Shown here one piece after another: positions 1 through 64,000 of a stretch of DNA of 64,000 nucleotides; the stretch's first letter is position 1; every line of letters starts with the position of its first letter. Under the pieces are notes generated by a model. The model was not told where the DNA came from. It was given only the letters and a program-made list of their open reading frames with translations, and ran no database searches. This stretch comes from Bacteroidales bacterium (lineage in GTDB: Bacteria; Bacteroidota; Bacteroidia; Bacteroidales; FEN-979): the NCBI GenBank assembly GCA_030681475.1, contig JAUXWT010000011.1, positions 124,001-188,000 on the forward strand, given 5' to 3'. The translations under genes were made by a program, and so were the position numbers.

Positions 1-1977
1 TCCAAGGCCTTGTCTCTCAACTTTCATGGCAATCATAAATTTCTGGAATTCCAGCGCTGCGGCAACTACATCGTATGCATGTGTTTTATTGACAACCGGC
101 AACCCGCCGGCGCACATGTAACTATCACCAATGATCTTGATCTTCTCAATATTATGTCGTGAGATGATGTGATCAAACTCGCTGAAGTAAACGTTGATCT
201 CATCTACGAGTTCTTCGGCGCTCATAAGTTCGCTGGCCTGGGTAAAATCCTTGAAGTCGGTGAACATAACTGTAACTTCATCAAATCGTTTTGCTTTTGC
301 CTTACCGGTTAACTTAAGTTCTTCGGCTGTTTCATGCGGCAGGATATTCAGCAGAAGATGATCGGATTGCTTCTTGGCAGCATCAAGCAATTTGTTTGAT
401 CTCTTCTGGTTCCGGTAGTTCCGGTAAACCAGCAAGGAAACAATAATAAAAAAACCAACAATCCCTGTCATAATATTGCGCTGGTTTTTGCCTTGTCTGA
501 TTTTTTGCCTGTCTTGTTCAGCCGCGTTCTCTTTTTGAACTCTCTCCCGCTTAAGTGATTCATTCATAAGCTGATCCTTTTTTGAATTCAAATTGATGCT
601 GTCGTTTATCCGAATGCTCGCTACCGCATAGTACCAGGCATTTTTATAATCTCCGACCTCCTGGTATAACTTTTCAAGGTGAGTGGCCGCGGTTAAGATG
701 TATTCAAACCTTTCAAATAATACATCCGCTGTTCCAATGTTATAAGATCTTGAAAATTTTTCTATCGCTTCTTTATTACGACCATGCCTCATCAGGAACT
801 GGCCATACCTGTTATAAAAATTTGACAGGTATATTTTTACGATCCCTGGATCCCTGGAAAGTATCTGTTGTGCTTTATTAAAATAATAATCGGCTGAATC
901 AGGCAGTTTCTCCAGTTCTTTGAAGTAGGCCATAATCCTGAAATATATATCCGGATTTGTTACCTTGAGTCGTTCAAATTCATCAGGATAGGATTGTTTA
1001 TAAAATTTGCATAGTGTCTTCAGTTGGTCCGTCTCAAGTAAATAGAGGCGGTAAAGGCTGAATTCCCAGAATTTCAGTCTTTTTATTCGCTTTCGGATCG
1101 AAAAATCAATAATATTCTTAACACTGTTTTCATCCAGCTCAATTGTTTTCTGCCGGACTTTAATATACTGAACATACAGATGTGTCCATAACAGGGCAAC
1201 GGAATCGACCGGTTTAATGGTTTCGATTATTTCGCACTCCTTTTGCTTACTTTCAATGGCATCATTGAAAAGCTTGTTTTCATCGTAAAATTTGAACAAC
1301 CGGGAATAGCACTTTATAAGTAAAGCAGGGGCTTCGATCATTTCGGCCATTTCTCTCGCCCGGAGATAATATGTGTAAGCCTCTATCTTTCTCTTTATAA
1401 CCTCATGGCTTTCTCCGATATACAGGTAACTTTCGGCGATCATGGTGTCATTCTTCAATATTTTCGCCATGCCCTGCGCACTTTTGCTGCTCGACATTGC
1501 CATTGTATAATTATTCCGGGACAGGTATGCCCCGGCAAGATTTCGGTATGTACGCCATCGCAGATCAAGGATATTTGATTTCCGGCAGATTAGAAGCGCC
1601 TTGCCTGCATATTCAATACACTTTGTATAATAAATGGCATTGTCGGTTGATTCAAGGTAATTATTATACGCGATGATCTGCAACACAGGACGATTTGCTT
1701 TTTCAGCCACCCGTATTGCTGCTTCGGCCAGGCTGTCGGCTTTATCATAATCCTCGAGATAGTCATTGTAGAAAAATGCCAGCCGTGATAAATAAACGAC
1801 CCGGGAGCTGTCATCGTGCGAATGATTGTATTTGATCCACAAAGAGGCGATGGTGTCCGGCAGAGCATCTTGGGCGGCCAACTGTCCAGGCATCAACAGC
1901 GCGATAAGCAGAAATAAGGCAATGATGAAATGAGCGGTATATGGATCCTGTCCCCTGAATTTTGGCCTTTCTTGCAT
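1..1977 (-). CDS. Class III adenylate cyclase with N-terminal TPR region, 3'-truncated by window edge
   Basis: The frame is open from ATG at 1977 to base 1 (659 codons) and its C-terminus lies outside the window. Residues 1-36 look like a signal peptide. About 450 residues of helical TPR-like repeats follow, then a membrane segment near residue 500 and a short linker. The class III nucleotidyl cyclase domain starts near residue 560. It shows the metal-binding FTDFKDFT motif, the EKIK lysine expected for adenine recognition, and GDSYMCAGG. Known relatives make cAMP from ATP; here the TPRs would be periplasmic and the catalytic domain cytoplasmic. That suggests a membrane sensor cyclase, but the signal and substrate are inferred. 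A TAAATTTG promoter element lies upstream at 2051-2058. Confidence 0.85.
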   Translation of the reverse strand, partial: MQERPKFRGQDPYTAHFIIALFLLIALLMPGQLAAQDALPDTIASLWIKYNHSHDDSSRVVYLSRLAFFYNDYLEDYDKADSLAEAAIRVAEKANRPVLQIIAYNNYLESTDNAIYYTKCIEYAGKALLICRKSNILDLRWRTYRNLAGAYLSRNNYTMAMSSSKSAQGMAKILKNDTMIAESYLYIGESHEVIKRKIEAYTYYLRAREMAEMIEAPALLIKCYSRLFKFYDENKLFNDAIESKQKECEIIETIKPVDSVALLWTHLYVQYIKVRQKTIELDENSVKNIIDFSIRKRIKRLKFWEFSLYRLYLLETDQLKTLCKFYKQSYPDEFERLKVTNPDIYFRIMAYFKELEKLPDSADYYFNKAQQILSRDPGIVKIYLSNFYNRYGQFLMRHGRNKEAIEKFSRSYNIGTADVLFERFEYILTAATHLEKLYQEVGDYKNAWYYAVASIRINDSINLNSKKDQLMNESLKRERVQKENAAEQDRQKIRQGKNQRNIMTGIVGFFIIVSLLVYRNYRNQKRSNKLLDAAKKQSDHLLLNILPHETAEELKLTGKAKAKRFDEVTVMFTDFKDFTQASELMSAEELVDEINVYFSEFDHIISRHNIEKIKIIGDSYMCAGGLPVVNKTHAYDVVAAALEFQKFMIAMKVERQGLG

Positions 1978-2050
1978 TGTTCAACGATGTTTAACCGCTT
2001 ATTTAACCTGTTCTTCTATTGCAAATAAACATAAAATTACTATATTTACA

Positions 2051-2058
2051 CAAATTTA
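2051..2058 (-). promoter_or_regulatory. Bacteroidota -7 element TAAATTTG for the cyclase gene
   Basis: It is an exact match to TAnnTTTG on the minus strand, 73 bases upstream of the cyclase ATG, in an AT-rich divergent intergenic region. No clear -33 TTTG was found at the usual spacing. Confidence 0.45.
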
Positions 2059-2092
2059 ACTTTAATTTGTTTAATCCCGTAAATCAACCATC

Positions 2093-2542
2093 ATGAAAAC
2101 AAACGTAATTATCGCGTCATCCTTTGTAGCGGGTGCGATCATTGGAGCTGCCATCGTATTTATGCTTAGTAATTGCTGTTATAAAACGATTTGCCAGACG
2201 GATCATGATTTCCCGGTGGTGGACACGTCAGCAATCCGCCTGATCTCTGTCCAACAGGCAAATACCTATTTCAATGCATATATGAAGAACCCCGACAGTG
2301 TTGTTCCATTTAAAGCATTTTCGATCAATGCTCAGCAATTTTATGCCATGAAACTCATTGCAGATAATGATACGAGTGTGCATGGATTCAGGATATATAT
2401 GGGAATGGACAACATGAAGGCGGTCAGGATGGTGGTTGGCACCGGCAGTCCGGACATAGTAAAAACCATCTATATCACCGATGAGTCCGGTTCAGGACCC
2501 TGTCCCAGGTTATGCGATGATGAAAGTCCGATCATGGAATAA
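2093..2542 (+). CDS. Hypothetical single-pass membrane protein
   Basis: 149 residues. Residues 5-27 are a strongly hydrophobic signal-anchor rich in Ala, Ile and Gly, followed by Cys residues (SNCCYKTIC) just outside the membrane. The remaining ~115 residues form a soluble, mixed-charge domain ending in a Cys-containing, acidic tail (GPCPRLCDDE). I do not recognise the family. It is divergent from the adenylate cyclase with a shared 115-base promoter region, and convergent with the universal stress gene at 2574. The ATG at 2093 is the only sensible start because it begins the hydrophobic segment. Confidence 0.75.
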   Translation: MKTNVIIASSFVAGAIIGAAIVFMLSNCCYKTICQTDHDFPVVDTSAIRLISVQQANTYFNAYMKNPDSVVPFKAFSINAQQFYAMKLIADNDTSVHGFRIYMGMDNMKAVRMVVGTGSPDIVKTIYITDESGSGPCPRLCDDESPIME

Positions 2543-2573
2543 TAACCCTGAACTGGATTATTATTGTTTTGCT

Positions 2574-3416
2574 TCAGGCTGTTGTATCGGCCCGGTCGAT
2601 AAACATCACCGGGATCCTGTAAGGATTAAACATCAGCCGTTCATTCCACTCCGATAAATTATAACCAATTGCCTCAGTGGTAGGTATAGCCAGGGTCATG
2701 ACAAGATCTGACTTGTTCGTATTTGCAAAGGAGACTACTTGTTCTGAAAAATCGTTGGGTGATCCTGCAACGTGTGCAGTGAATGAAATTTTCTTTTTCA
2801 GGAAAGCATCAGCGATCTGATGGGATATTCTTGCTATGCGGTTGTTTCTATCAGTATCTGTTTCCAATGCCTGAAAGAGATGGATCTCAGGTTTGAATAA
2901 TTTTCCTAAAAGGAGAGCCCAGTCAATCAGACGTATTGGATACACTTCACTGTTAACGGGAATTAAGATCCGCCGGTAACCTTGATTAAAAGAGCGGTCC
3001 TGAACGACGATCACCGGGCAGGGTGAATCGAGCACCACCCTTAATGCATGGCTGCCGAAAAGATGTTGCAAGCCCTGTTTACCATGGGTGCCCATGACCA
3101 TAAATGCTGGTTTAAGCTCGGCAACCACAGCGTTGATCACTTTAAAAAGGTTACCACTCCTGATCAATGCCTCTGTTTTAACACCATATTGTTGCTCGTA
3201 CTTTGCCTTGCGTTGCAATAAATCCTGTTGTGTGTTCTGAAATGCTGCAGCATGGTCAACCCCGTTTACCCCGTCACCATTATTAAACACATGCAGCAAA
3301 CAAACGCTATAATGGAGTTCCCGTGCAAGTTCCAGTCCATGAACGATGGCATTTTCTGCCACTTCCGAAAAATCTGTTGGTATAAGTATTAACTTGTTTG
3401 TTCTGAATGATTTCAT
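2574..3416 (-). CDS. Universal stress protein, tandem UspA domains
   Basis: 280 residues, about twice one UspA fold. The N-terminal domain (1-140) carries the opening LIPTDFSEVAENA and the ATP-binding G-2x-G-9x-G-S pattern, GTHGKQGL...FGS at 109-122. The second domain (147-278) starts with RRILIPVNSE but lacks a clean nucleotide-binding motif. One ATP-binding and one degenerate domain is common in Bacteroidota Usp pairs. It lies downstream of a second Usp gene (3467-4279) on the same strand, 50 bases away, with its own TATTTTTG promoter element at 3436-3443. The client or stress is not evident. Confidence 0.9.
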   Translation of the reverse strand: MKSFRTNKLILIPTDFSEVAENAIVHGLELARELHYSVCLLHVFNNGDGVNGVDHAAAFQNTQQDLLQRKAKYEQQYGVKTEALIRSGNLFKVINAVVAELKPAFMVMGTHGKQGLQHLFGSHALRVVLDSPCPVIVVQDRSFNQGYRRILIPVNSEVYPIRLIDWALLLGKLFKPEIHLFQALETDTDRNNRIARISHQIADAFLKKKISFTAHVAGSPNDFSEQVVSFANTNKSDLVMTLAIPTTEAIGYNLSEWNERLMFNPYRIPVMFIDRADTTA

Positions 3417-3435
3417 GCTCTTTTTTCAATCTGAT

Positions 3436-3443
3436 CAAAAATA
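3436..3443 (-). promoter_or_regulatory. -7 element TATTTTTG for the universal stress gene at 2574-3416
   Basis: It is an exact TAnnTTTG match on the minus strand, 20 bases upstream of the ATG at 3416, which would give a very short leader. It indicates that the second Usp gene can be transcribed separately from the first. Confidence 0.5.
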
Positions 3444-3466
3444 TCGATAACTCGCGTTAGGTCAGG

Positions 3467-4279
3467 TTAATTGCCTGCCTCGCCACCTGCACACAACACC
3501 GGCAGGTGGTCGTCGTTCAACAGCATGGTCTCTTTATAATCCTTCGCCATAAAATAATACTCCTGTGATGCAGCAGACATGATCACAATAGCATCGGCGC
3601 CGATAGTCCGGGCAAATCTGAGTGTTTGCCTGGCATATCCGGGCGAAAAATCATCCTGCTCCTCTTTTATTCTTATCACCCGGACATCATTCTCTTCAAA
3701 TATCCGTTCAGCTTCTTCGATGTTGGTCAACATCTGCTTTGGCCATTCAAAACCAGGTTTAACAATTGAATAGAGATGAACTTCAACATCATATAAACCG
3801 GCGAAAAAAAGTACGGCCTCCACAGCGGCTTGAAAATTTTCATGACTCCCAACCGGAAGCAGGATTTTAGTAAACGATTCAACCACCTGAGTACCTTCCT
3901 GCAAAACCAGAACAGGCATCGGAACTTTAGCCACCAGTTTCAGAATGTCTGCCCCAAAGAGTTTTTGCCGGAGGCTGCTAAAGCCATGCGTTCCGATCAC
4001 CATAAGATCAAAATCCTTCTCGCGTGCCGCGAGGTGGATCATGTCAATGACTTTTCCCTCTCTGATCAATACATCACAGGTTACACCTTCGTTTTGCCTG
4101 AAGTATTCTGCATCTGCCTGCAACTTCCCGGCGCTCTCGCCGGTTGAAGCTGCCTGATGGTCAACCACATGGAATAGTGTTACGGATGAACCGGTCTTCT
4201 TTGCAATGGCAACAGCCTGTTTTACAGCATGATCTCCGGTTTTGGTAAAATCTGTGGGCGCGATAATTTTATTTTTCAT
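3467..4279 (-). CDS. Universal stress protein, tandem UspA domains
   Basis: 270 residues from ATG 4279. I prefer this start because it gives the standard MKNKIIAPTDFTKTGDHA opening; an upstream ATG at 4300 and a TTG at 4303 would place the start on or next to the promoter element. Domain 1 (1-137) has the ATP-binding motif GTHGFSSLRQKLFGAD (96-111), with Ala where the usual motif has Ser/Thr. Domain 2 (145-270) begins KILLPVGSHENF and is more divergent. It is a paralogue of the neighbouring Usp (2574-3416) and is oriented to precede it. Its promoter has both a -33 TTG and a -7 TATTTTTG element. Stress or energy-limitation induction would be usual for the family but is not shown here. Confidence 0.9.
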   Translation of the reverse strand: MKNKIIAPTDFTKTGDHAVKQAVAIAKKTGSSVTLFHVVDHQAASTGESAGKLQADAEYFRQNEGVTCDVLIREGKVIDMIHLAAREKDFDLMVIGTHGFSSLRQKLFGADILKLVAKVPMPVLVLQEGTQVVESFTKILLPVGSHENFQAAVEAVLFFAGLYDVEVHLYSIVKPGFEWPKQMLTNIEEAERIFEENDVRVIRIKEEQDDFSPGYARQTLRFARTIGADAIVIMSAASQEYYFMAKDYKETMLLNDDHLPVLCAGGEAGN

Positions 4280-4300
4280 GGGTTGCAAATTAACAAACAT

Positions 4301-4331
4301 CAAAAATAATGAAATAATGGCAAATCATCAA
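4301..4331 (-). promoter_or_regulatory. Promoter for the Usp gene at 3467-4279 (-33 TTG, 20-base spacer, -7 TATTTTTG)
   Basis: Minus strand: TTG at 4331-4329, 20 bases, then TATTTTTG at 4308-4301. The pairing and spacing match the Bacteroidota sigma-ABfr consensus. It lies 21 bases upstream of the ATG at 4279. Confidence 0.6.
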
Positions 4332-4380
4332 CATATCCTGTGAATAATACATGGCCGTTACTACCGGCGCAGATGGATGC

Positions 4381-4432
4381 TTTGCGTACTTCTGCGCAAG
4401 GGAAATCGTGATTTTACGCGACGTCAACACGC
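4381..4432 (+). promoter_or_regulatory. Three-element putative operator upstream of the small secreted protein gene
   Basis: TTTGCGTA at 4381, TTTTACGC at 4412 and ACGC at 4429. The same three elements occur upstream of the decayed duplicate at 5768, 5800 and 5816, with the same 48-base span from first to last. The first element opens an imperfect inverted repeat (TTGCG...CGCAA). A LuxR-type response regulator gene lies between the two copies and is a plausible binder; this is inference. Confidence 0.45.
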
Positions 4433-4539
4433 TTGAATTCTTATTAAAATCGGGCATTTCACCGCTTGATATCCCCCCCTGCCAAGTTGTAATTTTACAT
4501 CATCAAATACAAATTATTAACCTTTAAAAAACCAAAACC

Positions 4540-4974
4540 ATGAAAACATTAAAAAATTTCTCCGTTCTCAGTCTTGCACTGATCTTTGCCGCGGTATCTT
4601 CAGCTTATTCCGGCGGTATTGTCCAAAAAAATGAACCGGCGGTTACAAATACCATGATCCGGTATCAGGTCAATGTTCATTTATCCCTGGAAAAACAACT
4701 CTGCAATCTTTGGCTGGTCAAAATCCTTGATCAAAATGGCAGACAAGTGGCTCCTGCAAAGGTGTACACCCCAAGTACAAACAGATACGAATTTTTTGAA
4801 CGCGGTCCTGCTGTTGGTACAAGAATAGCTGTACTTGTCAAGTATCAATATGGCGACCACTATGTTTGCGATACAGAACTTTTCACTGAACCGGCGGTGT
4901 TGACAGGTAAATTTTTAACGGGCCAGACCTACCGTTTTGATCTCTTCCCCAGCTTACAGGCTCCAAAGGAGTAG
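4540..4974 (+). CDS. Small secreted protein of unknown function
   Basis: 144 residues. Residues 1-24 form a Sec signal peptide (MKTLKNFSVLSLALIFAAVS, then SAYSGG). The mature ~120 residues look like a small beta domain with two Cys (QLCNLW and YVCDTE) that could form a disulfide. I do not recognise the family. A degraded second copy of its last ~55 codons lies at 5844-6011, in the same orientation and also followed by a terminator. Its long 5' region carries the shared three-element operator and ends in a GTTGTAATTTTAC sequence near 4488-4500 that may hold a weak -7 element. A strong terminator follows at 5011-5041. Confidence 0.8.
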   Translation: MKTLKNFSVLSLALIFAAVSSAYSGGIVQKNEPAVTNTMIRYQVNVHLSLEKQLCNLWLVKILDQNGRQVAPAKVYTPSTNRYEFFERGPAVGTRIAVLVKYQYGDHYVCDTELFTEPAVLTGKFLTGQTYRFDLFPSLQAPKE

Positions 4975-5010
4975 AAGTTCAGTGGAATAACCAATCAGGT
5001 TGGTTGAAAA

Positions 5011-5041
5011 TCCGTCCCCATGTATCGGGACGGATTTTTTT
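5011..5041 (+). terminator. Rho-independent terminator after the small secreted protein gene
   Basis: Perfect 8-bp stem TCCGTCCC (5011-5018) / GGGACGGA (5027-5034), 8-base loop, then a T run at 5035-5041. It overlaps by two bases the end of the convergent response-regulator gene. A preceding AAAA stretch could let it work partly in both directions. Confidence 0.85.
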
Positions 5042-5681
5042 ACATGATAACAATTTTATTTCGCAGTGCATAAATAACGAGGTTAATCACATTTGCCGAA
5101 CCGGTTTTCTGCAGCAACTTGTTCCTGTATCCCTCCACAGTACGCACGCTGAGGAATATTTTATCCGCAATTTCGCTGTTTGAAAAACCCTTGCACAAAA
5201 AACGGAGCACCTCCATCTCCTTATCGGTAAATACGACTTTCTCAACGGCATCTATCTGCCGTACCTTCTTGACCAGCAATCCCAATATCTCTTCCGAATA
5301 ATATTGTTGTCCGTCAGATACCCTGTTTATCGCCTTTTCAAGATCTTTGATCCCTGATGTTTTTAGGATAAAACCATAAACCCCTTTTTCCACCATGGAA
5401 TAAACATACTCCTCTTCTCCAAACATACTGATCACCAGGATTTTTAAGGACGGATCATATTTCAGCGCCCTATCCGTGGTTTCAAGTCCGTCCATCACCG
5501 GCATCTGGATATCCATCAGGACGATATCCGGCGTCACTTTTTTCAGCTTTTCAAGGAATATCTCCCCGTTTTCGGCTTCGCCAACCAACTCTACATCATC
5601 AATCTCAGCTATGACCCTTTTCAGCCCTTCCCTGAAAATTGCATGGTCTTCGACGATAAAAACCCTTTTTTTTGTTTTCAT
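5040..5681 (-). CDS. NarL/LuxR-family response regulator
   Basis: 213 residues from ATG 5681 (MKTKKRVFIVEDHAIF); a longer GTG-started reading to 5723 runs into the promoter and is less likely. The receiver domain (5-125) has acidic residues ED at 11-12, phospho-acceptor Asp57 in VLMDIQMP and a conserved K in ILKTSG. A C-terminal LuxR-type helix-turn-helix (about 148-210) shows FSNSEIADKIFLSVRTVEGY. The PAS histidine kinase at 6061-7419, same strand and upstream, is the obvious partner, although a 380-base gap with its own promoter separates them. It probably regulates the operator-like repeats at 4381 and 5763 on either side of it; this is inferred from position. Confidence 0.9.
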   Translation of the reverse strand: MKTKKRVFIVEDHAIFREGLKRVIAEIDDVELVGEAENGEIFLEKLKKVTPDIVLMDIQMPVMDGLETTDRALKYDPSLKILVISMFGEEEYVYSMVEKGVYGFILKTSGIKDLEKAINRVSDGQQYYSEEILGLLVKKVRQIDAVEKVVFTDKEMEVLRFLCKGFSNSEIADKIFLSVRTVEGYRNKLLQKTGSANVINLVIYALRNKIVIM

Positions 5682-5712
5682 CAGTTCAATCTTTTGTGGT
5701 ATTAAATCATGC

Positions 5713-5743
5713 GAAAGATACACTAATTAAATATTTTTTGCAA
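5713..5743 (-). promoter_or_regulatory. Promoter for the response regulator (-33 TTG, 20-base spacer, TATCTTTC)
   Basis: Minus strand: TTG at 5743-5741, 20-base spacer, TATCTTTC at 5720-5713, one mismatch from TAnnTTTG. It lies 32 bases upstream of the ATG at 5681 and supports transcription independent of the kinase gene. Confidence 0.45.
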
Positions 5744-5762
5744 TGACAACGTGGGTTTTATT

Positions 5763-5819
5763 TACGTTTTGCGTAGAAATACGCCGGACATCATGTACGT
5801 TTTACGCAAATAAAAACGC
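5763..5819 (+). promoter_or_regulatory. Putative operator, duplicate of the 4381 element
   Basis: TACGTTTTGCGTA (5763-5775) and TACGTTTTACGCA (5796-5808) are near-identical and 33 bases apart, about three helical turns; ACGC follows at 5816. GCGTA-GAAA-TACGC (5771-5784) is a perfect inverted repeat. The order and overall spacing match the region upstream of the intact gene at 4540. The element sits between the response regulator promoter and the relic, so it could serve as an autoregulatory site. Confidence 0.45.
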
Positions 5820-5843
5820 AAAAAGTATCTAATAATCAGGTAA

Positions 5844-6011
5844 TTCAGTCCTCGAAATGCCTTGCTGGTACTTGTACCGGTGCACAGCCATTTCTCCTGC
5901 GAAACGGAATTATTCACTGCTCCGGCCATCCTCACAGGCAAGTTTACACCTGGTCAGACCTGCCGTTATGATCTGTACCCGCAATCGCAACCTTTCAAAG
6001 AACAGGCATAA
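5844..6011 (+). pseudogene. Decayed duplicate of the small secreted protein gene at 4540-4974
   Basis: The frame 5844-6011 reads as a homologue of the C-terminal ~55 residues of the 4540 protein: LVLV, then CETELFT, PAILTGKF, GQTCRYDLYP, against VLV, CDTELFT, PAVLTGKF, GQTYRFDLFP in the intact copy. An in-frame TAA at 5841-5843 and the absence of a signal peptide or N-terminal half show that it is a remnant. It keeps the upstream operator-like elements and a downstream terminator, so a whole transcription unit was duplicated and one copy lost its 5' coding half. Transcription may persist. Confidence 0.8.
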
Positions 6012-6032
6012 AGGAGTTTGCAACAGCAGCAT

Positions 6033-6062
6033 AAGGCCGGGGTTCTCATCCCGGCTTTTTTT
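6033..6062 (+). terminator. Rho-independent terminator after the decayed duplicate
   Basis: Stem GCCGGG (6036-6041) / CCCGGC (6050-6055), 8-base loop, T run from 6056. It also lies at the 3' end of the convergent histidine kinase gene, which stops at 6061. Confidence 0.8.
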
Positions 6063-7419
6063 ATATATCCTTCCTGATCTTCACCTCCACCTTCCCCTTC
6101 CGGTTCACAAACCGGATTTTTGCATCAATGAGGTTTACGCGCTGTATGATGTTTCCAACGCCCATGCCTCCGGATTTTTGCTTTACTTCATTGATATCAT
6201 ACCCCTTGCCATTATCGGTATAGTTCAATGTCAAAATTCCTTTTGAATAATTTAACTTGACAATGGCGTTGGTGGCTCCGGCATGTTTGACCGTATTGTT
6301 GATTAACTCGCAAATGATCCTGTAAAAATGCAACTCCGTCTGTTTCTGAAAATGCCGGCCCTTCAGGTTGGAGATGAAATTTATCGAGAATACCCCATCA
6401 AGCTGCATGGTTTTTACAAACGAGTTTACGGCAGCTTCAAGTCCGTAATTTTCAATCAGACGAGGCATCAGGTTGTTGGCGACCAGCCTCATTTTCGCAA
6501 TGGCTTCTGTCAATTGCCCGGTACATATGGCAAGGGTTTCGGTAAATTTCTCAGGTGTTTTGGAATATTCAAGCAGGCCCAGGTGCAATTTGATGCTTGA
6601 CAGGGTGGGGCCAAGGTCATCATGGAGGTCTGCTGCAAATTGTTTGCGGTCCTTTTCTTCGGTCTCGATCACCCTGCCCAGCACATATTTCTCAAGATGT
6701 TTCCTTTCGGTGATGTCTATCAAAATGGTCATCACGGCATCCTCTCCTTTATATTTGATTTTACTGTTCCTGATCAGGAAATTCTTGATGACGACCTTCC
6801 TGTTCTCTGTCCTGATCTCAAATTCTTCCTCTTCAACAAAGGCAGTGGCAGACAAGTTTTTGAACACCGCCCTGTTTTTAGTATCTGCCGGGTCGGTTAA
6901 TAACGCAGCAGCATTTTTCCCTATAATTTCATCTTTCGTATAACCGGTTATTTCCAGGATCAGATCATTGGCAAAAACCACATTCCCGTCGATATGGATC
7001 AGGATCGGATTCGGCAGTTGATTGACCAGGGTCCTGTATAACGCTTCGCTGTCGCGCAGCGACTCCTCAACCCGTTTTTGCCCGGCGAGATCTTTTAGTA
7101 TATATACATCAACGGACTTGTTTTCAAGATTCGCTGACAGAACAGACACAAGATATGGACAGATGATCCCACTGCTGTTTTTGAGCTGTATTTCACTGTT
7201 GGCAGCGCTTTTAGACTTGACCATGAACAGATTGGCGACCTCTTCTGGGAAAACCTGATCAACAGGCATTCCCGTAACATTGTGAAGGGGGATTGCTATA
7301 AGGTCACAAAAAGCCTGGTTGGCCAGCACAAAACATTTCTTGCTGTCCAATGCAAATATGGGATCCGGGATCGAATTAAAAACCCCGGGAAGTAATCCGG
7401 TTACGGCAATGGGTTTCAT
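6061..7419 (-). CDS. PAS-domain sensor histidine kinase (HisKA_3/NarX type)
   Basis: 452 residues from ATG 7419 (MKPIAVTG); the longer reading would overlap pfkA. There is no transmembrane segment, so it should be cytoplasmic. Two PAS domains occupy about 8-110 and 120-240; the second ends with the typical DITERK. The dimerisation/phosphoacceptor segment FAADLHDDLGPTLSSIKLHL carries His266 of the HisKA_3 class. The ATPase domain follows, with the N-box ELINNTVKHAGA and the G motifs DNGKGYD and GGMGVGNI. HisKA_3 kinases pair with LuxR-type regulators such as the one at 5040-5681. It begins 19 bases after pfkA and is probably co-transcribed with it. The PAS ligand is not evident. Confidence 0.92.
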   Translation of the reverse strand: MKPIAVTGLLPGVFNSIPDPIFALDSKKCFVLANQAFCDLIAIPLHNVTGMPVDQVFPEEVANLFMVKSKSAANSEIQLKNSSGIICPYLVSVLSANLENKSVDVYILKDLAGQKRVEESLRDSEALYRTLVNQLPNPILIHIDGNVVFANDLILEITGYTKDEIIGKNAAALLTDPADTKNRAVFKNLSATAFVEEEEFEIRTENRKVVIKNFLIRNSKIKYKGEDAVMTILIDITERKHLEKYVLGRVIETEEKDRKQFAADLHDDLGPTLSSIKLHLGLLEYSKTPEKFTETLAICTGQLTEAIAKMRLVANNLMPRLIENYGLEAAVNSFVKTMQLDGVFSINFISNLKGRHFQKQTELHFYRIICELINNTVKHAGATNAIVKLNYSKGILTLNYTDNGKGYDINEVKQKSGGMGVGNIIQRVNLIDAKIRFVNRKGKVEVKIRKDI

Positions 7420-7438
7420 CTTTAAAAAAATGCAAAGA

Positions 7439-8461
7439 TCAACGTTTCTCTTTCCCAAAACACACATCCATCTTACGGGCTTTTTCGATCAATGGATGAT
7501 CTTCGGGAACGAGCCTTAGCTTTCCGCCAACTTCGGCAAGGGGAACCGAGGTAACAACGCTGCCTTTGAGGGCAACCATCTCTCCGAACCTCTTTTGGGC
7601 GATCAACTCTACTGCGGAAGCGCCGTACCGGGTGGCAAGTACGCGATCCATCGGTGAGGGGCTTCCTCCGCGCTGGATGTATCCCAGGATGGTCTCCCTG
7701 GTTTCGAGGCCGGTGAGTTCCTTGATGCTGTTTGAAATATAACGTGCGGCCGTTTCACCTTTGGGCGTAGGGATTCCTTCGGCGACCACGACGATGGAAT
7801 ATGGTTTTTTATTGATGGCGCGTTTTTTCAGGCACCGGGCAACCTGGTTGATGTCGAAATCAATTTCGGGCAGCAGGATCACATCGCCGCCGCTTGCCAT
7901 TCCCGAGTAGAGGGCAAGCCATCCGGCATGATGTCCCATCACTTCGATCACCATGATGCGTTTGTGGCTGTTGGCGGTGGTATGAAGCCGGTCGATGGCT
8001 TCGGTGGCGATCCACAATGCCGAATCAAAACCAAAGGTGACATCGGTTCCCCACACATCGTTGTCGATGGTTTTCGGGATGCCGATCACGTTCAGGCCAA
8101 CCTCCGAAAGCTGGGCCGCCGTTCGCTGGGTTCCGTTGCCCCCAATGCAAACCAGGGCATCCAGTCCAAGTTCCTGGTAATGTTTCTTGATCAGTTTTGG
8201 CTTGTCAATGGCATTGAAGGTGTTGCTTTTCTTGAACGGGTTTTCCCTTGATGTTCCCAGGATGGTACCTCCCAGCGTAAGGATCCCCGAAAGAAGGGTT
8301 TCATCCAGTTCGACATACTCCTCATTGATCAGTCCGAGGAACCCCGATGAGATGCCGATCACCTCCATTCCATACTCAAGAATCGCTGTTTTTCCAACGC
8401 CCCTGATGGCTGCATTGATACCGGGACAATCGCCGCCGGCCGTTAATATGCCAATTCGCAT
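7439..8461 (-). CDS. pfkA: 6-phosphofructokinase, group III-like
   Basis: 340 residues, usual length. It phosphorylates fructose-6-phosphate in glycolysis. The opening MRIGILTAGGDCPGINA is the nucleotide-binding loop. The catalytic PKTIDND (129-135) supplies the catalytic Asp, and MGHHAGW binds substrate. The phosphoryl-donor determinants are mixed. GGNGT (107-111) keeps the Gly of ATP enzymes where PPi enzymes have Asp, but has Asn where E. coli PfkA has metal-binding Asp103. Lys130 replaces the Gly of classical ATP enzymes. ATP is more likely, but the donor cannot be settled from sequence. It is the third gene of a leftward run, 10 bases after the coiled-coil gene and 19 before the kinase. 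Confidence 0.93.
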   Translation of the reverse strand: MRIGILTAGGDCPGINAAIRGVGKTAILEYGMEVIGISSGFLGLINEEYVELDETLLSGILTLGGTILGTSRENPFKKSNTFNAIDKPKLIKKHYQELGLDALVCIGGNGTQRTAAQLSEVGLNVIGIPKTIDNDVWGTDVTFGFDSALWIATEAIDRLHTTANSHKRIMVIEVMGHHAGWLALYSGMASGGDVILLPEIDFDINQVARCLKKRAINKKPYSIVVVAEGIPTPKGETAARYISNSIKELTGLETRETILGYIQRGGSPSPMDRVLATRYGASAVELIAQKRFGEMVALKGSVVTSVPLAEVGGKLRLVPEDHPLIEKARKMDVCFGKEKR

Positions 8462-8471
8462 AAAAATGGAG

Positions 8472-9371
8472 TTATTTCAAATCGAATGAACCTGTCCCTA
8501 TTTCCGTATCTTCGGCAAAAACCGTGACAATGTATTTGCCCTTCATTGCCGGCTTGTCGGTGTCTTTCTTGTTCCAGTCCAGGCAAACCTTCATGGCTTT
8601 TCCCTGGTAATCAATATCCTCACGCAATGAGAATGGGAGTGTTTGTCCGTTGAAAACAAAGGTGTCGTATTTGCTCTTGATCACTACGACATTGTCGGGG
8701 CGGACCAGACGGATGTAAATAATTCTTTTTCCTGTAGCCACGAGCGAATTCTCCCCGATGGTAAAACAGATCCTGATCCGGTCGGTGCGGGTGGCTTTAT
8801 CGGTTTCCACCTCTTTGGCTCCTCCCGATCTCAATTTATACGGGGTGGCGGTAACATTGTATGCCCTGATAAAAGCAGCCTGGTTCATTTTTTCTTTAAG
8901 CTCCTCTTTGTCCTTCATCAGGTTCTGGTTCCGGCTTTGTTCGGTCTTCACCACCTGGCGGATGCGGTCGTTTTCGGCGGTCAGTTCGCGGTTGACGGTA
9001 TAAAGGGAATCCATTTGATGAACATATCCCTGGGCCACCTTCTGTAACCGCTCGAACTTTTTACGGATGATATTATAATCCCACTGGGTGGCCAGCAATT
9101 TTGTAATCTCCTGGGCGTTAATCTGAATCAGGCTGTCCTTTGCCCTCAGTGAATCTGAAAGGGCGCCATAGGAGAGCTTGATATTGTTGTGTTCCGTCAT
9201 TAAGGAATCAAGGTCATGTTGAAGCTCGACTTTCTGGGCATCTTTCTCTCTTACCAGTTTCATCATTTGCGACCGCTGAATGAAAAGCCAGAAGAGCAGC
9301 GCCAGAAAGAGTATGGCTAAGATGGATAGATAGATCTTGTACTTGCGTGATGAATCGTTTTGTTCTTCCAT
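8472..9371 (-). CDS. Membrane-anchored coiled-coil protein with C-terminal beta domain, unknown function
   Basis: 299 residues. A short charged N-terminus is followed by one transmembrane helix (about 13-31, SILAILFLALLFWLFI). A long coiled coil (about 32-160) is rich in Glu, Lys, Leu and Gln heptads. A ~120-residue C-terminal domain predicted as beta strands follows and ends GTGSFDLK. The N-in topology would place the coiled coil and beta domain in the periplasm. I recognise this only as a conserved hypothetical architecture. It is tightly packed (40 bases) behind the C69 dipeptidase and 10 bases before pfkA, suggesting co-transcription rather than a shared pathway. Confidence 0.8.
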   Translation of the reverse strand: MEEQNDSSRKYKIYLSILAILFLALLFWLFIQRSQMMKLVREKDAQKVELQHDLDSLMTEHNNIKLSYGALSDSLRAKDSLIQINAQEITKLLATQWDYNIIRKKFERLQKVAQGYVHQMDSLYTVNRELTAENDRIRQVVKTEQSRNQNLMKDKEELKEKMNQAAFIRAYNVTATPYKLRSGGAKEVETDKATRTDRIRICFTIGENSLVATGKRIIYIRLVRPDNVVVIKSKYDTFVFNGQTLPFSLREDIDYQGKAMKVCLDWNKKDTDKPAMKGKYIVTVFAEDTEIGTGSFDLK

Positions 9372-9411
9372 ATACTGCTGAATTTTAAGGAATTATGAGG
9401 CAATTGCATTC

Positions 9412-11088
9412 TCAGTGTGCCGAAGTCCCGATCTGCTTCACTACCCCGCCATGTTGCTTAACGATCTCGTTGAGCCACCATTGCGGGTATCCTGGCTGCG
9501 ACGGCATGACGGACTCATTGTACGGATTGCGTTCAAATTTTCCGTCTTTCTCCTTTTTAACGTTTCCATCCATGTATTTCACAAAAAGATATTGGAACAA
9601 CTCCTGCCAGCGTTTTACGGTGGCCTGACCCGTTTTTACCGAATAGTCGGTGATGTATTTAACCGCGGATGCTTTGTCTGTCTTGAAAAATTCTACCGCT
9701 TTCTTGTCAATATCGGCAACTTCTGAAACAAATTTCTTTTCAAGCCCCTGCTGAACGGGCTGTATATCCTTAATCATATAATCATATTTGGTATAGGCCC
9801 AGTTCGAGACCATGTTGAATGCCCAGAAAGCGGAGGTGGGGGAGAAGGTGAGCATGTCGCCATTCCCCACTTTATAAGCTTCGGGAATCTTGGTCATGCC
9901 GCAGTACATTGGAGAAAACACAGTGGTATATGTGTCGTCAAGTCCAAACCAGTGAATTCCGCCAACCGGGTCGGGCAGCCAGTTGCGTGACTGGGCTACA
10001 AACACATACCCGGTTTGCTGGGTAGAGGTTGCGCGTTCGTGAACATAACCAATGCTGTCGGCTTTCCAGGTCATCGGGCGCCACCGGTAAGGACAAGTGA
10101 AAGGGCCTGCACCAACATCCCTGGTCATATCCATTTCGGTTCCTTCGTAATGGTCGCGCATGAGGTTCATTACGTCATTAACACTTATTTTTTTATCAGG
10201 TTTGATCCAGAGCGGCATGCGGTTCGATGGATAGTCGTATTTTCCTTTGATGATGTGGCCCATGGCATAATCCTGGTATTGAACCATATCCGAATTGATG
10301 CGGTTGAACATGGCATATACCCGGGCTTCACAGGCACGGGCGCCCATGAAATCGAGCGGTGCGTAGGTGTCGGAAAAACTAAATTCGCTGTCTTCGCCTG
10401 AAAACCAGCCCATTTTACGGGCAAAAGAGATCGCATCGGGTGCGTAGAGGCAATTTTCGGGATCATTCATCGGAAACTGGGTGATGCGCGGGTGGTTGGC
10501 ATGACCGCTCACATATCCGTCGGGAATGCGCATGGCCACCCATACGGCGCCTTTCTCCACTTTCCCTTTACCGATCATCTCGAGGATCCAGGCCTCGTTT
10601 GCGTCAGAGATGGAGAAGGACTCACCACTGCTGGCATAGCCATGGGCAGATACAAGTTCGCCAAACATGCCGATCGCCTCCCTGGCGGTTTTGGCACGCT
10701 GAAGGGTGATAAAAATCAGACTTCCGTAGTCAATAATTGCCCCCGGTTGCTCTGCAAGTTCTTCACGGCCGCCAAAAGTGGTCTCACCAATGGCAACCTG
10801 GTGTTCGTTGATATTGCCGATTACATTGAAGGTGTGCTTTACCTGGGGAATTTTACCCAAAGGTTTTCCGGTATCCCACTCTTTAACATCAAGCATGGAG
10901 CCAGCAGGCCAGTCACGGGCAGGCCAATGGTATAATTCACCATACAAAGTGTGTGAATCGGCCGAATAGGTGATCATCACCGACCCGTCGACAGTAGCCC
11001 CGCGTGTGAAGATAAAATTGGTACAGGAAATAGAGTGATAACTGAACCCCGCAAGCAGGAACAACAGGAAGAACAAGGTTTTTCGCAT
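9412..11088 (-). CDS. Secreted C69-family dipeptidase
   Basis: 558 residues, close to family length. A signal peptide (1-21) ends immediately before Cys22 in CTNFIFTRGATVDGS. In family C69 (Ntn-hydrolase fold) this Cys becomes the N-terminal nucleophile, so signal removal may create the active enzyme. Further family features are GEFSISDANEAW-like sequence (SFSISDANEAW), RIPDGYVSGHANHPRI and a Trp-rich second half. These enzymes cleave dipeptides, and in Bacteroidota they are usually periplasmic or outer-membrane associated. It is first in the leftward run ending at pfkA and the kinase. A perfect TACTTTTG promoter element lies at 11147-11154. Confidence 0.9.
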   Translation of the reverse strand: MRKTLFFLLFLLAGFSYHSISCTNFIFTRGATVDGSVMITYSADSHTLYGELYHWPARDWPAGSMLDVKEWDTGKPLGKIPQVKHTFNVIGNINEHQVAIGETTFGGREELAEQPGAIIDYGSLIFITLQRAKTAREAIGMFGELVSAHGYASSGESFSISDANEAWILEMIGKGKVEKGAVWVAMRIPDGYVSGHANHPRITQFPMNDPENCLYAPDAISFARKMGWFSGEDSEFSFSDTYAPLDFMGARACEARVYAMFNRINSDMVQYQDYAMGHIIKGKYDYPSNRMPLWIKPDKKISVNDVMNLMRDHYEGTEMDMTRDVGAGPFTCPYRWRPMTWKADSIGYVHERATSTQQTGYVFVAQSRNWLPDPVGGIHWFGLDDTYTTVFSPMYCGMTKIPEAYKVGNGDMLTFSPTSAFWAFNMVSNWAYTKYDYMIKDIQPVQQGLEKKFVSEVADIDKKAVEFFKTDKASAVKYITDYSVKTGQATVKRWQELFQYLFVKYMDGNVKKEKDGKFERNPYNESVMPSQPGYPQWWLNEIVKQHGGVVKQIGTSAH

Positions 11089-11146
11089 AAAAAAAATATT
11101 GGATGATTGATTATTGAATTTTGCTATTTCGCTATTTATGATCCGT

Positions 11147-11154
11147 CAAAAGTA
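11147..11154 (-). promoter_or_regulatory. -7 element TACTTTTG for the C69-pfkA-kinase run
   Basis: It is an exact TAnnTTTG match on the minus strand, 59 bases upstream of the dipeptidase ATG. No convincing -33 element was found. Confidence 0.5.
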
Positions 11155-11168
11155 CAAAAAATATTATA

Positions 11169-11215
11169 ACCGCGGAGGCGCGGAGACGCAAAGATGTAGA
11201 GGCGCTGAGAAGATA
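11169..11215. repeat. GCGGAGGCGCGGAGACGCAAAG-type simple repeat
   Basis: Degenerate tandem GCGGAGACGC units lie in the divergent 334-base gene-free region 11089-11422. Apart from the two promoters, this region holds only this repeat and the two hairpins at 11247-11300. It is one of several short repeat families dispersed between genes here. Confidence 0.6.
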
Positions 11216-11246
11216 TAGAAATTGGGTTGATCATATTTTTGAATTG

Positions 11247-11300
11247 CCCCGGACTGAAGTCCGGGGGTCAGAAAGGTGCGCAATATCAGGGCTTTAGCCC
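11247..11300. repeat. Paired palindromes GGACTGAAGTCC and GGGCTTTAGCCC (REP-like)
   Basis: CCCCGGAC-TGAA-GTCCGGGG at 11247-11266 is a perfect 8-bp stem with a 4-base loop. GGGCTTTAGCCC at 11289-11300 is a second palindrome 22 bases downstream. The pair resembles an extragenic palindromic element seen widely in environmental bacteria (from memory). There is no T run, so a terminator role is unlikely. Confidence 0.6.
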
Positions 11301-11393
11301 AAATCAAAAACATTGAATTAATGCTCAGGGGGATTTTAGGCCGAATATATTTAATAGTCTGTTAATTCCAAAAGGAAGATGATGGAAAATCTG

Positions 11394-11401
11394 TAAATTT
11401 G
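11394..11401 (+). promoter_or_regulatory. -7 element TAAATTTG for the outer-membrane protein pair
   Basis: Exact TAnnTTTG match, 21 bases upstream of ATG 11423. It overlaps the TTG at 11399 that would start a longer reading, which supports the ATG as the true start. Confidence 0.55.
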
Positions 11402-11422
11402 TATGCTCACAGTCCAGATAAT

Positions 11423-12184
11423 ATGAGAAAAATATTAATCTTGCTATTCTTTTCAACTTGTTGTTTTGTGGCCTATCCTCAGGATTTATCTGAAGCAAAG
11501 CCGCCTGTCAATGACAGGAATAAGGGATTGGAAGTATCCGCCGGGTATTCTGTGGCGCTTGGCAGTTACGCTTCGTTTGACAAGCAGAATAAAAAATCGG
11601 GATATGCCACCGGCGGGTGGCAGGTACAAATTACCTTCGACTGGATGGGGAAAAAATATTTTGGCCTGGCGCTTCAATATACCTTCCAGCGCAATCCGAT
11701 GAAAAATGCGGCCACCCTGGTTTTTCCCAACGGGATACCTGATTCGGTGAATCCCGGCTCATGGTCCAATAACTATCTGATGGCGGGGCCGGTATTCATG
11801 AAGAGAATCAATCGGTTACAAATAGATGCCAAGGTACTGGGAGGGGTACTCTTTTCATCCGGAGCAAGTTTTAATACTCCGGATCCGGTCACCTCCGGAA
11901 AATCAAACATAAATGTAGCCACTGGATTTGCTTACCAGATTTCGGCAGGTGTGGGCTATACGATTTCATCGCATCTCGCGTTAAAACTCAACGTGAACTT
12001 TTTAAACGGGTGGCCCGGGAAAACCCGACAATATGGATCCCAACTCATCGGTTATGAAGAGTATAAAGATCCGTTGACAGGTATTGAATATACCAGACCG
12101 GTCTATTCAGCGCCAATAGAATATGAGATTAAAAAAGTAGTTACCACCCTGAATCCGTCACTTGGCCTGGTTTACAGGTTTTAA
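11423..12184 (+). CDS. Outer-membrane beta-barrel protein, hypothetical
   Basis: 253 residues from ATG 11423 (MRKILILLFFSTCCFVAYPQD), which gives a clean signal peptide of ~19 residues. The mature part alternates polar and hydrophobic residues with Gly/aromatic turns, and ends in PSLGLVYRF, a terminal strand with C-terminal Phe typical of BamA-assembled barrels. The specific family is not recognised. The next gene (12200) is also a predicted barrel and starts 15 bases later, so the two are probably one operon with waaA downstream. Confidence 0.75.
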   Translation: MRKILILLFFSTCCFVAYPQDLSEAKPPVNDRNKGLEVSAGYSVALGSYASFDKQNKKSGYATGGWQVQITFDWMGKKYFGLALQYTFQRNPMKNAATLVFPNGIPDSVNPGSWSNNYLMAGPVFMKRINRLQIDAKVLGGVLFSSGASFNTPDPVTSGKSNINVATGFAYQISAGVGYTISSHLALKLNVNFLNGWPGKTRQYGSQLIGYEEYKDPLTGIEYTRPVYSAPIEYEIKKVVTTLNPSLGLVYRF

Positions 12185-12199
12185 CAGTTTAACTGACCC

Positions 12200-12964
12200 A
12201 TGATGCTCCATAAAAAACTACCTCTTATTACCCTCTTTTGTATTGCCGGTTCCTTTTTGTTTGCCCAGGTAAATATCAGGGACTCATCGATTTTTACTCC
12301 CCTCATTTACGCCAATTACGGGTATCAGTTTCCGGGAGGCGACCTGGCAAAACAATTTGGGAGCAATTCCTGCATCGGAGGCGGCCTGCTCTTAAAAACA
12401 AAGCACAACTGGATCTTTGGCGTTGAGGGGAATTACATGTTTGGCCAATCGGTGAAAAACAGTGAATCCCTGCTCCGGAACATCTCGACAAACGAAGGTT
12501 TTATTATCGATGCGAACGGTTATTATGCCGACATGGTTTATTATGAGCGCGGATTTAATTTCATCGGAAAATTCGGAAAAGTGATCCCATTGCTTGCGCC
12601 AAACCTAAATTGTGGGTTTACGGTCATGGCAGGCGCCGGATATCTTCAGGATAAGATCAGGATTCACAACCCTGGAAATACCGCGCCTCAATTGCTCGGC
12701 GATTATAAAAAAGGCTACGACCGGCTGAACGGCGGAATCGCAATTTCGGGATCTTTGGGATACATGTACCTCAGCAACACCCGTTTGTTAAACTTTTCAG
12801 CTTCCCTCGAATTCATGCAGGCCTGGACTACTCCTTACCGCGAACGAAATTTTGATACCGGCAAGCAGGATACGCGAAAATTGAACAGCCAGTTTTATTC
12901 CATTAAAGTTCTCTGGATCATTCCGCTGTACAGAAGATCGCCGAAGGAGTTCTATTTGTATTAA
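12200..12964 (+). CDS. Outer-membrane beta-barrel protein adjacent to waaA
   Basis: 254 residues. A signal peptide ends near 22 (SFLFAQ). The mature protein has repeated amphipathic strands (IYANYGYQFPGGDLAKQFG, GGGLLLKTKHNWIFGVEG) and ends in an aromatic-rich tail, EFYLY. I recall homologues lying beside Kdo transferase genes in other Bacteroidota, which would suggest a role at the cell surface; this is from memory. The start may be ATG 12200 or the next ATG at 12203. The stop is followed directly by the tract 12965-13030. Confidence 0.75.
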   Translation: MMLHKKLPLITLFCIAGSFLFAQVNIRDSSIFTPLIYANYGYQFPGGDLAKQFGSNSCIGGGLLLKTKHNWIFGVEGNYMFGQSVKNSESLLRNISTNEGFIIDANGYYADMVYYERGFNFIGKFGKVIPLLAPNLNCGFTVMAGAGYLQDKIRIHNPGNTAPQLLGDYKKGYDRLNGGIAISGSLGYMYLSNTRLLNFSASLEFMQAWTTPYRERNFDTGKQDTRKLNSQFYSIKVLWIIPLYRRSPKEFYLY

Positions 12965-13030
12965 GATAGCGAGGTAGTGAGGTAGCGAAATAGCGAAATG
13001 GTGAAATAGCGAAATGGTGAGAAGGCGAAA
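12965..13030. repeat. GCGAAATGGTGAAATAGCGA-type tandem repeat
   Basis: Degenerate units of TAGCGAAA and TGGTGAAA run from the stop of the upstream gene to the ATG of waaA, filling the whole intergenic space. The same family, in reverse orientation, forms the larger tract at 43231-43364. Confidence 0.75.
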
Positions 13031-14272
13031 ATGAGGTTGATATATACTTTTCTGGTTCGTTGTTACGGTTTGTTTATCGGCATCGCCGCGAAGTTTGACA
13101 GCAAGGCAGGCCAATGGGTAGATGGCCGGAGGGGCTTGTTCGCGAAGCTTGTTTCAGCGCTGAAACAGGTTGACCGCAATCGAAGCCCCATCATATGGTT
13201 CCATGTCTCTTCGCTGGGTGAATTTGAACAGGGGAGACCCATTATTGAAGCTTTCAGGAACCGTTGGCCCGAAAAAAAAATACTGCTCACCTTTTTTTCA
13301 CCTTCCGGGTATGAGATCCGGAAAACGTATGATCAGGCTGACTTCATCTTTTATCTTCCTCTTGATACACTTGCCAATGCCCGGAAATTTATTGACATCG
13401 TACAGCCGGAGATGGTTTTTTTTGTCAAGTATGATTTCTGGTTTAATTTTCTCCACGCGATTCATGAACGAAAAATCCCACTCTTCTTCATCTCTGCCCT
13501 GTTCCGGAAAAATCAGTACTTTTTTAAATGGTATGGCGGATGGTCCCGCAGCCATCTGTATCATGTCAACCATTTTTTTACCCAGGACCGCGAATCCGTA
13601 GCATTGCTGAGATCAGCAGGGGTATCAGAGGTTACGATGACGGGTGATACCCGTTTTGATCGTGTCGCTTCCATTGCCTCCAAACCGGTCCCCATGCCGC
13701 TGATCGAAAAGTTTTGTGCCGGAAAACAGGTGTTCATCATGGGCAGCAGTTGGGAACCCGATGAAACAGTTGTTTTTCCCCTGACCCGCCATAAAGAGCT
13801 GAACCTTAAATTCATTATTGCTCCGCATGACACTTCCCCCGGGCGTATCAGGTTTATCCGCGAACACCTGGATCAACCAGTTGTGTTATTTTCTGAACTC
13901 AATAATGAGAATGCCGGCATGGCAGATGCGTTGATCGTTGATTCGGTCGGGATACTTTCACAACTTTTCCGTTATGCAACCATTGCCTTTATTGGCGGAG
14001 GTTTCGGCAGTGGCATTCACAACATCCAGGAACCAATAACCTTTGGCGTGCCGGTTTTTTTCGGTCCGCGGTATCATAAATTCAGAGAGGCCGGTGATCT
14101 CATCGCCCTGGGAGGCGCTTTCAGCATAACCACTACTGATGAATTGTTGAAAAAAGTACAGGAGATCACTCAGGATCAAAAAGAACACAGCCGTTTATCG
14201 GGGATCTGCACCCAATATGTGGCGGAACACCGGGGGGCGACGAAGAAGATCATGAGGTATTTGGAGGGGTGA
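13031..14272 (+). CDS. waaA: 3-deoxy-D-manno-octulosonic acid (Kdo) transferase, GT30
   Basis: 413 residues, usual length. It transfers Kdo from CMP-Kdo to lipid A precursor at the inner membrane. An N-terminal hydrophobic anchor (about 3-20) is followed by the GT30 N-domain motif WFHVSSLGEFEQGRPI, whose Glu is the expected catalytic base. The C-terminal domain contains HDTSPGRIRFI and the acceptor/donor region FIGGGFGSGIHNIQEP with FGPRYHKFREA. The ATG follows directly after the repeat tract, so translation signals lie in repeat-derived sequence. It probably belongs with the two upstream barrel genes. Confidence 0.95.
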   Translation: MRLIYTFLVRCYGLFIGIAAKFDSKAGQWVDGRRGLFAKLVSALKQVDRNRSPIIWFHVSSLGEFEQGRPIIEAFRNRWPEKKILLTFFSPSGYEIRKTYDQADFIFYLPLDTLANARKFIDIVQPEMVFFVKYDFWFNFLHAIHERKIPLFFISALFRKNQYFFKWYGGWSRSHLYHVNHFFTQDRESVALLRSAGVSEVTMTGDTRFDRVASIASKPVPMPLIEKFCAGKQVFIMGSSWEPDETVVFPLTRHKELNLKFIIAPHDTSPGRIRFIREHLDQPVVLFSELNNENAGMADALIVDSVGILSQLFRYATIAFIGGGFGSGIHNIQEPITFGVPVFFGPRYHKFREAGDLIALGGAFSITTTDELLKKVQEITQDQKEHSRLSGICTQYVAEHRGATKKIMRYLEG

Positions 14273-14288
14273 AAAGGTGGGCAAGGGG

Positions 14289-14370
14289 ACAGGGGGACAG
14301 GGGGACAGGGGGACAGGGGGACAGGGGGATTTTCGTCACGTGTCACGCGTCACGTATTATATGTCACGAG
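14289..14370. repeat. ACAGGGGG x5 tandem repeat followed by TCACG-type repeats
   Basis: Five exact copies of the 8-mer ACAGGGGG occupy 14289-14328. From 14334 to 14370 comes a run of GTCACG units (GTCACGTGTCACGCGTCACG). The second family is the same one that enters pepA and murF-alr. Both lie in the 140-base gap between waaA and the GT39 gene. Confidence 0.8.
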
Positions 14371-14376
14371 ATTTTT

Positions 14377-14384
14377 TAACTTTG
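14377..14384 (+). promoter_or_regulatory. -7 element TAACTTTG for the GT39 gene
   Basis: Exact TAnnTTTG match, 28 bases upstream of ATG 14413 and directly after the repeat block. Confidence 0.5.
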
Positions 14385-14412
14385 AAAATCAGTAACAGGT
14401 CAATAATAACCA

Positions 14413-15978
14413 ATGCCTTCCAACCGTAAGATATACTGGGCTCTTTGCATACTTCTGGTTTTATCTACGCTGGTGCGTGGATTTATTGCCGGGTTTATCG
14501 AACTCGGCAACGATGAGGTCTATTACTGGACCTATGCGAAATTCCCGGCGCTGAGCCATTTCGACCATCCGCCCATGGTGGGGTTGGTGATCCAGTTGTT
14601 TACACTGAACCTTACCTTCGACAGTGAATTTTTTATCCGGATGGCTGCCGTGGTATCTGGCACCCTGAGTACCGGGATGATCTTCCTGATTGGCAGGGAG
14701 ATCAAGGGACCACTTACCGGCCTGTATGCCGCCATGCTCTTTACAGCCTCTTTTTATGGTTTTATACTTAGCGGGACTTTTATCCTTCCCGACGCCCCGC
14801 AGGTGTTTTTCTGGTTGCTGACCCTGTACCTTCTGTTGAAATCGCTCCCTGACCGGGATCTGATGAAGAAAAGCAGGTATATGCTTCTGCTGGCCGGCGC
14901 CACCGCCGGAATGGCCATATTGTCGAAGTACCATTCGGTTTTCTTAGTCACCGGCGTCTTTTTTTACATGTTGTTTTATAACCGAAGATGGTTCAGGGCT
15001 AAAGAGACCTATGCTGCAGTGCTGATATTTTTGCTGTTCATCATTCCGGTGTTTTTATGGAACTATAAAAACGATTTCATCAGTTTTACCTATCATGAAA
15101 ACCGCGTTGGCATCACGGCATCAGGTCTGCAACCGCAATATTTCTTTACAGAGATCGCCGGGCAGTTTTTTTACAACAACCCGGTGAATGTTCTGATCAT
15201 CATAACGGCCTTTGCAGCGCTCATCCGAAACAGGCAGTTTATCAGAAAGGAGTATAAACGGATCATTTTATGGGTCAGCATCCCGCTGGTTTTGGTTTTC
15301 ACCTCATTTTCACTTTTCCGCAGCACGCTACCCCACTGGTCAGGCCCGGGTTACATCGGATTCATCATCATTGCAGCCGCTTATCTCTCGGAATCAAAGC
15401 GCCCTGGATCCAGAATCCGGCTCATTCCATGGTCTGTGGCGATATCCCTGGTTTTTATGTTACTTGTTATTGTTACCGCTGTCGGGCAGATCAGATACGG
15501 ATGGGTACCACTCAGCCGATGGAAACTTGATGATGTTACGCACGACCTGGCTGGCTGGAAACAATTGGGGGAGAAGTTTTCCACACTTGCGAAATCGGAC
15601 GAAGATCAGGGCAGGATGAAAAGTCAATCCCCGATCCTCACTTTCAGATGGTTCCCTGCAGCCAACTTCGACTATTATGCAGGCCGGAAAATCAACAAAC
15701 CCGTATATGCCCTTGGCACACTCGAACGGATACATAAATATCACTGGATCAATAATCTACGCGGAAATCTGAAGCCAGGCTCTGATGCATATTACATTGC
15801 CCTGAGTGATGACTACGAAGATCCGTCAGCCTTATATGGAGCCATGTTCGATTCAATACTCCCGGCCGACACGATACATCTCACCCGTGGAAAAGATACG
15901 GTTCGAAAGGCATTCGTGTACCGCCTTAAAAACCTGAAAAAAGAGTTTGTATTTTCAATTGACAACAAGCCAAAATAA
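14413..15978 (+). CDS. GT39/ArnT-like membrane glycosyltransferase
   Basis: 521 residues with about 10-11 hydrophobic segments. The first extracytoplasmic loop has the family signature NDEVYYWTYAKFP (acidic catalytic pair DE) followed by SHFDHPPM, which is diagnostic of the PMT/ArnT superfamily. Such enzymes move a sugar from a polyprenyl-phosphate carrier to an acceptor at the periplasmic face. The last ~130 residues form a soluble periplasmic domain. Its position after waaA suggests a lipid A or LPS-core acceptor; the actual substrate cannot be read from the sequence. Confidence 0.85.
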   Translation: MPSNRKIYWALCILLVLSTLVRGFIAGFIELGNDEVYYWTYAKFPALSHFDHPPMVGLVIQLFTLNLTFDSEFFIRMAAVVSGTLSTGMIFLIGREIKGPLTGLYAAMLFTASFYGFILSGTFILPDAPQVFFWLLTLYLLLKSLPDRDLMKKSRYMLLLAGATAGMAILSKYHSVFLVTGVFFYMLFYNRRWFRAKETYAAVLIFLLFIIPVFLWNYKNDFISFTYHENRVGITASGLQPQYFFTEIAGQFFYNNPVNVLIIITAFAALIRNRQFIRKEYKRIILWVSIPLVLVFTSFSLFRSTLPHWSGPGYIGFIIIAAAYLSESKRPGSRIRLIPWSVAISLVFMLLVIVTAVGQIRYGWVPLSRWKLDDVTHDLAGWKQLGEKFSTLAKSDEDQGRMKSQSPILTFRWFPAANFDYYAGRKINKPVYALGTLERIHKYHWINNLRGNLKPGSDAYYIALSDDYEDPSALYGAMFDSILPADTIHLTRGKDTVRKAFVYRLKNLKKEFVFSIDNKPK

Positions 15979-15982
15979 CCCC

Positions 15983-16042
15983 AACTTGTAACTTGTAGCT
16001 TGTAACTTGTCATTCGTCACCTGTCACCTGTCACCCGTCACG
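15983..16042. repeat. AACTTGTAACTTGT repeat and GTCACCTGTCACC repeat
   Basis: Two families abut: AACTTGTA/GCTTGTA units at 15983-16010 and GTCACCT/GTCACCC units at 16015-16042. The second unit contains the minus-strand fumC stop codon: the TGA lies inside GCGTGACGG. Confidence 0.7.
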
Positions 16043-17441
16043 CCTCCTTCGGCCCAACCATTTTCCTAGGATCCACCGCCCGGTTGAAATCCTCCTCTGA
16101 GATCAGTCCCGATTCCATGGCCGCTTCGCGCAGGGTCAAATGTTCCTTGTGGGCTTTTTTGGCGATCTTCGCAGCGTTGTCATAACCGATGTGGGGATTG
16201 AGCGCAGTAACAAGCATGAGTGAATTTTCGAGATTTTTATTGATGGCGGTCATGTTTGGTGCGATCCCAACGGCGCAGTTGTCGTTGAACGAGACACATG
16301 CATCACCGAGCAGACGTGCTGACATCAGCAGGTTAGAGACCATCATGGGTTTGAACACATTAAGCTGGAAATGGCCACTGATTCCGCCGATATTGATGGC
16401 GACATCATTTCCCAGCACCTGAGCGCACACCATGGTCATGGCTTCGGGCTGGGTCGGATTCACCTTGCCGGGCATAATACTGGAGCCGGGTTCATTTTCG
16501 GGAAGCATCAGTTCGCCGATGCCGCAACGCGGACCGGAAGCCAGCAACCGTATGTTTGAGGCGATATGCATCAGGCTTACTGCAAGTGTTTTCAGCGCTC
16601 CGGAAGTTTCTACCATTGCATCGTGTGCCGACAACGACTCAAATTTATTACCGGCAGTAATGAATGGCAGACCGGTAAGACCGGCGATTTTCTTTGCCAC
16701 CAGAACATCATACCCTTTTGGCGCGTTTAATCCGGTGCCAACGGCGGTTCCGCCAAGCGCCAGTTCGGAGAGGTGGGGAAGCGTATTTTTCAGAGCTTTT
16801 AACCCATGTTCAAGCTGAGAAACATACCCTGAAAATTCCTGGCCAAGGGTCAGTGGCGTTGCATCCATCAGGTGGGTGCGGCCGGTTTTAACGATCTCCT
16901 TGAATTCTTCGGATTTCTTTGCTAGCGTTCCCTTCAAAAACTCAACCCCCGGAATGGTAACTCCTGTGACCATCTTGTATGCTGCAATGCTCATCGCCGC
17001 GGGAAAAGTGTCGTTCGACGATTGCGATTTATTTACATCATCGTTCGGATGGATATAGGATTTTTCTTCACCGCCAAGTACACCGCCGTTCAGCACGTGA
17101 GCGCGGTTTGCGATCACCTCGTTGAGATTCATGTTGGTTTGGGTACCCGAACCGGTTTGCCAGATCACCAGCGGAAACTGGTCGTCCAGTTCACCAATGA
17201 GTATTTCATCACACGCTTTCACGATCAGCTCCTTCTTGTCAGGGGGTAGCGCTCCCAGGTCGGCATTGACCATGGCAGCCGCTTTTTTCAGGATGGCCAT
17301 GCCGTGGATCACCTCTCTGGGCATGGAACCGGGCTCCCCGATTTTGAAATTGCCGAGCGATCGTTGTGTCTGGGCTCCCCAGTATTTGTCCATGTCAACC
17401 TCTATGGGTCCCATGGTGTCTTTTTCGATACGTGTTTTCAT
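16038..17441 (-). CDS. fumC: Class II fumarate hydratase
   Basis: 467 residues, normal length. It interconverts fumarate and malate in the TCA cycle as an iron-independent homotetramer. Evident features are the N-terminal [36 protein letters not shown] (131-147), [11 protein letters not shown] with catalytic His190, and the superfamily signature [11 protein letters not shown] (319-329) with the catalytic Ser loop. It ends MVGPKEA, with the stop codon inside a GTCAC-type repeat. It starts 30 bases after the ArsC-like gene and is probably co-transcribed with it. Confidence 0.97.
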
Positions 17442-17471
17442 GGTGTAATTTTTATGTTGAATTCGTGGATA

Positions 17472-17816
17472 TCATTTTATCAAAGGTGCGATGTTTTCAA
17501 CCGGATCACCTAATACAGCTTTATACTGACTTTCAACGATTGGTCGTTTCAGGAGTTTTGGATTTTGGATGATAATTCTGATCAATTCATGATCTTCGAA
17601 CTTTTTTCCCTTCACGTTTTTTCTATAATATTCTTCCTGTGAACGCAGGATCTCCGCCGGTCGAAGATTCAGTTTCATCAGCAACCTTTCGATCTCCTTT
17701 TCCATCAACGTTTTTTTGAGGTACTCAACCACTTCGAACGGTTTGCCTGATTCCTGCAGATATTTCAGGCCGGCACGGGATTTTTTGCATGAGGGGTTGT
17801 GATAGATCTTCAGCAT
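17472..17816 (-). CDS. ArsC/Spx-family thioredoxin-fold protein
   Basis: 114 residues, typical for the family. The opening MLKIYHNPSCKKSRAGL has the redox Cys10 in an arsenate-reductase-type CxxS loop. A conserved Arg in LLKRPIVE corresponds to an oxyanion-binding position. The family includes glutaredoxin-dependent arsenate reductases (ArsC), YffB-like proteins and Spx regulators. With no arsenic genes nearby, an arsenate role is only one possibility. It precedes fumC by 30 bases and follows a hairpin-rich repeat block. Confidence 0.85.
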   Translation of the reverse strand: MLKIYHNPSCKKSRAGLKYLQESGKPFEVVEYLKKTLMEKEIERLLMKLNLRPAEILRSQEEYYRKNVKGKKFEDHELIRIIIQNPKLLKRPIVESQYKAVLGDPVENIAPLIK

Positions 17817-17828
17817 ATGGTATCTTTT

Positions 17829-17956
17829 GGAGACGCACCTTAGTGTATCTCAAGGAGACGCACTGCTGTGCGTCTTTACAGTGCCGGTTTCAACAAGGAG
17901 ATGCACCTTGGTGTATCTCTGGGAGACGCACTGCTGTGCGTCTTTACATTGCCGGG
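17829..17956. repeat. Two-copy 68-bp repeat with GACGCAC-TGCT-GTGCGTC hairpins
   Basis: Units start at 17829 and 17897, 68 bases apart and about 85% identical. Each has GGAGA(C/T)GCACCTT(A/G)GTGTATCTC followed by GGAGACGCACTGCTGTGCGTCTTTACA. The second half forms a perfect 7-bp stem. A weaker stem forms in the first half. The block lies between prfB and the ArsC-like gene. There is no spacer diversity, so this is not a CRISPR. Confidence 0.8.
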
Positions 17957-17977
17957 GGCCACACATTACACCATCTA

Positions 17978-19067
17978 TCAAGCGTTCCCATACTCCATCA
18001 GGTATGATTTGATGAACTCCGTGAGTTCTCCGTCGAGCACTGCCTGCGTGTCTGATGTTTCGAAGCCGGTACGCAGGTCCTTTACCATTTTATATGGATG
18101 CAGCACATAGCTGCGGATCTGGCTGCCCCATTCGATCTTTTTTTTGCCACTTTCGATCACGTTGATCTTTTCGCGTTGTTTTCGCAGCTCGATCTCATAC
18201 AATTGCGACTTCAGTAATTTGAGCGCCTTTTCCCGGTTCTGACCTTGTGAACGTGTTTCCTGGCATTCAATCACGATCCCGGATGGTTCGTGCCTGAGCC
18301 TGACTGCTGTTTCAACTTTGTTGACATTTTGTCCGCCGGGGCCGCTGCTCCTGAAGGTATCCCAACTGATGTCGGAGGGGTTGATATCAATAACAATATC
18401 GTCGTTAATGATCGGATAAGCATATACCGATGCAAAGGATGTGTGACGCTTGTGGTTTGAATCGAATGGCGAAAGACGTACCAGCCGGTGAACGCCATTT
18501 TCTCCTTTGAGGTAACCATATGCGTAATCTCCGTCAAATTCGAGGGTTACCGATTTGATCCCGGCTACATCGCCTTCCTGATAATCAACCTCGGTGATTT
18601 TGAATTTATTCCGTTCGGCATACCGGATGTACATCCGCATGAGCATCTCCGCCCAGTCCTGCGATTCAGTACCTCCCGCCCCGGAGTTGATCTGCACGAT
18701 GACGCCGAGTTTATCCTCCTCGCCACTTAACATATTACGGAATTCAAGCTCTTCGACAAAGTGCAGTGTTTCCTTAAAATGCTTCTCGAGTTCTGTCTCT
18801 GTGCTTTCTCCCTGGATGAAGAAATCCCACATGATCATCAGGTCATCGCGGCTTGACACCGCCTTCCGGTACGCATCTGTCCAGAGTTTTTTATCGCGGA
18901 TCGACCGCAATGCCAGTTCGGCAGTTTTAGGATTGTTCCAAAAATCGGGTTCGTGCGATAGTTGCTCTTCTTCTGCTATCAGGGAGAGTTTTTTGTCAAT
19001 GTCAAAGATACCTCCTCAAGACATCAAGTCTTGTCTGAAGGTCTTTCAACTGGTCTAATGATACCAT
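17978..19067 (-). CDS. prfB: Peptide chain release factor 2, programmed +1 frameshift
   Basis: It is read as two segments, 19067-19005 then 19003-17978, giving 362 residues (normal length). It recognises UGA/UAA at the ribosome and triggers peptide release. Frame 0 encodes 21 residues ([20 protein letters not shown] then Leu) and meets TGA at 19004-19002. Skipping one base gives [13 protein letters not shown] and the rest of the protein. Evident are the stop-codon recognition SPF (199-201) and the peptidyl-hydrolysis GGQ (244-246, in [13 protein letters not shown]). It begins one base after the recX stop, indicating translational coupling. A plain ORF call at 18910 starting on TTG misses the N-terminal domain. 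Confidence 0.96.
19001..19016 (-). promoter_or_regulatory. prfB: prfB +1 frameshift site AGGAGGTATCTTTGAC
   Basis: Minus strand: a Shine-Dalgarno-like AGGAGG (19016-19011), TAT, slippery CTT (19007-19005), TGA (19004-19002), C. This is the classical autoregulatory RF2 site: low RF2 favours slippage at CTT-TGA-C. The internal SD keeps the standard 3-base spacing, even though genes here rarely use SD sequences for initiation. Confidence 0.95.
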
Positions 19068-19068
19068 G

Positions 19069-19557
19069 TCAGATTTTAAGTTCCGTTAATACTTTTATGA
19101 TCAGGTCAAATTCAAATCCTTTGCCCGTGACAAAAGTGAGGATTTTTTCGCGGATGTTCAAATGTTTTTCTGAATTTATTTCCAACTTTTTTTTGAGGAC
19201 CAACTCGTGGATCGTTCTCATGTAATCATCCTCCCCGATCTCCTCCATGGCCTTGTTCACAAGATTTTCCGAAATGTTACGGCCTTTCAGCTCATAACGG
19301 ATTTTTATCCGTCCCCATTTGTTGATATGAAATTTACTACGTACAAAGATACGGGCATATCGCTCCTCATCAATAAAACCTTCCTCCTTCAACTGACGCA
19401 TGATCTGTCTTGTTTTCGCCTGTGAAACTTTCCACTGCATCAGTTTCTGGTCAACCTCATGGCTGCATCGTTCCTGGTAAGCACAAAAGTGGCGAATTCT
19501 TACCATGATGGCCTCCAGATCAAGTATTGAGGATTCGTGAATATTGGATTTACTCAT
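19069..19557 (-). CDS. recX: RecX regulatory protein
   Basis: 162 residues. Three repeats of a three-helix module are visible, including KTRQIMRQLKEEGFIDEERYARIFVRSK and the following KWGRIKIRYELKGRNI, the most conserved part of RecX. RecX binds the RecA filament and blocks its extension. It stops one base before prfB, an arrangement suggesting coupling. Neither recA nor other SOS genes are in the window. Confidence 0.9.
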   Translation of the reverse strand: MSKSNIHESSILDLEAIMVRIRHFCAYQERCSHEVDQKLMQWKVSQAKTRQIMRQLKEEGFIDEERYARIFVRSKFHINKWGRIKIRYELKGRNISENLVNKAMEEIGEDDYMRTIHELVLKKKLEINSEKHLNIREKILTFVTGKGFEFDLIIKVLTELKI

Positions 19558-19698
19558 GGGTGAAAATAAAAAAAGACATCAGGTTACCGGAATGTTAAAC
19601 ATGTAAAGGTAATGCTAAACATGCATTAAAAGAAAAAAAACAAAGAAAAAATTTTCAACTATCCGGGCTCATGGTATTTTCCGGGATTCACGACCCGG

Positions 19699-22600
19699 TC
19701 AATTTTGCTTCTCATATACATCAACTTCCCTGAAGTAGAAAGGGCCATGCGGGGTGTTTTCGCTCACCCATAACAAGTAACGGTATTGTTTTGGTTTCCC
19801 GGGAAGGAGGATGATCGAATACATCACTTTGCTGTTGTCGAATACATCTTCAGGAGGAGCCATTGCAATAAAGTCCCACCCTGAGGTCTTGGGGTCGTTC
19901 TTTATGGTTAGGTTTTTCCCGCCGGTTGCTCCCCAAAGTGAAAAGGATTGCCCCCCGCGACTAATACTTTGCCCGGTGAAAACATGCATGCTGTCAAGTT
20001 CGATCTCCTGCTGCAGGTCCAACAGGATCCTTCCCTCGCCGATGTCAGACCATTTATCGTTGAGTAAATCGCCCGGCAGGAGGTCAAACATGCCGTCGTT
20101 GATTGCAGGAACGATCATCCCGTCACGGACATTCCCCGTCAGGGTTGTATCAGCATCTGTAAAATAATAGCTTGATGTAACACCATTCGGCTGGTGGATA
20201 TCTGCAAAATCCTTCATGGTAACCCGCCCGGGAAGCCCTGCCAGGTCGCGGTTTTTGTAAACATATATCTTGGCGGCCGGCTCCATGGTTTCATCAACAT
20301 AACTTTTAGGCAGGTTCAATGATAATGGTTGGCGACCTGTAAAATCGTCATACAACGGTTGTGCAAGCTGAATCTGATCAAAGGGATTGTAAGCCAAAGA
20401 GATGGCAAATATTTTAATGCTTTCATTGTCCGGAAGTTGCAGGGTTTCGCTACCAGGACCGGCTTCGAGTTTATACTTGAACATATAGGTGTATTGATTG
20501 GTGATGGTTACCGTATCCCGGCGGAGTGGCGATGCAAACCAGGCGACCTCATCCCGATTGATGAATCCTGTTTGCAACCCTTTTATTCTTCCGAATTTAT
20601 CCCGGATTCGATGATCGGATTGTCCGATATTACCATAGGATGCCTGGATACGCAAGTTGAATTTCGAACCTCCCGCTTTGAAGGTTCCCGATGTATCAGT
20701 AAGCGCCGCTGCCAGGATGTAAATTTGATTGAAGTTACCGGTTTTGGGCAGGATGATCTTTTGTCCCATGCAGGTGAGCACATTGTTTTTTCCATATGCT
20801 GCCGGCCCCAAATTGAATAGCACTCCGTTTGCCAGCAAGGTTTCCGGGAAAATCCGGGCAGGTATGCTGATACCTTGTGGATTGAAATGTCCTTTCTTCG
20901 TGCTATCAACACCGGATACCACGTTTTGGTCATAGACCAGCGGCAGGGCGAAAGCGTTGAGATCTGCAAGTTTTTCAACCGGCGGCTCAAGTTGAACGGC
21001 AAAACTCCGGGTGTCATATTTTTTCATATCAACCATCAATTTCCCATTGCTGATCACAGCTTCACCTACCAGTCGCTCCTGGCTGTCGATTTCCCAAGCC
21101 CTTGCAATTTTAGAGGCCATCGTAACCGTCACGCCGTTGATGTCATGCCCGACAAGCTCCTGCAGGCGGATAACCACATCTTTACCATTCTCCGCTTTTT
21201 TTATCGCGCGAATGTCAACCTGGGGTACAGAGACATTTGCAAATGAAAAACCTTTTCCCAGGAAACCGGGATGATGCGGAACCTGGAAAACCCGAAGCGG
21301 TTGATTCAGCCTTCTGCCTTGCCATTCAGACAGGCCGGTGCGCCAGTCTCCCTTGTGGCTGTAAAGACCGTAGGTGATATCGTGGATACCCCAGTCCTGT
21401 GTGGCCTGGTCGTGGAAGTTATTTGTCTTAGGGGTATAAAGCAGGGTTAACCGCAGGGTGTTGTCGTTTGGTTTGTCGGATCCGTATTTACAATCTTCTG
21501 AAATGGTCACCCCAAAAATGCCCGACTTATCCGTCAGATCGATCCATTCAAGGGATGGAAATTCAAATTTATTTTCATTGTTGGTTTCCCATTCTCTGGC
21601 GCCCAATCCAAGGTTGTAAGTTGCCACGCTGTTTGACGCTGTGAGCGGGAATGATGCTTTAAGGCTCACGCCGCTTGATTGCCACCGGATGTTGTTGCGG
21701 ATGATCAGGTTCTCCATACCCGCAGTAAGTTGAATGTATTGCGTAAAGACCGAATTCATGGCCTTGCGTTCGATTTTGACCGTGGCACGTACCGGGCCTT
21801 TTTCGAGAACGGTTATTTTGGCTGGTCCCCTGACATGCTCCATGGGCGGTTTTTTACGGTCTTTCCAATCCATGTAACGTGCCGGCCAATATACAGGATG
21901 TTCCTTTTGAAATTCCAGCCGAATCGGGGCAGAGAGCAACTCCTTTCCCGGCTTTTTATCAATGATACTTGAGATGTCGCCAGCGGAATTGATTGTTATT
22001 TTCAAAAATTCATTGTCAAGCATTTTTTCAGTCGCGGTGAGCGTCGTTTTAGCGGGTTTCACATCACCTGCTGACCGGACATCAAAACATGCCAGTCCCA
22101 TAGAGGGGATGGTACATAGAAATAGGATACGGATGCGCTCTTTTGATCGCTCCAGGGTCTGGGCAGGCAACTCATTGTTTAAAGAATCAAAGACCTTTAT
22201 ATCTTTCGGCGCTCCTTCCGGATAATGGATTTCAGCTTCAACCACATCTTTCCGGTCGATGGTGAGCGGATTGTAAACAACAATCGTTTTACCTTTTCCC
22301 CGCGTATCCATGGCGCGGATCACAACGCCGGCTGAAGATTCAAGGGTGGCTGAAAATTTATTCAAAGCAAGAATTGCATCATTCCAGGCATGTTCACAGG
22401 TTTTTGGAACAGCAGTTTCCGGGAGGTTATCATACATCTGGTTGCCAAGGACAAGACGCCAGGACTCATTAAGCGATCCATGCGGGTATCTGATCCCGCC
22501 AAGCCAGTCGGCCATCACCGCCAACGGCTCGGTGGCCAGTGCGAGTTGTTCGTTTTTGCGGTTCCATCGTTTTATACAGGCTTGTGAAGTGAGCGATCCC

Positions 22601-22836
22601 GAAGTATATTGCATGAAGAGGGAATCAACGTGATCTCTGTCAAATTCCGTCCTGATATCTCCATTGCCCAAAAGTGCATGCCGTATCACCGACTCAGGGG
22701 AGGGGATAGCAAACGAACACTCCCTCCCTGGTTTAAATAAAAATGCCGCAGGGTCAGTCTCGCCTGATTGTGCTTTTACAATATGCCCACCCGGAAAAAG
22801 AAGGAGGCCAATGGCAATGTAACAGATTCGCATCAT
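19699..22836 (-). CDS. GH38 alpha-mannosidase-like secreted protein lacking the catalytic barrel
   Basis: 1,045 residues. A signal peptide ends near 22 (VKAQ). Residues ~60-160 match the mid-domain of GH38 enzymes (TSGSLTSQACIKRWNRKNEQ, then LVLGNQMYDNLPETAVP). About 160-640 is the GH38 central and C-terminal beta-sandwich region, and ~650-1045 looks like additional carbohydrate-binding or discoidin-type modules. The N-terminal alpha/beta barrel, with the HxD zinc motif and nucleophile Asp (about 250-300 residues), is absent: the signal peptide leads into ~40 residues and then the middle domain. No upstream ORF could supply it, because the neighbour starts 90 bases away on the other strand. 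It is either an internally deleted relic or a non-catalytic glycan-binding derivative. The reading frame is intact. Confidence 0.75.
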   Translation of the reverse strand: MMRICYIAIGLLLFPGGHIVKAQSGETDPAAFLFKPGRECSFAIPSPESVIRHALLGNGDIRTEFDRDHVDSLFMQYTSGSLTSQACIKRWNRKNEQLALATEPLAVMADWLGGIRYPHGSLNESWRLVLGNQMYDNLPETAVPKTCEHAWNDAILALNKFSATLESSAGVVIRAMDTRGKGKTIVVYNPLTIDRKDVVEAEIHYPEGAPKDIKVFDSLNNELPAQTLERSKERIRILFLCTIPSMGLACFDVRSAGDVKPAKTTLTATEKMLDNEFLKITINSAGDISSIIDKKPGKELLSAPIRLEFQKEHPVYWPARYMDWKDRKKPPMEHVRGPAKITVLEKGPVRATVKIERKAMNSVFTQYIQLTAGMENLIIRNNIRWQSSGVSLKASFPLTASNSVATYNLGLGAREWETNNENKFEFPSLEWIDLTDKSGIFGVTISEDCKYGSDKPNDNTLRLTLLYTPKTNNFHDQATQDWGIHDITYGLYSHKGDWRTGLSEWQGRRLNQPLRVFQVPHHPGFLGKGFSFANVSVPQVDIRAIKKAENGKDVVIRLQELVGHDINGVTVTMASKIARAWEIDSQERLVGEAVISNGKLMVDMKKYDTRSFAVQLEPPVEKLADLNAFALPLVYDQNVVSGVDSTKKGHFNPQGISIPARIFPETLLANGVLFNLGPAAYGKNNVLTCMGQKIILPKTGNFNQIYILAAALTDTSGTFKAGGSKFNLRIQASYGNIGQSDHRIRDKFGRIKGLQTGFINRDEVAWFASPLRRDTVTITNQYTYMFKYKLEAGPGSETLQLPDNESIKIFAISLAYNPFDQIQLAQPLYDDFTGRQPLSLNLPKSYVDETMEPAAKIYVYKNRDLAGLPGRVTMKDFADIHQPNGVTSSYYFTDADTTLTGNVRDGMIVPAINDGMFDLLPGDLLNDKWSDIGEGRILLDLQQEIELDSMHVFTGQSISRGGQSFSLWGATGGKNLTIKNDPKTSGWDFIAMAPPEDVFDNSKVMYSIILLPGKPKQYRYLLWVSENTPHGPFYFREVDVYEKQN

Positions 22837-22890
22837 GACAGTAGTATTTCCGTGTAAAAATAGAGATTTATTTTTTTACCGGAAAAGCGT

Positions 22891-22898
22891 TACTTTTG
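22891..22898 (+). promoter_or_regulatory. -7 element TACTTTTG for the thioredoxin lipoprotein gene
   Basis: Exact TAnnTTTG match, 27 bases upstream of ATG 22926, with a T-rich stretch (22870-22877) about 14-20 bases upstream as a possible -33. Confidence 0.55.
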
Positions 22899-22925
22899 TC
22901 CAAACAAATCATAACAGGAGATTAT

Positions 22926-24047
22926 ATGAAAAATTTTGCAATTATATTATTTGTCAGTTCGATCCTTGCATCATGCATGAATAATAAAGACCAGGTCAAG
23001 ATCACCGGTGAGATAAAAGGGGTGGATTCCGGTTGGGTCTTCCTTCAGAAATATGATCAGGAGAAGTGGGTAAATGTTGACTCGGCAAATCTTAAAAAGG
23101 GTGAATTTTCGTTTACCGGAAAAGTTGACCTTCCCGAAATGTGGCATATTTCGATGCAGGAAAATGAGATACTACTTCCGGTATTTGTAGAAAATTCCAA
23201 AATAACTGTTCAGATATTTCCGGATAGTGTTGAGAAATCGACAGTTAAAGGATCCGTTGCTCATGACACCTACCAACAATATCTGACGATGAATGAAGCC
23301 CTCAGCCACCAGATGGATGGAGTTTACCTGGAGTGGAAAAAAGCAAAGGAGATCAATGACACGTTGGGCATGGCACGGTACGATTCGATCTCAACTTTGC
23401 TGGATGGTGAAATGAAAAAGCAGCTTCAGGATTTTGCCAGAATCAACAACAAATCGGTTGTTTCTCCCTACCTGGTGATGCGTAACAGTTGGCAGTTTGA
23501 ACTGCCTGAAATGGAGGAGGTCTTGAATGCATTGGATACCAACCTGAACGCATCCCCCTATATGCAGGTTTTACGGAAACGCATCGAAATCCTTCAAAAG
23601 GTAGCTGTGGGTCAGATCGCTCCGGATTTCGAGATGAACGACAGCACGGGTAAGGCGGTGAGTCTCTCTTCATTCAAAGGAAAAATCCTCCTTGTTGATT
23701 TCTGGGCATCCTGGTGCGGCCCATGCCGTGCCGAAAACCCAAATGTGGTAAAGGCTTATCTGGCATTCAGCAAAAAGGGGTTTGATATTCTCGGGTGTTC
23801 GTTTGATCAGAAACGTGAGAAATGGATCAAAGCGATCAAAGATGATCAATTGACCTGGACCCATGTTTCGGATCTGAAGGGTTGGGGCAATGCAGCCGGA
23901 AAATTGTATGGCGTTAATTCCATTCCTGCCAATGTGCTGCTTGACAAAGATCAGAAGATCATCGGCCGTAACCTGCGCGGCGAGGAACTCTTCAAAAAGC
24001 TGGAAGAGGTACTGGGACCGGCGGTTAAATCCTTAAAGAGTCGCTAA
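22926..24047 (+). CDS. Lipoprotein thiol-disulfide oxidoreductase, DUF4369 plus TlpA-like thioredoxin
   Basis: 373 residues from ATG 22926, preceded by AGGAGA. The lipobox ILASC gives lipid-modified Cys17. An N-terminal beta domain of DUF4369 type (about 22-115, VKITGEIKGVDSGWVFLQKY) is joined by a helical linker to a C-terminal thioredoxin fold with WASWCGPCRAENP, the active-site CGPC. Family members act in the periplasm, reducing or transferring disulfides for cytochrome c maturation or nutrient acquisition proteins. The next gene (24194) has a related layout, so the two form a paralogous pair. Confidence 0.9.
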   Translation: MKNFAIILFVSSILASCMNNKDQVKITGEIKGVDSGWVFLQKYDQEKWVNVDSANLKKGEFSFTGKVDLPEMWHISMQENEILLPVFVENSKITVQIFPDSVEKSTVKGSVAHDTYQQYLTMNEALSHQMDGVYLEWKKAKEINDTLGMARYDSISTLLDGEMKKQLQDFARINNKSVVSPYLVMRNSWQFELPEMEEVLNALDTNLNASPYMQVLRKRIEILQKVAVGQIAPDFEMNDSTGKAVSLSSFKGKILLVDFWASWCGPCRAENPNVVKAYLAFSKKGFDILGCSFDQKREKWIKAIKDDQLTWTHVSDLKGWGNAAGKLYGVNSIPANVLLDKDQKIIGRNLRGEELFKKLEEVLGPAVKSLKSR

Positions 24048-24051
24048 TTTT

Positions 24052-24177
24052 ACCCACCCCAACCCCTCCCTTGCAAAGGGAGGGGTGCGCTGCTCATAAA
24101 CCGATGACAAGATTTATGGTTTTTACTGTAGTAAACGGGCTCCCCTCCCTGCTGGCAGGGAGGGGTTGGGGGTGGGT
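24052..24177. repeat. Nested inverted repeat ACCCACCCCAACCCCTCCCT / AGGGAGGGGTTGGGGGTGGGT
   Basis: Outer arms lie at 24052-24071 and 24157-24177. Each end also forms its own hairpin: CCCCTCCCTT-GCA-AAGGGAGGGG (24064-24086) and CCCCTCCCTGC-TG-GCAGGGAGGGG (24143-24166). The ~55-base centre has no gene. It looks like a miniature mobile-type element between the two thioredoxin genes; a related hairpin is inside murF at 57412-57456. Confidence 0.8.
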
Positions 24178-24193
24178 ATTCAATCATTCTCAA

Positions 24194-25561
24194 ATGCGAA
24201 ATATTTTTATCCTGATTCTACTTTTTGTTTCCGGCCTTTCACAGGCACAAAACACGATTGATGGAACTTTGCCGGATTTTGGCGGGAAGAAAATATTCCT
24301 GATGAGTATTTACGGGGAGAAACTGAAGGCCATCGACTCCACAACCACCGATACCGGCGGTCATTTCAGCTTTACGATCATTAACCGCCTGCCGGGAATG
24401 TACCGGGTTTTCTGGAATAAAGAGGGTTTTGTTGACCTGGTGTGGAACCAGGAAGATGTAAAATTTACCACCTCATCCGTTTACCCCGAAGACAGTCTTC
24501 AAATCTTCTCTTCGCTTGAAAATAAGATTAACCTGACGTATTCGAAACTCGACCGGATCAACCAGTCAAAATTGCAGTTGTTGATGCCAGTTGTTGACTA
24601 CTACCCGGTAAAAGATGCTTTTTATGCTTTGGCGAAGAAGGAAATGGAGGGTATCCAGAAATCACAGCAGCGCTATCTTGATTCATTGGCCGGGTTATAT
24701 CCCAACTCCTTTGCCGTTCGCATGGCGAAGGCCTATCAAACACCGTTTATTCCGGCCGGCATAGACAAAGAGGATCGGATCAACCTGTTGAGGCAACATT
24801 ATTTTGACCGTGTCGATTTTTCAGATACCGCCCTGTTGCGGAGCATGGTTTTCGTGAACAAAGCTATCGCTTACTTATCGCTTTACAGCAATAACCGATT
24901 GCCTCAGAAACAACTGGAAGCTGAATTCATCAAAGCGGTCACCCTCATGCTTGGCGCGGCGTCTGTGAGCCCGGTGATCTATAAGTTCTGGCTCGATTAT
25001 CTTGTGGGCGGGTTCGACAAATACCATTTCGATGAAGTGATCACCTATATTGCCGATAATTTCCAGGATCCATCCTCCTGTGAAGACCAGGAACGGAAAT
25101 CGGCCCTGCAGAAAAAGCTTGATACCTTTAAGAAAATCGCCCTCGGCAAGATTGCCCCAGAAATGGAGGCGCCTGATGTCAAAGGGAAACTGGTCAGGTT
25201 GTCTGAAATCAGATCACCCTATACCCTGGTGATGTTTTATGCAACAACCTGTCCGCATTGTGTTTCCATGACACCCAGGCTTAAGGAGCTTTACGACAAC
25301 CAGCGTCCCAAACAGTTTGAGGTGATGGCGGTTTCCATCGATACCAGCCGCAACGACTGGATAAATTTTATTAAGGAGCAGAAGCTCAACTGGATCAATG
25401 TTTCCGACCTCAACGGTTTCGGGAGTAAGTCGGCCGATGATTTCAACATCTATGCCACGCCCACCATGTTTTTGCTCGACGCTGAAAAGAAGATCCTGGC
25501 AAAGCCCATCTCCCTGATGGAACTCGAGCAGTCGTTGCGGGATTTTAATCTTGTGAGGTAA
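24194..25561 (+). CDS. Secreted thioredoxin-like protein with N-terminal DUF4369-like domain
   Basis: 455 residues from ATG 24194. That start gives the signal peptide MRNIFILILLFVSGLSQAQ; a longer reading back to 24071 runs through the inverted repeat and is not credible. An N-terminal beta domain (about 22-115) and a helical middle (about 115-310) precede a C-terminal thioredoxin fold with active site TTCPHCVSM (CPHC). CPHC is DsbA-like and more oxidising than CGPC. It pairs with the lipoprotein at 22926-24047. Confidence 0.88.
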   Translation: MRNIFILILLFVSGLSQAQNTIDGTLPDFGGKKIFLMSIYGEKLKAIDSTTTDTGGHFSFTIINRLPGMYRVFWNKEGFVDLVWNQEDVKFTTSSVYPEDSLQIFSSLENKINLTYSKLDRINQSKLQLLMPVVDYYPVKDAFYALAKKEMEGIQKSQQRYLDSLAGLYPNSFAVRMAKAYQTPFIPAGIDKEDRINLLRQHYFDRVDFSDTALLRSMVFVNKAIAYLSLYSNNRLPQKQLEAEFIKAVTLMLGAASVSPVIYKFWLDYLVGGFDKYHFDEVITYIADNFQDPSSCEDQERKSALQKKLDTFKKIALGKIAPEMEAPDVKGKLVRLSEIRSPYTLVMFYATTCPHCVSMTPRLKELYDNQRPKQFEVMAVSIDTSRNDWINFIKEQKLNWINVSDLNGFGSKSADDFNIYATPTMFLLDAEKKILAKPISLMELEQSLRDFNLVR

Positions 25562-25591
25562 CAAATTATTATGAAAAACCGGTGATCTTTT

Positions 25592-25599
25592 TACCTTTG
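25592..25599 (+). promoter_or_regulatory. -7 element TACCTTTG for ruvA
   Basis: Exact TAnnTTTG match, 48 bases upstream of ruvA ATG 25648. It is the likely entry promoter for ruvA-sprA. Confidence 0.55.
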
Positions 25600-25647
25600 C
25601 ACTTTTTCCGGGAATCCGGTAATTGATTACAGTCAGGAGTAGCGTAC

Positions 25648-26232
25648 ATGTACGATTATATCAAAGGTGATCTGGTGGAGAAAAACCCTGCCTACGCGGT
25701 GGTCGAGGTTAACGGTATCGGCTATTTGCTGAATATTTCCCTTCACACTTATACCCAACTTCGCGAAAACGAAAAATGTACCTTGTACACCCATCTGGTG
25801 GTTCGTGAAGATGACATGTTGTTATACGGATTCGCCGATACTGGGGAAAGGGAGCTTTTTCGGCAGTTGATAAGTGTTTCAGGAGTCGGCGTCAACACGG
25901 CGCGCATCATTTTATCTTCACTCTCGCCGGTTGAAGTCATGAAGGCCATTGCCGAAGGAGATGCGCCACTACTCCAGCGGATCAAAGGCATCGGGGCAAA
26001 AACGGCACAACGCATCATCATTGATTTGAAAGATAAGGTTTCGCGCGAATTGATCCCCCACGAAAAATCCGGAATTTCATACAATACAAAGAAGGAAGAA
26101 GCGTTATCAGGATTGATCATTCTGGGCTTCCCGAAGATGATTGCTGATAAGGCATTGGTCAAGATCATCGAATCGGAAGGAACAGGCTTGACGGTGGAAC
26201 AACTGATCAAACACGCGCTCAAGGTATTATAG
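25648..26232 (+). CDS. ruvA: Holliday junction branch migration subunit RuvA
   Basis: 194 residues, standard length. Domain I is the OB fold (1-62, MYDYIKGDLVEKNPAYAVVE, then GIGYLLNIS). Domain II has two helix-hairpin-helix motifs (LISVSGVGVNTARIIL and LQRIKGIGAKTAQRIIIDLKD). Domain III is a short C-terminal helical part that contacts RuvB. As a tetramer it binds the four-way junction and directs RuvB. It is followed 27 bases later by sprA; the order ruvA-sprA-gcvH recurs in Bacteroidota. Confidence 0.97.
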   Translation: MYDYIKGDLVEKNPAYAVVEVNGIGYLLNISLHTYTQLRENEKCTLYTHLVVREDDMLLYGFADTGERELFRQLISVSGVGVNTARIILSSLSPVEVMKAIAEGDAPLLQRIKGIGAKTAQRIIIDLKDKVSRELIPHEKSGISYNTKKEEALSGLIILGFPKMIADKALVKIIESEGTGLTVEQLIKHALKVL

Positions 26233-26259
26233 CGTGAAAGTTCCGGAGGTACAATCACC

Positions 26260-29200
26260 TTGTTAGACTTAGTGAAGAGACACGAATTATACACTTTTAT
26301 CTGCCTGGCCATCCTGGTTACCATCCGGATCCCGGTTTTTTCCGGAGAACCTGCTGATAATTTTGGAATGAGGTTCCTTTTTATTGCGCCCCCCGACAGC
26401 CTCAAAAAGGGGGAATCCGGTTCACTGCCGTATCCATTCGGTGATGAGACCGTGATCCCCGGCCCAGGAAAGGAAAATTCGATCTACCTTAAGAATCCGT
26501 CCAATGTTAAAACCCAGGTCGAATACGACCCCACCACCCGCCAGTATTATTATATCTACAAGATCGGTGAGACGGTTTACCGGATCCCGACTACACTGTC
26601 GTTCGAGGAGTACCAGGATGAGGATATGAAATCCATGATCGACAGATACTGGAAGGAGCGATCAGAAGCGGCAAGCATGGACAATTCGAAGGGTGTCATC
26701 CCTAAAATCCATATCCCCGGAAAAGTTTTCGAAACAATTTTTGGAAATAATACCATAGATATACGTCCGCAGGGTTCGGCAGAGATCGACTTCGGTATCG
26801 TGTCGAACCGTCGCGACGACCCCATGCTCAGCACCCGGCAACGCAGGCAGACCAACTTTGACTTCAACGAGAAGATCCAGATGAACGTGATCGCCAAGAT
26901 CGGCGACAAGATTGAATTCAAGATCAATTACAATACCGAAGCCACCTTTGATTTCGAGAATAAATTGAAATTGAAATATGAAGGCAAAGAGGATGATATC
27001 ATCCAGTTGATCGAAGCAGGTGATGTCAATATGCCTTTAAGCTCAAACCTGATCAGGGGGACAGAGAGTCTTTTTGGCGTCAAAACCAAATTGAGGTTCG
27101 GACGGGTTACCGTTACGGCGCTTTATTCTCAACAGAAAAGCGAGACGAAAAATATTGTTGTTCAGGGTAATGCGCAGACCCAAAAATTCAGGATCAGGGC
27201 TGATGATTATGAAGAGAACAAGCACTTTTTCATCGGGCAGAATTTCAGGGATACTTACAGAGAGGGCACTAGGAAATTACCGGTCGTTACTTCCAACGTA
27301 AACATACTGAAGATCGAAGTTTGGGTGACCAATATCGGCGCCGCGGTTACCGAAAACAGGAACATCGTGGCATTCATGGATCTTGGTGAGTACAATCCTT
27401 ACAATACCCGCCTGTTCACCGGTAATCCAAGTAGAAAATTTACCTCCAACAAGTCGAACAATCTTTTCCAGGTCCTCATGTCAAATGCGACCGATTCGGC
27501 CAAGGTGCGCAATATCAATGCGGTGACCAACTACCTGAAGGGTCCTCCCTTTTTTATGGTTTCGGGTGAGGATTTTGAAAAAGTGGAAAGTGCGCGTAAA
27601 CTTCTGCCGACTGAATTCTCCTACAACCCCAAACTGGGTTTCATCTCCGTAAATTCAGCCCTTAATTCCGATCAAACACTTGCCGTTGCCTACCAGTACC
27701 AGGTGGTGGGGGATACCGCGGTTTATCAGGTCGGTGAATTTTCCGACCAGGGGATCACATCGCCAAAATGCCTGGTGGTGAAATTGCTGAAGAGCACTTC
27801 GCTGAACACCCGGATCCCCACATGGAAACTGATGATGAAAAACGTTTATGCACTGGGCGCTTATCAAGTGCAGCCGACAGATTTTACCATCAACATTTTA
27901 TATTCCGGGAATGCGAATGGCGTACCCACAGCTTACATCACAGAAGGCCGCATCAAGGGAATCCCACTTTTAAGGATACTCAACCTGGATAACCTCAACC
28001 AGCAATTCAATCCGCCGGGCGACGGAATGTTCGACTTTATCGACCAGGCAGCTACACAGGGGGGCACTATCCAGTCGTCGAACGGCAGGATCTTCTTTAC
28101 GGTACTTGAACCCTTTGGCAAAGACCTGCGCGATTCTATTTTTGATCCGGCCAACCCGAAAGCTTCTATGGAACTGGCTGATAAATACTGCTTTGATTCG
28201 TTGTACTCCATGACCAAATCAAATGCCCGGCAGTATCCGGATAAAAACAAATTTGTGCTGGATGGTTTCTATAAATCACAGGCAGGATCGGAAATTTCCC
28301 TCAACGCACTGAATGTTCCTGCAGGTTCTGTCAAGGTCACTGCGGGTGGGGTCCTTTTGCAGGAGAATATTCATTACACGGTCGATTATACCCTGGGCAG
28401 GGTTCGTATCATCAATGACGGGATCCTGGCGTCCGGTACGCCGATCAACATTTCGCTCGAGAGCAATGAGATGTTTAACGTTCAGACCAAGCGGCTGATG
28501 GGCGCGCACATCGACTACAAGATAAACAGGGATTTTGTTATCGGGGCGACTATTTTAAACCTGAATGAACGGCCTCTGACACAAAAGGTGAATTATGGCG
28601 ATGAACCGATGTCGAACACGATATGGGGGATGAACATGTCATACCGCACCAAGTCGAGGCTGATCACCCGTTTCGTCGATGCCTTGCCGCTCATCACCAC
28701 CAAGGCGCCTTCATCTGTTGCGGTGGATGTTGAATTTGCCCAATTCATCCCGGGCCATTCCAAGGCGATCGGAAAGTCAGGAACAACCTACATCGATGAT
28801 TTCGAAGGAGCCAAATCAACCATCGACCTGAAAAATATCGGGAACTGGTTTATGGCCAGTACACCGCAAGGGCAAACAGCTTCGCGCATGTTTCCCGAAG
28901 CTGCGGCAAATACCGGATTATCGTACGGATATAACCGGTCCAAACTCGCGTGGTACAGGGTCGATCCATTGTTTTATGATAAGAATACAAACCTGCTGCC
29001 ACCCAATGTGTCTAACCAGGAATTGTCTAACCAATATGTACGGCAAATCTGGGAAACCGAGATCTTTCCAAACAAGCAACCCTTGAATGGTGTACCGGTT
29101 AACCTCGATGTGCTCAACCTTGCTTATTATCCATCGGAGCCCGGACCTTACAATTATGATGTTACTCCTTCGGCCGTATCAAGGGGATTGAATGCCGATG

Positions 29201-32200
29201 GGACCCTGGCTTCTCCGGAAACCCGTTGGGGCGGGGTGATGCGCAAGGTCGAGACCAGCGATTTTGATGCGACGAACATCCAGTATATCGAATTCTGGAT
29301 GATGGATCCTTTTGTTTACGACTCCCTGAACACCGGGCAGTTGTATTTTAACCTGGGCGATGTTTCAGAAGATATCCTGAGGGATGGGCGTAAAAGCTAT
29401 GAACATGGTTTGCCAACAACGGCTTTGGTAAAGGATGTTGATACCACTATTTGGGGAAGGGTCCCGAAGTTACAGGCGCTCGTTGACGCCTTCGACAACA
29501 CCCCGGCATCGCGTCCTTTCCAGGATGTGGGTTATGACGGATTGTCGGATACTGATGAATTATCCTTCTTTGATTCAACCTATGTTACCAGGGTCAGAAA
29601 CGCCTTCGGTGTTGCCTCCGGGGCCTATAAAAATGCATCTACCGACCCCTCTTCCGATAATTATCATTATTTCAGAGGAACTGATTACGACAACAATCCC
29701 ACCTTCGGCAGTGTATTGAACCGTTATAAAAAATATAACGGGCCGGAGGGAAACAGCCCTACCACGGAACAGTCACCGGAAAGGTATCCGACCATTGCCA
29801 CCACGTTGCCCAACATAGAGGATATTAACAAAGACAATACACTGAGTGAGGCTGAACGTTACTATCAGTATGTGGTTCAGTTACGACGCGATCAGATGCA
29901 ACCCGGCATGAACTACATCACCAATGTGTATCGTGCAAGCAGCATCCCGCTGGCTAATGGACAAAGAGGCAGTGTGAACTGGTACCAGTTTAAAATCCCC
30001 ATCCGGACCCCGGATCAGACCATTGGCAACATCAATGATTTTACCTCCATCCGGTTCATGCGGATATTCTTCAAGAATTTCCAGCGTCCGATCGTTTGCC
30101 GGTTTGCAACACTGGAACTGACACGCGGAGAATGGCGGAAATATAACTACAGCCTGCTTTCGCCGGGTGAATATATCCCTGAAGCCATTCAGAACCAAAC
30201 CCAGTTTGACATTGCAACCGTAAGTATCGAAGAGAACGGTAGCAAACAACCGATCCCATATGTGATACCTCCCGGAATCCAGCGGGAAACCAATTGGGGC
30301 TCAACCAACAATCAGAAACTCAACGAACAATCGATGTCATTTAAAGTGTGCAACCTGGTTGATGGGGATGCACGCGCTGCCTATAAAACCACCGAATTTG
30401 ATTTCCGCCAGTTCAAAAGGCTGAAGATGTTTGTTCATGCCGAACAATCGATCCGCAACCAAAATCTCAAACCCGGTGACCTTACGATCCTGATGCGCAT
30501 CGGTTCCGATTTCACCGAGAATTACTATGAATATGAAATCCCGTTGAATTTTACGCCCTGGGGTACACGGGCCGATAATCCGGATGCGATCTGGCCTACG
30601 GGCAACGAGTTCGACATCGACCTGGAAAGGTTGGTGCAGGTAAAATACGACCGTTTGGTTGCCATGCGCGAACAGGGTAAAACGTTTACGACAGCCACAC
30701 CCTATTCGCAATTTGACGGAAAAAATAAGATCACGGTGGTAGGATCGCCTACCATCAGTGATGTACGCGCCATCATGATCGGAATACGGAACCCTAAAAA
30801 AAGCGCACAGGCATCAGACGATGATGGACAGTCAAAATGTGCCGAAATCTGGGTTGATGAACTCAGGCTCTCCGATTTCAACAAAAACGGAGGATTTGCT
30901 GCAACAGCCAGGGTTGCCGTTGAACTTGCCGACCTGGGGAGGGTACAACTTACAGGCACATACAGCAGTTCAGGGTTTGGAACCCTTGAACAAAAACAGA
31001 CCCAACGACCAATGGAGTCGGTGCTAACATTTGGGTTCGATACGGATCTGGAATTAGGTAAATTTTTCCCGGCAAAAGCCGGCATACGCATCCCCATGCA
31101 CTTCGACTATTCGATGATGCAGATCAGTCCGAAATACGACCCGCTTAATCCTGACCTCTATCTGGCTGATGTCATCAACGCCTATGACTCAAAAAAGCAG
31201 AAAGATTCGGTCAGGCAGCTGACACAAGGGTATTCGCAGACAAAGAATTTCAACCTGATGAATGTCAGGAAAGAGCGGACAGGAACCGCTAAACCAAAGA
31301 TCTACGACATTGAAAATTTCAACGCGAGTTATGCCTATTCCGAAATTTTCCACCGAGATGTCGATATCGCTTACGATCTGAAGAAAAAATATACCGGTGG
31401 GCTTGGTTATAATTATGCCGCCATGCCTAAAAACGTTACCCCGTTCAATCGGGTAAAGGTGTTCAGCAGAACAAAGGCATTTGCGCTGATCAAGGATTTC
31501 AATTTCTATTATCTGCCAAAATCTTTCTCCTTCCGTACCGACATGAACCGCGAATATAACCTGCGGCAATTCAGGAATAAAAGCGAGGCCATCGTACCCA
31601 TGGAGACATTCTATATCAAACGATGGGATTGGAGCCGGACCTTCGATTTTAAATATGATCTGGCAAAGTCGTTCAGAATATCTTTCGTAGCCAATACGCA
31701 GGCGTATATAAACGAACCTCCCGGACTGATCGACCGTTCGAATCGTGACAAAGTCTGGGATGAAATATTTGCCCTCGGAACAAAAAACAACTATAATCAG
31801 GCCGTAAATATTACCTGGGATGTTCCGATCGGGAAAATTCCGGCGCTCGATTTTATCTCTGTCCAGGCCGGATACGTTGCCAATTACCGGTGGACTGCCT
31901 CTCCCATATCTATCCAGGAGCAATATGGAAATTCCATCGAAAATTCCAATTCAAAATCGCTTAACAGCTCTTTGAATATGGTGACGCTTTATAATAAAAT
32001 CCCTTATCTGAAAAAGATAAATCAAAATTCAGCAAATACCCGCGGAAAAAAACCTGAGCCCCCTAAGAAAAAAAACCTGGATAAAAAGGACAGCCTGAAG
32101 GTGGAAAAGAACCGCCCGGATATCGGCAAGATCCTGGTCGAGGGAACACTCCGATTCCTGATGGGAGTACGAACGGCCAAACTTACCTATACCCAGGGGA

Positions 32201-33507
32201 ATGGTATTTTATTGCCGGGTTTCAAACCCAAACCTGTCCTTATTGGAAACGACTGGGGGCAAAATGCCCCCGGGCTTGGCTTTATTTTTGGCAGTCAGAA
32301 CGATATTCGATACCCGGCTTCCACACGTGGCTGGATCACTTCCGATACCCTGCTGAACAATCCCTACCTGAGCAAATTTACGGAGAATCTGAGCGTTAAT
32401 GTCAGCTTTGAACCCATCAAGGATTTACGCATCGAGTTGATTGCCAACAAACAATACTCAAAATCTCACCAGGAGTATTTCAAGGCAAATGCTGCTGGAA
32501 AGTTTAATTCTTATTCCCCGCTTGACCAGGGAAGTTTTTCCACTTCATACCTTATTATCAGCACCGCTTTTGTTTCGGATAACGGGGCAGGGGAGTCACC
32601 TGTTTTTGAAAAAATGAAGCAGTACCGGTTGCAGATCGCTCAACGATATGCCAGCCTGAACCCAAATTCAACAACCATTATTGACTCTACAGGGTTCCCG
32701 CAAGGGTATGGCCCCACCAGCCAGGACGTACTTACATCGGCCTTCCTGGCTGCTTATGCGGGAAAAGATCCTGCAAAGATCAAACTGACTTCATTCCCTA
32801 GCATCCCGTTACCCAACTGGCGGCTTACTTACGACGGGTTAGCCAAGCTGAAGATATTCAAGACATGGCTTCGTACCCTGACGATCACCCATGCCTATTT
32901 ATCAACCTACAGTGTCGGTTCTTTTAACTCCAACATCCTGTACCGTGAAGTAAACGGCATGCCATCGGTCATTGATGATGCAGGGAATTTCATACCGTAT
33001 TTGCAAACAAGTGTGGTTTCCATTACCGAGCAATTCAACCCGCTGATTAAATTTGACTTTGGTTTCATTAACAGTTTGCTTGCCAGCGCTGAAATGCGTC
33101 GCTCTCGCAATATCTCTCTGAGCTTTGTAAACAATCAGCTTACCGAAGTGACCAGCAATGAATTTATCGTTGGCATGGGTTACCGTATAAAAGGGATTCA
33201 CTTCAACTTGTCAGGTGTATTGGGCGGTGGGAAAAAGACCAGAACCAACAGTGACTTGAACCTTAAACTCGATTTTTCCATCCGCAGGAATAAGACCGTG
33301 TTGCGTCGTGTTGATCAGGATATCAATCAGATCTCAGTGGGCCAGCAGGTGATGTCACTGAATTTCTCGGCCGACTACAATCTCAGTCCCAGGTTCAATG
33401 TCAGGTTCTACTTTGATAAAGTGATCAATACCCCATATGTGTCGAACCAGTATCGTACGTCAAACACCAAGGGTGGAATTGCTTTGCGATTCTCGCTGGG
33501 ACAATAG
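26260..33507 (+). CDS. sprA: SprA, type IX secretion outer-membrane translocon
   Basis: 2,415 residues, in the SprA/Sov range (~2,400). SprA forms the very large single-chain outer-membrane barrel through which type IX cargo passes. A signal peptide lies at about 8-28 (YTFICLAILVTIRIPVFSG). The body has repeated long beta-strand stretches, the EFWMMDPF-type SprA motifs in the middle (IQYIEFWMMDPFVYD) and a Lys-rich insert near 1,930-1,960. The C-terminus ends KGGIALRFSLGQ. There is no ATG near the start: TTG 26260 or GTG 26272 both keep the signal peptide. It secretes proteins with C-terminal sorting domains such as those at 45114 and 51011. Confidence 0.95.
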   Translation: MLDLVKRHELYTFICLAILVTIRIPVFSGEPADNFGMRFLFIAPPDSLKKGESGSLPYPFGDETVIPGPGKENSIYLKNPSNVKTQVEYDPTTRQYYYIYKIGETVYRIPTTLSFEEYQDEDMKSMIDRYWKERSEAASMDNSKGVIPKIHIPGKVFETIFGNNTIDIRPQGSAEIDFGIVSNRRDDPMLSTRQRRQTNFDFNEKIQMNVIAKIGDKIEFKINYNTEATFDFENKLKLKYEGKEDDIIQLIEAGDVNMPLSSNLIRGTESLFGVKTKLRFGRVTVTALYSQQKSETKNIVVQGNAQTQKFRIRADDYEENKHFFIGQNFRDTYREGTRKLPVVTSNVNILKIEVWVTNIGAAVTENRNIVAFMDLGEYNPYNTRLFTGNPSRKFTSNKSNNLFQVLMSNATDSAKVRNINAVTNYLKGPPFFMVSGEDFEKVESARKLLPTEFSYNPKLGFISVNSALNSDQTLAVAYQYQVVGDTAVYQVGEFSDQGITSPKCLVVKLLKSTSLNTRIPTWKLMMKNVYALGAYQVQPTDFTINILYSGNANGVPTAYITEGRIKGIPLLRILNLDNLNQQFNPPGDGMFDFIDQAATQGGTIQSSNGRIFFTVLEPFGKDLRDSIFDPANPKASMELADKYCFDSLYSMTKSNARQYPDKNKFVLDGFYKSQAGSEISLNALNVPAGSVKVTAGGVLLQENIHYTVDYTLGRVRIINDGILASGTPINISLESNEMFNVQTKRLMGAHIDYKINRDFVIGATILNLNERPLTQKVNYGDEPMSNTIWGMNMSYRTKSRLITRFVDALPLITTKAPSSVAVDVEFAQFIPGHSKAIGKSGTTYIDDFEGAKSTIDLKNIGNWFMASTPQGQTASRMFPEAAANTGLSYGYNRSKLAWYRVDPLFYDKNTNLLPPNVSNQELSNQYVRQIWETEIFPNKQPLNGVPVNLDVLNLAYYPSEPGPYNYDVTPSAVSRGLNADGTLASPETRWGGVMRKVETSDFDATNIQYIEFWMMDPFVYDSLNTGQLYFNLGDVSEDILRDGRKSYEHGLPTTALVKDVDTTIWGRVPKLQALVDAFDNTPASRPFQDVGYDGLSDTDELSFFDSTYVTRVRNAFGVASGAYKNASTDPSSDNYHYFRGTDYDNNPTFGSVLNRYKKYNGPEGNSPTTEQSPERYPTIATTLPNIEDINKDNTLSEAERYYQYVVQLRRDQMQPGMNYITNVYRASSIPLANGQRGSVNWYQFKIPIRTPDQTIGNINDFTSIRFMRIFFKNFQRPIVCRFATLELTRGEWRKYNYSLLSPGEYIPEAIQNQTQFDIATVSIEENGSKQPIPYVIPPGIQRETNWGSTNNQKLNEQSMSFKVCNLVDGDARAAYKTTEFDFRQFKRLKMFVHAEQSIRNQNLKPGDLTILMRIGSDFTENYYEYEIPLNFTPWGTRADNPDAIWPTGNEFDIDLERLVQVKYDRLVAMREQGKTFTTATPYSQFDGKNKITVVGSPTISDVRAIMIGIRNPKKSAQASDDDGQSKCAEIWVDELRLSDFNKNGGFAATARVAVELADLGRVQLTGTYSSSGFGTLEQKQTQRPMESVLTFGFDTDLELGKFFPAKAGIRIPMHFDYSMMQISPKYDPLNPDLYLADVINAYDSKKQKDSVRQLTQGYSQTKNFNLMNVRKERTGTAKPKIYDIENFNASYAYSEIFHRDVDIAYDLKKKYTGGLGYNYAAMPKNVTPFNRVKVFSRTKAFALIKDFNFYYLPKSFSFRTDMNREYNLRQFRNKSEAIVPMETFYIKRWDWSRTFDFKYDLAKSFRISFVANTQAYINEPPGLIDRSNRDKVWDEIFALGTKNNYNQAVNITWDVPIGKIPALDFISVQAGYVANYRWTASPISIQEQYGNSIENSNSKSLNSSLNMVTLYNKIPYLKKINQNSANTRGKKPEPPKKKNLDKKDSLKVEKNRPDIGKILVEGTLRFLMGVRTAKLTYTQGNGILLPGFKPKPVLIGNDWGQNAPGLGFIFGSQNDIRYPASTRGWITSDTLLNNPYLSKFTENLSVNVSFEPIKDLRIELIANKQYSKSHQEYFKANAAGKFNSYSPLDQGSFSTSYLIISTAFVSDNGAGESPVFEKMKQYRLQIAQRYASLNPNSTTIIDSTGFPQGYGPTSQDVLTSAFLAAYAGKDPAKIKLTSFPSIPLPNWRLTYDGLAKLKIFKTWLRTLTITHAYLSTYSVGSFNSNILYREVNGMPSVIDDAGNFIPYLQTSVVSITEQFNPLIKFDFGFINSLLASAEMRRSRNISLSFVNNQLTEVTSNEFIVGMGYRIKGIHFNLSGVLGGGKKTRTNSDLNLKLDFSIRRNKTVLRRVDQDINQISVGQQVMSLNFSADYNLSPRFNVRFYFDKVINTPYVSNQYRTSNTKGGIALRFSLGQ

Positions 33508-33540
33508 TACCCATCCAGAGGAGGGTTTTGAAAAAAGAAG

Positions 33541-33548
33541 TATTTTTG
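33541..33548 (+). promoter_or_regulatory. -7 element TATTTTTG for gcvH
   Basis: Exact TAnnTTTG match, 22 bases upstream of gcvH ATG 33571, showing that gcvH can be expressed separately from sprA. Confidence 0.5.
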
Positions 33549-33570
33549 AACAAAATAAAACTTAATCCCT

Positions 33571-33951
33571 ATGAAAGTTCCAGCAAATCTCAGGTACACG
33601 AAGGACCATGAATGGCTAAAAGTTGAAGGCGATCACGCTACAATCGGCATCACCGACCATGCCCAGCACGAATTGGGCGATATCGTTTTTATTGAAGTGG
33701 AAACGGTTGGAGAGACCCTTGATAAACATGAGTCTTTTGGTACCATTGAGGCTGTAAAGACCGTTTCGGACATGTTCATGCCTGTTGGCGGGGAGGTGTT
33801 GGAGTTCAATGAGTCTCTGACCACAACGCCTGAGATCATCAACCAGGATCCTTACGAAAAAGGCTGGATTATCAGGATCAAAATGGCTGATGCCGGCGAA
33901 ATGTCCGATTTGCTTGATCCGGCAGAATATCAGGCGCTGATCGGGGGCTGA
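33571..33951 (+). CDS. gcvH: Glycine cleavage system H protein
   Basis: 126 residues, standard length. It carries the lipoyl-bound aminomethyl group between the P, T and L proteins of the glycine cleavage complex. The lipoyl-accepting lysine is Lys63 in FGTIEAVKTVSD; flanking motifs are RYTKDHEW at the N-terminus and GWIIRIKM near the C-terminus. The other glycine cleavage genes are not in this window. Confidence 0.97.
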   Translation: MKVPANLRYTKDHEWLKVEGDHATIGITDHAQHELGDIVFIEVETVGETLDKHESFGTIEAVKTVSDMFMPVGGEVLEFNESLTTTPEIINQDPYEKGWIIRIKMADAGEMSDLLDPAEYQALIGG

Positions 33952-33976
33952 CATACCTTATCCCGGCTATTCATCC

Positions 33977-34366
33977 TTGCTGACATTCCTGAAATATAAC
34001 CTCTGGACGATACTCTGGGGATTGTTCATCATTTTGCTGACATCCCTGCCGGGCATGACGCTTCCCAAAATTCCTCTTTTTCTTCAGCTTTTTCATCCCG
34101 ATAAATTAGTCCACCTGTTTATATTTGGGGTGTTTGTGTTTCTGCAACTCAGGGGTTTTATCCTTCAACCGGTATTCCCGTCGATCAGAAAAAATGCCGT
34201 GATGGTATCTATGTTGATCGGTCTCTCCCTTGCCGCCGGAACGGAACTGCTGCAAAATTACGTTATTCCCCTCCGGATAGGCTCAATCTATGATTTTATA
34301 GCCAATGTTGCCGGATGCCTGGCCGGATGGTGGGTAGCCCGTCATTGCTTTTCCTTTTGGAAATAA
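33977..34366 (+). CDS. VanZ-like membrane protein
   Basis: 129 residues with four transmembrane segments. The family pattern is present: an early SLPGMTLPK loop, DKLVHLFIFG (Asp/His), GTELLQN (Glu/Gln) and SIYDFIANVAG (Asp/Asn). VanZ relatives are linked to glycopeptide tolerance but most are uncharacterised. The start is TTG 33977; no ATG or GTG is available. The gene sits 25 bases after gcvH, and its last 25 bases overlap the end of the convergent uvrC. Confidence 0.8.
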   Translation: MLTFLKYNLWTILWGLFIILLTSLPGMTLPKIPLFLQLFHPDKLVHLFIFGVFVFLQLRGFILQPVFPSIRKNAVMVSMLIGLSLAAGTELLQNYVIPLRIGSIYDFIANVAGCLAGWWVARHCFSFWK

Positions 34367-36165
34367 TGGTAAACGATTGATCCTTTTGCTTTCCCGATCG
34401 TTTCCTGAAGTTCTTCCAGTGAGGCCATCCTGATATTTTTTACCGATTTGAACTTCCAGAGCAGCTTTTGATTGGTGTTGAATCCTATGCCCTGGATTTC
34501 CATAAGCTGTGGCGACATGGTTGCCTTCTCCCTGCGGCGGCGGTGATGGGTGATCCCAAACCGGTGAGCCTCATCGCGCATCTGCTGAATGATCCGCAGG
34601 GTTTCTGATTTTTTATCAAGATACATTGGCAGGGAGTCATTCGGGTAATAGATCTCCTCCAATTTCTTGGCAATCCCGATCACGGTCATTTTTCCCGAAA
34701 GGCCGAGCTTGTTCAGGCTTTTCAGTGTGGCGCTCAATTGCCCTTTGCCGCCATCGACAATGATCAACTGGGGCAGCGGTTTCTCTTCATCCATTAACCG
34801 CTTGTACCGTCGGAAAATGATCTCCTCCATGGAGGCAAAATCGTTGGAGCCTTCAACAGTGTTGATGTTGAAATGACGGTATTCGCTTTTGTCAGGTCGG
34901 GCATTCTTAAAACAGACCATGGCAGCCACCGGACTATCCCCCTGGATGTTGGAATTGTCAAAACACTCGATGTGCGCCGGCACTTCGGTCATGCGCAGGT
35001 CCTTCATCATGGTATCGAGGATTCGGCGTGACTTATGTTCCGGATCAACGAGTTCCTTCTGCTTCTCTTTTTCGAGCTGATAGTATTTCACATTTCGTTC
35101 CGACAAGTCGAGCAGCTTTTTTTTATCTCCTATTTTAGGAACCGTGAAATTCAATCCGGGGATCTCATAATCCAATATAAAAGGAACGATGATCTCGGGG
35201 GAAACGCTTTCAAATCGCTGCCTGATCTCGGTAATGGCGATTGCCAGAAGTTCTTCGGGACTTTCATCCAGCTTTTTGATCATTTCGATGGTATGAACCT
35301 GGATGATGGCGCCATTCATCACTTTCATGAAATTAACGTAAGCGTGCAACCCGGAGCTCACAATGGAAAATACATCCACGTTGTTTATTGTTGGACTTAC
35401 CACGGTCGATCTGCTCTGGTACTTGTCGAGAAGCACAAGCTTCTCTTTGACAAAATGTGCCTTTTCAAATTCCTCGCCGGCCGCGTAAGCCATCATGAGG
35501 ACCCTGAGTTGCTTTGCTACCGTGGTAATGTTGCCTTTGATGATCTCTTTGATCGCCGCAATCGATTCATCGTAGTCTTCAGCGGTTTGATGACCCCCAC
35601 ATGGCCCTTTGCAATTTCCGATATGGTATTCAAGGCACACTTTGAATTTTTTTGCTTTGATGTTCCTGTCAGTCAGGGCCAGCGAACAATTGCGCAACGG
35701 GTACAACTGCCGGCTCAGCTCCAGCAGGGTTTGCATGAGACGCACATTGGCGTAGGGTCCGAAATAAGTGGATCCGTCACGGATCACGTGCCGTGTTGGA
35801 AAAATCCGGGGAAAGGGCTCGTTTTTGATGCAGATCCACGGGAAAGTTTTATCATCCTTGAGGGCGACATTGTAATGGGGCTGGTACTTTTTGATCAGGT
35901 TGTTTTCAAGCAGCAACGCATCCTGTTCCGTCTCAACCACGATATATTTTATATCGGTTATCCTGCGCACCAGCATCTGCACCTTCCCGCTGATCGAGTT
36001 GATCTTGGAAAAATAGGAACTTACACGCTTTCTCAGATCTTTGGCCTTCCCGACATAAATGATCCTGTTCTTCTCATCAAAATACTGGTAAACGCCAGGT
36101 TTGTGAGGCAGGTTCTTCACAATGGGTTCGAGGTGGGAGAAATATTTATTCAGTGATCCGGCCAT
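34342..36165 (-). CDS. uvrC: Excinuclease ABC subunit C
   Basis: 607 residues, normal length. It makes both incisions in nucleotide excision repair. The N-terminal GIY-YIG nuclease is at about 15-100 (KPGVYQYFDEKNRIIYVGKA, then KDLRKRV). A Cys cluster follows at CLEYHIGNCKGPCGG. Next come a UVR UvrB-contact motif near 205-240 and the RNase H-like 3' nuclease (IECFDNSNIQGD...IVDGGKGQLSA). A helix-hairpin-helix region ends the protein (QLMEIQGIGFNTNQKLLWKF). It lies 15 bases downstream of the GT2 gene, so it may be the last gene of a leftward run with three glycosyltransferases. Confidence 0.97.
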   Translation of the reverse strand: MAGSLNKYFSHLEPIVKNLPHKPGVYQYFDEKNRIIYVGKAKDLRKRVSSYFSKINSISGKVQMLVRRITDIKYIVVETEQDALLLENNLIKKYQPHYNVALKDDKTFPWICIKNEPFPRIFPTRHVIRDGSTYFGPYANVRLMQTLLELSRQLYPLRNCSLALTDRNIKAKKFKVCLEYHIGNCKGPCGGHQTAEDYDESIAAIKEIIKGNITTVAKQLRVLMMAYAAGEEFEKAHFVKEKLVLLDKYQSRSTVVSPTINNVDVFSIVSSGLHAYVNFMKVMNGAIIQVHTIEMIKKLDESPEELLAIAITEIRQRFESVSPEIIVPFILDYEIPGLNFTVPKIGDKKKLLDLSERNVKYYQLEKEKQKELVDPEHKSRRILDTMMKDLRMTEVPAHIECFDNSNIQGDSPVAAMVCFKNARPDKSEYRHFNINTVEGSNDFASMEEIIFRRYKRLMDEEKPLPQLIIVDGGKGQLSATLKSLNKLGLSGKMTVIGIAKKLEEIYYPNDSLPMYLDKKSETLRIIQQMRDEAHRFGITHHRRRREKATMSPQLMEIQGIGFNTNQKLLWKFKSVKNIRMASLEELQETIGKAKGSIVYHYFQKEKQ

Positions 36166-36180
36166 GAGGTGCAGCGTATC

Positions 36181-36909
36181 TCACAAAGATATTGATTTCC
36201 CTGTTGCCCGTTTGGCAAAATAGTACCACAGCGTTCCCAGTGAATTCAGCACAGCGCCTGCCCGTACCGAAGGAGATGGGGTTTTGTAGGTGATCGGGAT
36301 TTCCTTGCTGTTATAGTACCGGAGAAGGTAACGCAGTTCAGTCTGATAAAAATGGGCCGTTGATCGAAGCGGATGGTCTGAGAACTTGGTCACAACCTCC
36401 TTTGTAAACCCCTGGTAACCCGATGTCATGTCGTGCAATCGGGTGCCCAGCAACAGATTTGCCAGGGCCGTACCGCCCCTTGACAGGAATCTGCGTTTCA
36501 GCGAGGCATCGCGCATGGAACCACCGCGGATGAACCTGCTTCCGAAAACACAGGCGTACCCATCGGCAAAGGCGTTAAGGAATTGCGGGATTGCTGCCGG
36601 GTCGTGCGAATAGCCGGCATCCATCTCAATAATAAAATCATGTCCTTGTGATAAGGCTTCACGATAGCCACGGATATAGGCATCCACGACGTTGCGGTTG
36701 TCTGGTTCAAAAACGATGATGAACTGTGTATGTTGAGCCGTGAACACCCTGCAAAGTTCCATCGTCCGGTCTTTTGAAACGCGATCCAGTACCAGGTAGG
36801 CACGGGCTTCAGGATAAGGCTTCAGCGCCTCTGCCAGGTGGCCGAAAAATGGCTGGAATTCGTGTTCCTCATTTGCCAGCGGCAATACTACCGCAAAGTT
36901 CATGTTCAT
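36181..36909 (-). CDS. GT2 glycosyltransferase, dolichyl-phosphate mannosyltransferase-like
   Basis: 242 residues. A GT-A fold with VVLPLANEE, the DD-type [10 protein letters not shown] and [11 protein letters not shown]; the C-terminus lacks membrane segments. Relatives charge a polyprenyl phosphate with a sugar that membrane GT39/GT-C enzymes then use. It overlaps the upstream GT gene by 4 bases (ATGA), so translation is coupled. A paralogue lies at 59817-60551 in a second GT cluster. Confidence 0.85.
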
Positions 36910-38723
36910 GGCCGGAAAATTAAGTCATGGAATTTCTGAGGGTTCGACTCAACAAAGGGCAGGCGGATCATATCATAGCTCCCCTGCCGGATAAAAAGGT
37001 CGTTCCGGATATGGTCATATCCCAAGGCTTTGATCAACCGGTCATCATTTGGGGTTTTATAAAAGAGCTGTAAAACAATGTCGGGATGATACCTGAACAG
37101 GCTGAATTCATAGTTCCATTTTGTATGTCCGGGATAAAACTCTTTCAGGCGGGAGTTGCTTCTCGCGATGGTCCTGTCCATTTTTCCCATCAGGTCAACT
37201 GTGTACCGGTGGGAAAAATAGGGTATCGCCCCACCCCATACTACGGCAATAGTGGTTTCAGGGGTGGTAAGGCTTTGGATTTTCAGTCCGGTTGTCACCA
37301 TCTTGCGGTCATCGATCACATGCAGTGCATTGTACTTACTCCAATGAATGTAGGAAAGTCCTTCGAGGAAAAGGAACAGGACGATCAAAATGGTGAGCAT
37401 CACGCCGGGTGCAAAAATCCGGACTTTTTTCACATGATCTGCCTTAAAATAAAGTAAACCCATGATGATGATCAGCATTACGGCCAATACCCCAACCGGA
37501 TATTTCAGGCTGCCCCACAACCAGATGACGGTAGGGTAGAACCCGGCAAGGCCGGAGGCAGAGGACGGCAGCAAAAAGGTAATGTAACCATACCAGGCCA
37601 CGATGAACGCTGCGGTGATGATCAGCAGCAGGCGCATGGATTTCAGGCCGGAGGTCACCTTTTCCAAAACGACCACGGTAAAAAGCAGCATCAGCGGAAT
37701 CGCTATGGTGATATATCTGTTCGCGTAAGGCATCCATTCCCAGGCATCGCCGCCAACATACACCGAATAGGCCGACATCATGAGAAATGGAGATATAAGC
37801 AGCAGATAACGCATGTCGAAAAGCCGCTTACGCTGAGTGATCACCCCGACAAGCAGGATGATCAGCACCGGGATGAAAAATGAGACCATCCACTGAAAAT
37901 AAACATCCAGCCCGCGCAGGATACGCACAACCGCGGGCGTTCCGCTCACTTTCAGGTAGTAGGTGTTGGGAAGCGGATCGTGATAGTAAAGCACCCGGAA
38001 GAGCGTATGACCTCCCATGAACAACAACAGTGTCCCTGTAAAGAAAAGGATGGTATTAAGCCTGTATTTTCGTTCAACCGTGCAACTCACCCAGCTCCCA
38101 ACGATCAGAAACAGGATAAGGCAATCGGTGCGGGTGAGCAACATGAGTCCAAGCAGAAATAAAAGGAGTGCAAATTTCGAATGGGAATACCTCTTAGAAA
38201 GCTGGAGCGATAGCAGGATGACCCAATTCAGAAACAGCGTGATGATACCCACCTCCATGCCGCGCAATGTCCAGTAGATCAGTCCGTAATTAAAGGCCAC
38301 CAGCGCCATGGAGGCCAGGATGACAAGCGGGTTGGAGGTAAATCGTAAGGCGATCTTCCTGATCAGCAGGATGTTGATCAACAGGATCATGGCCCCGGAA
38401 AGTGCAACCAACAGGGATGTTTTGCTTTCATGAACCGGAACGAGATGAATGACAGCCATCCACAATGTCCACAAAAAGTTAGTGTAGCCTTCGATGTATT
38501 CACCATGATTCCAGACCAAACCGTGACCTTCAGCCATGTTTCGCGCATACCGCATCGCGATCATGGCATCGTCGAAAAGGGAGAACCAGGATACATCGCC
38601 GATCAGGAAGCCCGACCTGATGATAAAGGCGAGGTAATACAACCCGGCAAGGGTGAAAATGATCCATGACCCCTGCCGGAGTATTTTTGAATTCGCCCGG
38701 TTTTGAATATAATCATTCATCAT
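36906..38723 (-). CDS. Polytopic membrane glycosyltransferase (GT-C fold)
   Basis: 605 residues from ATG 38723 ([10 protein letters not shown]); a second ATG follows at 38720. About 10-12 transmembrane segments. The first periplasmic loop has [20 protein letters not shown] followed by [11 protein letters not shown]; this DD...EGYTNFLW signature is typical of a Bacteroidota GT-C family that probably uses polyprenyl-linked sugars. The C-terminal ~170 residues are periplasmic. The start overlaps the end of the upstream GT (stop at 38713) and its own stop overlaps the GT2 start. Acceptor unknown. Confidence 0.82.
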
Positions 38724-40281
38724 TCCGGATTTCAAACAAAGTTACTGACAGTGAACTGACGAAAACCTGCCGGTTTCCGGTGTACCAGACGTAAGCCTGG
38801 AGCGTATCATTTTTCTGCGGGTCATCGATCACGTAGTTGAGCGAGATCTCATTCCACTGACCGTTTTTCAGGTTGGTTCCGTTGAAAGTGGTACATTTCC
38901 ATTGATATGCCTGCCGGTCGCGGAGGAGGGTGATCACAAGATTTCCTGAATTGCCTTCAATCTGACCATCACAATAAACCATGGCCCTGGCTTTCAACCC
39001 AATCCAGGGTTTGCCCGAAAAGCTGGCCAAGGGTGAATTGATCCCGGGAGAAAACCGGCGATTATCATTCAGGTTTACAAGTGCAGGAGTCAATGAGAAT
39101 ATCCGACGTGTCCTGAACCATTCCGGATGATCCAGGAGTTCAGTTTCCTCTTTCAGGTAGGTTCTTGCCGTGTACCTCTCCGATGCGGGGATCGCCTTCG
39201 CGTGATCATACCGGTAAAAGATCTTTCCGGGAGACAAGTTATAATGGTCAAGCATCACCTGATCGCGGATTGATCCGAACAAATTCCAACCTGTTACACA
39301 GCAGAAAACCGTCAGAAAAGCAATACGCCAGATCAGTCTTTTCGTGGCAAGCCATTGAATGAGATATCCTGCTGGGATTGTTCCAAGTGCGATGTATGGT
39401 ATGAAAGTCAGCATTGATCCAGGCATGAATGTCGCAGTACTGAAACAATAACTCCCTGCATAGATCTTCCAGTAAACAAACTGGACAGAAGAGGTAATAA
39501 AGAAAACGGCTAACGCAATAGCTGTCAGATGGGAATGTTTTCCCGAAAGTCTGATGGCCAGAAAAACCAGCCATGGCAGAATCAGAATTGCTTCAGAGGG
39601 GCGTGTAAGAAAAATTATTCCGGCGATAAGTCCGATACCTGCAGCGGTGCCATACGAAGGTTGCAGAAGGCACTTGACAGTTAAAAAAAGAAGCAATAAA
39701 TAGATTGTGAACAGGATATTTTCAATCGCGGCTCCGTTAAAAGAAGCGAAGGTAAAATACCCGGTCGCAAATACTATAACCACCATGGCGATGGCTGCTG
39801 TTTTTTCGGTAAAAAATGACAACAGTACCTTTCTGAGAAACCACAACCCCAGTCCGCTGCAGCACAGCCCGCAAATGGCGATAACAATCTGGTACGGGGT
39901 GGAAAATCCATCAGCCGGAAATCCGAACATGATGGAAAACAGGTGTCCGAACATGAAGAAAGGGGCATAGATCATCGCCGCACCCATGGAGGAGGCGAAA
40001 ACCTGGTCGGCGGTCCCGGTTGGCAGGATGGCCTGCCAGTAACCAATAAGGGGTTGATAATGCCTGAGCATGTGTTCGATCCAGCCTAAGTCTCGCATTC
40101 CGAGGTCATCATGGATGAAAAAGGCAGGAAGCCACAGGTAATGGGACAAAACGTCCCAGGAAAGGATCGCCGTGACATCGTGTGTTGAAAACCGGGGGAA
40201 AATAAATCGCAATAGTACCAACCCTGTACATACCAACCAGAAGATATTCAACGAAAGAGATGAAGAAAGCCTGAATTTCAT
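38713..40281 (-). CDS. Membrane glycosyltransferase-like protein with C-terminal beta-sandwich domain
   Basis: 522 residues from ATG 40281 ([12 protein letters not shown]); the longer frame to 40413 would overlap the receptor gene and lacks a signal. About 11 transmembrane segments. The first loop has [19 protein letters not shown], like the SDRAGYYIYLPATFYY loop of the paralogue at 61273. The last ~130 residues are a jelly-roll-like domain ([12 protein letters not shown]...[10 protein letters not shown]). That domain is homologous to the small protein at 60583-61209. It is first in the leftward GT-GT-GT2-uvrC run. Substrate unknown. Confidence 0.78.
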
Positions 40282-40325
40282 GTGATCGGGAGGGGTCGGT
40301 TTATCGTGTAAAGGTATAAATTCCG

Positions 40326-42755
40326 TCAATTCCTGTCTATCCCGGTATCGAACTCGAACTTTGTCTCTTTGCTTTTCTTCCCATTGGTTCCGAAATGAAA
40401 CACAAATCCGCAATAGATGACACGGGCATCGCGTCGGCGTAATGATTCCTGGACTAGCAATGGCGTACTGATGCTGTTTTTCAAGGATTGTGAGTTGAAG
40501 AGGTCGGAAACGGTTGCAATCAATGAAAGTTTTCGGTTAAGGAAGTCCTGTCTGAATCCAAGGTTCACGACCCAGGTCGGCCGGCGGAACCCTTGCGGAG
40601 TTAGAACCTCCGAGCGGTACTGGCCGTTTACCTGTAGAAGCGAGGTTTTTGTGATATTGATGGAAGCATTTAATTTGGCATTCCACGAAAAGGAGGATTT
40701 GGCGCTGCTGTACCCGATATTGGATGCGTCGATCTGATTGTAAAAGCCCGATGCGCTGAAATTCAGGTTGATGATTTTACCTGTTTGCAAAGTTCCGCTG
40801 AAATCGAGCCCGGCGGATTGATCCTTTGCCAGGTTTTCGTACGTTGTCACAAATACAGTGTCGTTCAGGTTAGTGGTTACCCTTGTAAACCCGTTAACTG
40901 TATAGCGGTAAAACAAAGTTGGAACGAGGTTCACCTTGCCTAATTTAATCGCGTATCCGAATTCAAGTGAGTGAATGTCCTCCGGCTTCAGGCGGGGATT
41001 ACCAACACGGATATTGCGTGGGTCGCGGTATTCCGGAACCGGGTTCATATCATCGCCATCCGGCCGGTTCACACGCTTGCTGTAATTGAGTTGCCATTCA
41101 CCTTTTCCGGTCTTATAGCTTAAGTGTACGGTTGGATAAAGGGCAAAATATTCCTTTCTTACCGTGGTATCGAGCGTTTGAAAATCCAGGTTCATTATCG
41201 TCTCTTCAGCGCGGAGACCACCCATTACGCTGAATTTCTCCCACGTTGATTCCATGGTGGCATACAAGGCATGAACTGTTTGATTCGAATGAAATTTATT
41301 TTCTTCTTCCGGATTTACAATCCAGTGACCTGATTCAAGGTCGAAGTAGCTAACTTCCTGATCCTTGTCAATGATCTGGATGTTGCCTTCATAGCCAAGT
41401 TCCAGACTGGCATCCTCCCACAGCGGCCGGCAGTAATCAACAGTAAAGGTGATATCCTGATCCAGGTTGTCGGCCAGGGCGTGATCCGATTCAAAAGGGA
41501 TGGACGGAATGCTGAAGTTGTTTGTATAGTAGTCATCCTCATATTCCCGATCACGCTGGTATTCAAAGTCGGCCCGCAACTGATGCTCCTTTTCTTTATT
41601 AAAAACATGTTCATAGAACGCCGTAAGCCCATAGCTGTATTCAGACTCCTTTCCGTCATGGTTGCGTGTAAACCGCTCAACAGGGTTCAGTTCTGAATCC
41701 CGGTAAAAGTTGAACGCTGTATCGTGCCTTTTTACCTGCCGGTAGTTATAAACACCTGTGATGCCTGTTGCATCGTTCTTGCTGATGGTCCAATCGACAC
41801 CCAGTTGGGCAAGGTGGGAACGGGGCCGGGCATAGCCATTGGAGTTTTGAACCAACCATGTAGATTGTTTCGTCGTGGTATCAATGGTTTCTGAAGTAAG
41901 ATCGCTGATCCGGTAGCGGTAATCCTGCCTGTATCCATAACTTCCGAAGAGGTTTACCTTTCCTGTATTGTAATTCAATTGCAGGTTGGTATTATAACGG
42001 CTGTTGCTCCCGGCATTTGCCCCGATAATGGAGTTAAACCCTGTCTTACGTTCTTTTTTCAGGATAATGTTGATGATCCCGCCAGTGCCGTCGGGCCTGT
42101 ATTTGGCAAATGGATTGGTGATGACTTCAATTTTATCCACGAGCGATGCGGGCATTTGTTCAAGATTGGCCATCCCTGTCATCACTGATGGACGGCCATT
42201 AACCAGGATTGTTATATTCCCCGATCCGCGGAGACTGACATTCCCGTCGATATCCACGGATACTGAAGGGATGGTCTGCAACACATCCGAAACCGTACCG
42301 GTCAGCGCCTGGAGATCCTTCTGAACATGGAACACTTTCCGGTCGATCTTGCTGATCATCATCTCTTTTTCGCCTGTGATCGTAACCTCATTCATGGTAA
42401 TTGCAGAAGATCCCAGCTTTAGGGAACCAAGTTCAACCTTCGGCTGTTTACGGGAGATCGTAAATGGTTTGGAACGCTGTTTTTCGTAGCCGATAAAACT
42501 GTATTCCAGTATATAGGAGCCAAATGGCACCCCGGTCATCAGGAACAATCCGTTGCTGTCGGACACGACTCCTGTAACCATCTTTCCAGTCAGGGTATCC
42601 AACAGTACCATGTTAGCGTACTCCACCGGTTTCTGACTCAGTGCATCCAGCACCTTGCCGGACACAATTCCGGTGTTTTTGGTCTGGGAACACAAGGTCG
42701 CGGGGGTCAAAGCAAGAAAGAGGAGGAACAGTTGAACAGTTGAACAGGGATACAT
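40326..42755 (-). CDS. TonB-dependent-type outer membrane receptor with carboxypeptidase-regulatory-like domain
   Basis: 809 residues from ATG 42755. The signal peptide MYPCSTVQLFLLFLALTPAT ends near LCSQ; its first codons come from a GTTCAACT repeat. About 28-105 is a CarboxypepD_reg-like beta domain (GIVSGKVLDALSQKPVEYAN). About 125-215 is the plug (DVLQTIPSVSVDIDGNVSL, then GTGGIINIILK). The rest is the ~22-strand barrel of the outer membrane beta-barrel family 3. No SusD partner lies beside it, so it is a stand-alone receptor; the ligand is unknown. The ATG is one base after the stop of a VOC-family relic, and the nearest promoter (42914-42921) lies upstream of that relic. Confidence 0.88.
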   Translation of the reverse strand: MYPCSTVQLFLLFLALTPATLCSQTKNTGIVSGKVLDALSQKPVEYANMVLLDTLTGKMVTGVVSDSNGLFLMTGVPFGSYILEYSFIGYEKQRSKPFTISRKQPKVELGSLKLGSSAITMNEVTITGEKEMMISKIDRKVFHVQKDLQALTGTVSDVLQTIPSVSVDIDGNVSLRGSGNITILVNGRPSVMTGMANLEQMPASLVDKIEVITNPFAKYRPDGTGGIINIILKKERKTGFNSIIGANAGSNSRYNTNLQLNYNTGKVNLFGSYGYRQDYRYRISDLTSETIDTTTKQSTWLVQNSNGYARPRSHLAQLGVDWTISKNDATGITGVYNYRQVKRHDTAFNFYRDSELNPVERFTRNHDGKESEYSYGLTAFYEHVFNKEKEHQLRADFEYQRDREYEDDYYTNNFSIPSIPFESDHALADNLDQDITFTVDYCRPLWEDASLELGYEGNIQIIDKDQEVSYFDLESGHWIVNPEEENKFHSNQTVHALYATMESTWEKFSVMGGLRAEETIMNLDFQTLDTTVRKEYFALYPTVHLSYKTGKGEWQLNYSKRVNRPDGDDMNPVPEYRDPRNIRVGNPRLKPEDIHSLEFGYAIKLGKVNLVPTLFYRYTVNGFTRVTTNLNDTVFVTTYENLAKDQSAGLDFSGTLQTGKIINLNFSASGFYNQIDASNIGYSSAKSSFSWNAKLNASINITKTSLLQVNGQYRSEVLTPQGFRRPTWVVNLGFRQDFLNRKLSLIATVSDLFNSQSLKNSISTPLLVQESLRRRDARVIYCGFVFHFGTNGKKSKETKFEFDTGIDRN

Positions 42756-42756
42756 T

Positions 42757-42891
42757 CTAACTGTCTTTTCTGTTTTTTGCTTCGTAATCCTTGTGTTCCT
42801 GCAATTCACAATTTACCATCCAGTGGATGCCAACATTGAACGCCTGTTCGCAGGTTCCATTGAAGGTAAGATAGGGATTAATGGTGGTCAT
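42757..42891 (-). pseudogene. Internally deleted VOC/PhnB-like gene
   Basis: A 44-codon frame. It opens MTTINPYLTFNGTCEQAFN, the standard start of PhnB-like VOC proteins (glyoxalase fold), and continues GIHWMVNCEL, which matches their usual C-terminus (normal length ~140). About 95-100 central residues are missing but the ends stay in frame. The stop is one base before the receptor ATG, so the remnant may act as a leader peptide. It retains a perfect promoter. Confidence 0.7.
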
Positions 42892-42913
42892 AATTTATGT
42901 ATTTAATTTTTTT

Positions 42914-42921
42914 CAAAGGTA
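42914..42921 (-). promoter_or_regulatory. -7 element TACCTTTG upstream of the VOC relic and receptor gene
   Basis: Exact TAnnTTTG match on the minus strand, 22 bases upstream of the relic ATG (42891). It is the closest candidate promoter for the receptor. Confidence 0.5.
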
Positions 42922-42942
42922 GGTATTGTTTTGTAAAAGTCC

Positions 42943-43235
42943 TTACAGGAGCAGGTTTTCCTTTTTCAGGATACTCATGAAACGGGTTTCAGAGATGTAA
43001 TGGTCAGCCATCAATTTTCTCCGGGGACATACTCAAGGAAACCGACCGGTCGCTTCTGGCCTTCCACGTATAGCATTTTTATCCTTAAACCTTCCCGGAA
43101 CCTTTCCACCAGCCACTCAGCTTTAATCCTGTACGTCGGATGTTTCAGATTGATGAAACATATGGCCTGTGGGTGCTCCGACAAATTTGTTTCATCGACT
43201 GTAACTATTTGATATTGCTGCTCCGATTCCACCAT
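42943..43235 (-). pseudogene. Internally deleted GNAT/YoaP-like acetyltransferase gene
   Basis: ATG 43235 opens 74 codons (YQIVTVDETNLSEHPQ...VGFLEYVPGEN) matching the first third of YoaP-type GNAT proteins, which normally continue for ~170 more residues. The stop at 43013-43011 overlaps a new ATG (43011) whose 22-residue frame ADHYISETRFMSILKKEN resembles the C-terminus of such proteins. The simplest reading is an out-of-frame internal deletion joining both ends. Its 5' side is replaced by the tract 43231-43364. The C-terminal match is from memory. Confidence 0.6.
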
Positions 43236-43364
43236 TTCGCCATTTCGCTATTTCACCCTTTCGCTATTTCACCATTTCACCCTTTCGCTATTTCACCATT
43301 TCACCCTTTCGCTATTTCACCCTTTCGCTATTTCACCATTTCGCTATTTCACTACCTCACTACC
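43231..43364. repeat. CGCTATTTCACCATTTCACCCTTT tandem tract
   Basis: About 134 bases of alternating CGCTATTT, CACCATTT and CACCCTTT units. It starts at the relic ATG (43233-43235) and runs into the 3' end of the beta-lactamase-like gene, supplying its last codons and stop. Same family as 12965-13030, opposite orientation. Confidence 0.85.
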
Positions 43365-44582
43365 TATGATACCCAAATACTCCAGCACCTCCATAGTAAC
43401 CGTCTTCCTTGCTACGGCAAAATCATTAACCCGCTTCTGGTCTTTTGGTTCAACCAACGTCGCCAAAAAGAACACCTTGCCATTTGTTTCAAGATAGCCG
43501 ACAAACCAGCCGTAGTTGTTCCCGTTCCTGATCGCCCAGCCTGTCTTGCCGCTTAAGATGTAATCGCGGGTCGCTTCATTCACCATGATCTTCTTCACGG
43601 CCTTCATAACACTTCTTTTCAGCGGGAGTTTTTCTTCATAAAGTCGCCTGAGAAATTCCACCTGTTGCCGCGGGGTGATCCTCGAATTTCCCTCGAGCCA
43701 GAAGAGGTCGATGTTTCCGGGATGAACATCCATGCCGGGATAATCCATTTTGGCCAGGGTTGATTTCATGCGTTCAGGACCGATCTTGCGGGCCAATGCC
43801 TGGTAACATGGAACGCAGGATACCCTGAACGCCTCCCGTAAGGTGATATCCCGCTCCCACTGCGGGAGTCGCCGTTTTTCACCCTTCCATTTGAAAACAT
43901 AACCGGCGTCGATCACACCGGTTTCCAGTCCGATGAGTGTATTTGCAATCTTGAAGGTGGAAGCCGGCAGGTATCCGCTGTCCCATAGGGCAGGATTGTG
44001 ACCGATGTAACGGTCTTTTTCCGGATCGAGTATCAGCATGGTACCCGTCATCCCATATTTATCGAAGATGCCTTTGAGGATCATAGCCGAATCGGTCACC
44101 GACTTCATCGCGGTCACCTTTTTCATGATGTCATTGGGGACTGTCGCAGAGAGGACGTACTGCGCGATCTTCCACAGGCCGTTGTTATAAACCAGGATAC
44201 CTGAGCCCCTGCAAAGTCCCATCTGTGTGTCAAGCAGTTCATCGAACCAGGCTGTCTTATCATCATCACCGGTATAGATATTCCTGCTGACCGTTTTGAA
44301 TGTCCAGGTGGTTTTCCGGTCGAAATATGGTTTGCACCATGCGCCGAACTCAGCAGTAGTCCAATACTCGGTGGCATCAGTGCCAATGAACACCCCGTCG
44401 TTTGTCATGGCGCCGATATAGGCTGCGTGGTTGCCATCTGCAGCATCATGGTGCCACTGGTCAAGGAATTTGTCCAGGCGGGCGGCTAAAGTATCATTGC
44501 CTGACTGTGCACTGACGGTACAAACAGAAAGGCTGGCTGCGGCAACTGTACTCAGTAAAACGAAAAAAAACCTTTTCATCAT
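43344..44582 (-). CDS. NTF2-like domain fused to class D (OXA-type) beta-lactamase/transpeptidase domain
   Basis: 412 residues. A signal peptide ends near VSAQ (26). Residues ~28-150 match a SnoaL/NTF2-like fold (LDQWHHDAADGNHAAYIGAM...DGVFIGTDATEYW). Residues ~165-405 are a class D serine beta-lactamase domain with all main motifs: Ser208 in PASTFK (Lys211), SxV at 255-257 (SCV), FWLEG at 294-298 and KTG at 346-348. The usual YGN is YPG (281-283). Class D enzymes use a carboxylated Lys in STFK. Usual OXA proteins are ~265 residues without an N-terminal domain. It could hydrolyse beta-lactams or act as a sensor or peptidoglycan enzyme. The last residues (GSEVVK) lie in the tract. Start ATG 44582, or 44579. 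Confidence 0.88.
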   Translation of the reverse strand: MMKRFFFVLLSTVAAASLSVCTVSAQSGNDTLAARLDKFLDQWHHDAADGNHAAYIGAMTNDGVFIGTDATEYWTTAEFGAWCKPYFDRKTTWTFKTVSRNIYTGDDDKTAWFDELLDTQMGLCRGSGILVYNNGLWKIAQYVLSATVPNDIMKKVTAMKSVTDSAMILKGIFDKYGMTGTMLILDPEKDRYIGHNPALWDSGYLPASTFKIANTLIGLETGVIDAGYVFKWKGEKRRLPQWERDITLREAFRVSCVPCYQALARKIGPERMKSTLAKMDYPGMDVHPGNIDLFWLEGNSRITPRQQVEFLRRLYEEKLPLKRSVMKAVKKIMVNEATRDYILSGKTGWAIRNGNNYGWFVGYLETNGKVFFLATLVEPKDQKRVNDFAVARKTVTMEVLEYLGIIGSEVVK

Positions 44583-44726
44583 TATTCTATTATTCTTTGA
44601 AAATCATTTATAAACTGAAGGGGATTGCACACCGTTACATTTTTTTTAACAGATAGGGGTCAGAACAATTCGGGATGGTAATTTTCGTTCGATCATCATG
44701 CAAATTATCCCTGCAAAAATAAATTA

Positions 44727-45050
44727 TTGTTTTTGAATTGCAGGAATAGTATAAATTTTCATATGATGAAATCCTTTCACATAAGCAGGGTAAGACCGTT
44801 TTTCAGGAATATCCCTAAGGAGATCAGACGAACTCCTAAAATGTATTTTAATGATCTTGGATTACGAAACTATTTTGTCAGAAATTTTGAACCCATTGGT
44901 TTGCGCGAGGATAAAGGTGCATTATTTGAGAATTTTATTTTCTGGCGCTTCCTTTACTTTAAAGAGAAGTATCCGGATATTCCTTTATCCCTGATTCATT
45001 TTTCAAATGATCTCTCATATCCTCTTGGAAAAGAATTAAAGTTTTTTTAA
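44727..45050 (+). pseudogene. Fragment of DUF4143-type AAA ATPase gene
   Basis: A short frame contains ISRVRPFFRNIPKEIRRTPK and YFNDLGLRNYFVRNF, then REDKGALFENFIF, the C-terminal DUF4143 region of ~380-residue ATPases. The AAA module with Walker motifs is absent upstream, and the C-terminus diverges and ends early. No start context or promoter is convincing. The 530-base gap 44583-45113 holds only this relic and a small repeat. Confidence 0.75.
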
Positions 45051-45093
45051 AAATTATTCACCTTTCCAAAAGTTAGCAGCGCGCGAGGGTGAT

Positions 45094-45116
45094 TTCCGAC
45101 TTCCGACTGCCGACTA
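45094..45116. repeat. TTCCGACT/GCCGACT repeat
   Basis: Three degenerate CCGACTT units between the ATPase relic and the rhodanese gene, abutting that gene's stop codon. Confidence 0.55.
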
Positions 45117-46136
45117 TTGTTTCACCATCTTCCCCATTGCAACCTGTTTCCCTGAAGTAACCCGGCAGAAATAGATCCCAGCCGGCAACGACCGGGCATT
45201 CCAAACCAGGTGGTTAGTTCCCTTCTGGCCGCACAGGGCAATTTTGTCAACTATATGGCCGGCCTGGTCAACGATCGCGATCTCAACCTCCCCCGGCTTT
45301 TCCAGCTCATACTCAATGGTTGTTGATGACCTGAACGGATTTGGATAGTTTTTAATTGTCAATTGTAATTTGTCACTTGTCATTTCCCCAACCCGGGTTG
45401 CCGGTGTCCGGCCTGTCCTGCTGATATGGAACTGTACGGGTCCGCCATTGCTTTCGATCAGGAAACTGATGGAGTCGGCCCCTTCATTAACAGGCGTGTA
45501 AAAGATGAAAAAGGTATAATCGAAAGGTCCTTCCAGAGTTTTTGCCAGGTTGAAATCCGTGCTGAATTCAGTACCCGCCAGTGATGTTATACCTGTGAAC
45601 CGCAGGGTGTCATTAGCCCTGTTGGTTATCGTAAGGAGGATGGTGTCCACCTTGCCGATGACCACGGTATCATTTGCAACCACCGTATCGGAAACGGCCA
45701 TTTGCAATGGAGCAAAACCTTGCGTTGTTGGAAGCGCGGCATTTTTCCATGCCGCAATTCCGCCCAGCATGTTCACCACTTTGGTAAATCCCTGGGAGAC
45801 CATCAGGTTGAACGTGTTACCACTTCTAACGCCTGATGCACAGTGGATTACATACATTTTATGACGGGGCAGCAAACTTATCAGGTTGGAAAAGTTCGGG
45901 TCGTAAAAATTTCTGTTAATTGCTTTTGCAAGGTGGTCCGGGATGTATTCAGCCGGTGTACGCACATCCATCACCGCAAAATCGGGGTTTGTTGCGTTGG
46001 CCTGGATCACACTGTCGCACCGGATCGCCGTGTAATGCACAAGCAAAGTATCGTTGTTCAACGCGCTTCCGGCAGCAGAGGCGCTGCAAAAAAGAACCAA
46101 TGAAGCAAGAATGGATAAAATCTTGGCTTTAATCAT
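45114..46136 (-). CDS. Secreted rhodanese-domain protein with type IX C-terminal sorting domain
   Basis: 340 residues. A signal peptide ends near 22. The rhodanese domain (~32-135) has AVMDVRTPAEY and the active-site loop HCASGVRSG with Cys99. A ~110-residue beta-sandwich (choice-of-anchor-D or Ig-like, ~145-245) follows. The type IX sorting domain (~258-340) has IKNYPNPF at its start, then GIYFCRVTSGKQVAMGKMVK. Rhodaneses transfer sulfur; here the enzyme would be exported through SprA and attached or released at the surface. The linker before the sorting domain is a repeat-derived segment (45351-45386). Confidence 0.9.
   Translation of the reverse strand: MIKAKILSILASLVLFCSASAAGSALNNDTLLVHYTAIRCDSVIQANATNPDFAVMDVRTPAEYIPDHLAKAINRNFYDPNFSNLISLLPRHKMYVIHCASGVRSGNTFNLMVSQGFTKVVNMLGGIAAWKNAALPTTQGFAPLQMAVSDTVVANDTVVIGKVDTILLTITNRANDTLRFTGITSLAGTEFSTDFNLAKTLEGPFDYTFFIFYTPVNEGADSISFLIESNGGPVQFHISRTGRTPATRVGEMTSDKLQLTIKNYPNPFRSSTTIEYELEKPGEVEIAIVDQAGHIVDKIALCGQKGTNHLVWNARSLPAGIYFCRVTSGKQVAMGKMVKQ
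45351..45386. repeat. AATTGTCAATTGTAATTTGTCACTTGTCATT repeat inside the rhodanese gene
   Basis: On the coding strand it reads as ATGACAAGTGACAAATTACA-type units and encodes the linker MTSDKLQLTIK between the beta-sandwich and the sorting domain. Confidence 0.6.
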
Positions 46137-46198
46137 GACACTTCTGTTAAGTTCATGGTAAATATAAGCAAAATCTTATAACCGGCTCCGCTTTAGGG

Positions 46199-46831
46199 TT
46201 ATTTCGTCAGTTCCTGAAATTCCTTATCATCATAAAGGTTCTTGAGATCTTTATCCGTCAATGCATGTTTTTTAAATCCCGCGTTCATACTAAATGCTAT
46301 TTTCAAATCATCCAAGGCATTCCTTTTATCACCCTTGAGGCAATAAATACATGCACGGTTGTAGAAGTTCTCAGCGGCATTCGGGGAAAGTTCAATCCCC
46401 TTATTCATTGATGTTAAAGATTCGTCATATCGCCCTAATTGAGCCAGTGCCGCAGCTTTCATTCCCCACAGATCAGTCCTTGACGGGTTTAATTCAAGCG
46501 CGTTATCAAAAGCTGTGCAAGCATCCGATTGCCTGTCCAATCCCTGAAGTATTTGACCTTTTAGAATCCAGTTATCGGCACTATCTGGCTGAACCGAAAT
46601 AAGTTGTTCTGCATTTGTCAGGGCTTCCTGGTTCATGCCGTGTTCCGCTGTGAGAATTTTAGAAGCCTCTTCCTTCTTGCCTTGCTTGACCAATTCCTGC
46701 GCTTTTTGCAGATGTACCCTTAACGTGTCTTCGATCGCCTGATCGTTTTGATCTGACACTGATTGTGCCCATGTTCTCTGGCTGAATGAAACAGCCATAA
46801 GAAAACCAATAAGATAAACCAGTTTTTTCAT
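46199..46831 (-). CDS. Periplasmic TPR protein
   Basis: 210 residues with a signal peptide (1-22, ending WAQ). TPR units cover about 55-180, including ADNWILKGQILQGLDRQSDA, DLWGMKAAALAQLGRYDESL and AENFYNRACIYCLKGDKRNAL. A C-terminal cap (DKDLKNLYDDKEFQEL) is a common TPR end. It is a protein-interaction scaffold; the partner is unknown. It stands alone, with convergent or opposite neighbours. Confidence 0.85.
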   Translation of the reverse strand: MKKLVYLIGFLMAVSFSQRTWAQSVSDQNDQAIEDTLRVHLQKAQELVKQGKKEEASKILTAEHGMNQEALTNAEQLISVQPDSADNWILKGQILQGLDRQSDACTAFDNALELNPSRTDLWGMKAAALAQLGRYDESLTSMNKGIELSPNAAENFYNRACIYCLKGDKRNALDDLKIAFSMNAGFKKHALTDKDLKNLYDDKEFQELTK

Positions 46832-47007
46832 AGTTTTTGATTTTAAATAATTTTGAGGGTAAAATTAGCGATGCCATGAAAATAAGAGTTGAATAATACT
46901 TGTAAATTGCTTGTAAAATGGTTACAGGAATTTTTCTCCGGGACGAATACAATTAATCAATTCTTTTTTGAGACCTTTGAGAAAAAATGCCATATAATTG
47001 CTGATTT

Positions 47008-48030
47008 ATGATTGACTTAAGAAGCGATACGGTTACCCGGCCATCCAAAGGGATGCTTGAAGCCATGTTTTCGGCGGTGGTGGGCGATGATGTTTTTCAG
47101 GACGATCCCACGGTAATTGCCTTGGAGGAAAAGGCGGCAGTGATGTTCGGGAAGGAGGCAGCCTTATTCTGCCCATCCGGAACGATGACAAACCAGATCG
47201 CGATCAATGTCCACACCAGGCCCGGGGATGAAGTGATCTGTCATAAACATTCCCACGTTTATTATTATGAGGGAGGCGCCATGATGCGCAACTCCGGCGT
47301 GTCGGTTTGCTTGCTTGGTGGTCCGCGCGGACACATTACCGCATCCGAAGTGGAAAACCGCATCAACCCTGACGATATCCACCGGCCGGTCACATCACTG
47401 GTTGAAGTTGAAAATACCATGAACAAGGGAGGAGGCACTGTTTACAGATACAATGATCTTATCGCGATTTCAGATATCTGCCGGAAACATGGCCTGAAGG
47501 CTCACCTGGATGGGGCACGTATATTCAATGCCCTTGTTGAAACAGGAGAAAAGCCTGAAATTTACGGGAAACTGTTCGATTCCGTGTCGGTATGTTTGTC
47601 GAAAGGGCTGGGAGCGCCTATCGGATCCCTGTTGATCGGTGACAAGCTTTTCATAAAGCGGGCCCGCAGGGTAAGAAAAACATTTGGGGGAGCCATGCGA
47701 CAGGTGGGATATCTTGCTGCAGCTGGCATTTATGCCCTCAACAACAACATAGAGCGGTTGAAAGAAGATCATCACCGGGCCCGGCTTCTCGGAGATGTTC
47801 TGGCCGCGTTACCGGTGGTTGAGACAGTGATTCCGGTTGAAACAAACATCGTAATCTTCACGCTCCGGAACAAGTATACATCCACTGAATTTCTTGCCAG
47901 GCTGAAAGAAAATGATATTGATGCACTCCCGATCGATGGCAGGACCATACGGTTTGTCACCCACCTCGATTTTACAGACAGCATGCTCCTGAAGGTGGAA
48001 TCCGTCCTGAAATCGTTTACTTTTTTATAA
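47008..48030 (+). CDS. Low-specificity L-threonine aldolase
   Basis: 340 residues. PLP-dependent fold-type I enzyme that cleaves threonine or allo-threonine to glycine and acetaldehyde. Visible are the opening MIDLRSDTVTRPSKGM, the HSHVYYYEGGA substrate loop, HLDGARIFNA (PLP ring Asp) and the Schiff-base Lys199 in VCLSKGLGAPIGS. It stands alone on the plus strand and is convergent with thiL. Confidence 0.92.
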   Translation: MIDLRSDTVTRPSKGMLEAMFSAVVGDDVFQDDPTVIALEEKAAVMFGKEAALFCPSGTMTNQIAINVHTRPGDEVICHKHSHVYYYEGGAMMRNSGVSVCLLGGPRGHITASEVENRINPDDIHRPVTSLVEVENTMNKGGGTVYRYNDLIAISDICRKHGLKAHLDGARIFNALVETGEKPEIYGKLFDSVSVCLSKGLGAPIGSLLIGDKLFIKRARRVRKTFGGAMRQVGYLAAAGIYALNNNIERLKEDHHRARLLGDVLAALPVVETVIPVETNIVIFTLRNKYTSTEFLARLKENDIDALPIDGRTIRFVTHLDFTDSMLLKVESVLKSFTFL

Positions 48031-48046
48031 ACTGCCGTGCAGTTTA

Positions 48047-48086
48047 AATCGTTATTCGTCAATCGTCAAATCGTAACTCGTTATTG
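48047..48086. repeat. CGTTATTCGTCAATCGTCAAATCGTAACT repeat
   Basis: Degenerate TCGTAA/TCGTCA units fill the convergent gap between the threonine aldolase and thiL, touching the thiL stop. Related to the ACGATT repeat at 63047-63106. Confidence 0.55.
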
Positions 48087-49154
48087 TCTTTCTCTCATCC
48101 CATCCCACCCCTGTGCTGTGATCGGAATAGATTTGCCATCGGGGGTGATCATATATTTCCCTTCGGATGAGGCGGTCATATGGCCGATGATGGTGATGCC
48201 GGCCACATCTTTTATCTTTTCATAATCATCCTGTTTCACGGTAAAAAGAAGTTCATAATCTTCGCCGCCGCTAAGGGCTGCAACACTTGGAATGATCTTA
48301 TACTCTTTGGCAAGTTCACGGGTATGTTCATCGATGGGGATCTTCTCTTCGAACAGTTTGCACCCGACATCTGATTGCTTGCATAAATGTAAAATCTCCG
48401 AGGCCAGCCCATCGGAAATATCGATCATGGAAGTAGGCTTGATCCCTGTTCCAAGGAGCAGATTGCGGATATCGGTGCGTGCTTCCGGCCTTAACTGTCG
48501 TCCGATCTGATAATCAAAACCGGTCAGCTCAGGCTGCATATTCGGATCAACCTGGAATACCGACTTCTCTCGCTCCAGGATGAGCAAGCCGATATAGGCG
48601 CTTCCCAGGTCACCTGTAACACAAAGCAAATCACCCGCACCAGCTCCGTTGCGGTACACCACCTCCTCTTTTTTTGCCTCCCCCACGATGGAAACAGAAA
48701 TCGCGAGCCCCTTTACGTTCGAGCTTGTATCACCGCCCACGAGATCGACCTTGTACTTATCACAGGCCATCACGATACCGGCGTAAAGTTCATCGAGCGC
48801 TTCGGCCGAAAACCGGCTGGAAACAGCCAGTGAAACGGTCATCTGCTTTGGGATGCCGTTCATGGCGGCAATGTCGGAGATGTTCACCACGGCAGCCTTA
48901 TATCCAAGATGTTTGAAGGGCATGTAGGTCAGGTCAAAATGGATCCCCTCCACCAGCAGGTCTGTCGACAGTAGAATTACCTTGTCACCTGCATCAATAA
49001 CTGCAGCATCATCACCAATCCCTTTCAAAGTCTCTGCGTGATAGCGCTTCACATGCTTTGTCAACCGTTCAATAAGGCCAAATTCACCCAGCTCTGCCAA
49101 TGAAGTCAGCCGCTGTTTGCTATCACCTGTCTTTTTTTCTTTTTTCTCGAACAT
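48081..49154 (-). CDS. thiL: Thiamine-monophosphate kinase
   Basis: 357 residues. It converts thiamine phosphate to thiamine diphosphate. ATP/Mg residues lie in GIGDDAAVID near the N-terminus. The PurM/ThiL fold is marked by VGGDTSSN, CVTGDLGSAYIGLL, TSMIDISDGLASE and ALSGGEDYELLFTV. A short charged N-terminal extension precedes the usual LGEFGLIERL. No other thiamine genes are in the window. Confidence 0.95.
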   Translation of the reverse strand: MFEKKEKKTGDSKQRLTSLAELGEFGLIERLTKHVKRYHAETLKGIGDDAAVIDAGDKVILLSTDLLVEGIHFDLTYMPFKHLGYKAAVVNISDIAAMNGIPKQMTVSLAVSSRFSAEALDELYAGIVMACDKYKVDLVGGDTSSNVKGLAISVSIVGEAKKEEVVYRNGAGAGDLLCVTGDLGSAYIGLLILEREKSVFQVDPNMQPELTGFDYQIGRQLRPEARTDIRNLLLGTGIKPTSMIDISDGLASEILHLCKQSDVGCKLFEEKIPIDEHTRELAKEYKIIPSVAALSGGEDYELLFTVKQDDYEKIKDVAGITIIGHMTASSEGKYMITPDGKSIPITAQGWDGMRERQ

Positions 49155-49773
49155 TTTGCCGTATAGTTAATAAGCACTACGTCCCACGTCTGACGTTCCA
49201 CATAATTCTCAGCCCGTAAAATTACAACTTTTGTCTATTCCTGTTTAATACTGGGAAATAAACCACAAAGCCGCTAAAGGAAATCACGAAGGCGCACGAA
49301 AAAGTTCGACAGGAACATCATCTCCTTTGTTCGACTTTGTATGTACTTAGTGCGACTTTGTGGTTAAATATTGTTTGTTGACTATCATTCTGCACGTCTT
49401 AATTATTACCTCCATCCATAATCATTAATGTGATAAAATCTGGTATAATTGTGATCAACCAATAAAACTTATTTATTACATTTTGGAATTGAGAAATATT
49501 GTAACTTTATCCCATCAAGCCCCATCTGATTTGATTTAAAAAATCTCACCATGGTTCCCCGTAAAAGGAAACTACACCGGATTCGCAGAGATGACCGGAA
49601 GTACAACAGAGAAAAGTGTAATGACCACCGGGGTTTATTCCTGAATTGCAAGAGATAATTGCAATCTTCAGGAGGGTAAGGTGGAAATAAACGGAAGGAT
49701 GGGATATGGTTATTGACAAGTTGTTGGCTATTAGAATAGAACTCTTATTTCAAAGAATTAATTAACGTACAAT
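49155..49773. other. 619-base gene-free region
   Basis: It holds AACCACAAAGCCGCTAAAGG and CACGAAGGCGCACGAAA-type simple repeats at about 49259-49365 and is otherwise AT-rich. A GTTGTAATTTTAC sequence near 49220 on the minus strand could be a weak thiL promoter; the same string precedes the gene at 4540. A 35-codon frame (49551-49658) and a 60-codon minus frame (49469-49651) have no support as genes. Confidence 0.6.
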
Positions 49774-50508
49774 ATGACAACATTAGTAGTTGGCGCAAGT
49801 GGAGCAACCGGAAAACATTTAGTGGATCAACTGCTAAATTTCAAGCACAAAGTAAAGGTGATTGTTCGTTCACCTGAAAAATTACCCGAATCATGGAAAA
49901 CCAACGACCAACTGTCCATCATCCAAGCTAGCGTATCAGATATAACTGAAGATGAAATGGCCGAATACATCCAGGGTTGTAATGCAGTTGCTTCTTGTTT
50001 AGGCCATAATATGAATTGGAATGGGTTATATGGAAAACCTCGAAAACTAGTTACAGACTCTGTCAGCCTCCTCTGTAATGCAATTAAAAAGAATGCGCCT
50101 GATAGGCCAATGAAATTTGTATTGATGAACACTACTGGCAACCGTAACAGAGACTTAAATGAACCCATTTCGATTGGCCAAAGATTAGTAATAGCATTAC
50201 TTAGATTATTATTACCTCCACATGTAGATAATGAAAAGGCTGCTGATCATTTACGGACTAAGGTAGGTCAAAATAATAATTTCATTGAGTGGGTAGCTGT
50301 TCGTCCAGATGGTTTAGTAAACGAAGACAAGGTCACCGAATACGAGGTTTATCCCTCACCAACAAGAAGTGCGATTTTTGATGCCGGAACTGTAAGCCGA
50401 ATTAATGTTGGTCATTTTATGGCTGAATTAATTACAGAAAATGACTTATGGAATAGGTGGAAAGGACAAATGCCCGTAATTTATAAGACTGCCCAGAAGA
50501 ATAGTTAA
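49774..50508 (+). CDS. NAD(P)-binding SDR-like protein (atypical/extended, NmrA-like)
   Basis: 244 residues. N-terminal Rossmann motif GASGATG (7-13) after a single strand; DQLLNFKHKVKVIVRSPEKL supplies the basic residue expected for NADP preference. AVASCLGHN and MNTTGNRNRD are typical of NmrA/NAD(P)H-binding family members, which can be oxidoreductases or redox sensors. No catalytic YxxxK is evident. The gene and its 5' region are richer in A+T than the neighbours, suggesting recent acquisition. Substrate unknown. Confidence 0.82.
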   Translation: MTTLVVGASGATGKHLVDQLLNFKHKVKVIVRSPEKLPESWKTNDQLSIIQASVSDITEDEMAEYIQGCNAVASCLGHNMNWNGLYGKPRKLVTDSVSLLCNAIKKNAPDRPMKFVLMNTTGNRNRDLNEPISIGQRLVIALLRLLLPPHVDNEKAADHLRTKVGQNNNFIEWVAVRPDGLVNEDKVTEYEVYPSPTRSAIFDAGTVSRINVGHFMAELITENDLWNRWKGQMPVIYKTAQKNS

Positions 50509-50606
50509 TAGTAAAATAAACAGCCTACAATAAATATGACTTCGCGTGACACGTTGTGCCCGGCATGAAGTCCACGCTGAATAAAATCACCATGGTGCAG
50601 GGTCAC

Positions 50607-50969
50607 TTACCGCCGGATGACCAGTTTTTGGGTTGAGATTTTTGTATCTGATTCAGCTTTGACCATGTATATCCCGGCAGGCAAATCCACCGTATTCACA
50701 TTGACCATACCTGAACTCCCCAAAACATTGTTTTTAACATACACTGTGGCTCCTGTCAGGTCAAGGACGGATAATTTAACCGTACCATCATTTTTCAGAT
50801 TGTCAAGATCAATTGAGGTGTTTTCATGCGCTGGGTTAGGATAAACCCTGATGGAGGTATTCGACTTCCCATTTTCTCTCACACTGAATACTTGCGATGT
50901 GAGGTTAATCCAGTTTTGTCTGATCGTGTTGGAGTCAAGCTTTAGATCGAAAAAAAAACAACAAAACAT
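50607..50969 (-). pseudogene. Orphan type IX C-terminal sorting domain, gene remnant
   Basis: Of 120 codons, the last ~85 form a clear type A sorting domain (IRVYPNPAHENTSIDLDNL, then LPAGIYMVKAESDTK and QKLVIRR). The N-terminal ~35 residues have no signal peptide and no passenger domain. Such domains are cleaved signals on larger exported proteins, so this is the 3' end of a lost cargo gene. The ATG at 50969 lies just upstream of the divergent FISUMP gene's promoter. Confidence 0.75.
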
Positions 50970-50984
50970 TTTATTGGATAGATG

Positions 50985-50992
50985 TATCTTTG
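50985..50992 (+). promoter_or_regulatory. -7 element TATCTTTG for the FISUMP-domain gene
   Basis: Exact TAnnTTTG match, 18 bases upstream of ATG 51011. It covers the alternative TTG start at 50990 and so supports the ATG. Confidence 0.55.
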
Positions 50993-51010
50993 AGAAATAA
51001 ATTCAGATTC

Positions 51011-51931
51011 ATGAATCGGGCGATCCTCACATTGGCCGGACTGATTATTATAAGTAACCTCCAGGCACAAACCGTGACCGACATTGACGGGAATGTATAT
51101 CCCACGGTTAATATCGGCACACAGGTATGGATGGCTGAGAACCTGAAGACCACCAGGTTCAACGATGGCACAAATATACCCATGGAGATGGACAGTACGG
51201 CATGGAATCATTTAAGCTATCCGGCCTATTGCTGGTATTCCAACGCTTCCGTATATAAGGACATTTTCGGCGCCCTGTACAATTGGTTAGCAGTGGGTGC
51301 CGGCAAACTGGCCCCAACAGGCTGGCATGTGGCAACTGATGCAGAATGGACCATTTTGACAAATCTTCTTGGCGGAGCAGGTTCTGCGGGAGGGAAACTG
51401 AAAACGGTCGGGACCATTGAAGTCGGGACCAGCTACTGGTATACCCCAAATACTGGCGCCACGAATGCAAGCGGTTTCTCCGGTCTTCCCGGTGGCGCCC
51501 GTGAATTTGACGGGAGTTACAACTACCTGTTCAGCTACGGTTTCTGGTGGACGGCAACAAATGACAACAGCGGTTTTGCCTATTACCGCAATCTGAGTTA
51601 CAACTATGCAGATGTCCAGCGCGGATTATTAAATTATCAGGACGGACTTTCAGTGCGATGTGTGAAAGATCCACCATCAGGTATTGATATTAATAAAGAT
51701 GCGCAATTGTTAAACCTATTTCCTAACCCTGCATTTGACCATATTATTATCGACATTACAACAAGTCAGAAGATCAATATTTCAATTTACAGCCTCACCG
51801 GAAAACTTTTGGTTCAACAAATGGTTGACGGAAGAAAGAATGAAATTGACGTCAGCGCTTTGTCAAAAGGAATTTATATCATTCATGTTACCGGTACCGA
51901 CTGGAAGGCGCAGCGTAAACTGATAAAGTAG
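51011..51931 (+). CDS. Secreted FISUMP-domain protein with type IX sorting domain
   Basis: 306 residues from ATG 51011. A signal peptide ends near LQAQ. The FISUMP domain (Fibrobacter succinogenes major paralogous domain, ~22-220) has the hallmark GTQVWMAENLKTTRFNDG, YNWLAVGAGKLAPTGWHVAT and SVRCVKD. A type A sorting domain (~232-306) runs from LFPNPAFDHIIID to IYIIHVTGTDWKAQRKLIK. Function of the FISUMP domain is unknown; it is common in surface proteins of this phylum. It should travel through SprA. Confidence 0.9.
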   Translation: MNRAILTLAGLIIISNLQAQTVTDIDGNVYPTVNIGTQVWMAENLKTTRFNDGTNIPMEMDSTAWNHLSYPAYCWYSNASVYKDIFGALYNWLAVGAGKLAPTGWHVATDAEWTILTNLLGGAGSAGGKLKTVGTIEVGTSYWYTPNTGATNASGFSGLPGGAREFDGSYNYLFSYGFWWTATNDNSGFAYYRNLSYNYADVQRGLLNYQDGLSVRCVKDPPSGIDINKDAQLLNLFPNPAFDHIIIDITTSQKINISIYSLTGKLLVQQMVDGRKNEIDVSALSKGIYIIHVTGTDWKAQRKLIK

Positions 51932-51990
51932 TGATCCATGCTGTGCTTTGGATGAAAAATTCTGACAGCGTTTAACATAAAAAAAATTGG

Positions 51991-53301
51991 ATGATTCAGA
52001 AAATACTTGATAAATTAAAGATCACATCTTTGAACAGGATGCAACTTGCTGCCATAGAGGCTGCAAAAAAATCAAATGACATTGTTTTGCTATCTCCCAC
52101 AGGATCAGGAAAAACGCTGGGTTTTCTGTTGCCGGTTTTAAGTAGTTTAAATTCTGACAACAATGGAGTCCAGGTATTGGTATTGGTTCCGGCACGTGAA
52201 CTGGCATTGCAGATTGAACAGGTGTTTAAGCAAATGAATACAGGTTTTAAGGTGAACTGTTTTTATGGCGGCCACTCAACTAAAACAGAAAAGAATAATC
52301 TGAAGCATCCGCCTGCAGTGCTTGTCGGGACTCCGGGCAGGATCGCCTATCATATCCATCATGATAATTTTGAAACAGAAAGCATTCACACGTTGGTACT
52401 GGATGAATTTGACAAGTCGTTGGAATTCGGTTTTAAGGAGGAAATGTCGTTCATTATTAAACAATTAAAGAAGGTTCGTAAACGCATTTTAACCTCCGCT
52501 ACAAACATGGAGGAGATACCCTCCTTTACAGGCATAAAAAACCCCGTGGAACTTGATTTTTTAAACAGTCGTTCTCCGACAGCATCAACGCTAAAATTAA
52601 AATACCTGAGAGCAGAAGATAACGACAAGCTGCAGATCTTATTTGCATTGATATGCAAGCTGCAAAATCAATCAACGTTGGTTTTTTGCAATCACAGAGA
52701 AGCTGTCGAACGCATTGGTATTCTTCTGGCGGAGAAGGGATTGGCACATGGCATTTTTCATGGTGGGATGGACCAGGAGGAGCGGGAGCGTGCCGTGATA
52801 AAATTCAGAAACGGAAGTCATCGCCTGCTGATCACCACCGATCTTGCTTCACGTGGGCTTGACATACCCGAAATAGAGGCTGTGGTACATTATCAGTTGC
52901 CGGTTACGAAGGATGTTTTCACACACAGGAATGGCAGAACCGCACGAATGAATGCAGCCGGAACTTCTTATTTATTGTTATCCGCTACGGACCATCTGCC
53001 GCCATTTTTAAATGAAACACCGGAGGTTGAATCATTGCCGGAAAAAAACATTTTGCCGGAAAGGGCACCCTGGCGTTCATTGTATATTGCAGCTGGTAAA
53101 AAGGAAAAGATAAACAAAATGGACATTGTTGGCATGCTACTGCAAAAGGGCAAGTTGGCAAAAGAGGAGTTGGGCCTGGTGGAAGTGTTGGATCATTCTT
53201 CTTACGCTGCCGTGTGCAGCAGTAAAATTGAAAAAGTATTGAAATTGATCAAAAACGAAAAGATCAAAAACAGAAAAATCAGGATTCAAATCTCCGAATG
53301 A
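51991..53301 (+). CDS. DEAD-box-like RNA helicase with DbpA-type RNA-binding domain
   Basis: 436 residues. Motifs in order: Q-like region LNRMQLAAIEAA, Walker A SPTGSGKT (35-42), PARELA, GTPGR, motif II DEFD in place of DEAD, SAT, LVFCNHREA, TTDLASRGLDIP and HRNGRTAR in place of the common HRxGRTGR. A C-terminal domain (about 365-436, KINKMDIVGMLLQKGKL) matches the DbpA/CsdA RNA-binding module used in 50S ribosome assembly. The two motif changes mark it as a divergent family. Biological target is inferred only. Confidence 0.9.
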   Translation: MIQKILDKLKITSLNRMQLAAIEAAKKSNDIVLLSPTGSGKTLGFLLPVLSSLNSDNNGVQVLVLVPARELALQIEQVFKQMNTGFKVNCFYGGHSTKTEKNNLKHPPAVLVGTPGRIAYHIHHDNFETESIHTLVLDEFDKSLEFGFKEEMSFIIKQLKKVRKRILTSATNMEEIPSFTGIKNPVELDFLNSRSPTASTLKLKYLRAEDNDKLQILFALICKLQNQSTLVFCNHREAVERIGILLAEKGLAHGIFHGGMDQEERERAVIKFRNGSHRLLITTDLASRGLDIPEIEAVVHYQLPVTKDVFTHRNGRTARMNAAGTSYLLLSATDHLPPFLNETPEVESLPEKNILPERAPWRSLYIAAGKKEKINKMDIVGMLLQKGKLAKEELGLVEVLDHSSYAAVCSSKIEKVLKLIKNEKIKNRKIRIQISE

Positions 53302-53354
53302 GTATTCTGAACTAATTGAATTTGAACAATATAAAGAATGTTTGATTTGGGGTA

Positions 53355-54449
53355 TCAATTGTACTGATGAAGGGTAAAATCCTGGTCTCTCAACTGTGGC
53401 TCAAACCCCGCATCCCTTATGGACTTCTGAATACCTTCGGCGTCGAGTTTATGGTTGGCGCCGGCCGCGCTTACTACATTTTCTTCGATCATGATGCTGC
53501 CAAAATCGTTGGCGCCTGCATGAAGACATAGTTGGGCCGTATCTTTCCCGACAGTCAGCCACGATGCCTGGATGTTCAGAATGTTTGGCAACATGATCCT
53601 GCTGATAGCGATCATACGGATATACTCTGCAGGGGTAACGGTATTAAAAACTCCGGATTTTTCTTTCAGTACTGTTTTATCATCCTGAAAAGGCCATGGT
53701 ATGAAGGATAAAAATCCTTTATGTCCGGATGGTTTTTCCGATTGAACGGTCCGGAGGGCTACAAGATGTTCCATACGCTCTTCGATGGTTTCGATATGCC
53801 CGAACATCATCGTAGCTGAGGTGGTAAGGTCCAGTCTATGAGCCGCCCGCATGACATCAAGCCACTGCTGTTTCGTGCATTTCGCCGGTGAAAGTACCTT
53901 GCGTACCCTGTCGGAAAGAATCTCAGCCCCGGCGCCGGGCAAACTATCCAGTCCCGCCGCGGCCAATCGTTTTAACACGGTTTTATAGGTGAGTCTGCTC
54001 TTTTTTGCCAGCCAGGCGATCTCGGGTGGTCCGAGTGCATGCAGGCGGACATCGGGATAATGGCGTTTGAGGTCGGAAAACAGGTTTTCATAAAAATCCA
54101 GGCTCAGCTTAGGGTGCAAACCTCCCTGAAGCAACAGTTGATTACCTCCAAGGCGTTTCATCTCCTCGATCTTGTTGCAATATTCAGGGATTGTGGTTAC
54201 ATAAGTATCCGGGCTGTCATTCTTCCTGTAAAAGTTGCAAAATTTACATCCGGAAATACAGACATTGGTAATATTAACATTGCGATCAATGATCCAGGTC
54301 ACTTTTCCTTCAGGGTGCAGTTTTTTCCGCAGATCATTGCCAATCAGCATCAGATCTGCTAACGGGAGGGTTTCAAAGAGGAATTTCCCTTCATCGACAT
54401 TCAGAAATTCTAAATTAAAGGCTTTATTTATAAGGGGTTCGGTTTTCAT
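53355..54449 (-). CDS. mqnC: Cyclic dehypoxanthinyl futalosine synthase
   Basis: 364 residues. Radical-SAM enzyme of the futalosine menaquinone pathway that cyclises dehypoxanthine futalosine. The SAM-cluster motif is C64xxxC68xxC71 (NVCISGCKFCNFYRK) in a RNVNITN context typical of MqnC rather than MqnE. QLLLQGGLHPKL and SLPGAGAEIL are further family blocks, as is QASWLTVGKDTAQLCLHAGANDFG. It implies menaquinone-based respiration. The other mqn genes are elsewhere. Confidence 0.93.
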   Translation of the reverse strand: MKTEPLINKAFNLEFLNVDEGKFLFETLPLADLMLIGNDLRKKLHPEGKVTWIIDRNVNITNVCISGCKFCNFYRKNDSPDTYVTTIPEYCNKIEEMKRLGGNQLLLQGGLHPKLSLDFYENLFSDLKRHYPDVRLHALGPPEIAWLAKKSRLTYKTVLKRLAAAGLDSLPGAGAEILSDRVRKVLSPAKCTKQQWLDVMRAAHRLDLTTSATMMFGHIETIEERMEHLVALRTVQSEKPSGHKGFLSFIPWPFQDDKTVLKEKSGVFNTVTPAEYIRMIAISRIMLPNILNIQASWLTVGKDTAQLCLHAGANDFGSIMIEENVVSAAGANHKLDAEGIQKSIRDAGFEPQLRDQDFTLHQYN

Positions 54450-54499
54450 AGGTAACAGATGTCATTCAGAATATAACCATTCCGGTCACTAAATTTTGT

Positions 54500-54507
54500 T
54501 AAATTTG
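54500..54507 (+). promoter_or_regulatory. -7 element TAAATTTG for pepA
   Basis: Exact TAnnTTTG match, 33 bases upstream of pepA ATG 54541. Confidence 0.5.
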
Positions 54508-54540
54508 TACACATAATCCGGTTCAAAATTACTTAAAATC

Positions 54541-56058
54541 ATGATTCCTTCCATTACACTTACCAACAAAGAGCAGGAGCTCGGGCACCTGGTCGTTATC
54601 ATTTCTGACTTCTCACAGTTGCCGGCAGGAATATTCAAGGCAGTAGAAAAAAAGTACCTCAGGGAACAGGTCGAATCCCTTAAACAGGAGGTGGTATCCT
54701 TTAACCGGTTCAGCTACTGGGTATTCGTGTATTTTATCAAGGATGAAAAGGACTGGTCGAAACGGCTGGAAGCTTCACGTAAGGCCGGGGATAAAACAGC
54801 CGGTTTGTTGAATGGCCAAAAAGCCACAAGGGTAGCGCTATTTGATGCTGCCGGGGAAGGTGATGTTGTGCTTGGATTTGCCGAAGGAATGGCCCTCGGA
54901 TCATACCAGTTCCTGAAATATAAAAAAGAGAAGGAGAACGAAAACACCCTGCAGGAAATCGAGATCTATTCTGAGGCCGTAGATGAAACCGGTAACGAAC
55001 TCCCCGATCTTAGCCTCCCGTCACGAGTCACGCGTCACGCGTCACCTGTCACCCGTCACCCGTCACGTGTCACGCAACTGAACATCCTCCTCGAAGCCGT
55101 TGCCCTTTGCCGCGACCTCATCAACGAACCCAATTCCCATCTGACAGCCACAGTTTTTTCAAAAATGGTGGTAACGAAGGCCAAAGAAACAGGCGCCACA
55201 GTGGAGGTACTGAACAAGCAGCGCATTTCAGCCCTGAAAATGGGTGGCCTGCTTGGCGTAAACCAGGGAAGCAGTGAGCCGCCGACATTTACGGTAATGG
55301 AATGGAATCCGCCCGATGCAAAAAACAAAAAACCAATTGTGTTTGTCGGGAAAGGTGTCATGTACGATACCGGTGGCATGAACCTCAAACCGGGCGATTC
55401 GATGCTGAACATGAAAGACGACATGTCGGGAGCTGCTGCGGTGGCCGCGACAGTTTACGCCATCGCAAAGGCAAGTCTGCCGGTTTATGTGGTAGGCCTC
55501 ATGCCGGCCACCGATAACCGCCCTGGGGCAAAAGCGCTGGTACCGGGCGACATCATCACCATGCACAACGGCATGACTGTTGAGGTGCTGAATACAGATG
55601 CCGAAGGTCGGCTCATCCTGGCAGATGCCCTGAGTTATGCCAAAAAATACGATCCGGCGCTGGTTATCGACCTGGCCACCCTTACCGGGGCTGCAGTTCG
55701 CGCCATTGGAAAGTTCGGGGCCGTTGCCATGCAGTCGAAGGCGGTGGAAGAACTTGAAAGACTCAAGATTTCCGGATACGAAGTTTATGAGCGGCTGGTT
55801 GAGTTCCCCATGTGGGACGAATATGGAGAGCAGATGAAATCGGATCTTGCCGACCTGAAAAACCTGGGTCCCGCGGAGGCAGGCATGATCACCGCAGGTA
55901 AATTCCTAGAAAAATTCACCGACTATCCCTATATTCACCTGGACATTGCCGGGCCTGCATTCATTGACAAACGCGATTCCTACCGCGGGCAGGGCGGCAC
56001 CGGGTTCGGCGTGCGGTTGTTGTTTGATTTTGTGGAAAAACGCGGTGCGTCCCGGTAA
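54541..56058 (+). CDS. pepA: M17 leucyl aminopeptidase with repeat-encoded interdomain insert
   Basis: 505 residues. Hexameric two-metal aminopeptidase releasing N-terminal residues. The N-terminal macro-like domain covers ~1-155 and the catalytic domain ~180-500. Metal and active-site segments are VGKGVMYDTGGMNLKPGDSM (Lys271, Asp276), MKDDMSGAAA and the signature NTDAEGRL (351-358). Residues 160-179 (SRVTRHASPVTRHPSRVT) are encoded by a TCACGCGTCACG-type repeat, in frame, exactly at the domain junction. The insert probably lies in a loop and is tolerated. It is followed 48 bases later by pdxA. Confidence 0.94.
   Translation: MIPSITLTNKEQELGHLVVIISDFSQLPAGIFKAVEKKYLREQVESLKQEVVSFNRFSYWVFVYFIKDEKDWSKRLEASRKAGDKTAGLLNGQKATRVALFDAAGEGDVVLGFAEGMALGSYQFLKYKKEKENENTLQEIEIYSEAVDETGNELPDLSLPSRVTRHASPVTRHPSRVTQLNILLEAVALCRDLINEPNSHLTATVFSKMVVTKAKETGATVEVLNKQRISALKMGGLLGVNQGSSEPPTFTVMEWNPPDAKNKKPIVFVGKGVMYDTGGMNLKPGDSMLNMKDDMSGAAAVAATVYAIAKASLPVYVVGLMPATDNRPGAKALVPGDIITMHNGMTVEVLNTDAEGRLILADALSYAKKYDPALVIDLATLTGAAVRAIGKFGAVAMQSKAVEELERLKISGYEVYERLVEFPMWDEYGEQMKSDLADLKNLGPAEAGMITAGKFLEKFTDYPYIHLDIAGPAFIDKRDSYRGQGGTGFGVRLLFDFVEKRGASR
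55019..55077. repeat. CGTCACG/CGTCACC repeat inside pepA
   Basis: About eight degenerate 7- to 8-base CGTCAC(G/C) units, in frame with pepA. Same family as 14334-14370, 16015-16042, 58128-58195 and 59599-59619. Confidence 0.85.
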
Positions 56059-56082
56059 TGGCGTAATTACCCGGAATATTGT

Positions 56083-56090
56083 TAATTTTG
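56083..56090 (+). promoter_or_regulatory. -7 element TAATTTTG for pdxA-murF/alr
   Basis: Exact TAnnTTTG match, 16 bases upstream of ATG 56107. Confidence 0.5.
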
Positions 56091-56106
56091 CAAAAAACCA
56101 GCATAG

Positions 56107-57186
56107 ATGGAACAACCGGCAGAAAAGGAAAAACGTGTCCGCATCGGGATCACCCATGGCGACATGAATGGTGTCAGTTATGAGATCATCATAAAAACCC
56201 TGCTGGATCAGCGGTTGATGGAAATGTTCAGCATTGTGGTATATGGATCTTCGAAGGTTGCATCCTATCACCGGAAAGTTTTGAACATTAACGAATTTAA
56301 CTTCAACCTTATCAAAAAGGCCGATCAGGCTCACCCGCGCAGGCCGAATATCGTCAACATCCATGATGAAGATGTTAAGATTGATCTGGGACAGTCAACA
56401 ACTATCGCGGGGGAATTGGCGCTGTTGTCGCTCGAAGCCGCCTCCGAAGATCTGCAGAAAAACCATATAGATGTGGTCGTTACCGCCCCTATAAATAAAA
56501 AGAATATTCAATCCCCCGGATTTATCTTTCCGGGGCATACAGAATATTTCGCCAGGAAGTTCGAAACTGAAGACTACCTCATGCTGATGATCAACAATGT
56601 TTTACGCATTGGCGTGGTAACCGGTCATATTCCTTTGAGCAATGTCAAGGAGGCATTAACCATTGATTTGATCCTGAGCAAGATCAAGGTGCTGAACCAT
56701 TCGCTGATGCGTGATTTTGGCATTGTGAAACCACGCATCGCCCTGCTGGCATTGAATCCGCATGCAGGTGATGACGGATTGATCGGGAATGAAGATAAAA
56801 CGGTTGTCTTGCCTGCTATTGAAAAAGCGTATGATCAGAATATCCTGGCTTTCGGACCCTACCCGGCTGATGGATTTTTCGGCGCGTCGAGCTTTAAAAA
56901 CTTTGATGGTATCCTGGCCATGTACCACGACCAGGGAATGATCCCGTTTAAATTGATGTCGTTCGACGAAGGTGTGAATTTCACTGCCGGGCTGCCCATC
57001 ATCCGTACATCTCCCGCCCATGGAACCGCCTACGACCTTGCCGGAAAGAACGAAGCATCCCCCGAAGCATTTCGCAATGCCTTATATCTGGCAGGAGATA
57101 TCTTCATGCACCGGCTGGAGTATGATGAACTTCATGCAAATCAGTTGAAGAGTACTGGCGCTAAACCCGAAAACAACCGTTCATGA
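56107..57186 (+). CDS. pdxA: 4-hydroxythreonine-4-phosphate dehydrogenase
   Basis: 359 residues. Oxidises 4-phosphohydroxy-L-threonine in DXP-dependent pyridoxal phosphate synthesis. Family blocks: IGITHGDMNGVSYEIIIK, VVTAPINKKNI, FPGHTEYFA, LNPHAGDDGLIGNED, and the metal His in MYHDQGMIPFKL. GLPIIRTSPAHGTAYDLAGK closes the active site. It overlaps murF-alr by 4 bases (ATGA), so the two are translationally coupled. PLP is the cofactor of the downstream alanine racemase domain, a functional link. Confidence 0.95.
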   Translation: MEQPAEKEKRVRIGITHGDMNGVSYEIIIKTLLDQRLMEMFSIVVYGSSKVASYHRKVLNINEFNFNLIKKADQAHPRRPNIVNIHDEDVKIDLGQSTTIAGELALLSLEAASEDLQKNHIDVVVTAPINKKNIQSPGFIFPGHTEYFARKFETEDYLMLMINNVLRIGVVTGHIPLSNVKEALTIDLILSKIKVLNHSLMRDFGIVKPRIALLALNPHAGDDGLIGNEDKTVVLPAIEKAYDQNILAFGPYPADGFFGASSFKNFDGILAMYHDQGMIPFKLMSFDEGVNFTAGLPIIRTSPAHGTAYDLAGKNEASPEAFRNALYLAGDIFMHRLEYDELHANQLKSTGAKPENNRS

Positions 57187-59768
57187 CCGCCCCGGCCTTC
57201 ACGGTCTCAAAAATTGCTTCCATCTGCGGAGGAACAGTTTATCTGGCTGACAGTGGTGACCATGTGATCAATGAATTGCTTATTGACAGCCGCCGGTTGA
57301 TCCATCCCGGACATTGCCTTTTCATAGCGCTTGTTTCTGAACGCAACGACGGGCATAAATACATCGCTGAGCTTTATGAGAAGGGAGTGCGGTACTTTAT
57401 GGTTTCGGCACCTCCCCTGCACCCTTCCCCCTCGGGGGAGGGGACGGGGGTGGGGTCAATCTTTATCCATGTCCCCGACACGCTCCTTGCCCTTCAGCAA
57501 TTGGGCGCCTACCACCGCAACCTGTTCGACATCCCCGTGATCGGGATCACCGGGAGCAACGGTAAAACGATTATCAAGGAGTGGCTATTTCAACTGCTGA
57601 GCGGCGATTATAACATCATTCGCAGTCCGAAAAGTTATAATTCCCAGGTCGGTGTTCCTTTATCTGTCTGGAAAATGGCCCCCGGTCATAATCTGGCCAT
57701 ATTTGAAGCAGGCATCTCCCAACCCGGTGAAATGGAGCGCCTTGCACCCATCATCAACCCCACCATCGGGATATTCACCAACATCGGCCATGCCCATGAC
57801 GAATATTTTGAAGACCAGCGCCAGAAAGTTCAAGAGAAGCTGAAACTTTTCGTTAACGCCCAAACCCTGGTTTATTGTGCCGATCATTCATTGATCAGCG
57901 AGTGTTTAAGCGCAGATGCTGCATACAAAAACCTGAATACCTTTACATGGAGCAGGAACAAGAAAACCAACTTGACGATTTCAAAGGTTTCAAGGGAAAC
58001 CAGTCAAACCAGGATCAATGCAGTGTATAAGTCTGAAGAATTTAGCATTGAAATTCCCTTCACCGATGAAGCCTCCATCGAAAATGCCATTCACTGCCTC
58101 GCCACAGAACTGGTTCTCAGTGAAATGTCACGCGTCACGCGTCACACGTCACGCGTCACGCGTCACACGTCACGCGTCACGCGTCACACGTCACGTTTCT
58201 CCTCCCTCACCCCGATCGCCATGCGCCTCGAAATGAAGGAGGCCATCAACCGGTGTTCCATGATTAACGACAGCTATAATTCCGATATCAACTCGCTCAG
58301 TATCGCCCTCGATTTTCTGAACCAGCAAAATCAGCACCAGAAAAAAACGGTGATCCTCTCCGACCTCCTTCAGACCGGCCGTGAAAAGGGTGAATTGTAT
58401 CAGGAGATCGCTTCGATGCTTACCTCGAGAAACATCAGTCGTATCGTTGGGATCGGCCGTGACCTCGTAAAACATGGCGATAAATTTGACATGCAGAAAG
58501 CATTTTTTGCAACTACGGATGAGTTCCTGCACCAGTTTCCGGTCTCCTCTTTTCAGAATGAGACCATCCTGCTGAAAGGCGCACGATTGTTCGAGTTTGA
58601 AAAGATCAGCCAGGTTCTGCAGCAAAAGGCGCATGAAACGGTCATGGAGATCAATCTGGATGCATTGATCCATAACCTGAACTACTTCAGGTCGGCATTG
58701 CGGACAGGAACCAGAACGATGGCCATGGTCAAGGCATTTTCCTACGGCAGCGGCAGTTATGAAATTGCCAGCGTTTTACAGTTTCACCATGTCGATTACC
58801 TTGCCGTAGCTTATGCCGACGAAGGGGTTGAGTTGCGTCAGGCAGGGATACATCTGCCCATCATGGTGATGAGTCCCGAACAACAGAGCCTGGATACCCT
58901 TCTGAAATATAACCTGGAGCCTGAAATCTACAACCTGCACATCCTCAATCTACTGGAAGAGACAATCGTACGCAACCAGACCTCCAATCAGCAGGAAGTC
59001 CGTATCCATATTAAACTCGATACTGGCATGCATCGCCTGGGATTTGGCCCGGAGGAGATTGAACCGCTGATCGAAAGGCTGAAACAGAACCCGAATCTGC
59101 ACGTTCAGTCCGTGTTTTCTCACCTTGCGGCCAGTGAAGACCAGGATGAGGATGACTTTACCCGCGGACAGATCCGGCTTTTTAAGGAGATGAGTGAAAG
59201 GATAACCCGCGGTCTGGACTATCCCGTGCTGCTCCATATCCTGAACTCGGCAGGAATCAGCCGGTTTGCTGACGCACAGTTCGACATGGTGCGGATCGGG
59301 ATCGGATTATATGGCGTGGGCAGCAGTCAGGCAGAACAAGCCAGGCTGAAAAATGTGAGCTCCCTGAAATCGGTGATCACCCAGATCAGGCATATCCCTG
59401 CTGGCGAAACCATCGGGTATAACCGGAAAGGCAAGGCCGACAGAGATACTGTGATCGCCATCGTTCCGGTTGGGTATGCCGACGGATTGAACCGCCGTCT
59501 CGGCAATGGCCACGGACACCTTTATATCCATGGTATGCCTTTTCCAATCATCGGAAACATCTGCATGGATATGACGATGGTTGATGTGACGGAATCCGCG
59601 TTACGCGTCACGCGTCACGATCTGCCCGTCATTCATGAGGGTGATGAGGTGGTCATTTTTGGTGATCTGTATCCTGTCACAGAAATTGCACAAAAGATCG
59701 GTACCATCCCCTATGAGGTTCTGACCGGGATTTCACGGAGGGTAAAACGCATCTATTATTACGAATAG
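57183..59768 (+). CDS. murF-alr: Bifunctional UDP-MurNAc-tripeptide:D-Ala-D-Ala ligase / alanine racemase
   Basis: 861 residues, a fusion typical of Bacteroidota. The MurF half (1-~480) has the ATP loop GITGSNGKT (121-129) and VAMRLE-type and INDSYNSDINSL blocks. It adds D-Ala-D-Ala to UDP-MurNAc-tripeptide. The Alr half (~485-861) has the PLP lysine Lys517 in MAMVKAFSYGSG, GIGLYGVG and GYADGLNRRLGNGHG, and makes D-Ala. Three repeat-derived segments sit in the coding frame: a GC hairpin at residues 77-91 (HPSPSGEGTGVGS), three exact 21-bp units giving RVTRHTS x3 at 316-338, and a short RVTRHD near 807. All fall in loops or domain borders and the frame is kept. Confidence 0.96.
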   Translation: MTAPAFTVSKIASICGGTVYLADSGDHVINELLIDSRRLIHPGHCLFIALVSERNDGHKYIAELYEKGVRYFMVSAPPLHPSPSGEGTGVGSIFIHVPDTLLALQQLGAYHRNLFDIPVIGITGSNGKTIIKEWLFQLLSGDYNIIRSPKSYNSQVGVPLSVWKMAPGHNLAIFEAGISQPGEMERLAPIINPTIGIFTNIGHAHDEYFEDQRQKVQEKLKLFVNAQTLVYCADHSLISECLSADAAYKNLNTFTWSRNKKTNLTISKVSRETSQTRINAVYKSEEFSIEIPFTDEASIENAIHCLATELVLSEMSRVTRHTSRVTRHTSRVTRHTSRFSSLTPIAMRLEMKEAINRCSMINDSYNSDINSLSIALDFLNQQNQHQKKTVILSDLLQTGREKGELYQEIASMLTSRNISRIVGIGRDLVKHGDKFDMQKAFFATTDEFLHQFPVSSFQNETILLKGARLFEFEKISQVLQQKAHETVMEINLDALIHNLNYFRSALRTGTRTMAMVKAFSYGSGSYEIASVLQFHHVDYLAVAYADEGVELRQAGIHLPIMVMSPEQQSLDTLLKYNLEPEIYNLHILNLLEETIVRNQTSNQQEVRIHIKLDTGMHRLGFGPEEIEPLIERLKQNPNLHVQSVFSHLAASEDQDEDDFTRGQIRLFKEMSERITRGLDYPVLLHILNSAGISRFADAQFDMVRIGIGLYGVGSSQAEQARLKNVSSLKSVITQIRHIPAGETIGYNRKGKADRDTVIAIVPVGYADGLNRRLGNGHGHLYIHGMPFPIIGNICMDMTMVDVTESALRVTRHDLPVIHEGDEVVIFGDLYPVTEIAQKIGTIPYEVLTGISRRVKRIYYYE
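57412..57456. repeat. GC-rich hairpin element in murF
   Basis: CCTTCCCCCTCGGGGGAGGG has a near-perfect stem and is followed by ACGGGGGTGGGG. It is related to the element 24052-24177. It encodes PPLHPSPSGEGTGVG in the MurF N-terminal domain. Confidence 0.7.
58128..58195. repeat. Three exact copies of a 21-bp TCACGCG repeat in murF
   Basis: Units at 58128-58148, 58149-58169 and 58170-58190 are identical (TCACGCGTCACGCGTCACAC then G), with a partial TCACG after. The 21-base period keeps the frame and gives a repeated heptapeptide. Confidence 0.92.
59599..59619. repeat. TCACGCG repeat in the alr part
   Basis: GCGTTACGCGTCACGCGTCAC encodes ALRVTRH in a loop before the strand VIHEGDEVVIFG. Confidence 0.7.
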
Positions 59769-59790
59769 GATATACCTTGATATTTTCTCT

Positions 59791-59798
59791 TATTTTTG
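59791..59798 (+). promoter_or_regulatory. -7 element TATTTTTG for the second glycosyltransferase cluster
   Basis: Exact TAnnTTTG match, 18 bases upstream of ATG 59817; covers the alternative TTG at 59796. Confidence 0.55.
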
Positions 59799-59816
59799 CC
59801 ATCTGAACACAGTTTT

Positions 59817-60551
59817 ATGGAATCCCTCAAACTCAGTATTTTAATTCCCGCATACAATGAAGCGGCAACGATCCATCGCATTCTTGACAAAGTACTTGCC
59901 GTCGAACTGATCAGCGAGGTATCCAAAGAGATCATCATTGTCAACGATTTCAGCAGGGATGGAACCATCAGCGTGGTGGAAAACTATATTGCTTTACACC
60001 CGGAGAGTGACATCAGGCTTTTCAACCAGCCGGTGAACATGGGCAAAGGCGCCGCATTGCATCGCGGAATCGTTGAAGCAACGGGCGATTTCATCATCAT
60101 CCAGGATGCCGATCTCGAATATGATCCGGCAGAATACAATATTTTGCTTAAGCCGGTCCTTGACGGTTTTGCCGATGTGGTTTACGGTTCACGTTTCATG
60201 GGAGGCAGGCCACACCGGATCCTTTTCTTCTGGCATTCTATCGGGAACAAGTTTCTCACCTTCCTTTCCAACATGGTCACCAACCTGAACCTCACGGATA
60301 TGGAAACCTGCTATAAACTTTTTCGCGCAGAGATACTCAAGAAGATCTATTTTAAAGAACGTCGGTTTGGTTTTGAACCTGAAGTGACCTCGAAAATCGC
60401 CCGGTTCCCGAACATCCGGATCTATGAGGTGGGGATATCCTATTATGGACGGACGTACGAAGAAGGGAAAAAAATCGGGATGAAAGATGCGTTCAGGGCG
60501 GTATGGTGTTTGGTTAAATATAACCTCTTTGATAGAAAATACCTTAAATAA
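59817..60551 (+). CDS. GT2 glycosyltransferase, polyprenyl-phosphate sugar transferase-like
   Basis: 244 residues from ATG 59817. The GT-A fold is marked by [26 protein letters not shown] and [20 protein letters not shown] is the usual DPM1/DPG synthase block. No C-terminal membrane helices. It would load a polyprenyl phosphate with a hexose for the membrane enzyme at 61273. Paralogue of 36181-36909. Confidence 0.87.
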
Positions 60552-60585
60552 TTTGAAAATTTGCTGATTTGAAAATTTGAAAATG
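60551..60585. repeat. GATTTGAAAATTTG repeat
   Basis: Four degenerate (GA)TTTGAAAA units in the gap before the small membrane protein; the last unit contains its ATG (60583). Confidence 0.6.
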
Positions 60586-61209
60586 AAACAAGAAAACAGC
60601 TTCTCCCGAAAAATTATTTTTGCGGGAATTGTGGCTCTTTTTCTGCTGGCTGTTTTTATTTTGGTGAATTATTACCTTTCTTTACGGAATTTGCATCAAA
60701 CCACTGATCCCAGGGCGGGGGTGGTGCGTGAAAAATTGCCTGTGGCGCTCGAAGGCAAGGGGAAACGCCTGGCTTTTCATGATTTTGAATCGGGAAATCC
60801 GGCAGATACATCATCTCATCTTGCAATCCCTGGTCACGGCGGAAAACAGGCGTTGAAGGTAAGTAAGGGCAATCAGTTTTCTCCCGGTCTTTGGATCAAG
60901 TTCAAAGATCTTAATCCCGGAGATTCTTCCTGGATCAGGGCCACCGGATGGATCAGGTTTTCCTGCAAACCCTCAGAGGTAAAATGCAACCTGGTCGTCA
61001 CCTGCAACCACAACGGCATCAATTATAAGTACATTTACATTTCACTGGAAAATGAAAACCTGGTAACCGGTCAATGGAACCGGGTGAGTATCGATTACTA
61101 CATTCCACAGGCGCCCGATCGCGAAGATGTGCTGCAGGCATATTTCTGGTACCGGGGGATGGGGGAGGTGCTGGTGGATGATATTGATATTGAATACTAT
61201 ACGTATTAA
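60583..61209 (+). CDS. Membrane-anchored jelly-roll-like domain protein
   Basis: 208 residues from ATG 60583. One N-terminal transmembrane helix (about 9-30), then a ~170-residue beta-sandwich (KRLAFHDFESGNPADTS...GQWNRVSIDYYIPQ...LQAYFWYRGMGEVLVDDIDI). The last part is homologous to the C-terminal domain of the glycosyltransferase-like protein at 38713-40281 ([12 protein letters not shown]...[10 protein letters not shown]). Family function unknown; the fold resembles carbohydrate-binding modules. Located between a GT2 and a membrane GT. Confidence 0.75.
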   Translation: MKQENSFSRKIIFAGIVALFLLAVFILVNYYLSLRNLHQTTDPRAGVVREKLPVALEGKGKRLAFHDFESGNPADTSSHLAIPGHGGKQALKVSKGNQFSPGLWIKFKDLNPGDSSWIRATGWIRFSCKPSEVKCNLVVTCNHNGINYKYIYISLENENLVTGQWNRVSIDYYIPQAPDREDVLQAYFWYRGMGEVLVDDIDIEYYTY

Positions 61210-61215
61210 ACAGGA

Positions 61216-61258
61216 AAACCACTAAGGCACTAAGGGCACTAAGGAGCACTAAGGAGGG
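61216..61258. repeat. CACTAAGG tandem repeat
   Basis: Four degenerate CACTAAGG(A/G) units between the jelly-roll protein and the next GT. Similar to AACCACAAAG sequence at about 49259. Confidence 0.7.
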
Positions 61259-61272
61259 ATAAAATATTTATA

Positions 61273-63048
61273 TTGAAGAGATTACGAATTACCGACTGGT
61301 TCTTTTACCTTTTGTTCTGCACCTCATTGGCGCTGTCCTGGTTTTTCCATAAGGATTCAACCAGGTTCAGCGACCGTGATGAACTATGGTCCGACCGGGC
61401 CGGTTATTATATCTATCTTCCAGCCACCTTTTACTATCATTTCGATACCCGGAAAATGCCCGCAGACCTCGACATTATAACCGGCGGAGGTTTCAGCATT
61501 GACACCCGGAACAATAAAATAGAAACAAAATATACCTATGGCGTGGCTTTGCTGGCTGCCCCCTTCTTTTTTACCTCCGCCATTGTTTCACGCGTTGCCG
61601 GCTACGACTCAGAAAACGGCTTTTCAATGATATTCATGCGAATGATGAGATTGGCTGCAGTCGTTTACCTGCTCCTTGGATTATGGTTCCTGAAGAAATT
61701 CCTGGATCACTATTTCAGTCAGCTTGTCAGCTTTTTCGTCATCACGGTCATTTTTCTTGGCACCAACCTCTTCTATTATTCGCTCATTGACGGGATGATG
61801 TCGCATGTTTACTCCTTTTTCCTGTTTTCCCTGTTTCTGTTCGCATTGAAAAAATATTGGCTTGCAGGGTCTTATCCATACTTCATCCTGCTTTGCATCA
61901 CGCTGTCATTGGTTGTGCTGATCCGCCCGACAAATATCCTTTTGGGACTGCTTTTCTTCACCTGGGATGTAGCCGGCCCCAAAGAATGGCTGAAACGCAT
62001 CAGACAGTTCCTGAAACCACCGTACTTATTGTGTTTCCTGGCAATCCTGCTCATTGTTTTTCTGCCACAACTGGTCTATTGGAAGTACCTCTCCGGAAAC
62101 TGGCTCCACTTTTCCTACGGCAGTGAAGGATTCGCCAACTGGCGTCATCCAAGGATTGCCGAAGTGTTCTTTTCACCGGTCAATGGGTTGTTTGCATACA
62201 CTCCCTTGGTTATCTTCTTCGTGGCAGGGATTGTCCTGATGATCGTTCAAAAGAGGTCAAACGGTTGGCTCATCGCGGTGATTTTCATCATGGTGACCCT
62301 GATCTGTGCCTCCTGGAAAATGTGGTACTTCGGATGCAGTTACGGTCAGCGGTCATTCATTGAGTATAACGCGATCCTGTCGGTTCCATTCGCCTGGCTG
62401 ATAACCGCTTTGTTCAACAACCGCTTCTTCCTGTTCAAAACCGGGGTGTTGTTCCTTGTTTTTTTACTGGTGTATGCCAATCTGCGGTACACCACTGTCC
62501 TGTACCGTTTTGATCGCTGCTATTACGGATCAACCTGGGATTGGGACCATTACCGCCATACCATTGAGCGATCCGGGGTTATTTCGCCGGTTCACCGGAT
62601 CGGTTCTTACCAAAACGATTTTGAAAATCTGGCATTATGCCCGGTCAAACGTCCTTCCGCGGTTTTTACCCGTTCGGGACAATACAGCATTGCAGCAAAT
62701 GAAAAGTCTGGACAGACTCCTTTGTTTTCCATCAGGCTGGATGAGTTGGGTTACCCTTATCCGAAAATGATGGAGGTGGAGGCCTGGGTGTTGAAACCCG
62801 GCCGGCGTACCACGGATGCATTGCTGAGTTATACCCTGAACCGCGGGAATGAGGTCTTGTTCAGCGACGAACAACCAATCGACAGCCTGGTTACATCCCC
62901 TTTGACATGGTTAAAGGTTAAAAAGACCTTCATTATCCCCGATGTGAATGATTCAAGCCCACAGATAAGCATCTTCATCAGGAATCCGGAGCGGATGCTG
63001 ATTTACGTGGATGACTTAAAGGTGCGTTACAGATATGGGTGGAAATGA
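61273..63048 (+). CDS. Membrane glycosyltransferase-like protein with C-terminal beta domain
   Basis: 591 residues from TTG 61273; no nearby ATG exists and the first helix starts at residue 9. About 11 transmembrane segments. The first loop DRDELWSDRAGYYIYLPATF has the acidic pair expected in GT-C enzymes. SLIDGMMSHVYSFFLF and FGCSYGQRSFIEYNAI are shared with the paralogue at 38713. The last ~150 residues are a periplasmic beta-sandwich (LKVKKTFIIPDVN...RMLIYVDDLKV). Forms a cluster with the GT2 (59817) and jelly-roll protein (60583). Acceptor unknown. Confidence 0.78.
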   Translation: MKRLRITDWFFYLLFCTSLALSWFFHKDSTRFSDRDELWSDRAGYYIYLPATFYYHFDTRKMPADLDIITGGGFSIDTRNNKIETKYTYGVALLAAPFFFTSAIVSRVAGYDSENGFSMIFMRMMRLAAVVYLLLGLWFLKKFLDHYFSQLVSFFVITVIFLGTNLFYYSLIDGMMSHVYSFFLFSLFLFALKKYWLAGSYPYFILLCITLSLVVLIRPTNILLGLLFFTWDVAGPKEWLKRIRQFLKPPYLLCFLAILLIVFLPQLVYWKYLSGNWLHFSYGSEGFANWRHPRIAEVFFSPVNGLFAYTPLVIFFVAGIVLMIVQKRSNGWLIAVIFIMVTLICASWKMWYFGCSYGQRSFIEYNAILSVPFAWLITALFNNRFFLFKTGVLFLVFLLVYANLRYTTVLYRFDRCYYGSTWDWDHYRHTIERSGVISPVHRIGSYQNDFENLALCPVKRPSAVFTRSGQYSIAANEKSGQTPLFSIRLDELGYPYPKMMEVEAWVLKPGRRTTDALLSYTLNRGNEVLFSDEQPIDSLVTSPLTWLKVKKTFIIPDVNDSSPQISIFIRNPERMLIYVDDLKVRYRYGWK

Positions 63049-63106
63049 TTTACGATTGGACGATTTACGAGTTACGATTGAATTTACGATTATATGATTT
63101 ACGATT
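63047..63106. repeat. GATTTACGATT repeat
   Basis: About six TTACGATT/TTACGAGT units directly after the stop of the glycosyltransferase. Related to 48047-48086. Confidence 0.75.
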
Positions 63107-63269
63107 AGCGCAGAATTTCAGGCAAAATCCCGCAGAGTTATAATACATATTATCAGCACTCTGGCCTATGATTATTACCCCGACACCGTGCAATATGCAA
63201 TGCTGAAGGCAAAAGGGATTAATATGGCTGCATTTTCAGGTCCAAATTTGCCGCCCTCCTGACAAGTAC

Positions 63270-63292
63270 GTATTAATATCGTATATTTGTAC
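63270..63292 (+). promoter_or_regulatory. Toxin-antitoxin promoter and putative operator
   Basis: TATATTTG at 63282-63289 is an exact -7 element, 20 bases upstream of the antitoxin ATG. Just before and partly overlapping it lies TACG-TATTAATA-T-CGTA (about 63267-63283), an almost perfect palindrome suited to antitoxin autoregulation. Confidence 0.5.
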
Positions 63293-63309
63293 GGCTAAAA
63301 AAGAAAACA

Positions 63310-63555
63310 ATGAATACAAAACTCACATTAAAGCTCAAAAAGGATGTTATTGATCAGGCCAAAAAATATGCCTCAGATCATGATACAAGTTTGTCGCGGA
63401 TCATTGAAAATTACCTGGCCGCTATAACAGCCGAATCAAAAGAGACGGAGGAAATATCGCCACTGGTCAAGTCAATTACTGGTGTTATTGACATTCCATC
63501 AGATTTCAATCACAAAGAGAGTTTTCATAAACAGCTTAATGAAAAGTACTTATGA
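63310..63555 (+). CDS. Antitoxin, DUF6364/ribbon-helix-helix-like
   Basis: 81 residues. The N-terminal ~40 residues (TKLTLKLKKDVIDQAKKYAS, then DTSLSRIIENYL) are a short strand plus two helices as in ribbon-helix-helix antitoxins. The C-terminal half is acidic and probably wraps the toxin. It overlaps the toxin by 4 bases (ATGA). Autoregulation through the palindrome at its promoter is expected. Confidence 0.85.
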   Translation: MNTKLTLKLKKDVIDQAKKYASDHDTSLSRIIENYLAAITAESKETEEISPLVKSITGVIDIPSDFNHKESFHKQLNEKYL

Positions 63556-63962
63556 AACATAAAGTCTTTGTAGATACAGATATTATTTATGATTTGCTGG
63601 CAAAACGGGAACCTCATTACCATGCGGCTGCCAAACTATTTACACTATCTGACGGAGGGAAAATTCAAATTTTAATCTCGGCCTTAACAATAGCCAATAT
63701 TCATTACTTAATCTCAAAGCAGCTTTCCTCAAATGAGGCAAAAAAGATTATTAGGAAATTCAGACTTATGGTACACATAGTGCCATTAAATGAGAAAATT
63801 ATTGATCTCGCCCTGAATTCTGATTTCAAAGACTTTGAGGATGCAATTCAATATTATTGTGCTTTGGAAAACAACATTGAATTACTGTTAACCCGCAATT
63901 TAAGAGATTATAAAAATGCCCAAATTGCCGTTATGACGGCTCAGGATTTTATCAATTTGTAA
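63552..63962 (+). CDS. PIN-domain toxin (VapC-like ribonuclease)
   Basis: 136 residues, normal for VapC. Acidic residues are present: Asp8 and Asp10 in FVDTDIIYDLL, Glu in SSNEAKK and Asp in DFKDFEDAIQY, with LLTRNLRDYKNAQI near the end. Such proteins cleave RNA with Mg. It is complete and is followed by only 38 bases before the window ends. Confidence 0.9.
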   Translation: MKHKVFVDTDIIYDLLAKREPHYHAAAKLFTLSDGGKIQILISALTIANIHYLISKQLSSNEAKKIIRKFRLMVHIVPLNEKIIDLALNSDFKDFEDAIQYYCALENNIELLLTRNLRDYKNAQIAVMTAQDFINL

Positions 63963-64000
63963 TTTTTTCAGCGGCTTCAGATAAACCTCCTGTTGGCAAG

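Follow-up and report, generated by a model that had tools for sequence, protein, structure and literature searches.

Among described systems, the closest to the one considered here is that of BvgA, a NarL-family response regulator of Bordetella. The portion of the published account available to us describes BvgA as binding in head-to-head dimers whose centres lie 22 bp, or two helical turns, apart, with the nearest dimer abutting the -35 element, and in one case as occupying one strong site together with weaker ones (PMC7250471). At Pfha and related promoters the dimer site is a 14 bp inverted repeat and the repeats follow one another at two-turn steps of 22 bp, and both traits are shared by the promoters described below (PMC7250471, in the part available). 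Within the same regulator family, the accessible part of the work on the Escherichia coli NarL/ogt promoter also places more than one site upstream of one promoter, as some promoters here do (PMC7419079). For the core promoter the relevant comparison is the Bacteroides sigma-ABfr consensus, given in the available section of its source as TTTG at -33 and TAnnTTTG at -7 (PMC7366714); the promoters here likewise have TTG at the end of a conserved box and TAnnTTT at the usual distance.

The locus analysed here lies in the genome of a Bacteroidales bacterium, and the window is the whole 64,000-nucleotide stretch that was examined. The feature of interest is a phased-palindrome promoter class belonging to a regulon of small secreted proteins, most likely, judging from sequence comparison, with the adjacent two-component system as controller. 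Phased palindromes combined with a NarL-type regulator are a kind of promoter already known (cf. BvgA), of which this is another member. Inverted repeats at approximately 22-bp steps from the promoter were found for every palindrome scored at promoters with box and -7 element in two analyses (36/36 and 45/45). The system differs from BvgA in its phylum, in its half-site (GCGTA/TACGC) and in its -33/-7 promoter type, and its sites are predicted ones, known from sequence alone. Unlike at BvgA promoters, most promoters here have a single clear site, and its position shifts by whole steps. The nearest BvgA site abuts the -35 element (PMC7250471, in the part available); here a box lies one step downstream and matches the half-sites at a mean of 5.2/10 letters. 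The promoters are also unlike those of sigma-ABfr in that a long conserved box extends over the region just upstream of -33.

Genes and predicted sites of the locus

The leftmost gene of the locus is a small hypothetical gene (2093-2542, plus strand), followed on the minus strand by universal stress protein genes b (2574..3416, Usp E 6.7e-27) and a (3467..4279, Usp E 1.6e-24), the latter divergent from SSP1 and found in the locus in relatives too. SSP1 (4540..4974, plus strand) is an open reading frame for a 144-aa small secreted protein of a lineage-specific multigene family, the SSP family, and its N-terminus suggests an export signal. Next comes the NarL/LuxR-type response regulator (5040..5681, minus strand), the candidate binder of the palindrome, identified by Pfam matches to a receiver domain (Response_reg, E 2.4e-25, residues 7-119) and a C-terminal helix-turn-helix (GerE/LuxR, E 1.2e-12, residues 150-205). 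Beyond it lie a relic of a second secreted-protein gene, SSP2 (5850..6012, plus strand), of which the C-terminal part alone is recognisable (query residues 94-143 matched at 54% identity), and a sensor histidine kinase (6061..7467, minus strand) with two PAS stretches, HisKA_3 and HATPase_c by Pfam. The kinase is also near the regulator in relatives and, to judge from these sequences, is likely its partner. Related genomes preserve much of this layout, and orthologues of the regulator within the genus are 84-91% identical. Its best full-length sequence match among solved structures is VraR, another NarL-family protein (E 2.6e-36), with which domain order alone is shared, by sequence. The half-sites and signals of E. 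coli NarL differ from those here. Compared with the named NarL-family equivalogs (MctR, NarL, GacA and others), the regulator scored best against MctR, at 146 bits versus a cut-off of 300, and all 25 listed of the 101 matches were below cut-off. As a separate observation, the small gene at 2093-2542 is found together with the universal stress genes in most relatives, and a second copy (L142:1360-1683, 33% identical) lies approximately 2.4 kb upstream in this genome.

The original prediction had described a duplicated three-part operator of fixed spacing on either side of the regulator gene. Its words are located where it placed them, TTTGCGTA at 4381 and 5768, TTTTACGC at 4412 and 5800 and ACGC at 4429 and 5816, and the Pfam domains bear out that a response regulator lies between the two copies. 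The arrangement TTTGCGTA-N15..35-TTTTACGC occurs at just two places in the window and at none in each of 100 shuffles; the same two are its only occurrences in the organism's own 4.24-Mb genome, where a reversed control gave 0. The spacing agrees in its 48-base sum and disagrees in its inner steps, 31+17 for the first site against 32+16 for the second.

Upstream of SSP1, the palindromic site GCGTACTTCTGCGC (4384..4397, plus strand) takes in the first TTTGCGTA, matches 9/10 half-site letters and stands 51 nt before the box, inside the phase window of 50-52. A weaker second in-phase site, TCGTGATTTTACGC (4406..4419, plus strand; 8/10 letters), holds TTTTACGC and stands 29 nt before the box. The promoter-proximal box itself, ATCGGGCATTTCACCGCTTGA (4449..4469, plus strand), has one mismatch to the pattern and the TTG of -33 at its end; with up to 3 mismatches the pattern occurs at three places in the organism's genome, of which this is one, and at 0 in the control. 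The -7 element TAATTTTA (4490..4497, plus strand) has a position relative to the box that related promoters share. The ACGC at 4429..4432 (plus strand) is not conserved, the word being found at the equivalent place, 15-17 nt before the downstream box, in just 3/36 related promoters.

Between the regulator gene and the SSP2 relic, the palindromic site GCGTAGAAATACGC (5771..5784, plus strand) takes in the second TTTGCGTA and matches all 10/10 half-site letters. It stands 50 nt before the decayed SSP2 box ATCAGGTAATTCAGTCCTCGA (5835..5855, plus strand), which keeps 16/21 letters, and 27 nt from the -33 element of the predicted promoter of the regulator gene (5713..5743, minus strand). That promoter consists of a -33 TTG and the -7 element TATCTTTC and is kept in 7/7 genomes with a divergent SSP2/regulator region. 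The second TTTTACGC (5800..5807, plus strand) corresponds to a right half-site only, in phase at 27 nt before the box remnant.

Palindromes phased to a promoter box

In relatives, the unit upstream of SSP genes consists of the 14-bp palindrome GCGTA-N4-TACGC, a 21-bp box (ATCAGGCATTTCAGCGCTTGA), 18 nt and a -7 element, with the box running into a Bacteroidota -33/-7 promoter so that TTG stands at its end. The distances from palindrome to box are 6, 27-29, 50-52 or 73-75 nt, for which the best period is 22.4-22.5 bp. The conserved feature is a palindrome whose distance to the promoter is quantised in steps of approximately 22 bp; each promoter has one recognisable site or two, and no third element is fixed. 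It is this unit of palindrome, downstream 21-bp box and -7 element that the rigid three-part description had overlooked. The idea of a real regulator site is supported, as a site serving a secreted-protein unit and a relic around a LuxR-type regulator; a three-part operator with conserved spacing is wrong in detail. The comparison of orthologous loci, which could have refuted the idea, came out in its favour: in relatives the palindrome precedes SSP1, SSP2 and additional copies.

The phase was assessed on the 43 SSP promoters of genomes carrying the regulator, of which 39 have the box and 36 also a good -7 element; the 36 were used and the remaining 7/43 (4 lacking the box, 3 whose -7 is weak) were excluded. 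Palindromes were called at 8/10 or more half-site letters within 110 nt, and the phase windows cover 15 of the 111 offsets. At least one palindrome is present in 32/36 promoters (4 have none) and a second in-phase one in 4/36, and all 36 palindromes found (36/36) lie in the phase windows. After dinucleotide shuffling of these upstream sequences, a round yielded on average 1.47 palindromes over all promoters, whether in phase or not, and at most 5 in 100 rounds. One contig that apparently appears twice (G022 contig 189 and L007, of equal length) was counted once. Related promoters are not independent draws, and we therefore place more weight on orthologous promoters at different steps: SSP1 orthologues have the palindrome at 29 or 51 nt and SSP2 orthologues at 27 or 50 nt, one step apart, as expected of a selected phase.

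A search with the box only (up to 3 mismatches, palindrome ignored) across the 43 genomes of the family returned 67 sites, 55 of them in the 12 genomes whose regulator is 70% identical or more and the other 12 in the remaining genomes; the reversed control gave 2 matches in total. A TAnnTTTG-like -7 element approximately 20 bp after TTG follows 47/55 sites in the regulator-bearing genomes versus 0/12 elsewhere, and the latter 12 sites also have no palindrome of 8 or more letters (0/12). Within the 47, 42/47 have a palindrome (5/47 lack one of at least 8 letters) and 45/45 palindromes are in phase. Among the 8 box sites without a -7 element in these genomes, one has palindromes, at 6 nt (in phase) and at 99 nt (outside the windows). 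Many of the 55 sites are the SSP promoters in which the layout was first noticed, and the truly new ones are those of other genes.

These other genes encode non-SSP secreted-protein families whose promoters have the identical layout, with the palindrome at 6, 29 or 51 nt. One is a secreted family of approximately 160 residues (L169, L170, L172, L273, L274), another comprises small secreted proteins built from repeats of APVTPxEATF-like words (L167, L168, L277, L280, L282), and L286, a longer protein predicted to be exported, has the same promoter class. In L275 the first step is occupied by a 13-letter variant of the palindrome, which the 14-letter score missed. At L171:3795-4125 a near-identical repeat run (GGACCCCGTCAGGGTGATG-like) ends directly before a perfect palindrome GCGTAAAAATACGC.

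The palindrome stands out only in this context, as it is not enriched genome-wide over the reversed control. Used alone as a genome-wide marker (GCGTAANNNTACGC) it was found in 17/43 genomes, but the reversed control was as frequent or more so in many of them, and the marker was rejected. A half-site-plus-box pattern, TACGCN4-7RTCRGGCA, matched 233/393 genomes of the order and was too short to be informative. Universal stress gene a was considered as a co-target and also set aside, the palindrome being at no fixed distance to it.

The regulator as the probable binding protein

We regard it as probable that these promoters belong to a family-specific two-component regulon in which dimers of the response regulator, on phased palindromes, activate small secreted-protein promoters. 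The PAS histidine kinase (6061-7467) would phosphorylate the NarL-type regulator (5040-5681), whose dimers would bind the 14-bp GCGTA-N4-TACGC. With the palindrome placed a whole number of steps of approximately 22 bp (two helical turns) ahead of a box adjoining or overlapping -33, the dimers would thus lie on one face of the DNA, aligned with RNA polymerase, and would activate small secreted-protein promoters including that of SSP1. As the phased layout, with its one good palindrome, in some promoters a second in phase, and a box faintly like the site, is close to that of BvgA, we propose that cooperative regulator dimers extend on one DNA face toward RNA polymerase, with extra dimers on weak intermediate sites. 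The palindrome at 5771-5784 would serve two directions, formerly SSP2 and, by autoregulation, the regulator gene itself. The palindrome and box, their phasing, their use by several secreted-protein families, the co-occurrence with the regulator and the constant gap on its side are observed. The parts played by the regulator as binder, by activation rather than repression, by autoregulation and by extra dimers on weak sites are those that we infer from the arrangement of the sequences.

A possible though doubtful alternative is that two proteins act at each promoter, the response regulator at the palindrome and, at the box, another activator or a special sigma factor. A -33 element would need far less length and conservation than the box shows, and the likeness of the box to the palindrome half-sites at the in-phase place is weak (mean 5.2/10). 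Its position argues the other way, however, for it lies one step (approximately 23 bp) closer to the promoter than the nearest palindrome position, and a weak proximal dimer is to be expected there by analogy with BvgA promoters (PMC7250471).

The co-occurrence of regulator and layout bears on the identity of the binder. The layout is present in all 12 genomes with a regulator of at least 70% identity and in 0 of the other 31 genomes of the family; G034, whose regulator is 62% identical, has no box site. Genus g4 includes four genomes that have SSP genes without such a regulator (best other match 47%), and there the box was found in 0/12 of the SSP promoters examined, which represent 12 of 14 listed SSP matches, several with an uncertain start codon. 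A genome of the same genus that does carry the regulator, G033, has box promoters. The regulator, kinase, SSP family and motif have a common history, so that their co-occurrence is not many-fold independent, and the informative contrast, SSP present and regulator absent, is confined to this one genus. Binding of the palindrome by the adjacent regulator is plausible and fits the co-occurrence.

The region between SSP2 and the regulator gene gives a second line of evidence. In 7/7 genomes with this divergent region the gap from palindrome to the regulator's -33 is constant, at 27, 27, 27, 27, 27, 26 and 27 nt, although the spacer letters on that side average just 43% identity, and the gap on the SSP2 side shifts by one step in 2 of the 7. 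The operator is missing before the regulator gene in G017 and G020, which have no SSP2 and in which the regulator directly follows the kinase, and also in G027 and G028, so autoregulation would not be general.

The genomes in which the regulator gene lacks the operator would also agree with an unlikely reading in which the palindrome is a real operator of a secreted-protein regulon bound by another transcription factor, encoded elsewhere, with the response regulator as a neighbour or target. Against this, the regulator is the gene with a DNA-binding domain among the conserved locus genes examined, the layout occurs in 12/12 genomes with the regulator at 70% identity or more and in 0 of 31 others, the gap to its promoter is 26-27 nt in 7/7, and a two-turn repeat is used by the NarL family in a known case, that of BvgA, as far as the accessible part of the report goes (PMC7250471). 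Inherited similarity, through duplication of genes together with their upstream DNA, finds some support in the many promoters that precede paralogous genes of a single family; it is contradicted by jumps of approximately 22 bp between orthologues while the intervening DNA diverges and by the layout being common to unrelated secreted-protein families, and we consider it very improbable. A chance likeness of two short words, each of just 8 letters and with a third element that is not conserved, has a negligible probability and is refuted by 0 occurrences in 100 shuffles, only 2 in the genome and 45/45 palindromes in phase in the box search.

A search with the regulator protein over the order (E 1e-60 or lower) matched 12/393 genomes, and identity above 60% was found only within the window's own family, so the regulon is not traceable further out. 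The SSP genes of the regulator-less g4 genomes (L156, L157, L158, L162, L164, L166) have other conserved upstream words, such as CCGCAAAA and CTCCGCAGGGATCA followed by TATAATTTTGT or TATACCTTTGT, which are perhaps the promoter class of another regulator.

Remains of SSP2 and the secreted products

The original prediction had taken the second site to precede a relic of a duplicated gene. A C-terminal remnant of a second copy does follow that site, but it is not a recent duplicate. Over its 50 residues the relic is identical to the best three SSP2 proteins of other genomes at 36, 35 and 35 positions versus 28 for the neighbouring SSP1, and being nearer to the former it is the remains of an old gene; this kinship is a matter of pairwise identity, tree support inside the SSP1/SSP2 group being low. 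An intact SSP2 adjoins the regulator in six relatives (G013, G014, G016, G018, G022, G025). The relic has no -7 element, start codon or approximately the first 93 codons, and its palindrome is still at 10/10 with the box decayed to 16/21. These remains suggest that the -7 element and the N-terminal part were deleted here, while the palindrome and the promoter of the regulator gene were retained.

Relatives of the SSP proteins occur in 16/43 genomes of the family, and scans of SSP proteins against Pfam and NCBIfam gave nothing above threshold. The predicted structure of SSP1 combines an N-terminal helix with a beta-rich domain (mean pLDDT 83). A fold search with this model gave no match at E 0.001 or lower, the top ones being mostly pilin or CnaB-like beta domains (TM approximately 0.3-0.45); with no convincing structural relative, no function is claimed. 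In the other families of the promoter class, no Pfam match was found for the two APVTPxEATF-like proteins scanned (L167, L168) or for the two scanned members of the 160-residue family (L170, L172). The latter family has a conserved SDLVFSGTV-like stretch, which may resemble that of TIMP-like domains.

In the portions of the literature that our search returned, neither the palindrome GCGTAAAAATACGC nor an account of this regulon was found. On balance we favour the view that this is an undescribed two-component regulon confined to one bacterial family, with a NarL-type regulator, several unrelated families of small secreted proteins and palindromes that move exactly one two-turn step between orthologues. 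If this is true, the promoters would preserve, from natural evolution, the trace of selection on helical phasing. The step-wise movement of sites among orthologues offers an unusually clean comparative case for selection on helical phase, beyond the presence of a site. The palindrome also makes this small secreted-protein regulon traceable by sequence and provides a testable binding sequence for an uncharacterised regulator. A second regulator/kinase pair is found in G025 (regulator 65% identical; L141:4455-5084) with a related palindrome, GTGTATTTTTACAC, upstream, and may represent a paralogous system whose site has shifted.

Follow-up and report, generated by a model that had tools for sequence, protein, structure and literature searches.

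The nearest described relatives of the protein considered here are single-domain class D β-lactamases, among them the Nostoc enzyme 6nhs, OXA-48, OXA-10 and the OXA-347/OXA-209 enzymes borne on Bacteroidota plasmids. Deacylation by class D enzymes depends on a carboxylated lysine, which is formed and guarded by a lysine, a valine, a tryptophan and a leucine of the class D motifs. An NTF2-like domain in front of a penicillin-recognising serine domain is found in PBP2a (MecA), a membrane-anchored transpeptidase in which this N-terminal domain is Pfam MecA_N. The class D features listed in PMC4790369 are Ser-Thr-Phe-Lys 70–73, Ser118, Trp164, Lys-Thr/Ser-Gly 216–218, Trp234 and Gly237, and the Tyr-Gly-Asn motif at 144–146, of which the variants FGN and FGE occur in accepted members. 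N-terminal NTF2-like domains (DUF3828/DUF3887/DUF4878) joined to β-lactamase, M23 and abhydrolase domains are described by Eberhardt et al. 2013 (PMC3924330). A natural bifunctional class D–class C β-lactamase from Alaskan soil was reported by Allen et al. 2009, according to PMC3675766.

The gene analyzed here, on the minus strand at 43344..44582 of the window (the whole 64,000-nucleotide stretch of a Bacteroidales contig, to which all bare coordinates refer), joins a SnoaL_3/NTF2-like domain to a class D domain. With the single-domain enzymes it has in common the fold, the STFK, SxV and KTG motifs, the omega-region Trp and Leu, and the distal Arg; its class D half is 45% identical to 6nhs by structural alignment and 45–51% identical to plasmid-borne Bacteroidota OXA enzymes. 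It differs from them in carrying an additional N-terminal NTF2 domain of ~125 residues, in having YPG for YGN, and in the loss of the class D signal peptide. The fusions of Eberhardt et al. are likewise secreted, with NTF2 at the N-terminus and a hydrolase at the C-terminus, but involve other NTF2 families and a β-lactamase whose class is unnamed there. In the Alaskan enzyme, as PMC3675766 describes it, the class D domain is N-terminal and its partner is a second β-lactamase. The likeness to PBP2a lies in the order of domains; the present protein is not of the membrane-anchored transpeptidase type, and it has no Pfam match to MecA_N or PBP dimer domains at E<=1. No report of a SnoaL_3 plus class D architecture was found in the open-access literature. 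A sequence-only reading had allowed that the architecture might already be catalogued. The Bacteroidota survey found it not to be widespread; the general kind had been published in 2013 (PMC3924330). The SnoaL_3–class D pairing appears to be new, and NTF2–lactamase fusions and class D fusions in general were already reported.

The fusion gene and its class D half

The gene starts with ATG and encodes 412 amino acids with zero internal stops; the ORF, Pfam, NCBIfam and its orthologues define it as a signal peptide followed by SnoaL_3/NTF2-like and class D β-lactamase domains. A type I-like signal peptide (residues 1–25, VSA|QSGND; 44508..44582, minus strand) was recognized in the sequence by eye and coincides with a modeled helix at residues 3–18. 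It is followed, on the same strand, by the SnoaL_3/NTF2-like domain (residues 38–149; 44136..44471), a linking helix (residues 151–175; 44058..44132) and the class D domain (residues 170–405; 43368..44075). The genome (4.24 Mb, 98.7% complete) has one class D gene and one SnoaL_3 gene, and both are this fusion gene. Full-length orthologues occur in 14 other genomes, and the two-domain protein is intact in 14 of the 19 genomes of the window's genus, which bears out the earlier description of the gene as intact and confirms that the fusion is real. This same conservation rules out a chance origin of the two-domain ORF, and the number of independent assemblies with the fused gene rules out an assembly artefact.

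The class D domain matches NCBIfam bla_class_D_main (NF012161, residues 170–405) by a narrow margin, at 252.6 bits against the curated equivalog cut-off of 250, and Pfam Transpeptidase (residues 201–381) at 118 bits. Among solved structures, the class D enzyme PDB 6nhs comes closest in sequence (E 4.6e-60 over residues 172–405), and the model also matches it by fold (Foldseek E 4.8e-26, rmsd 1.4 Å). The OXA fold is evident from 6nhs and OXA-48 together, with a TM-score of 0.93 by target length and an rmsd of 1.4–1.6 Å (Foldseek).

The motifs STFK, SxV, WLEG and KTG, with YPG for YGN, all lie where the sequence-only reading had put them (minus strand throughout), and their conservation was assessed over 64 aligned class D proteins. 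STFK (residues 208–211; 43950..43961) supplies the nucleophile Ser208 and Lys211, expected to be carboxylated, both invariant in 64/64. The S-x-V motif reads SCV (residues 255–257; 43812..43820; S in 64/64, V in 61/64). WLEG (residues 295–298; 43689..43700) contains the Trp that holds the carboxylated lysine (W in 64/64, L in 62/64), and KTG (residues 346–348; 43539..43547) keeps K and G in 64/64. Arg392 (43407..43409; R in 63/64) corresponds to the distal Arg with which OXA enzymes bind the carboxylate and aligns with the LRKSI Arg of OXA-10loop48. The feature list of PMC4790369 is matched by S208-T-F-K211, S255, W295, K346-T-G348, W359 and G362. At the YGN position stands YPG (residues 281–283; 43734..43742). 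Among the 64 relatives the Tyr is mostly kept (61/64), P replaces G in 13/64 and the third residue is variable. Because the Gly and Asn positions vary throughout the branch, YPG looks more like a feature of the branch than a sign of decay. With the residues for acylation and for the carboxylated lysine kept, established class D chemistry leads us to expect that this half is a working periplasmic β-lactamase.

The NTF2 half, its joining and its losses

The N-terminal domain matches Pfam SnoaL_3 (PF13474) over residues 38–149 with 78.3 bits (E 8e-22, cut-off 22). An AlphaFold2 model built from an 81-row alignment has a mean pLDDT of 91.6 for the full protein and 92.2 for the NTF2 part alone, the latter with the long first helix, shorter helices and curved sheet of NTF2-like folds (H7-23 H27-32 E34-41 E48-50 H51-63 E71-79 E85-94 E97-108 E111-121). 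By fold, this part matches CaMKII association/hub domains, SgcJ/SgcE6 and NTF2 (Foldseek E 4e-8 to 2e-6); by sequence, it has zero matches in the PDB at E<=1. The NTF2-like fold claimed earlier from the letters is thus upheld by both the Pfam match and the fold prediction. In the model, a single continuous helix (residues 151–175, pLDDT 71–96) leads from the end of the NTF2 domain into class D, with lower confidence (block means 71–83) over residues 141–170. From its alignment with stand-alone NTF2 tails, the helix is predicted to consist of the ancestral NTF2 protein's C-terminal tail, continued directly by class D helix 1.

Stand-alone relatives of both halves are available for direct comparison. 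The secreted, unfused SnoaL_3/NTF2-like proteins (PF13474) of Bacteroidota show about 60% identity over 165 residues to the fused domain in their sister-genus copies and share with it 27 invariant residues and the C-terminal tail; they differ in being unfused and were not seen beside a class D gene. The tail of one of them (L038, STIPNDQMKTITRNKAKTDSLFILKIKI) aligns gap-free with the fusion linker (ATVPNDIMKKVTAMKSVTDSAMILKGIFDKYGM); where the linker ends, the single-domain class D proteins start (ELKKIFDSYKV). This arrangement shows an end-to-end joining that cost the class D enzyme its own signal peptide. In the ancestry of the genus and a close sister, the mature part of a stand-alone class D gene was attached to a stand-alone NTF2 gene that kept its C-terminal helical tail.

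One clade of the class D tree (support 100/98) unites the 15 fused copies with four single-domain copies of the same family. Three of the latter, from the window's genus, have in-frame deletions with different breakpoints. L043 lost about residues 34–147 and keeps the start and LMNKVTAMKSGTDSALILQGIF; L044 lost about residues 33–152 and keeps the signal peptide and TDHQGMATSIKPDADSASVLKSIF; L045 lost about residues 52–159 and keeps the first NTF2 helix and LQSGFDSALFLMGIF. L043 and L044 adjoin the same OMP-barrel gene and other neighbors as the fused copies. These three are later losses of the NTF2 part with the class D part kept; among relatives, then, the fusion was reversed on three or more occasions. 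A further class D copy without NTF2 (L046, sister genus) could predate the fusion or represent a fourth loss, as the tree does not settle the order within the clade. Stand-alone NTF2 copies from sister genera (L038, L042) cluster with the fused copies in a group without resolved branching, and some of them could be fission products.

Both halves are constrained to a similar degree. Among fused pairs, the mean identity is 65% for NTF2 and 67% for class D, with a mean dN of 0.25 vs 0.25. In the close pair L031/L032, the only one usable for dN/dS since the others are saturated at synonymous sites, the ratio is about 0.29 for NTF2 and 0.13 for class D. Over 15 fused and 17 stand-alone copies, 27 NTF2 columns are invariant, many of them polar (D69, E72, R100, E115, C124, R125, K138, Y142 and N150). 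With a constraint equal to that on the enzyme half, and with all 27 columns invariant in the stand-alone proteins retained, the NTF2 half is a working, selected domain. The deletions show it to be dispensable in three lineages; the equal constraint argues that it is useful in most, and 'dispensable rider' may be too weak a description.

Distribution and genomic setting

The fusion is confined to a narrow group in the genomes sampled. In the window's genus (19 genomes), 14 carry the fused gene, three the class D part only and two neither; in a sister genus, the fusion occurs in one genome, G040. Three further draws at the order, phylum and class level (393, 395 and 395 genomes) yielded no other fused match among the matches listed, for which the best four or fewer first-look candidates per genome were scored and a fused copy would rank first. 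In all, the survey covered about 1,200 Bacteroidota genomes, drawn as samples and mostly MAGs, and found the fusion only in those genus members and the one sister-genus genome. In the Bacteroidota draws, class D and this SnoaL_3 protein are each common by themselves, as separate secreted proteins. No adjacent unfused pair that could be a precursor was seen in them, and genomes with both genes carry them on separate contigs or at a great distance from each other. Each long open frame around either half was read individually, and none is a SnoaL_3–class D fusion. A pattern scan of 84,980 species genomes, which detects close relatives only, found 13 loci, all from the window's group; independent fusions in other phyla are possible. 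Of 72,556 plasmid records, none reaches 80% coverage of the query, and the viral contigs encode no relative of the fusion protein. The fusion is chromosomal and confined to a small bacterial group, and the best reading is that it is vertically inherited. A mobile resistance gene was considered and rejected, given conserved chromosomal neighbors and no fused copy in the plasmid or viral collections.

Some public records titled Alphaproteobacteria (L012, SACF01000037.1) or Draconibacterium orientale (L008, L015) carry the Bacteroidales-type fusion locus. Their matching genomes belong to the window's genus, which makes the titles of these records look mistaken.

The chromosomal position of the fusion gene is conserved among relatives. 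Just upstream lies a fragment with a partial DUF4143 domain (44727-45050; profile positions 56–123 of 160), and just downstream a 74-aa orphan ORF without Pfam match (43011-43235). The 'neighbourhood of relics' proposed earlier is only partly right: it fits these two elements. A tandem repeat with units of 16/24 bases (ATTTCACCATTTCGCT; 43226-43352) has its end inside the final codons of the fusion gene. Its 20-mer has 14 occurrences, spread across many contigs of the genome, and the reversed control has 0; the repeat is a member of an interspersed repeat family.

The stand-alone SnoaL_3 protein has settings of its own. In three genomes of one family (L116:4354-8644, L117:1819-7843, L118:3417-7258), its gene is immediately flanked by a cyclomaltodextrinase-type gene on one side and, on the other, by an MFS transporter gene that it abuts or overlaps, and L117 also has a GH97 gene; these neighbors hint that the protein serves starch/maltodextrin use there. 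Among L099, L100, L101, L102, L103, L105 and L098:644-2257, this SnoaL_3 protein is found in tandem with a second NTF2-like domain, with one copy standing between a GDSL-type hydrolase and DUF1684.

Other class D proteins of Bacteroidota also carry additional parts. Class D is combined with a glyoxalase-like domain in L092:1618-3279, a weak alpha/beta-hydrolase match in L093:648-2234, about 200 amino acids of no recognised kind in L094:1101-2477, a multi-helix hydrophobic N-terminus in L096:1014-2243 and about 145 extra N-terminal residues in L104:920-2065. The statement of the sequence-only reading that known OXA enzymes have a single domain is incorrect in detail, given these class D fusions and the published class D–class C enzyme (PMC3675766).

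Function of the joined protein

We consider it probable that the gene encodes a secreted, periplasmic, intrinsic class D serine β-lactamase with a complete and still-selected NTF2/SnoaL_3 protein at its N-terminus. The protein would be exported to the periplasm by its N-terminal signal peptide, that of the class D enzyme having been lost. The class D part would be acylated at Ser208 and hydrolyze β-lactams with carboxylated Lys211 as the general base. The NTF2 part may act as an autonomous module that dimerises in the NTF2 manner and/or binds a small periplasmic ligand, riding with the enzyme through the continuous helix and presumably not needed for catalysis. Among the points against this reading, the class D score barely clears the cut-off (252.6 vs 250), and YPG stands where YGN is usual.

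A rather unlikely alternative is that the joined state has no functional meaning, the halves keeping their old jobs and the joining having saved one signal peptide and one promoter. Such a view would agree with a fusion that is lineage-restricted and repeatedly undone, and with halves that are separate and unlinked in most Bacteroidota; it agrees less well with the intact gene in 14/19 genomes of the genus and with purifying selection on both parts.

It is improbable that NTF2 is a sensor or allosteric regulator whose cone binds a cell-wall fragment, a glycan or a β-lactam and opens or closes the active site through helix 151–175. The 27 columns, many polar, that are invariant in fused and stand-alone copies and the continuous interdomain helix would suit such a device, and Eberhardt et al. 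2013 (PMC3924330) proposed that such fusions are ligand-regulated hydrolases. However, because the same residues are conserved in stand-alone NTF2 proteins, their conservation need not concern the enzyme; three sister genomes keep the class D enzyme without the NTF2 domain, and a linker length that varies by about 15 residues among fused copies fits tight coupling poorly. There is likewise little chance that the NTF2 cone is a working ligand site controlling or targeting the attached lactamase, for example through glycan or peptidoglycan fragments, which would make this a ligand-gated or wall-targeted class D enzyme; we know of no OXA enzyme with such a function. A 'protected lactamase', also suggested from the letters, is possible, although the NTF2 part is dispensable in three sister genomes.

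That the class D half is a penicillin-binding or peptidoglycan enzyme, or a BlaR1-like penicillin sensor, instead of a hydrolase is very improbable: the loss of YGN and a BlaI/M56 pair on the same contig (C65:121.4-122.3 kb, 45 kb from the fusion gene) speak for it, but the class D equivalog cut-off is passed, Lys211, Val257, Trp295 and Leu296 are conserved, the nearest folds are OXA β-lactamases, there is neither an M56 domain nor a membrane segment beyond the signal peptide, and a simple pattern search of the window found no TACANNTGTA bla-type operator. A sensor and a peptidoglycan enzyme had both been raised before. The peptidoglycan enzyme is not favored, on the score and nearest structures just given, and the BlaR1-type sensor is rejected on that missing site and on anatomy: BlaR1/MecR1 have transmembrane segments and a fused M56 domain, and this protein has an N-terminal signal helix only, no M56 match and no adjacent BlaI. 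The BlaI-like repressor and M56 (BlaR1-like) protease pair itself (G000:C65:121390-122326) lies just outside the window and contains the genome's one M56.

The fusion locus documents the gain and loss of an extra domain by an intrinsic OXA-type enzyme; relatives of each parent gene are available, as are three naturally occurring deletions. The natural siblings without NTF2 offer a ready comparison for the effect of this domain on a β-lactamase. Environmental Bacteroidota have several kinds of class D enzyme with more than one domain; the single-domain rule for OXA enzymes therefore describes the clinical ones.
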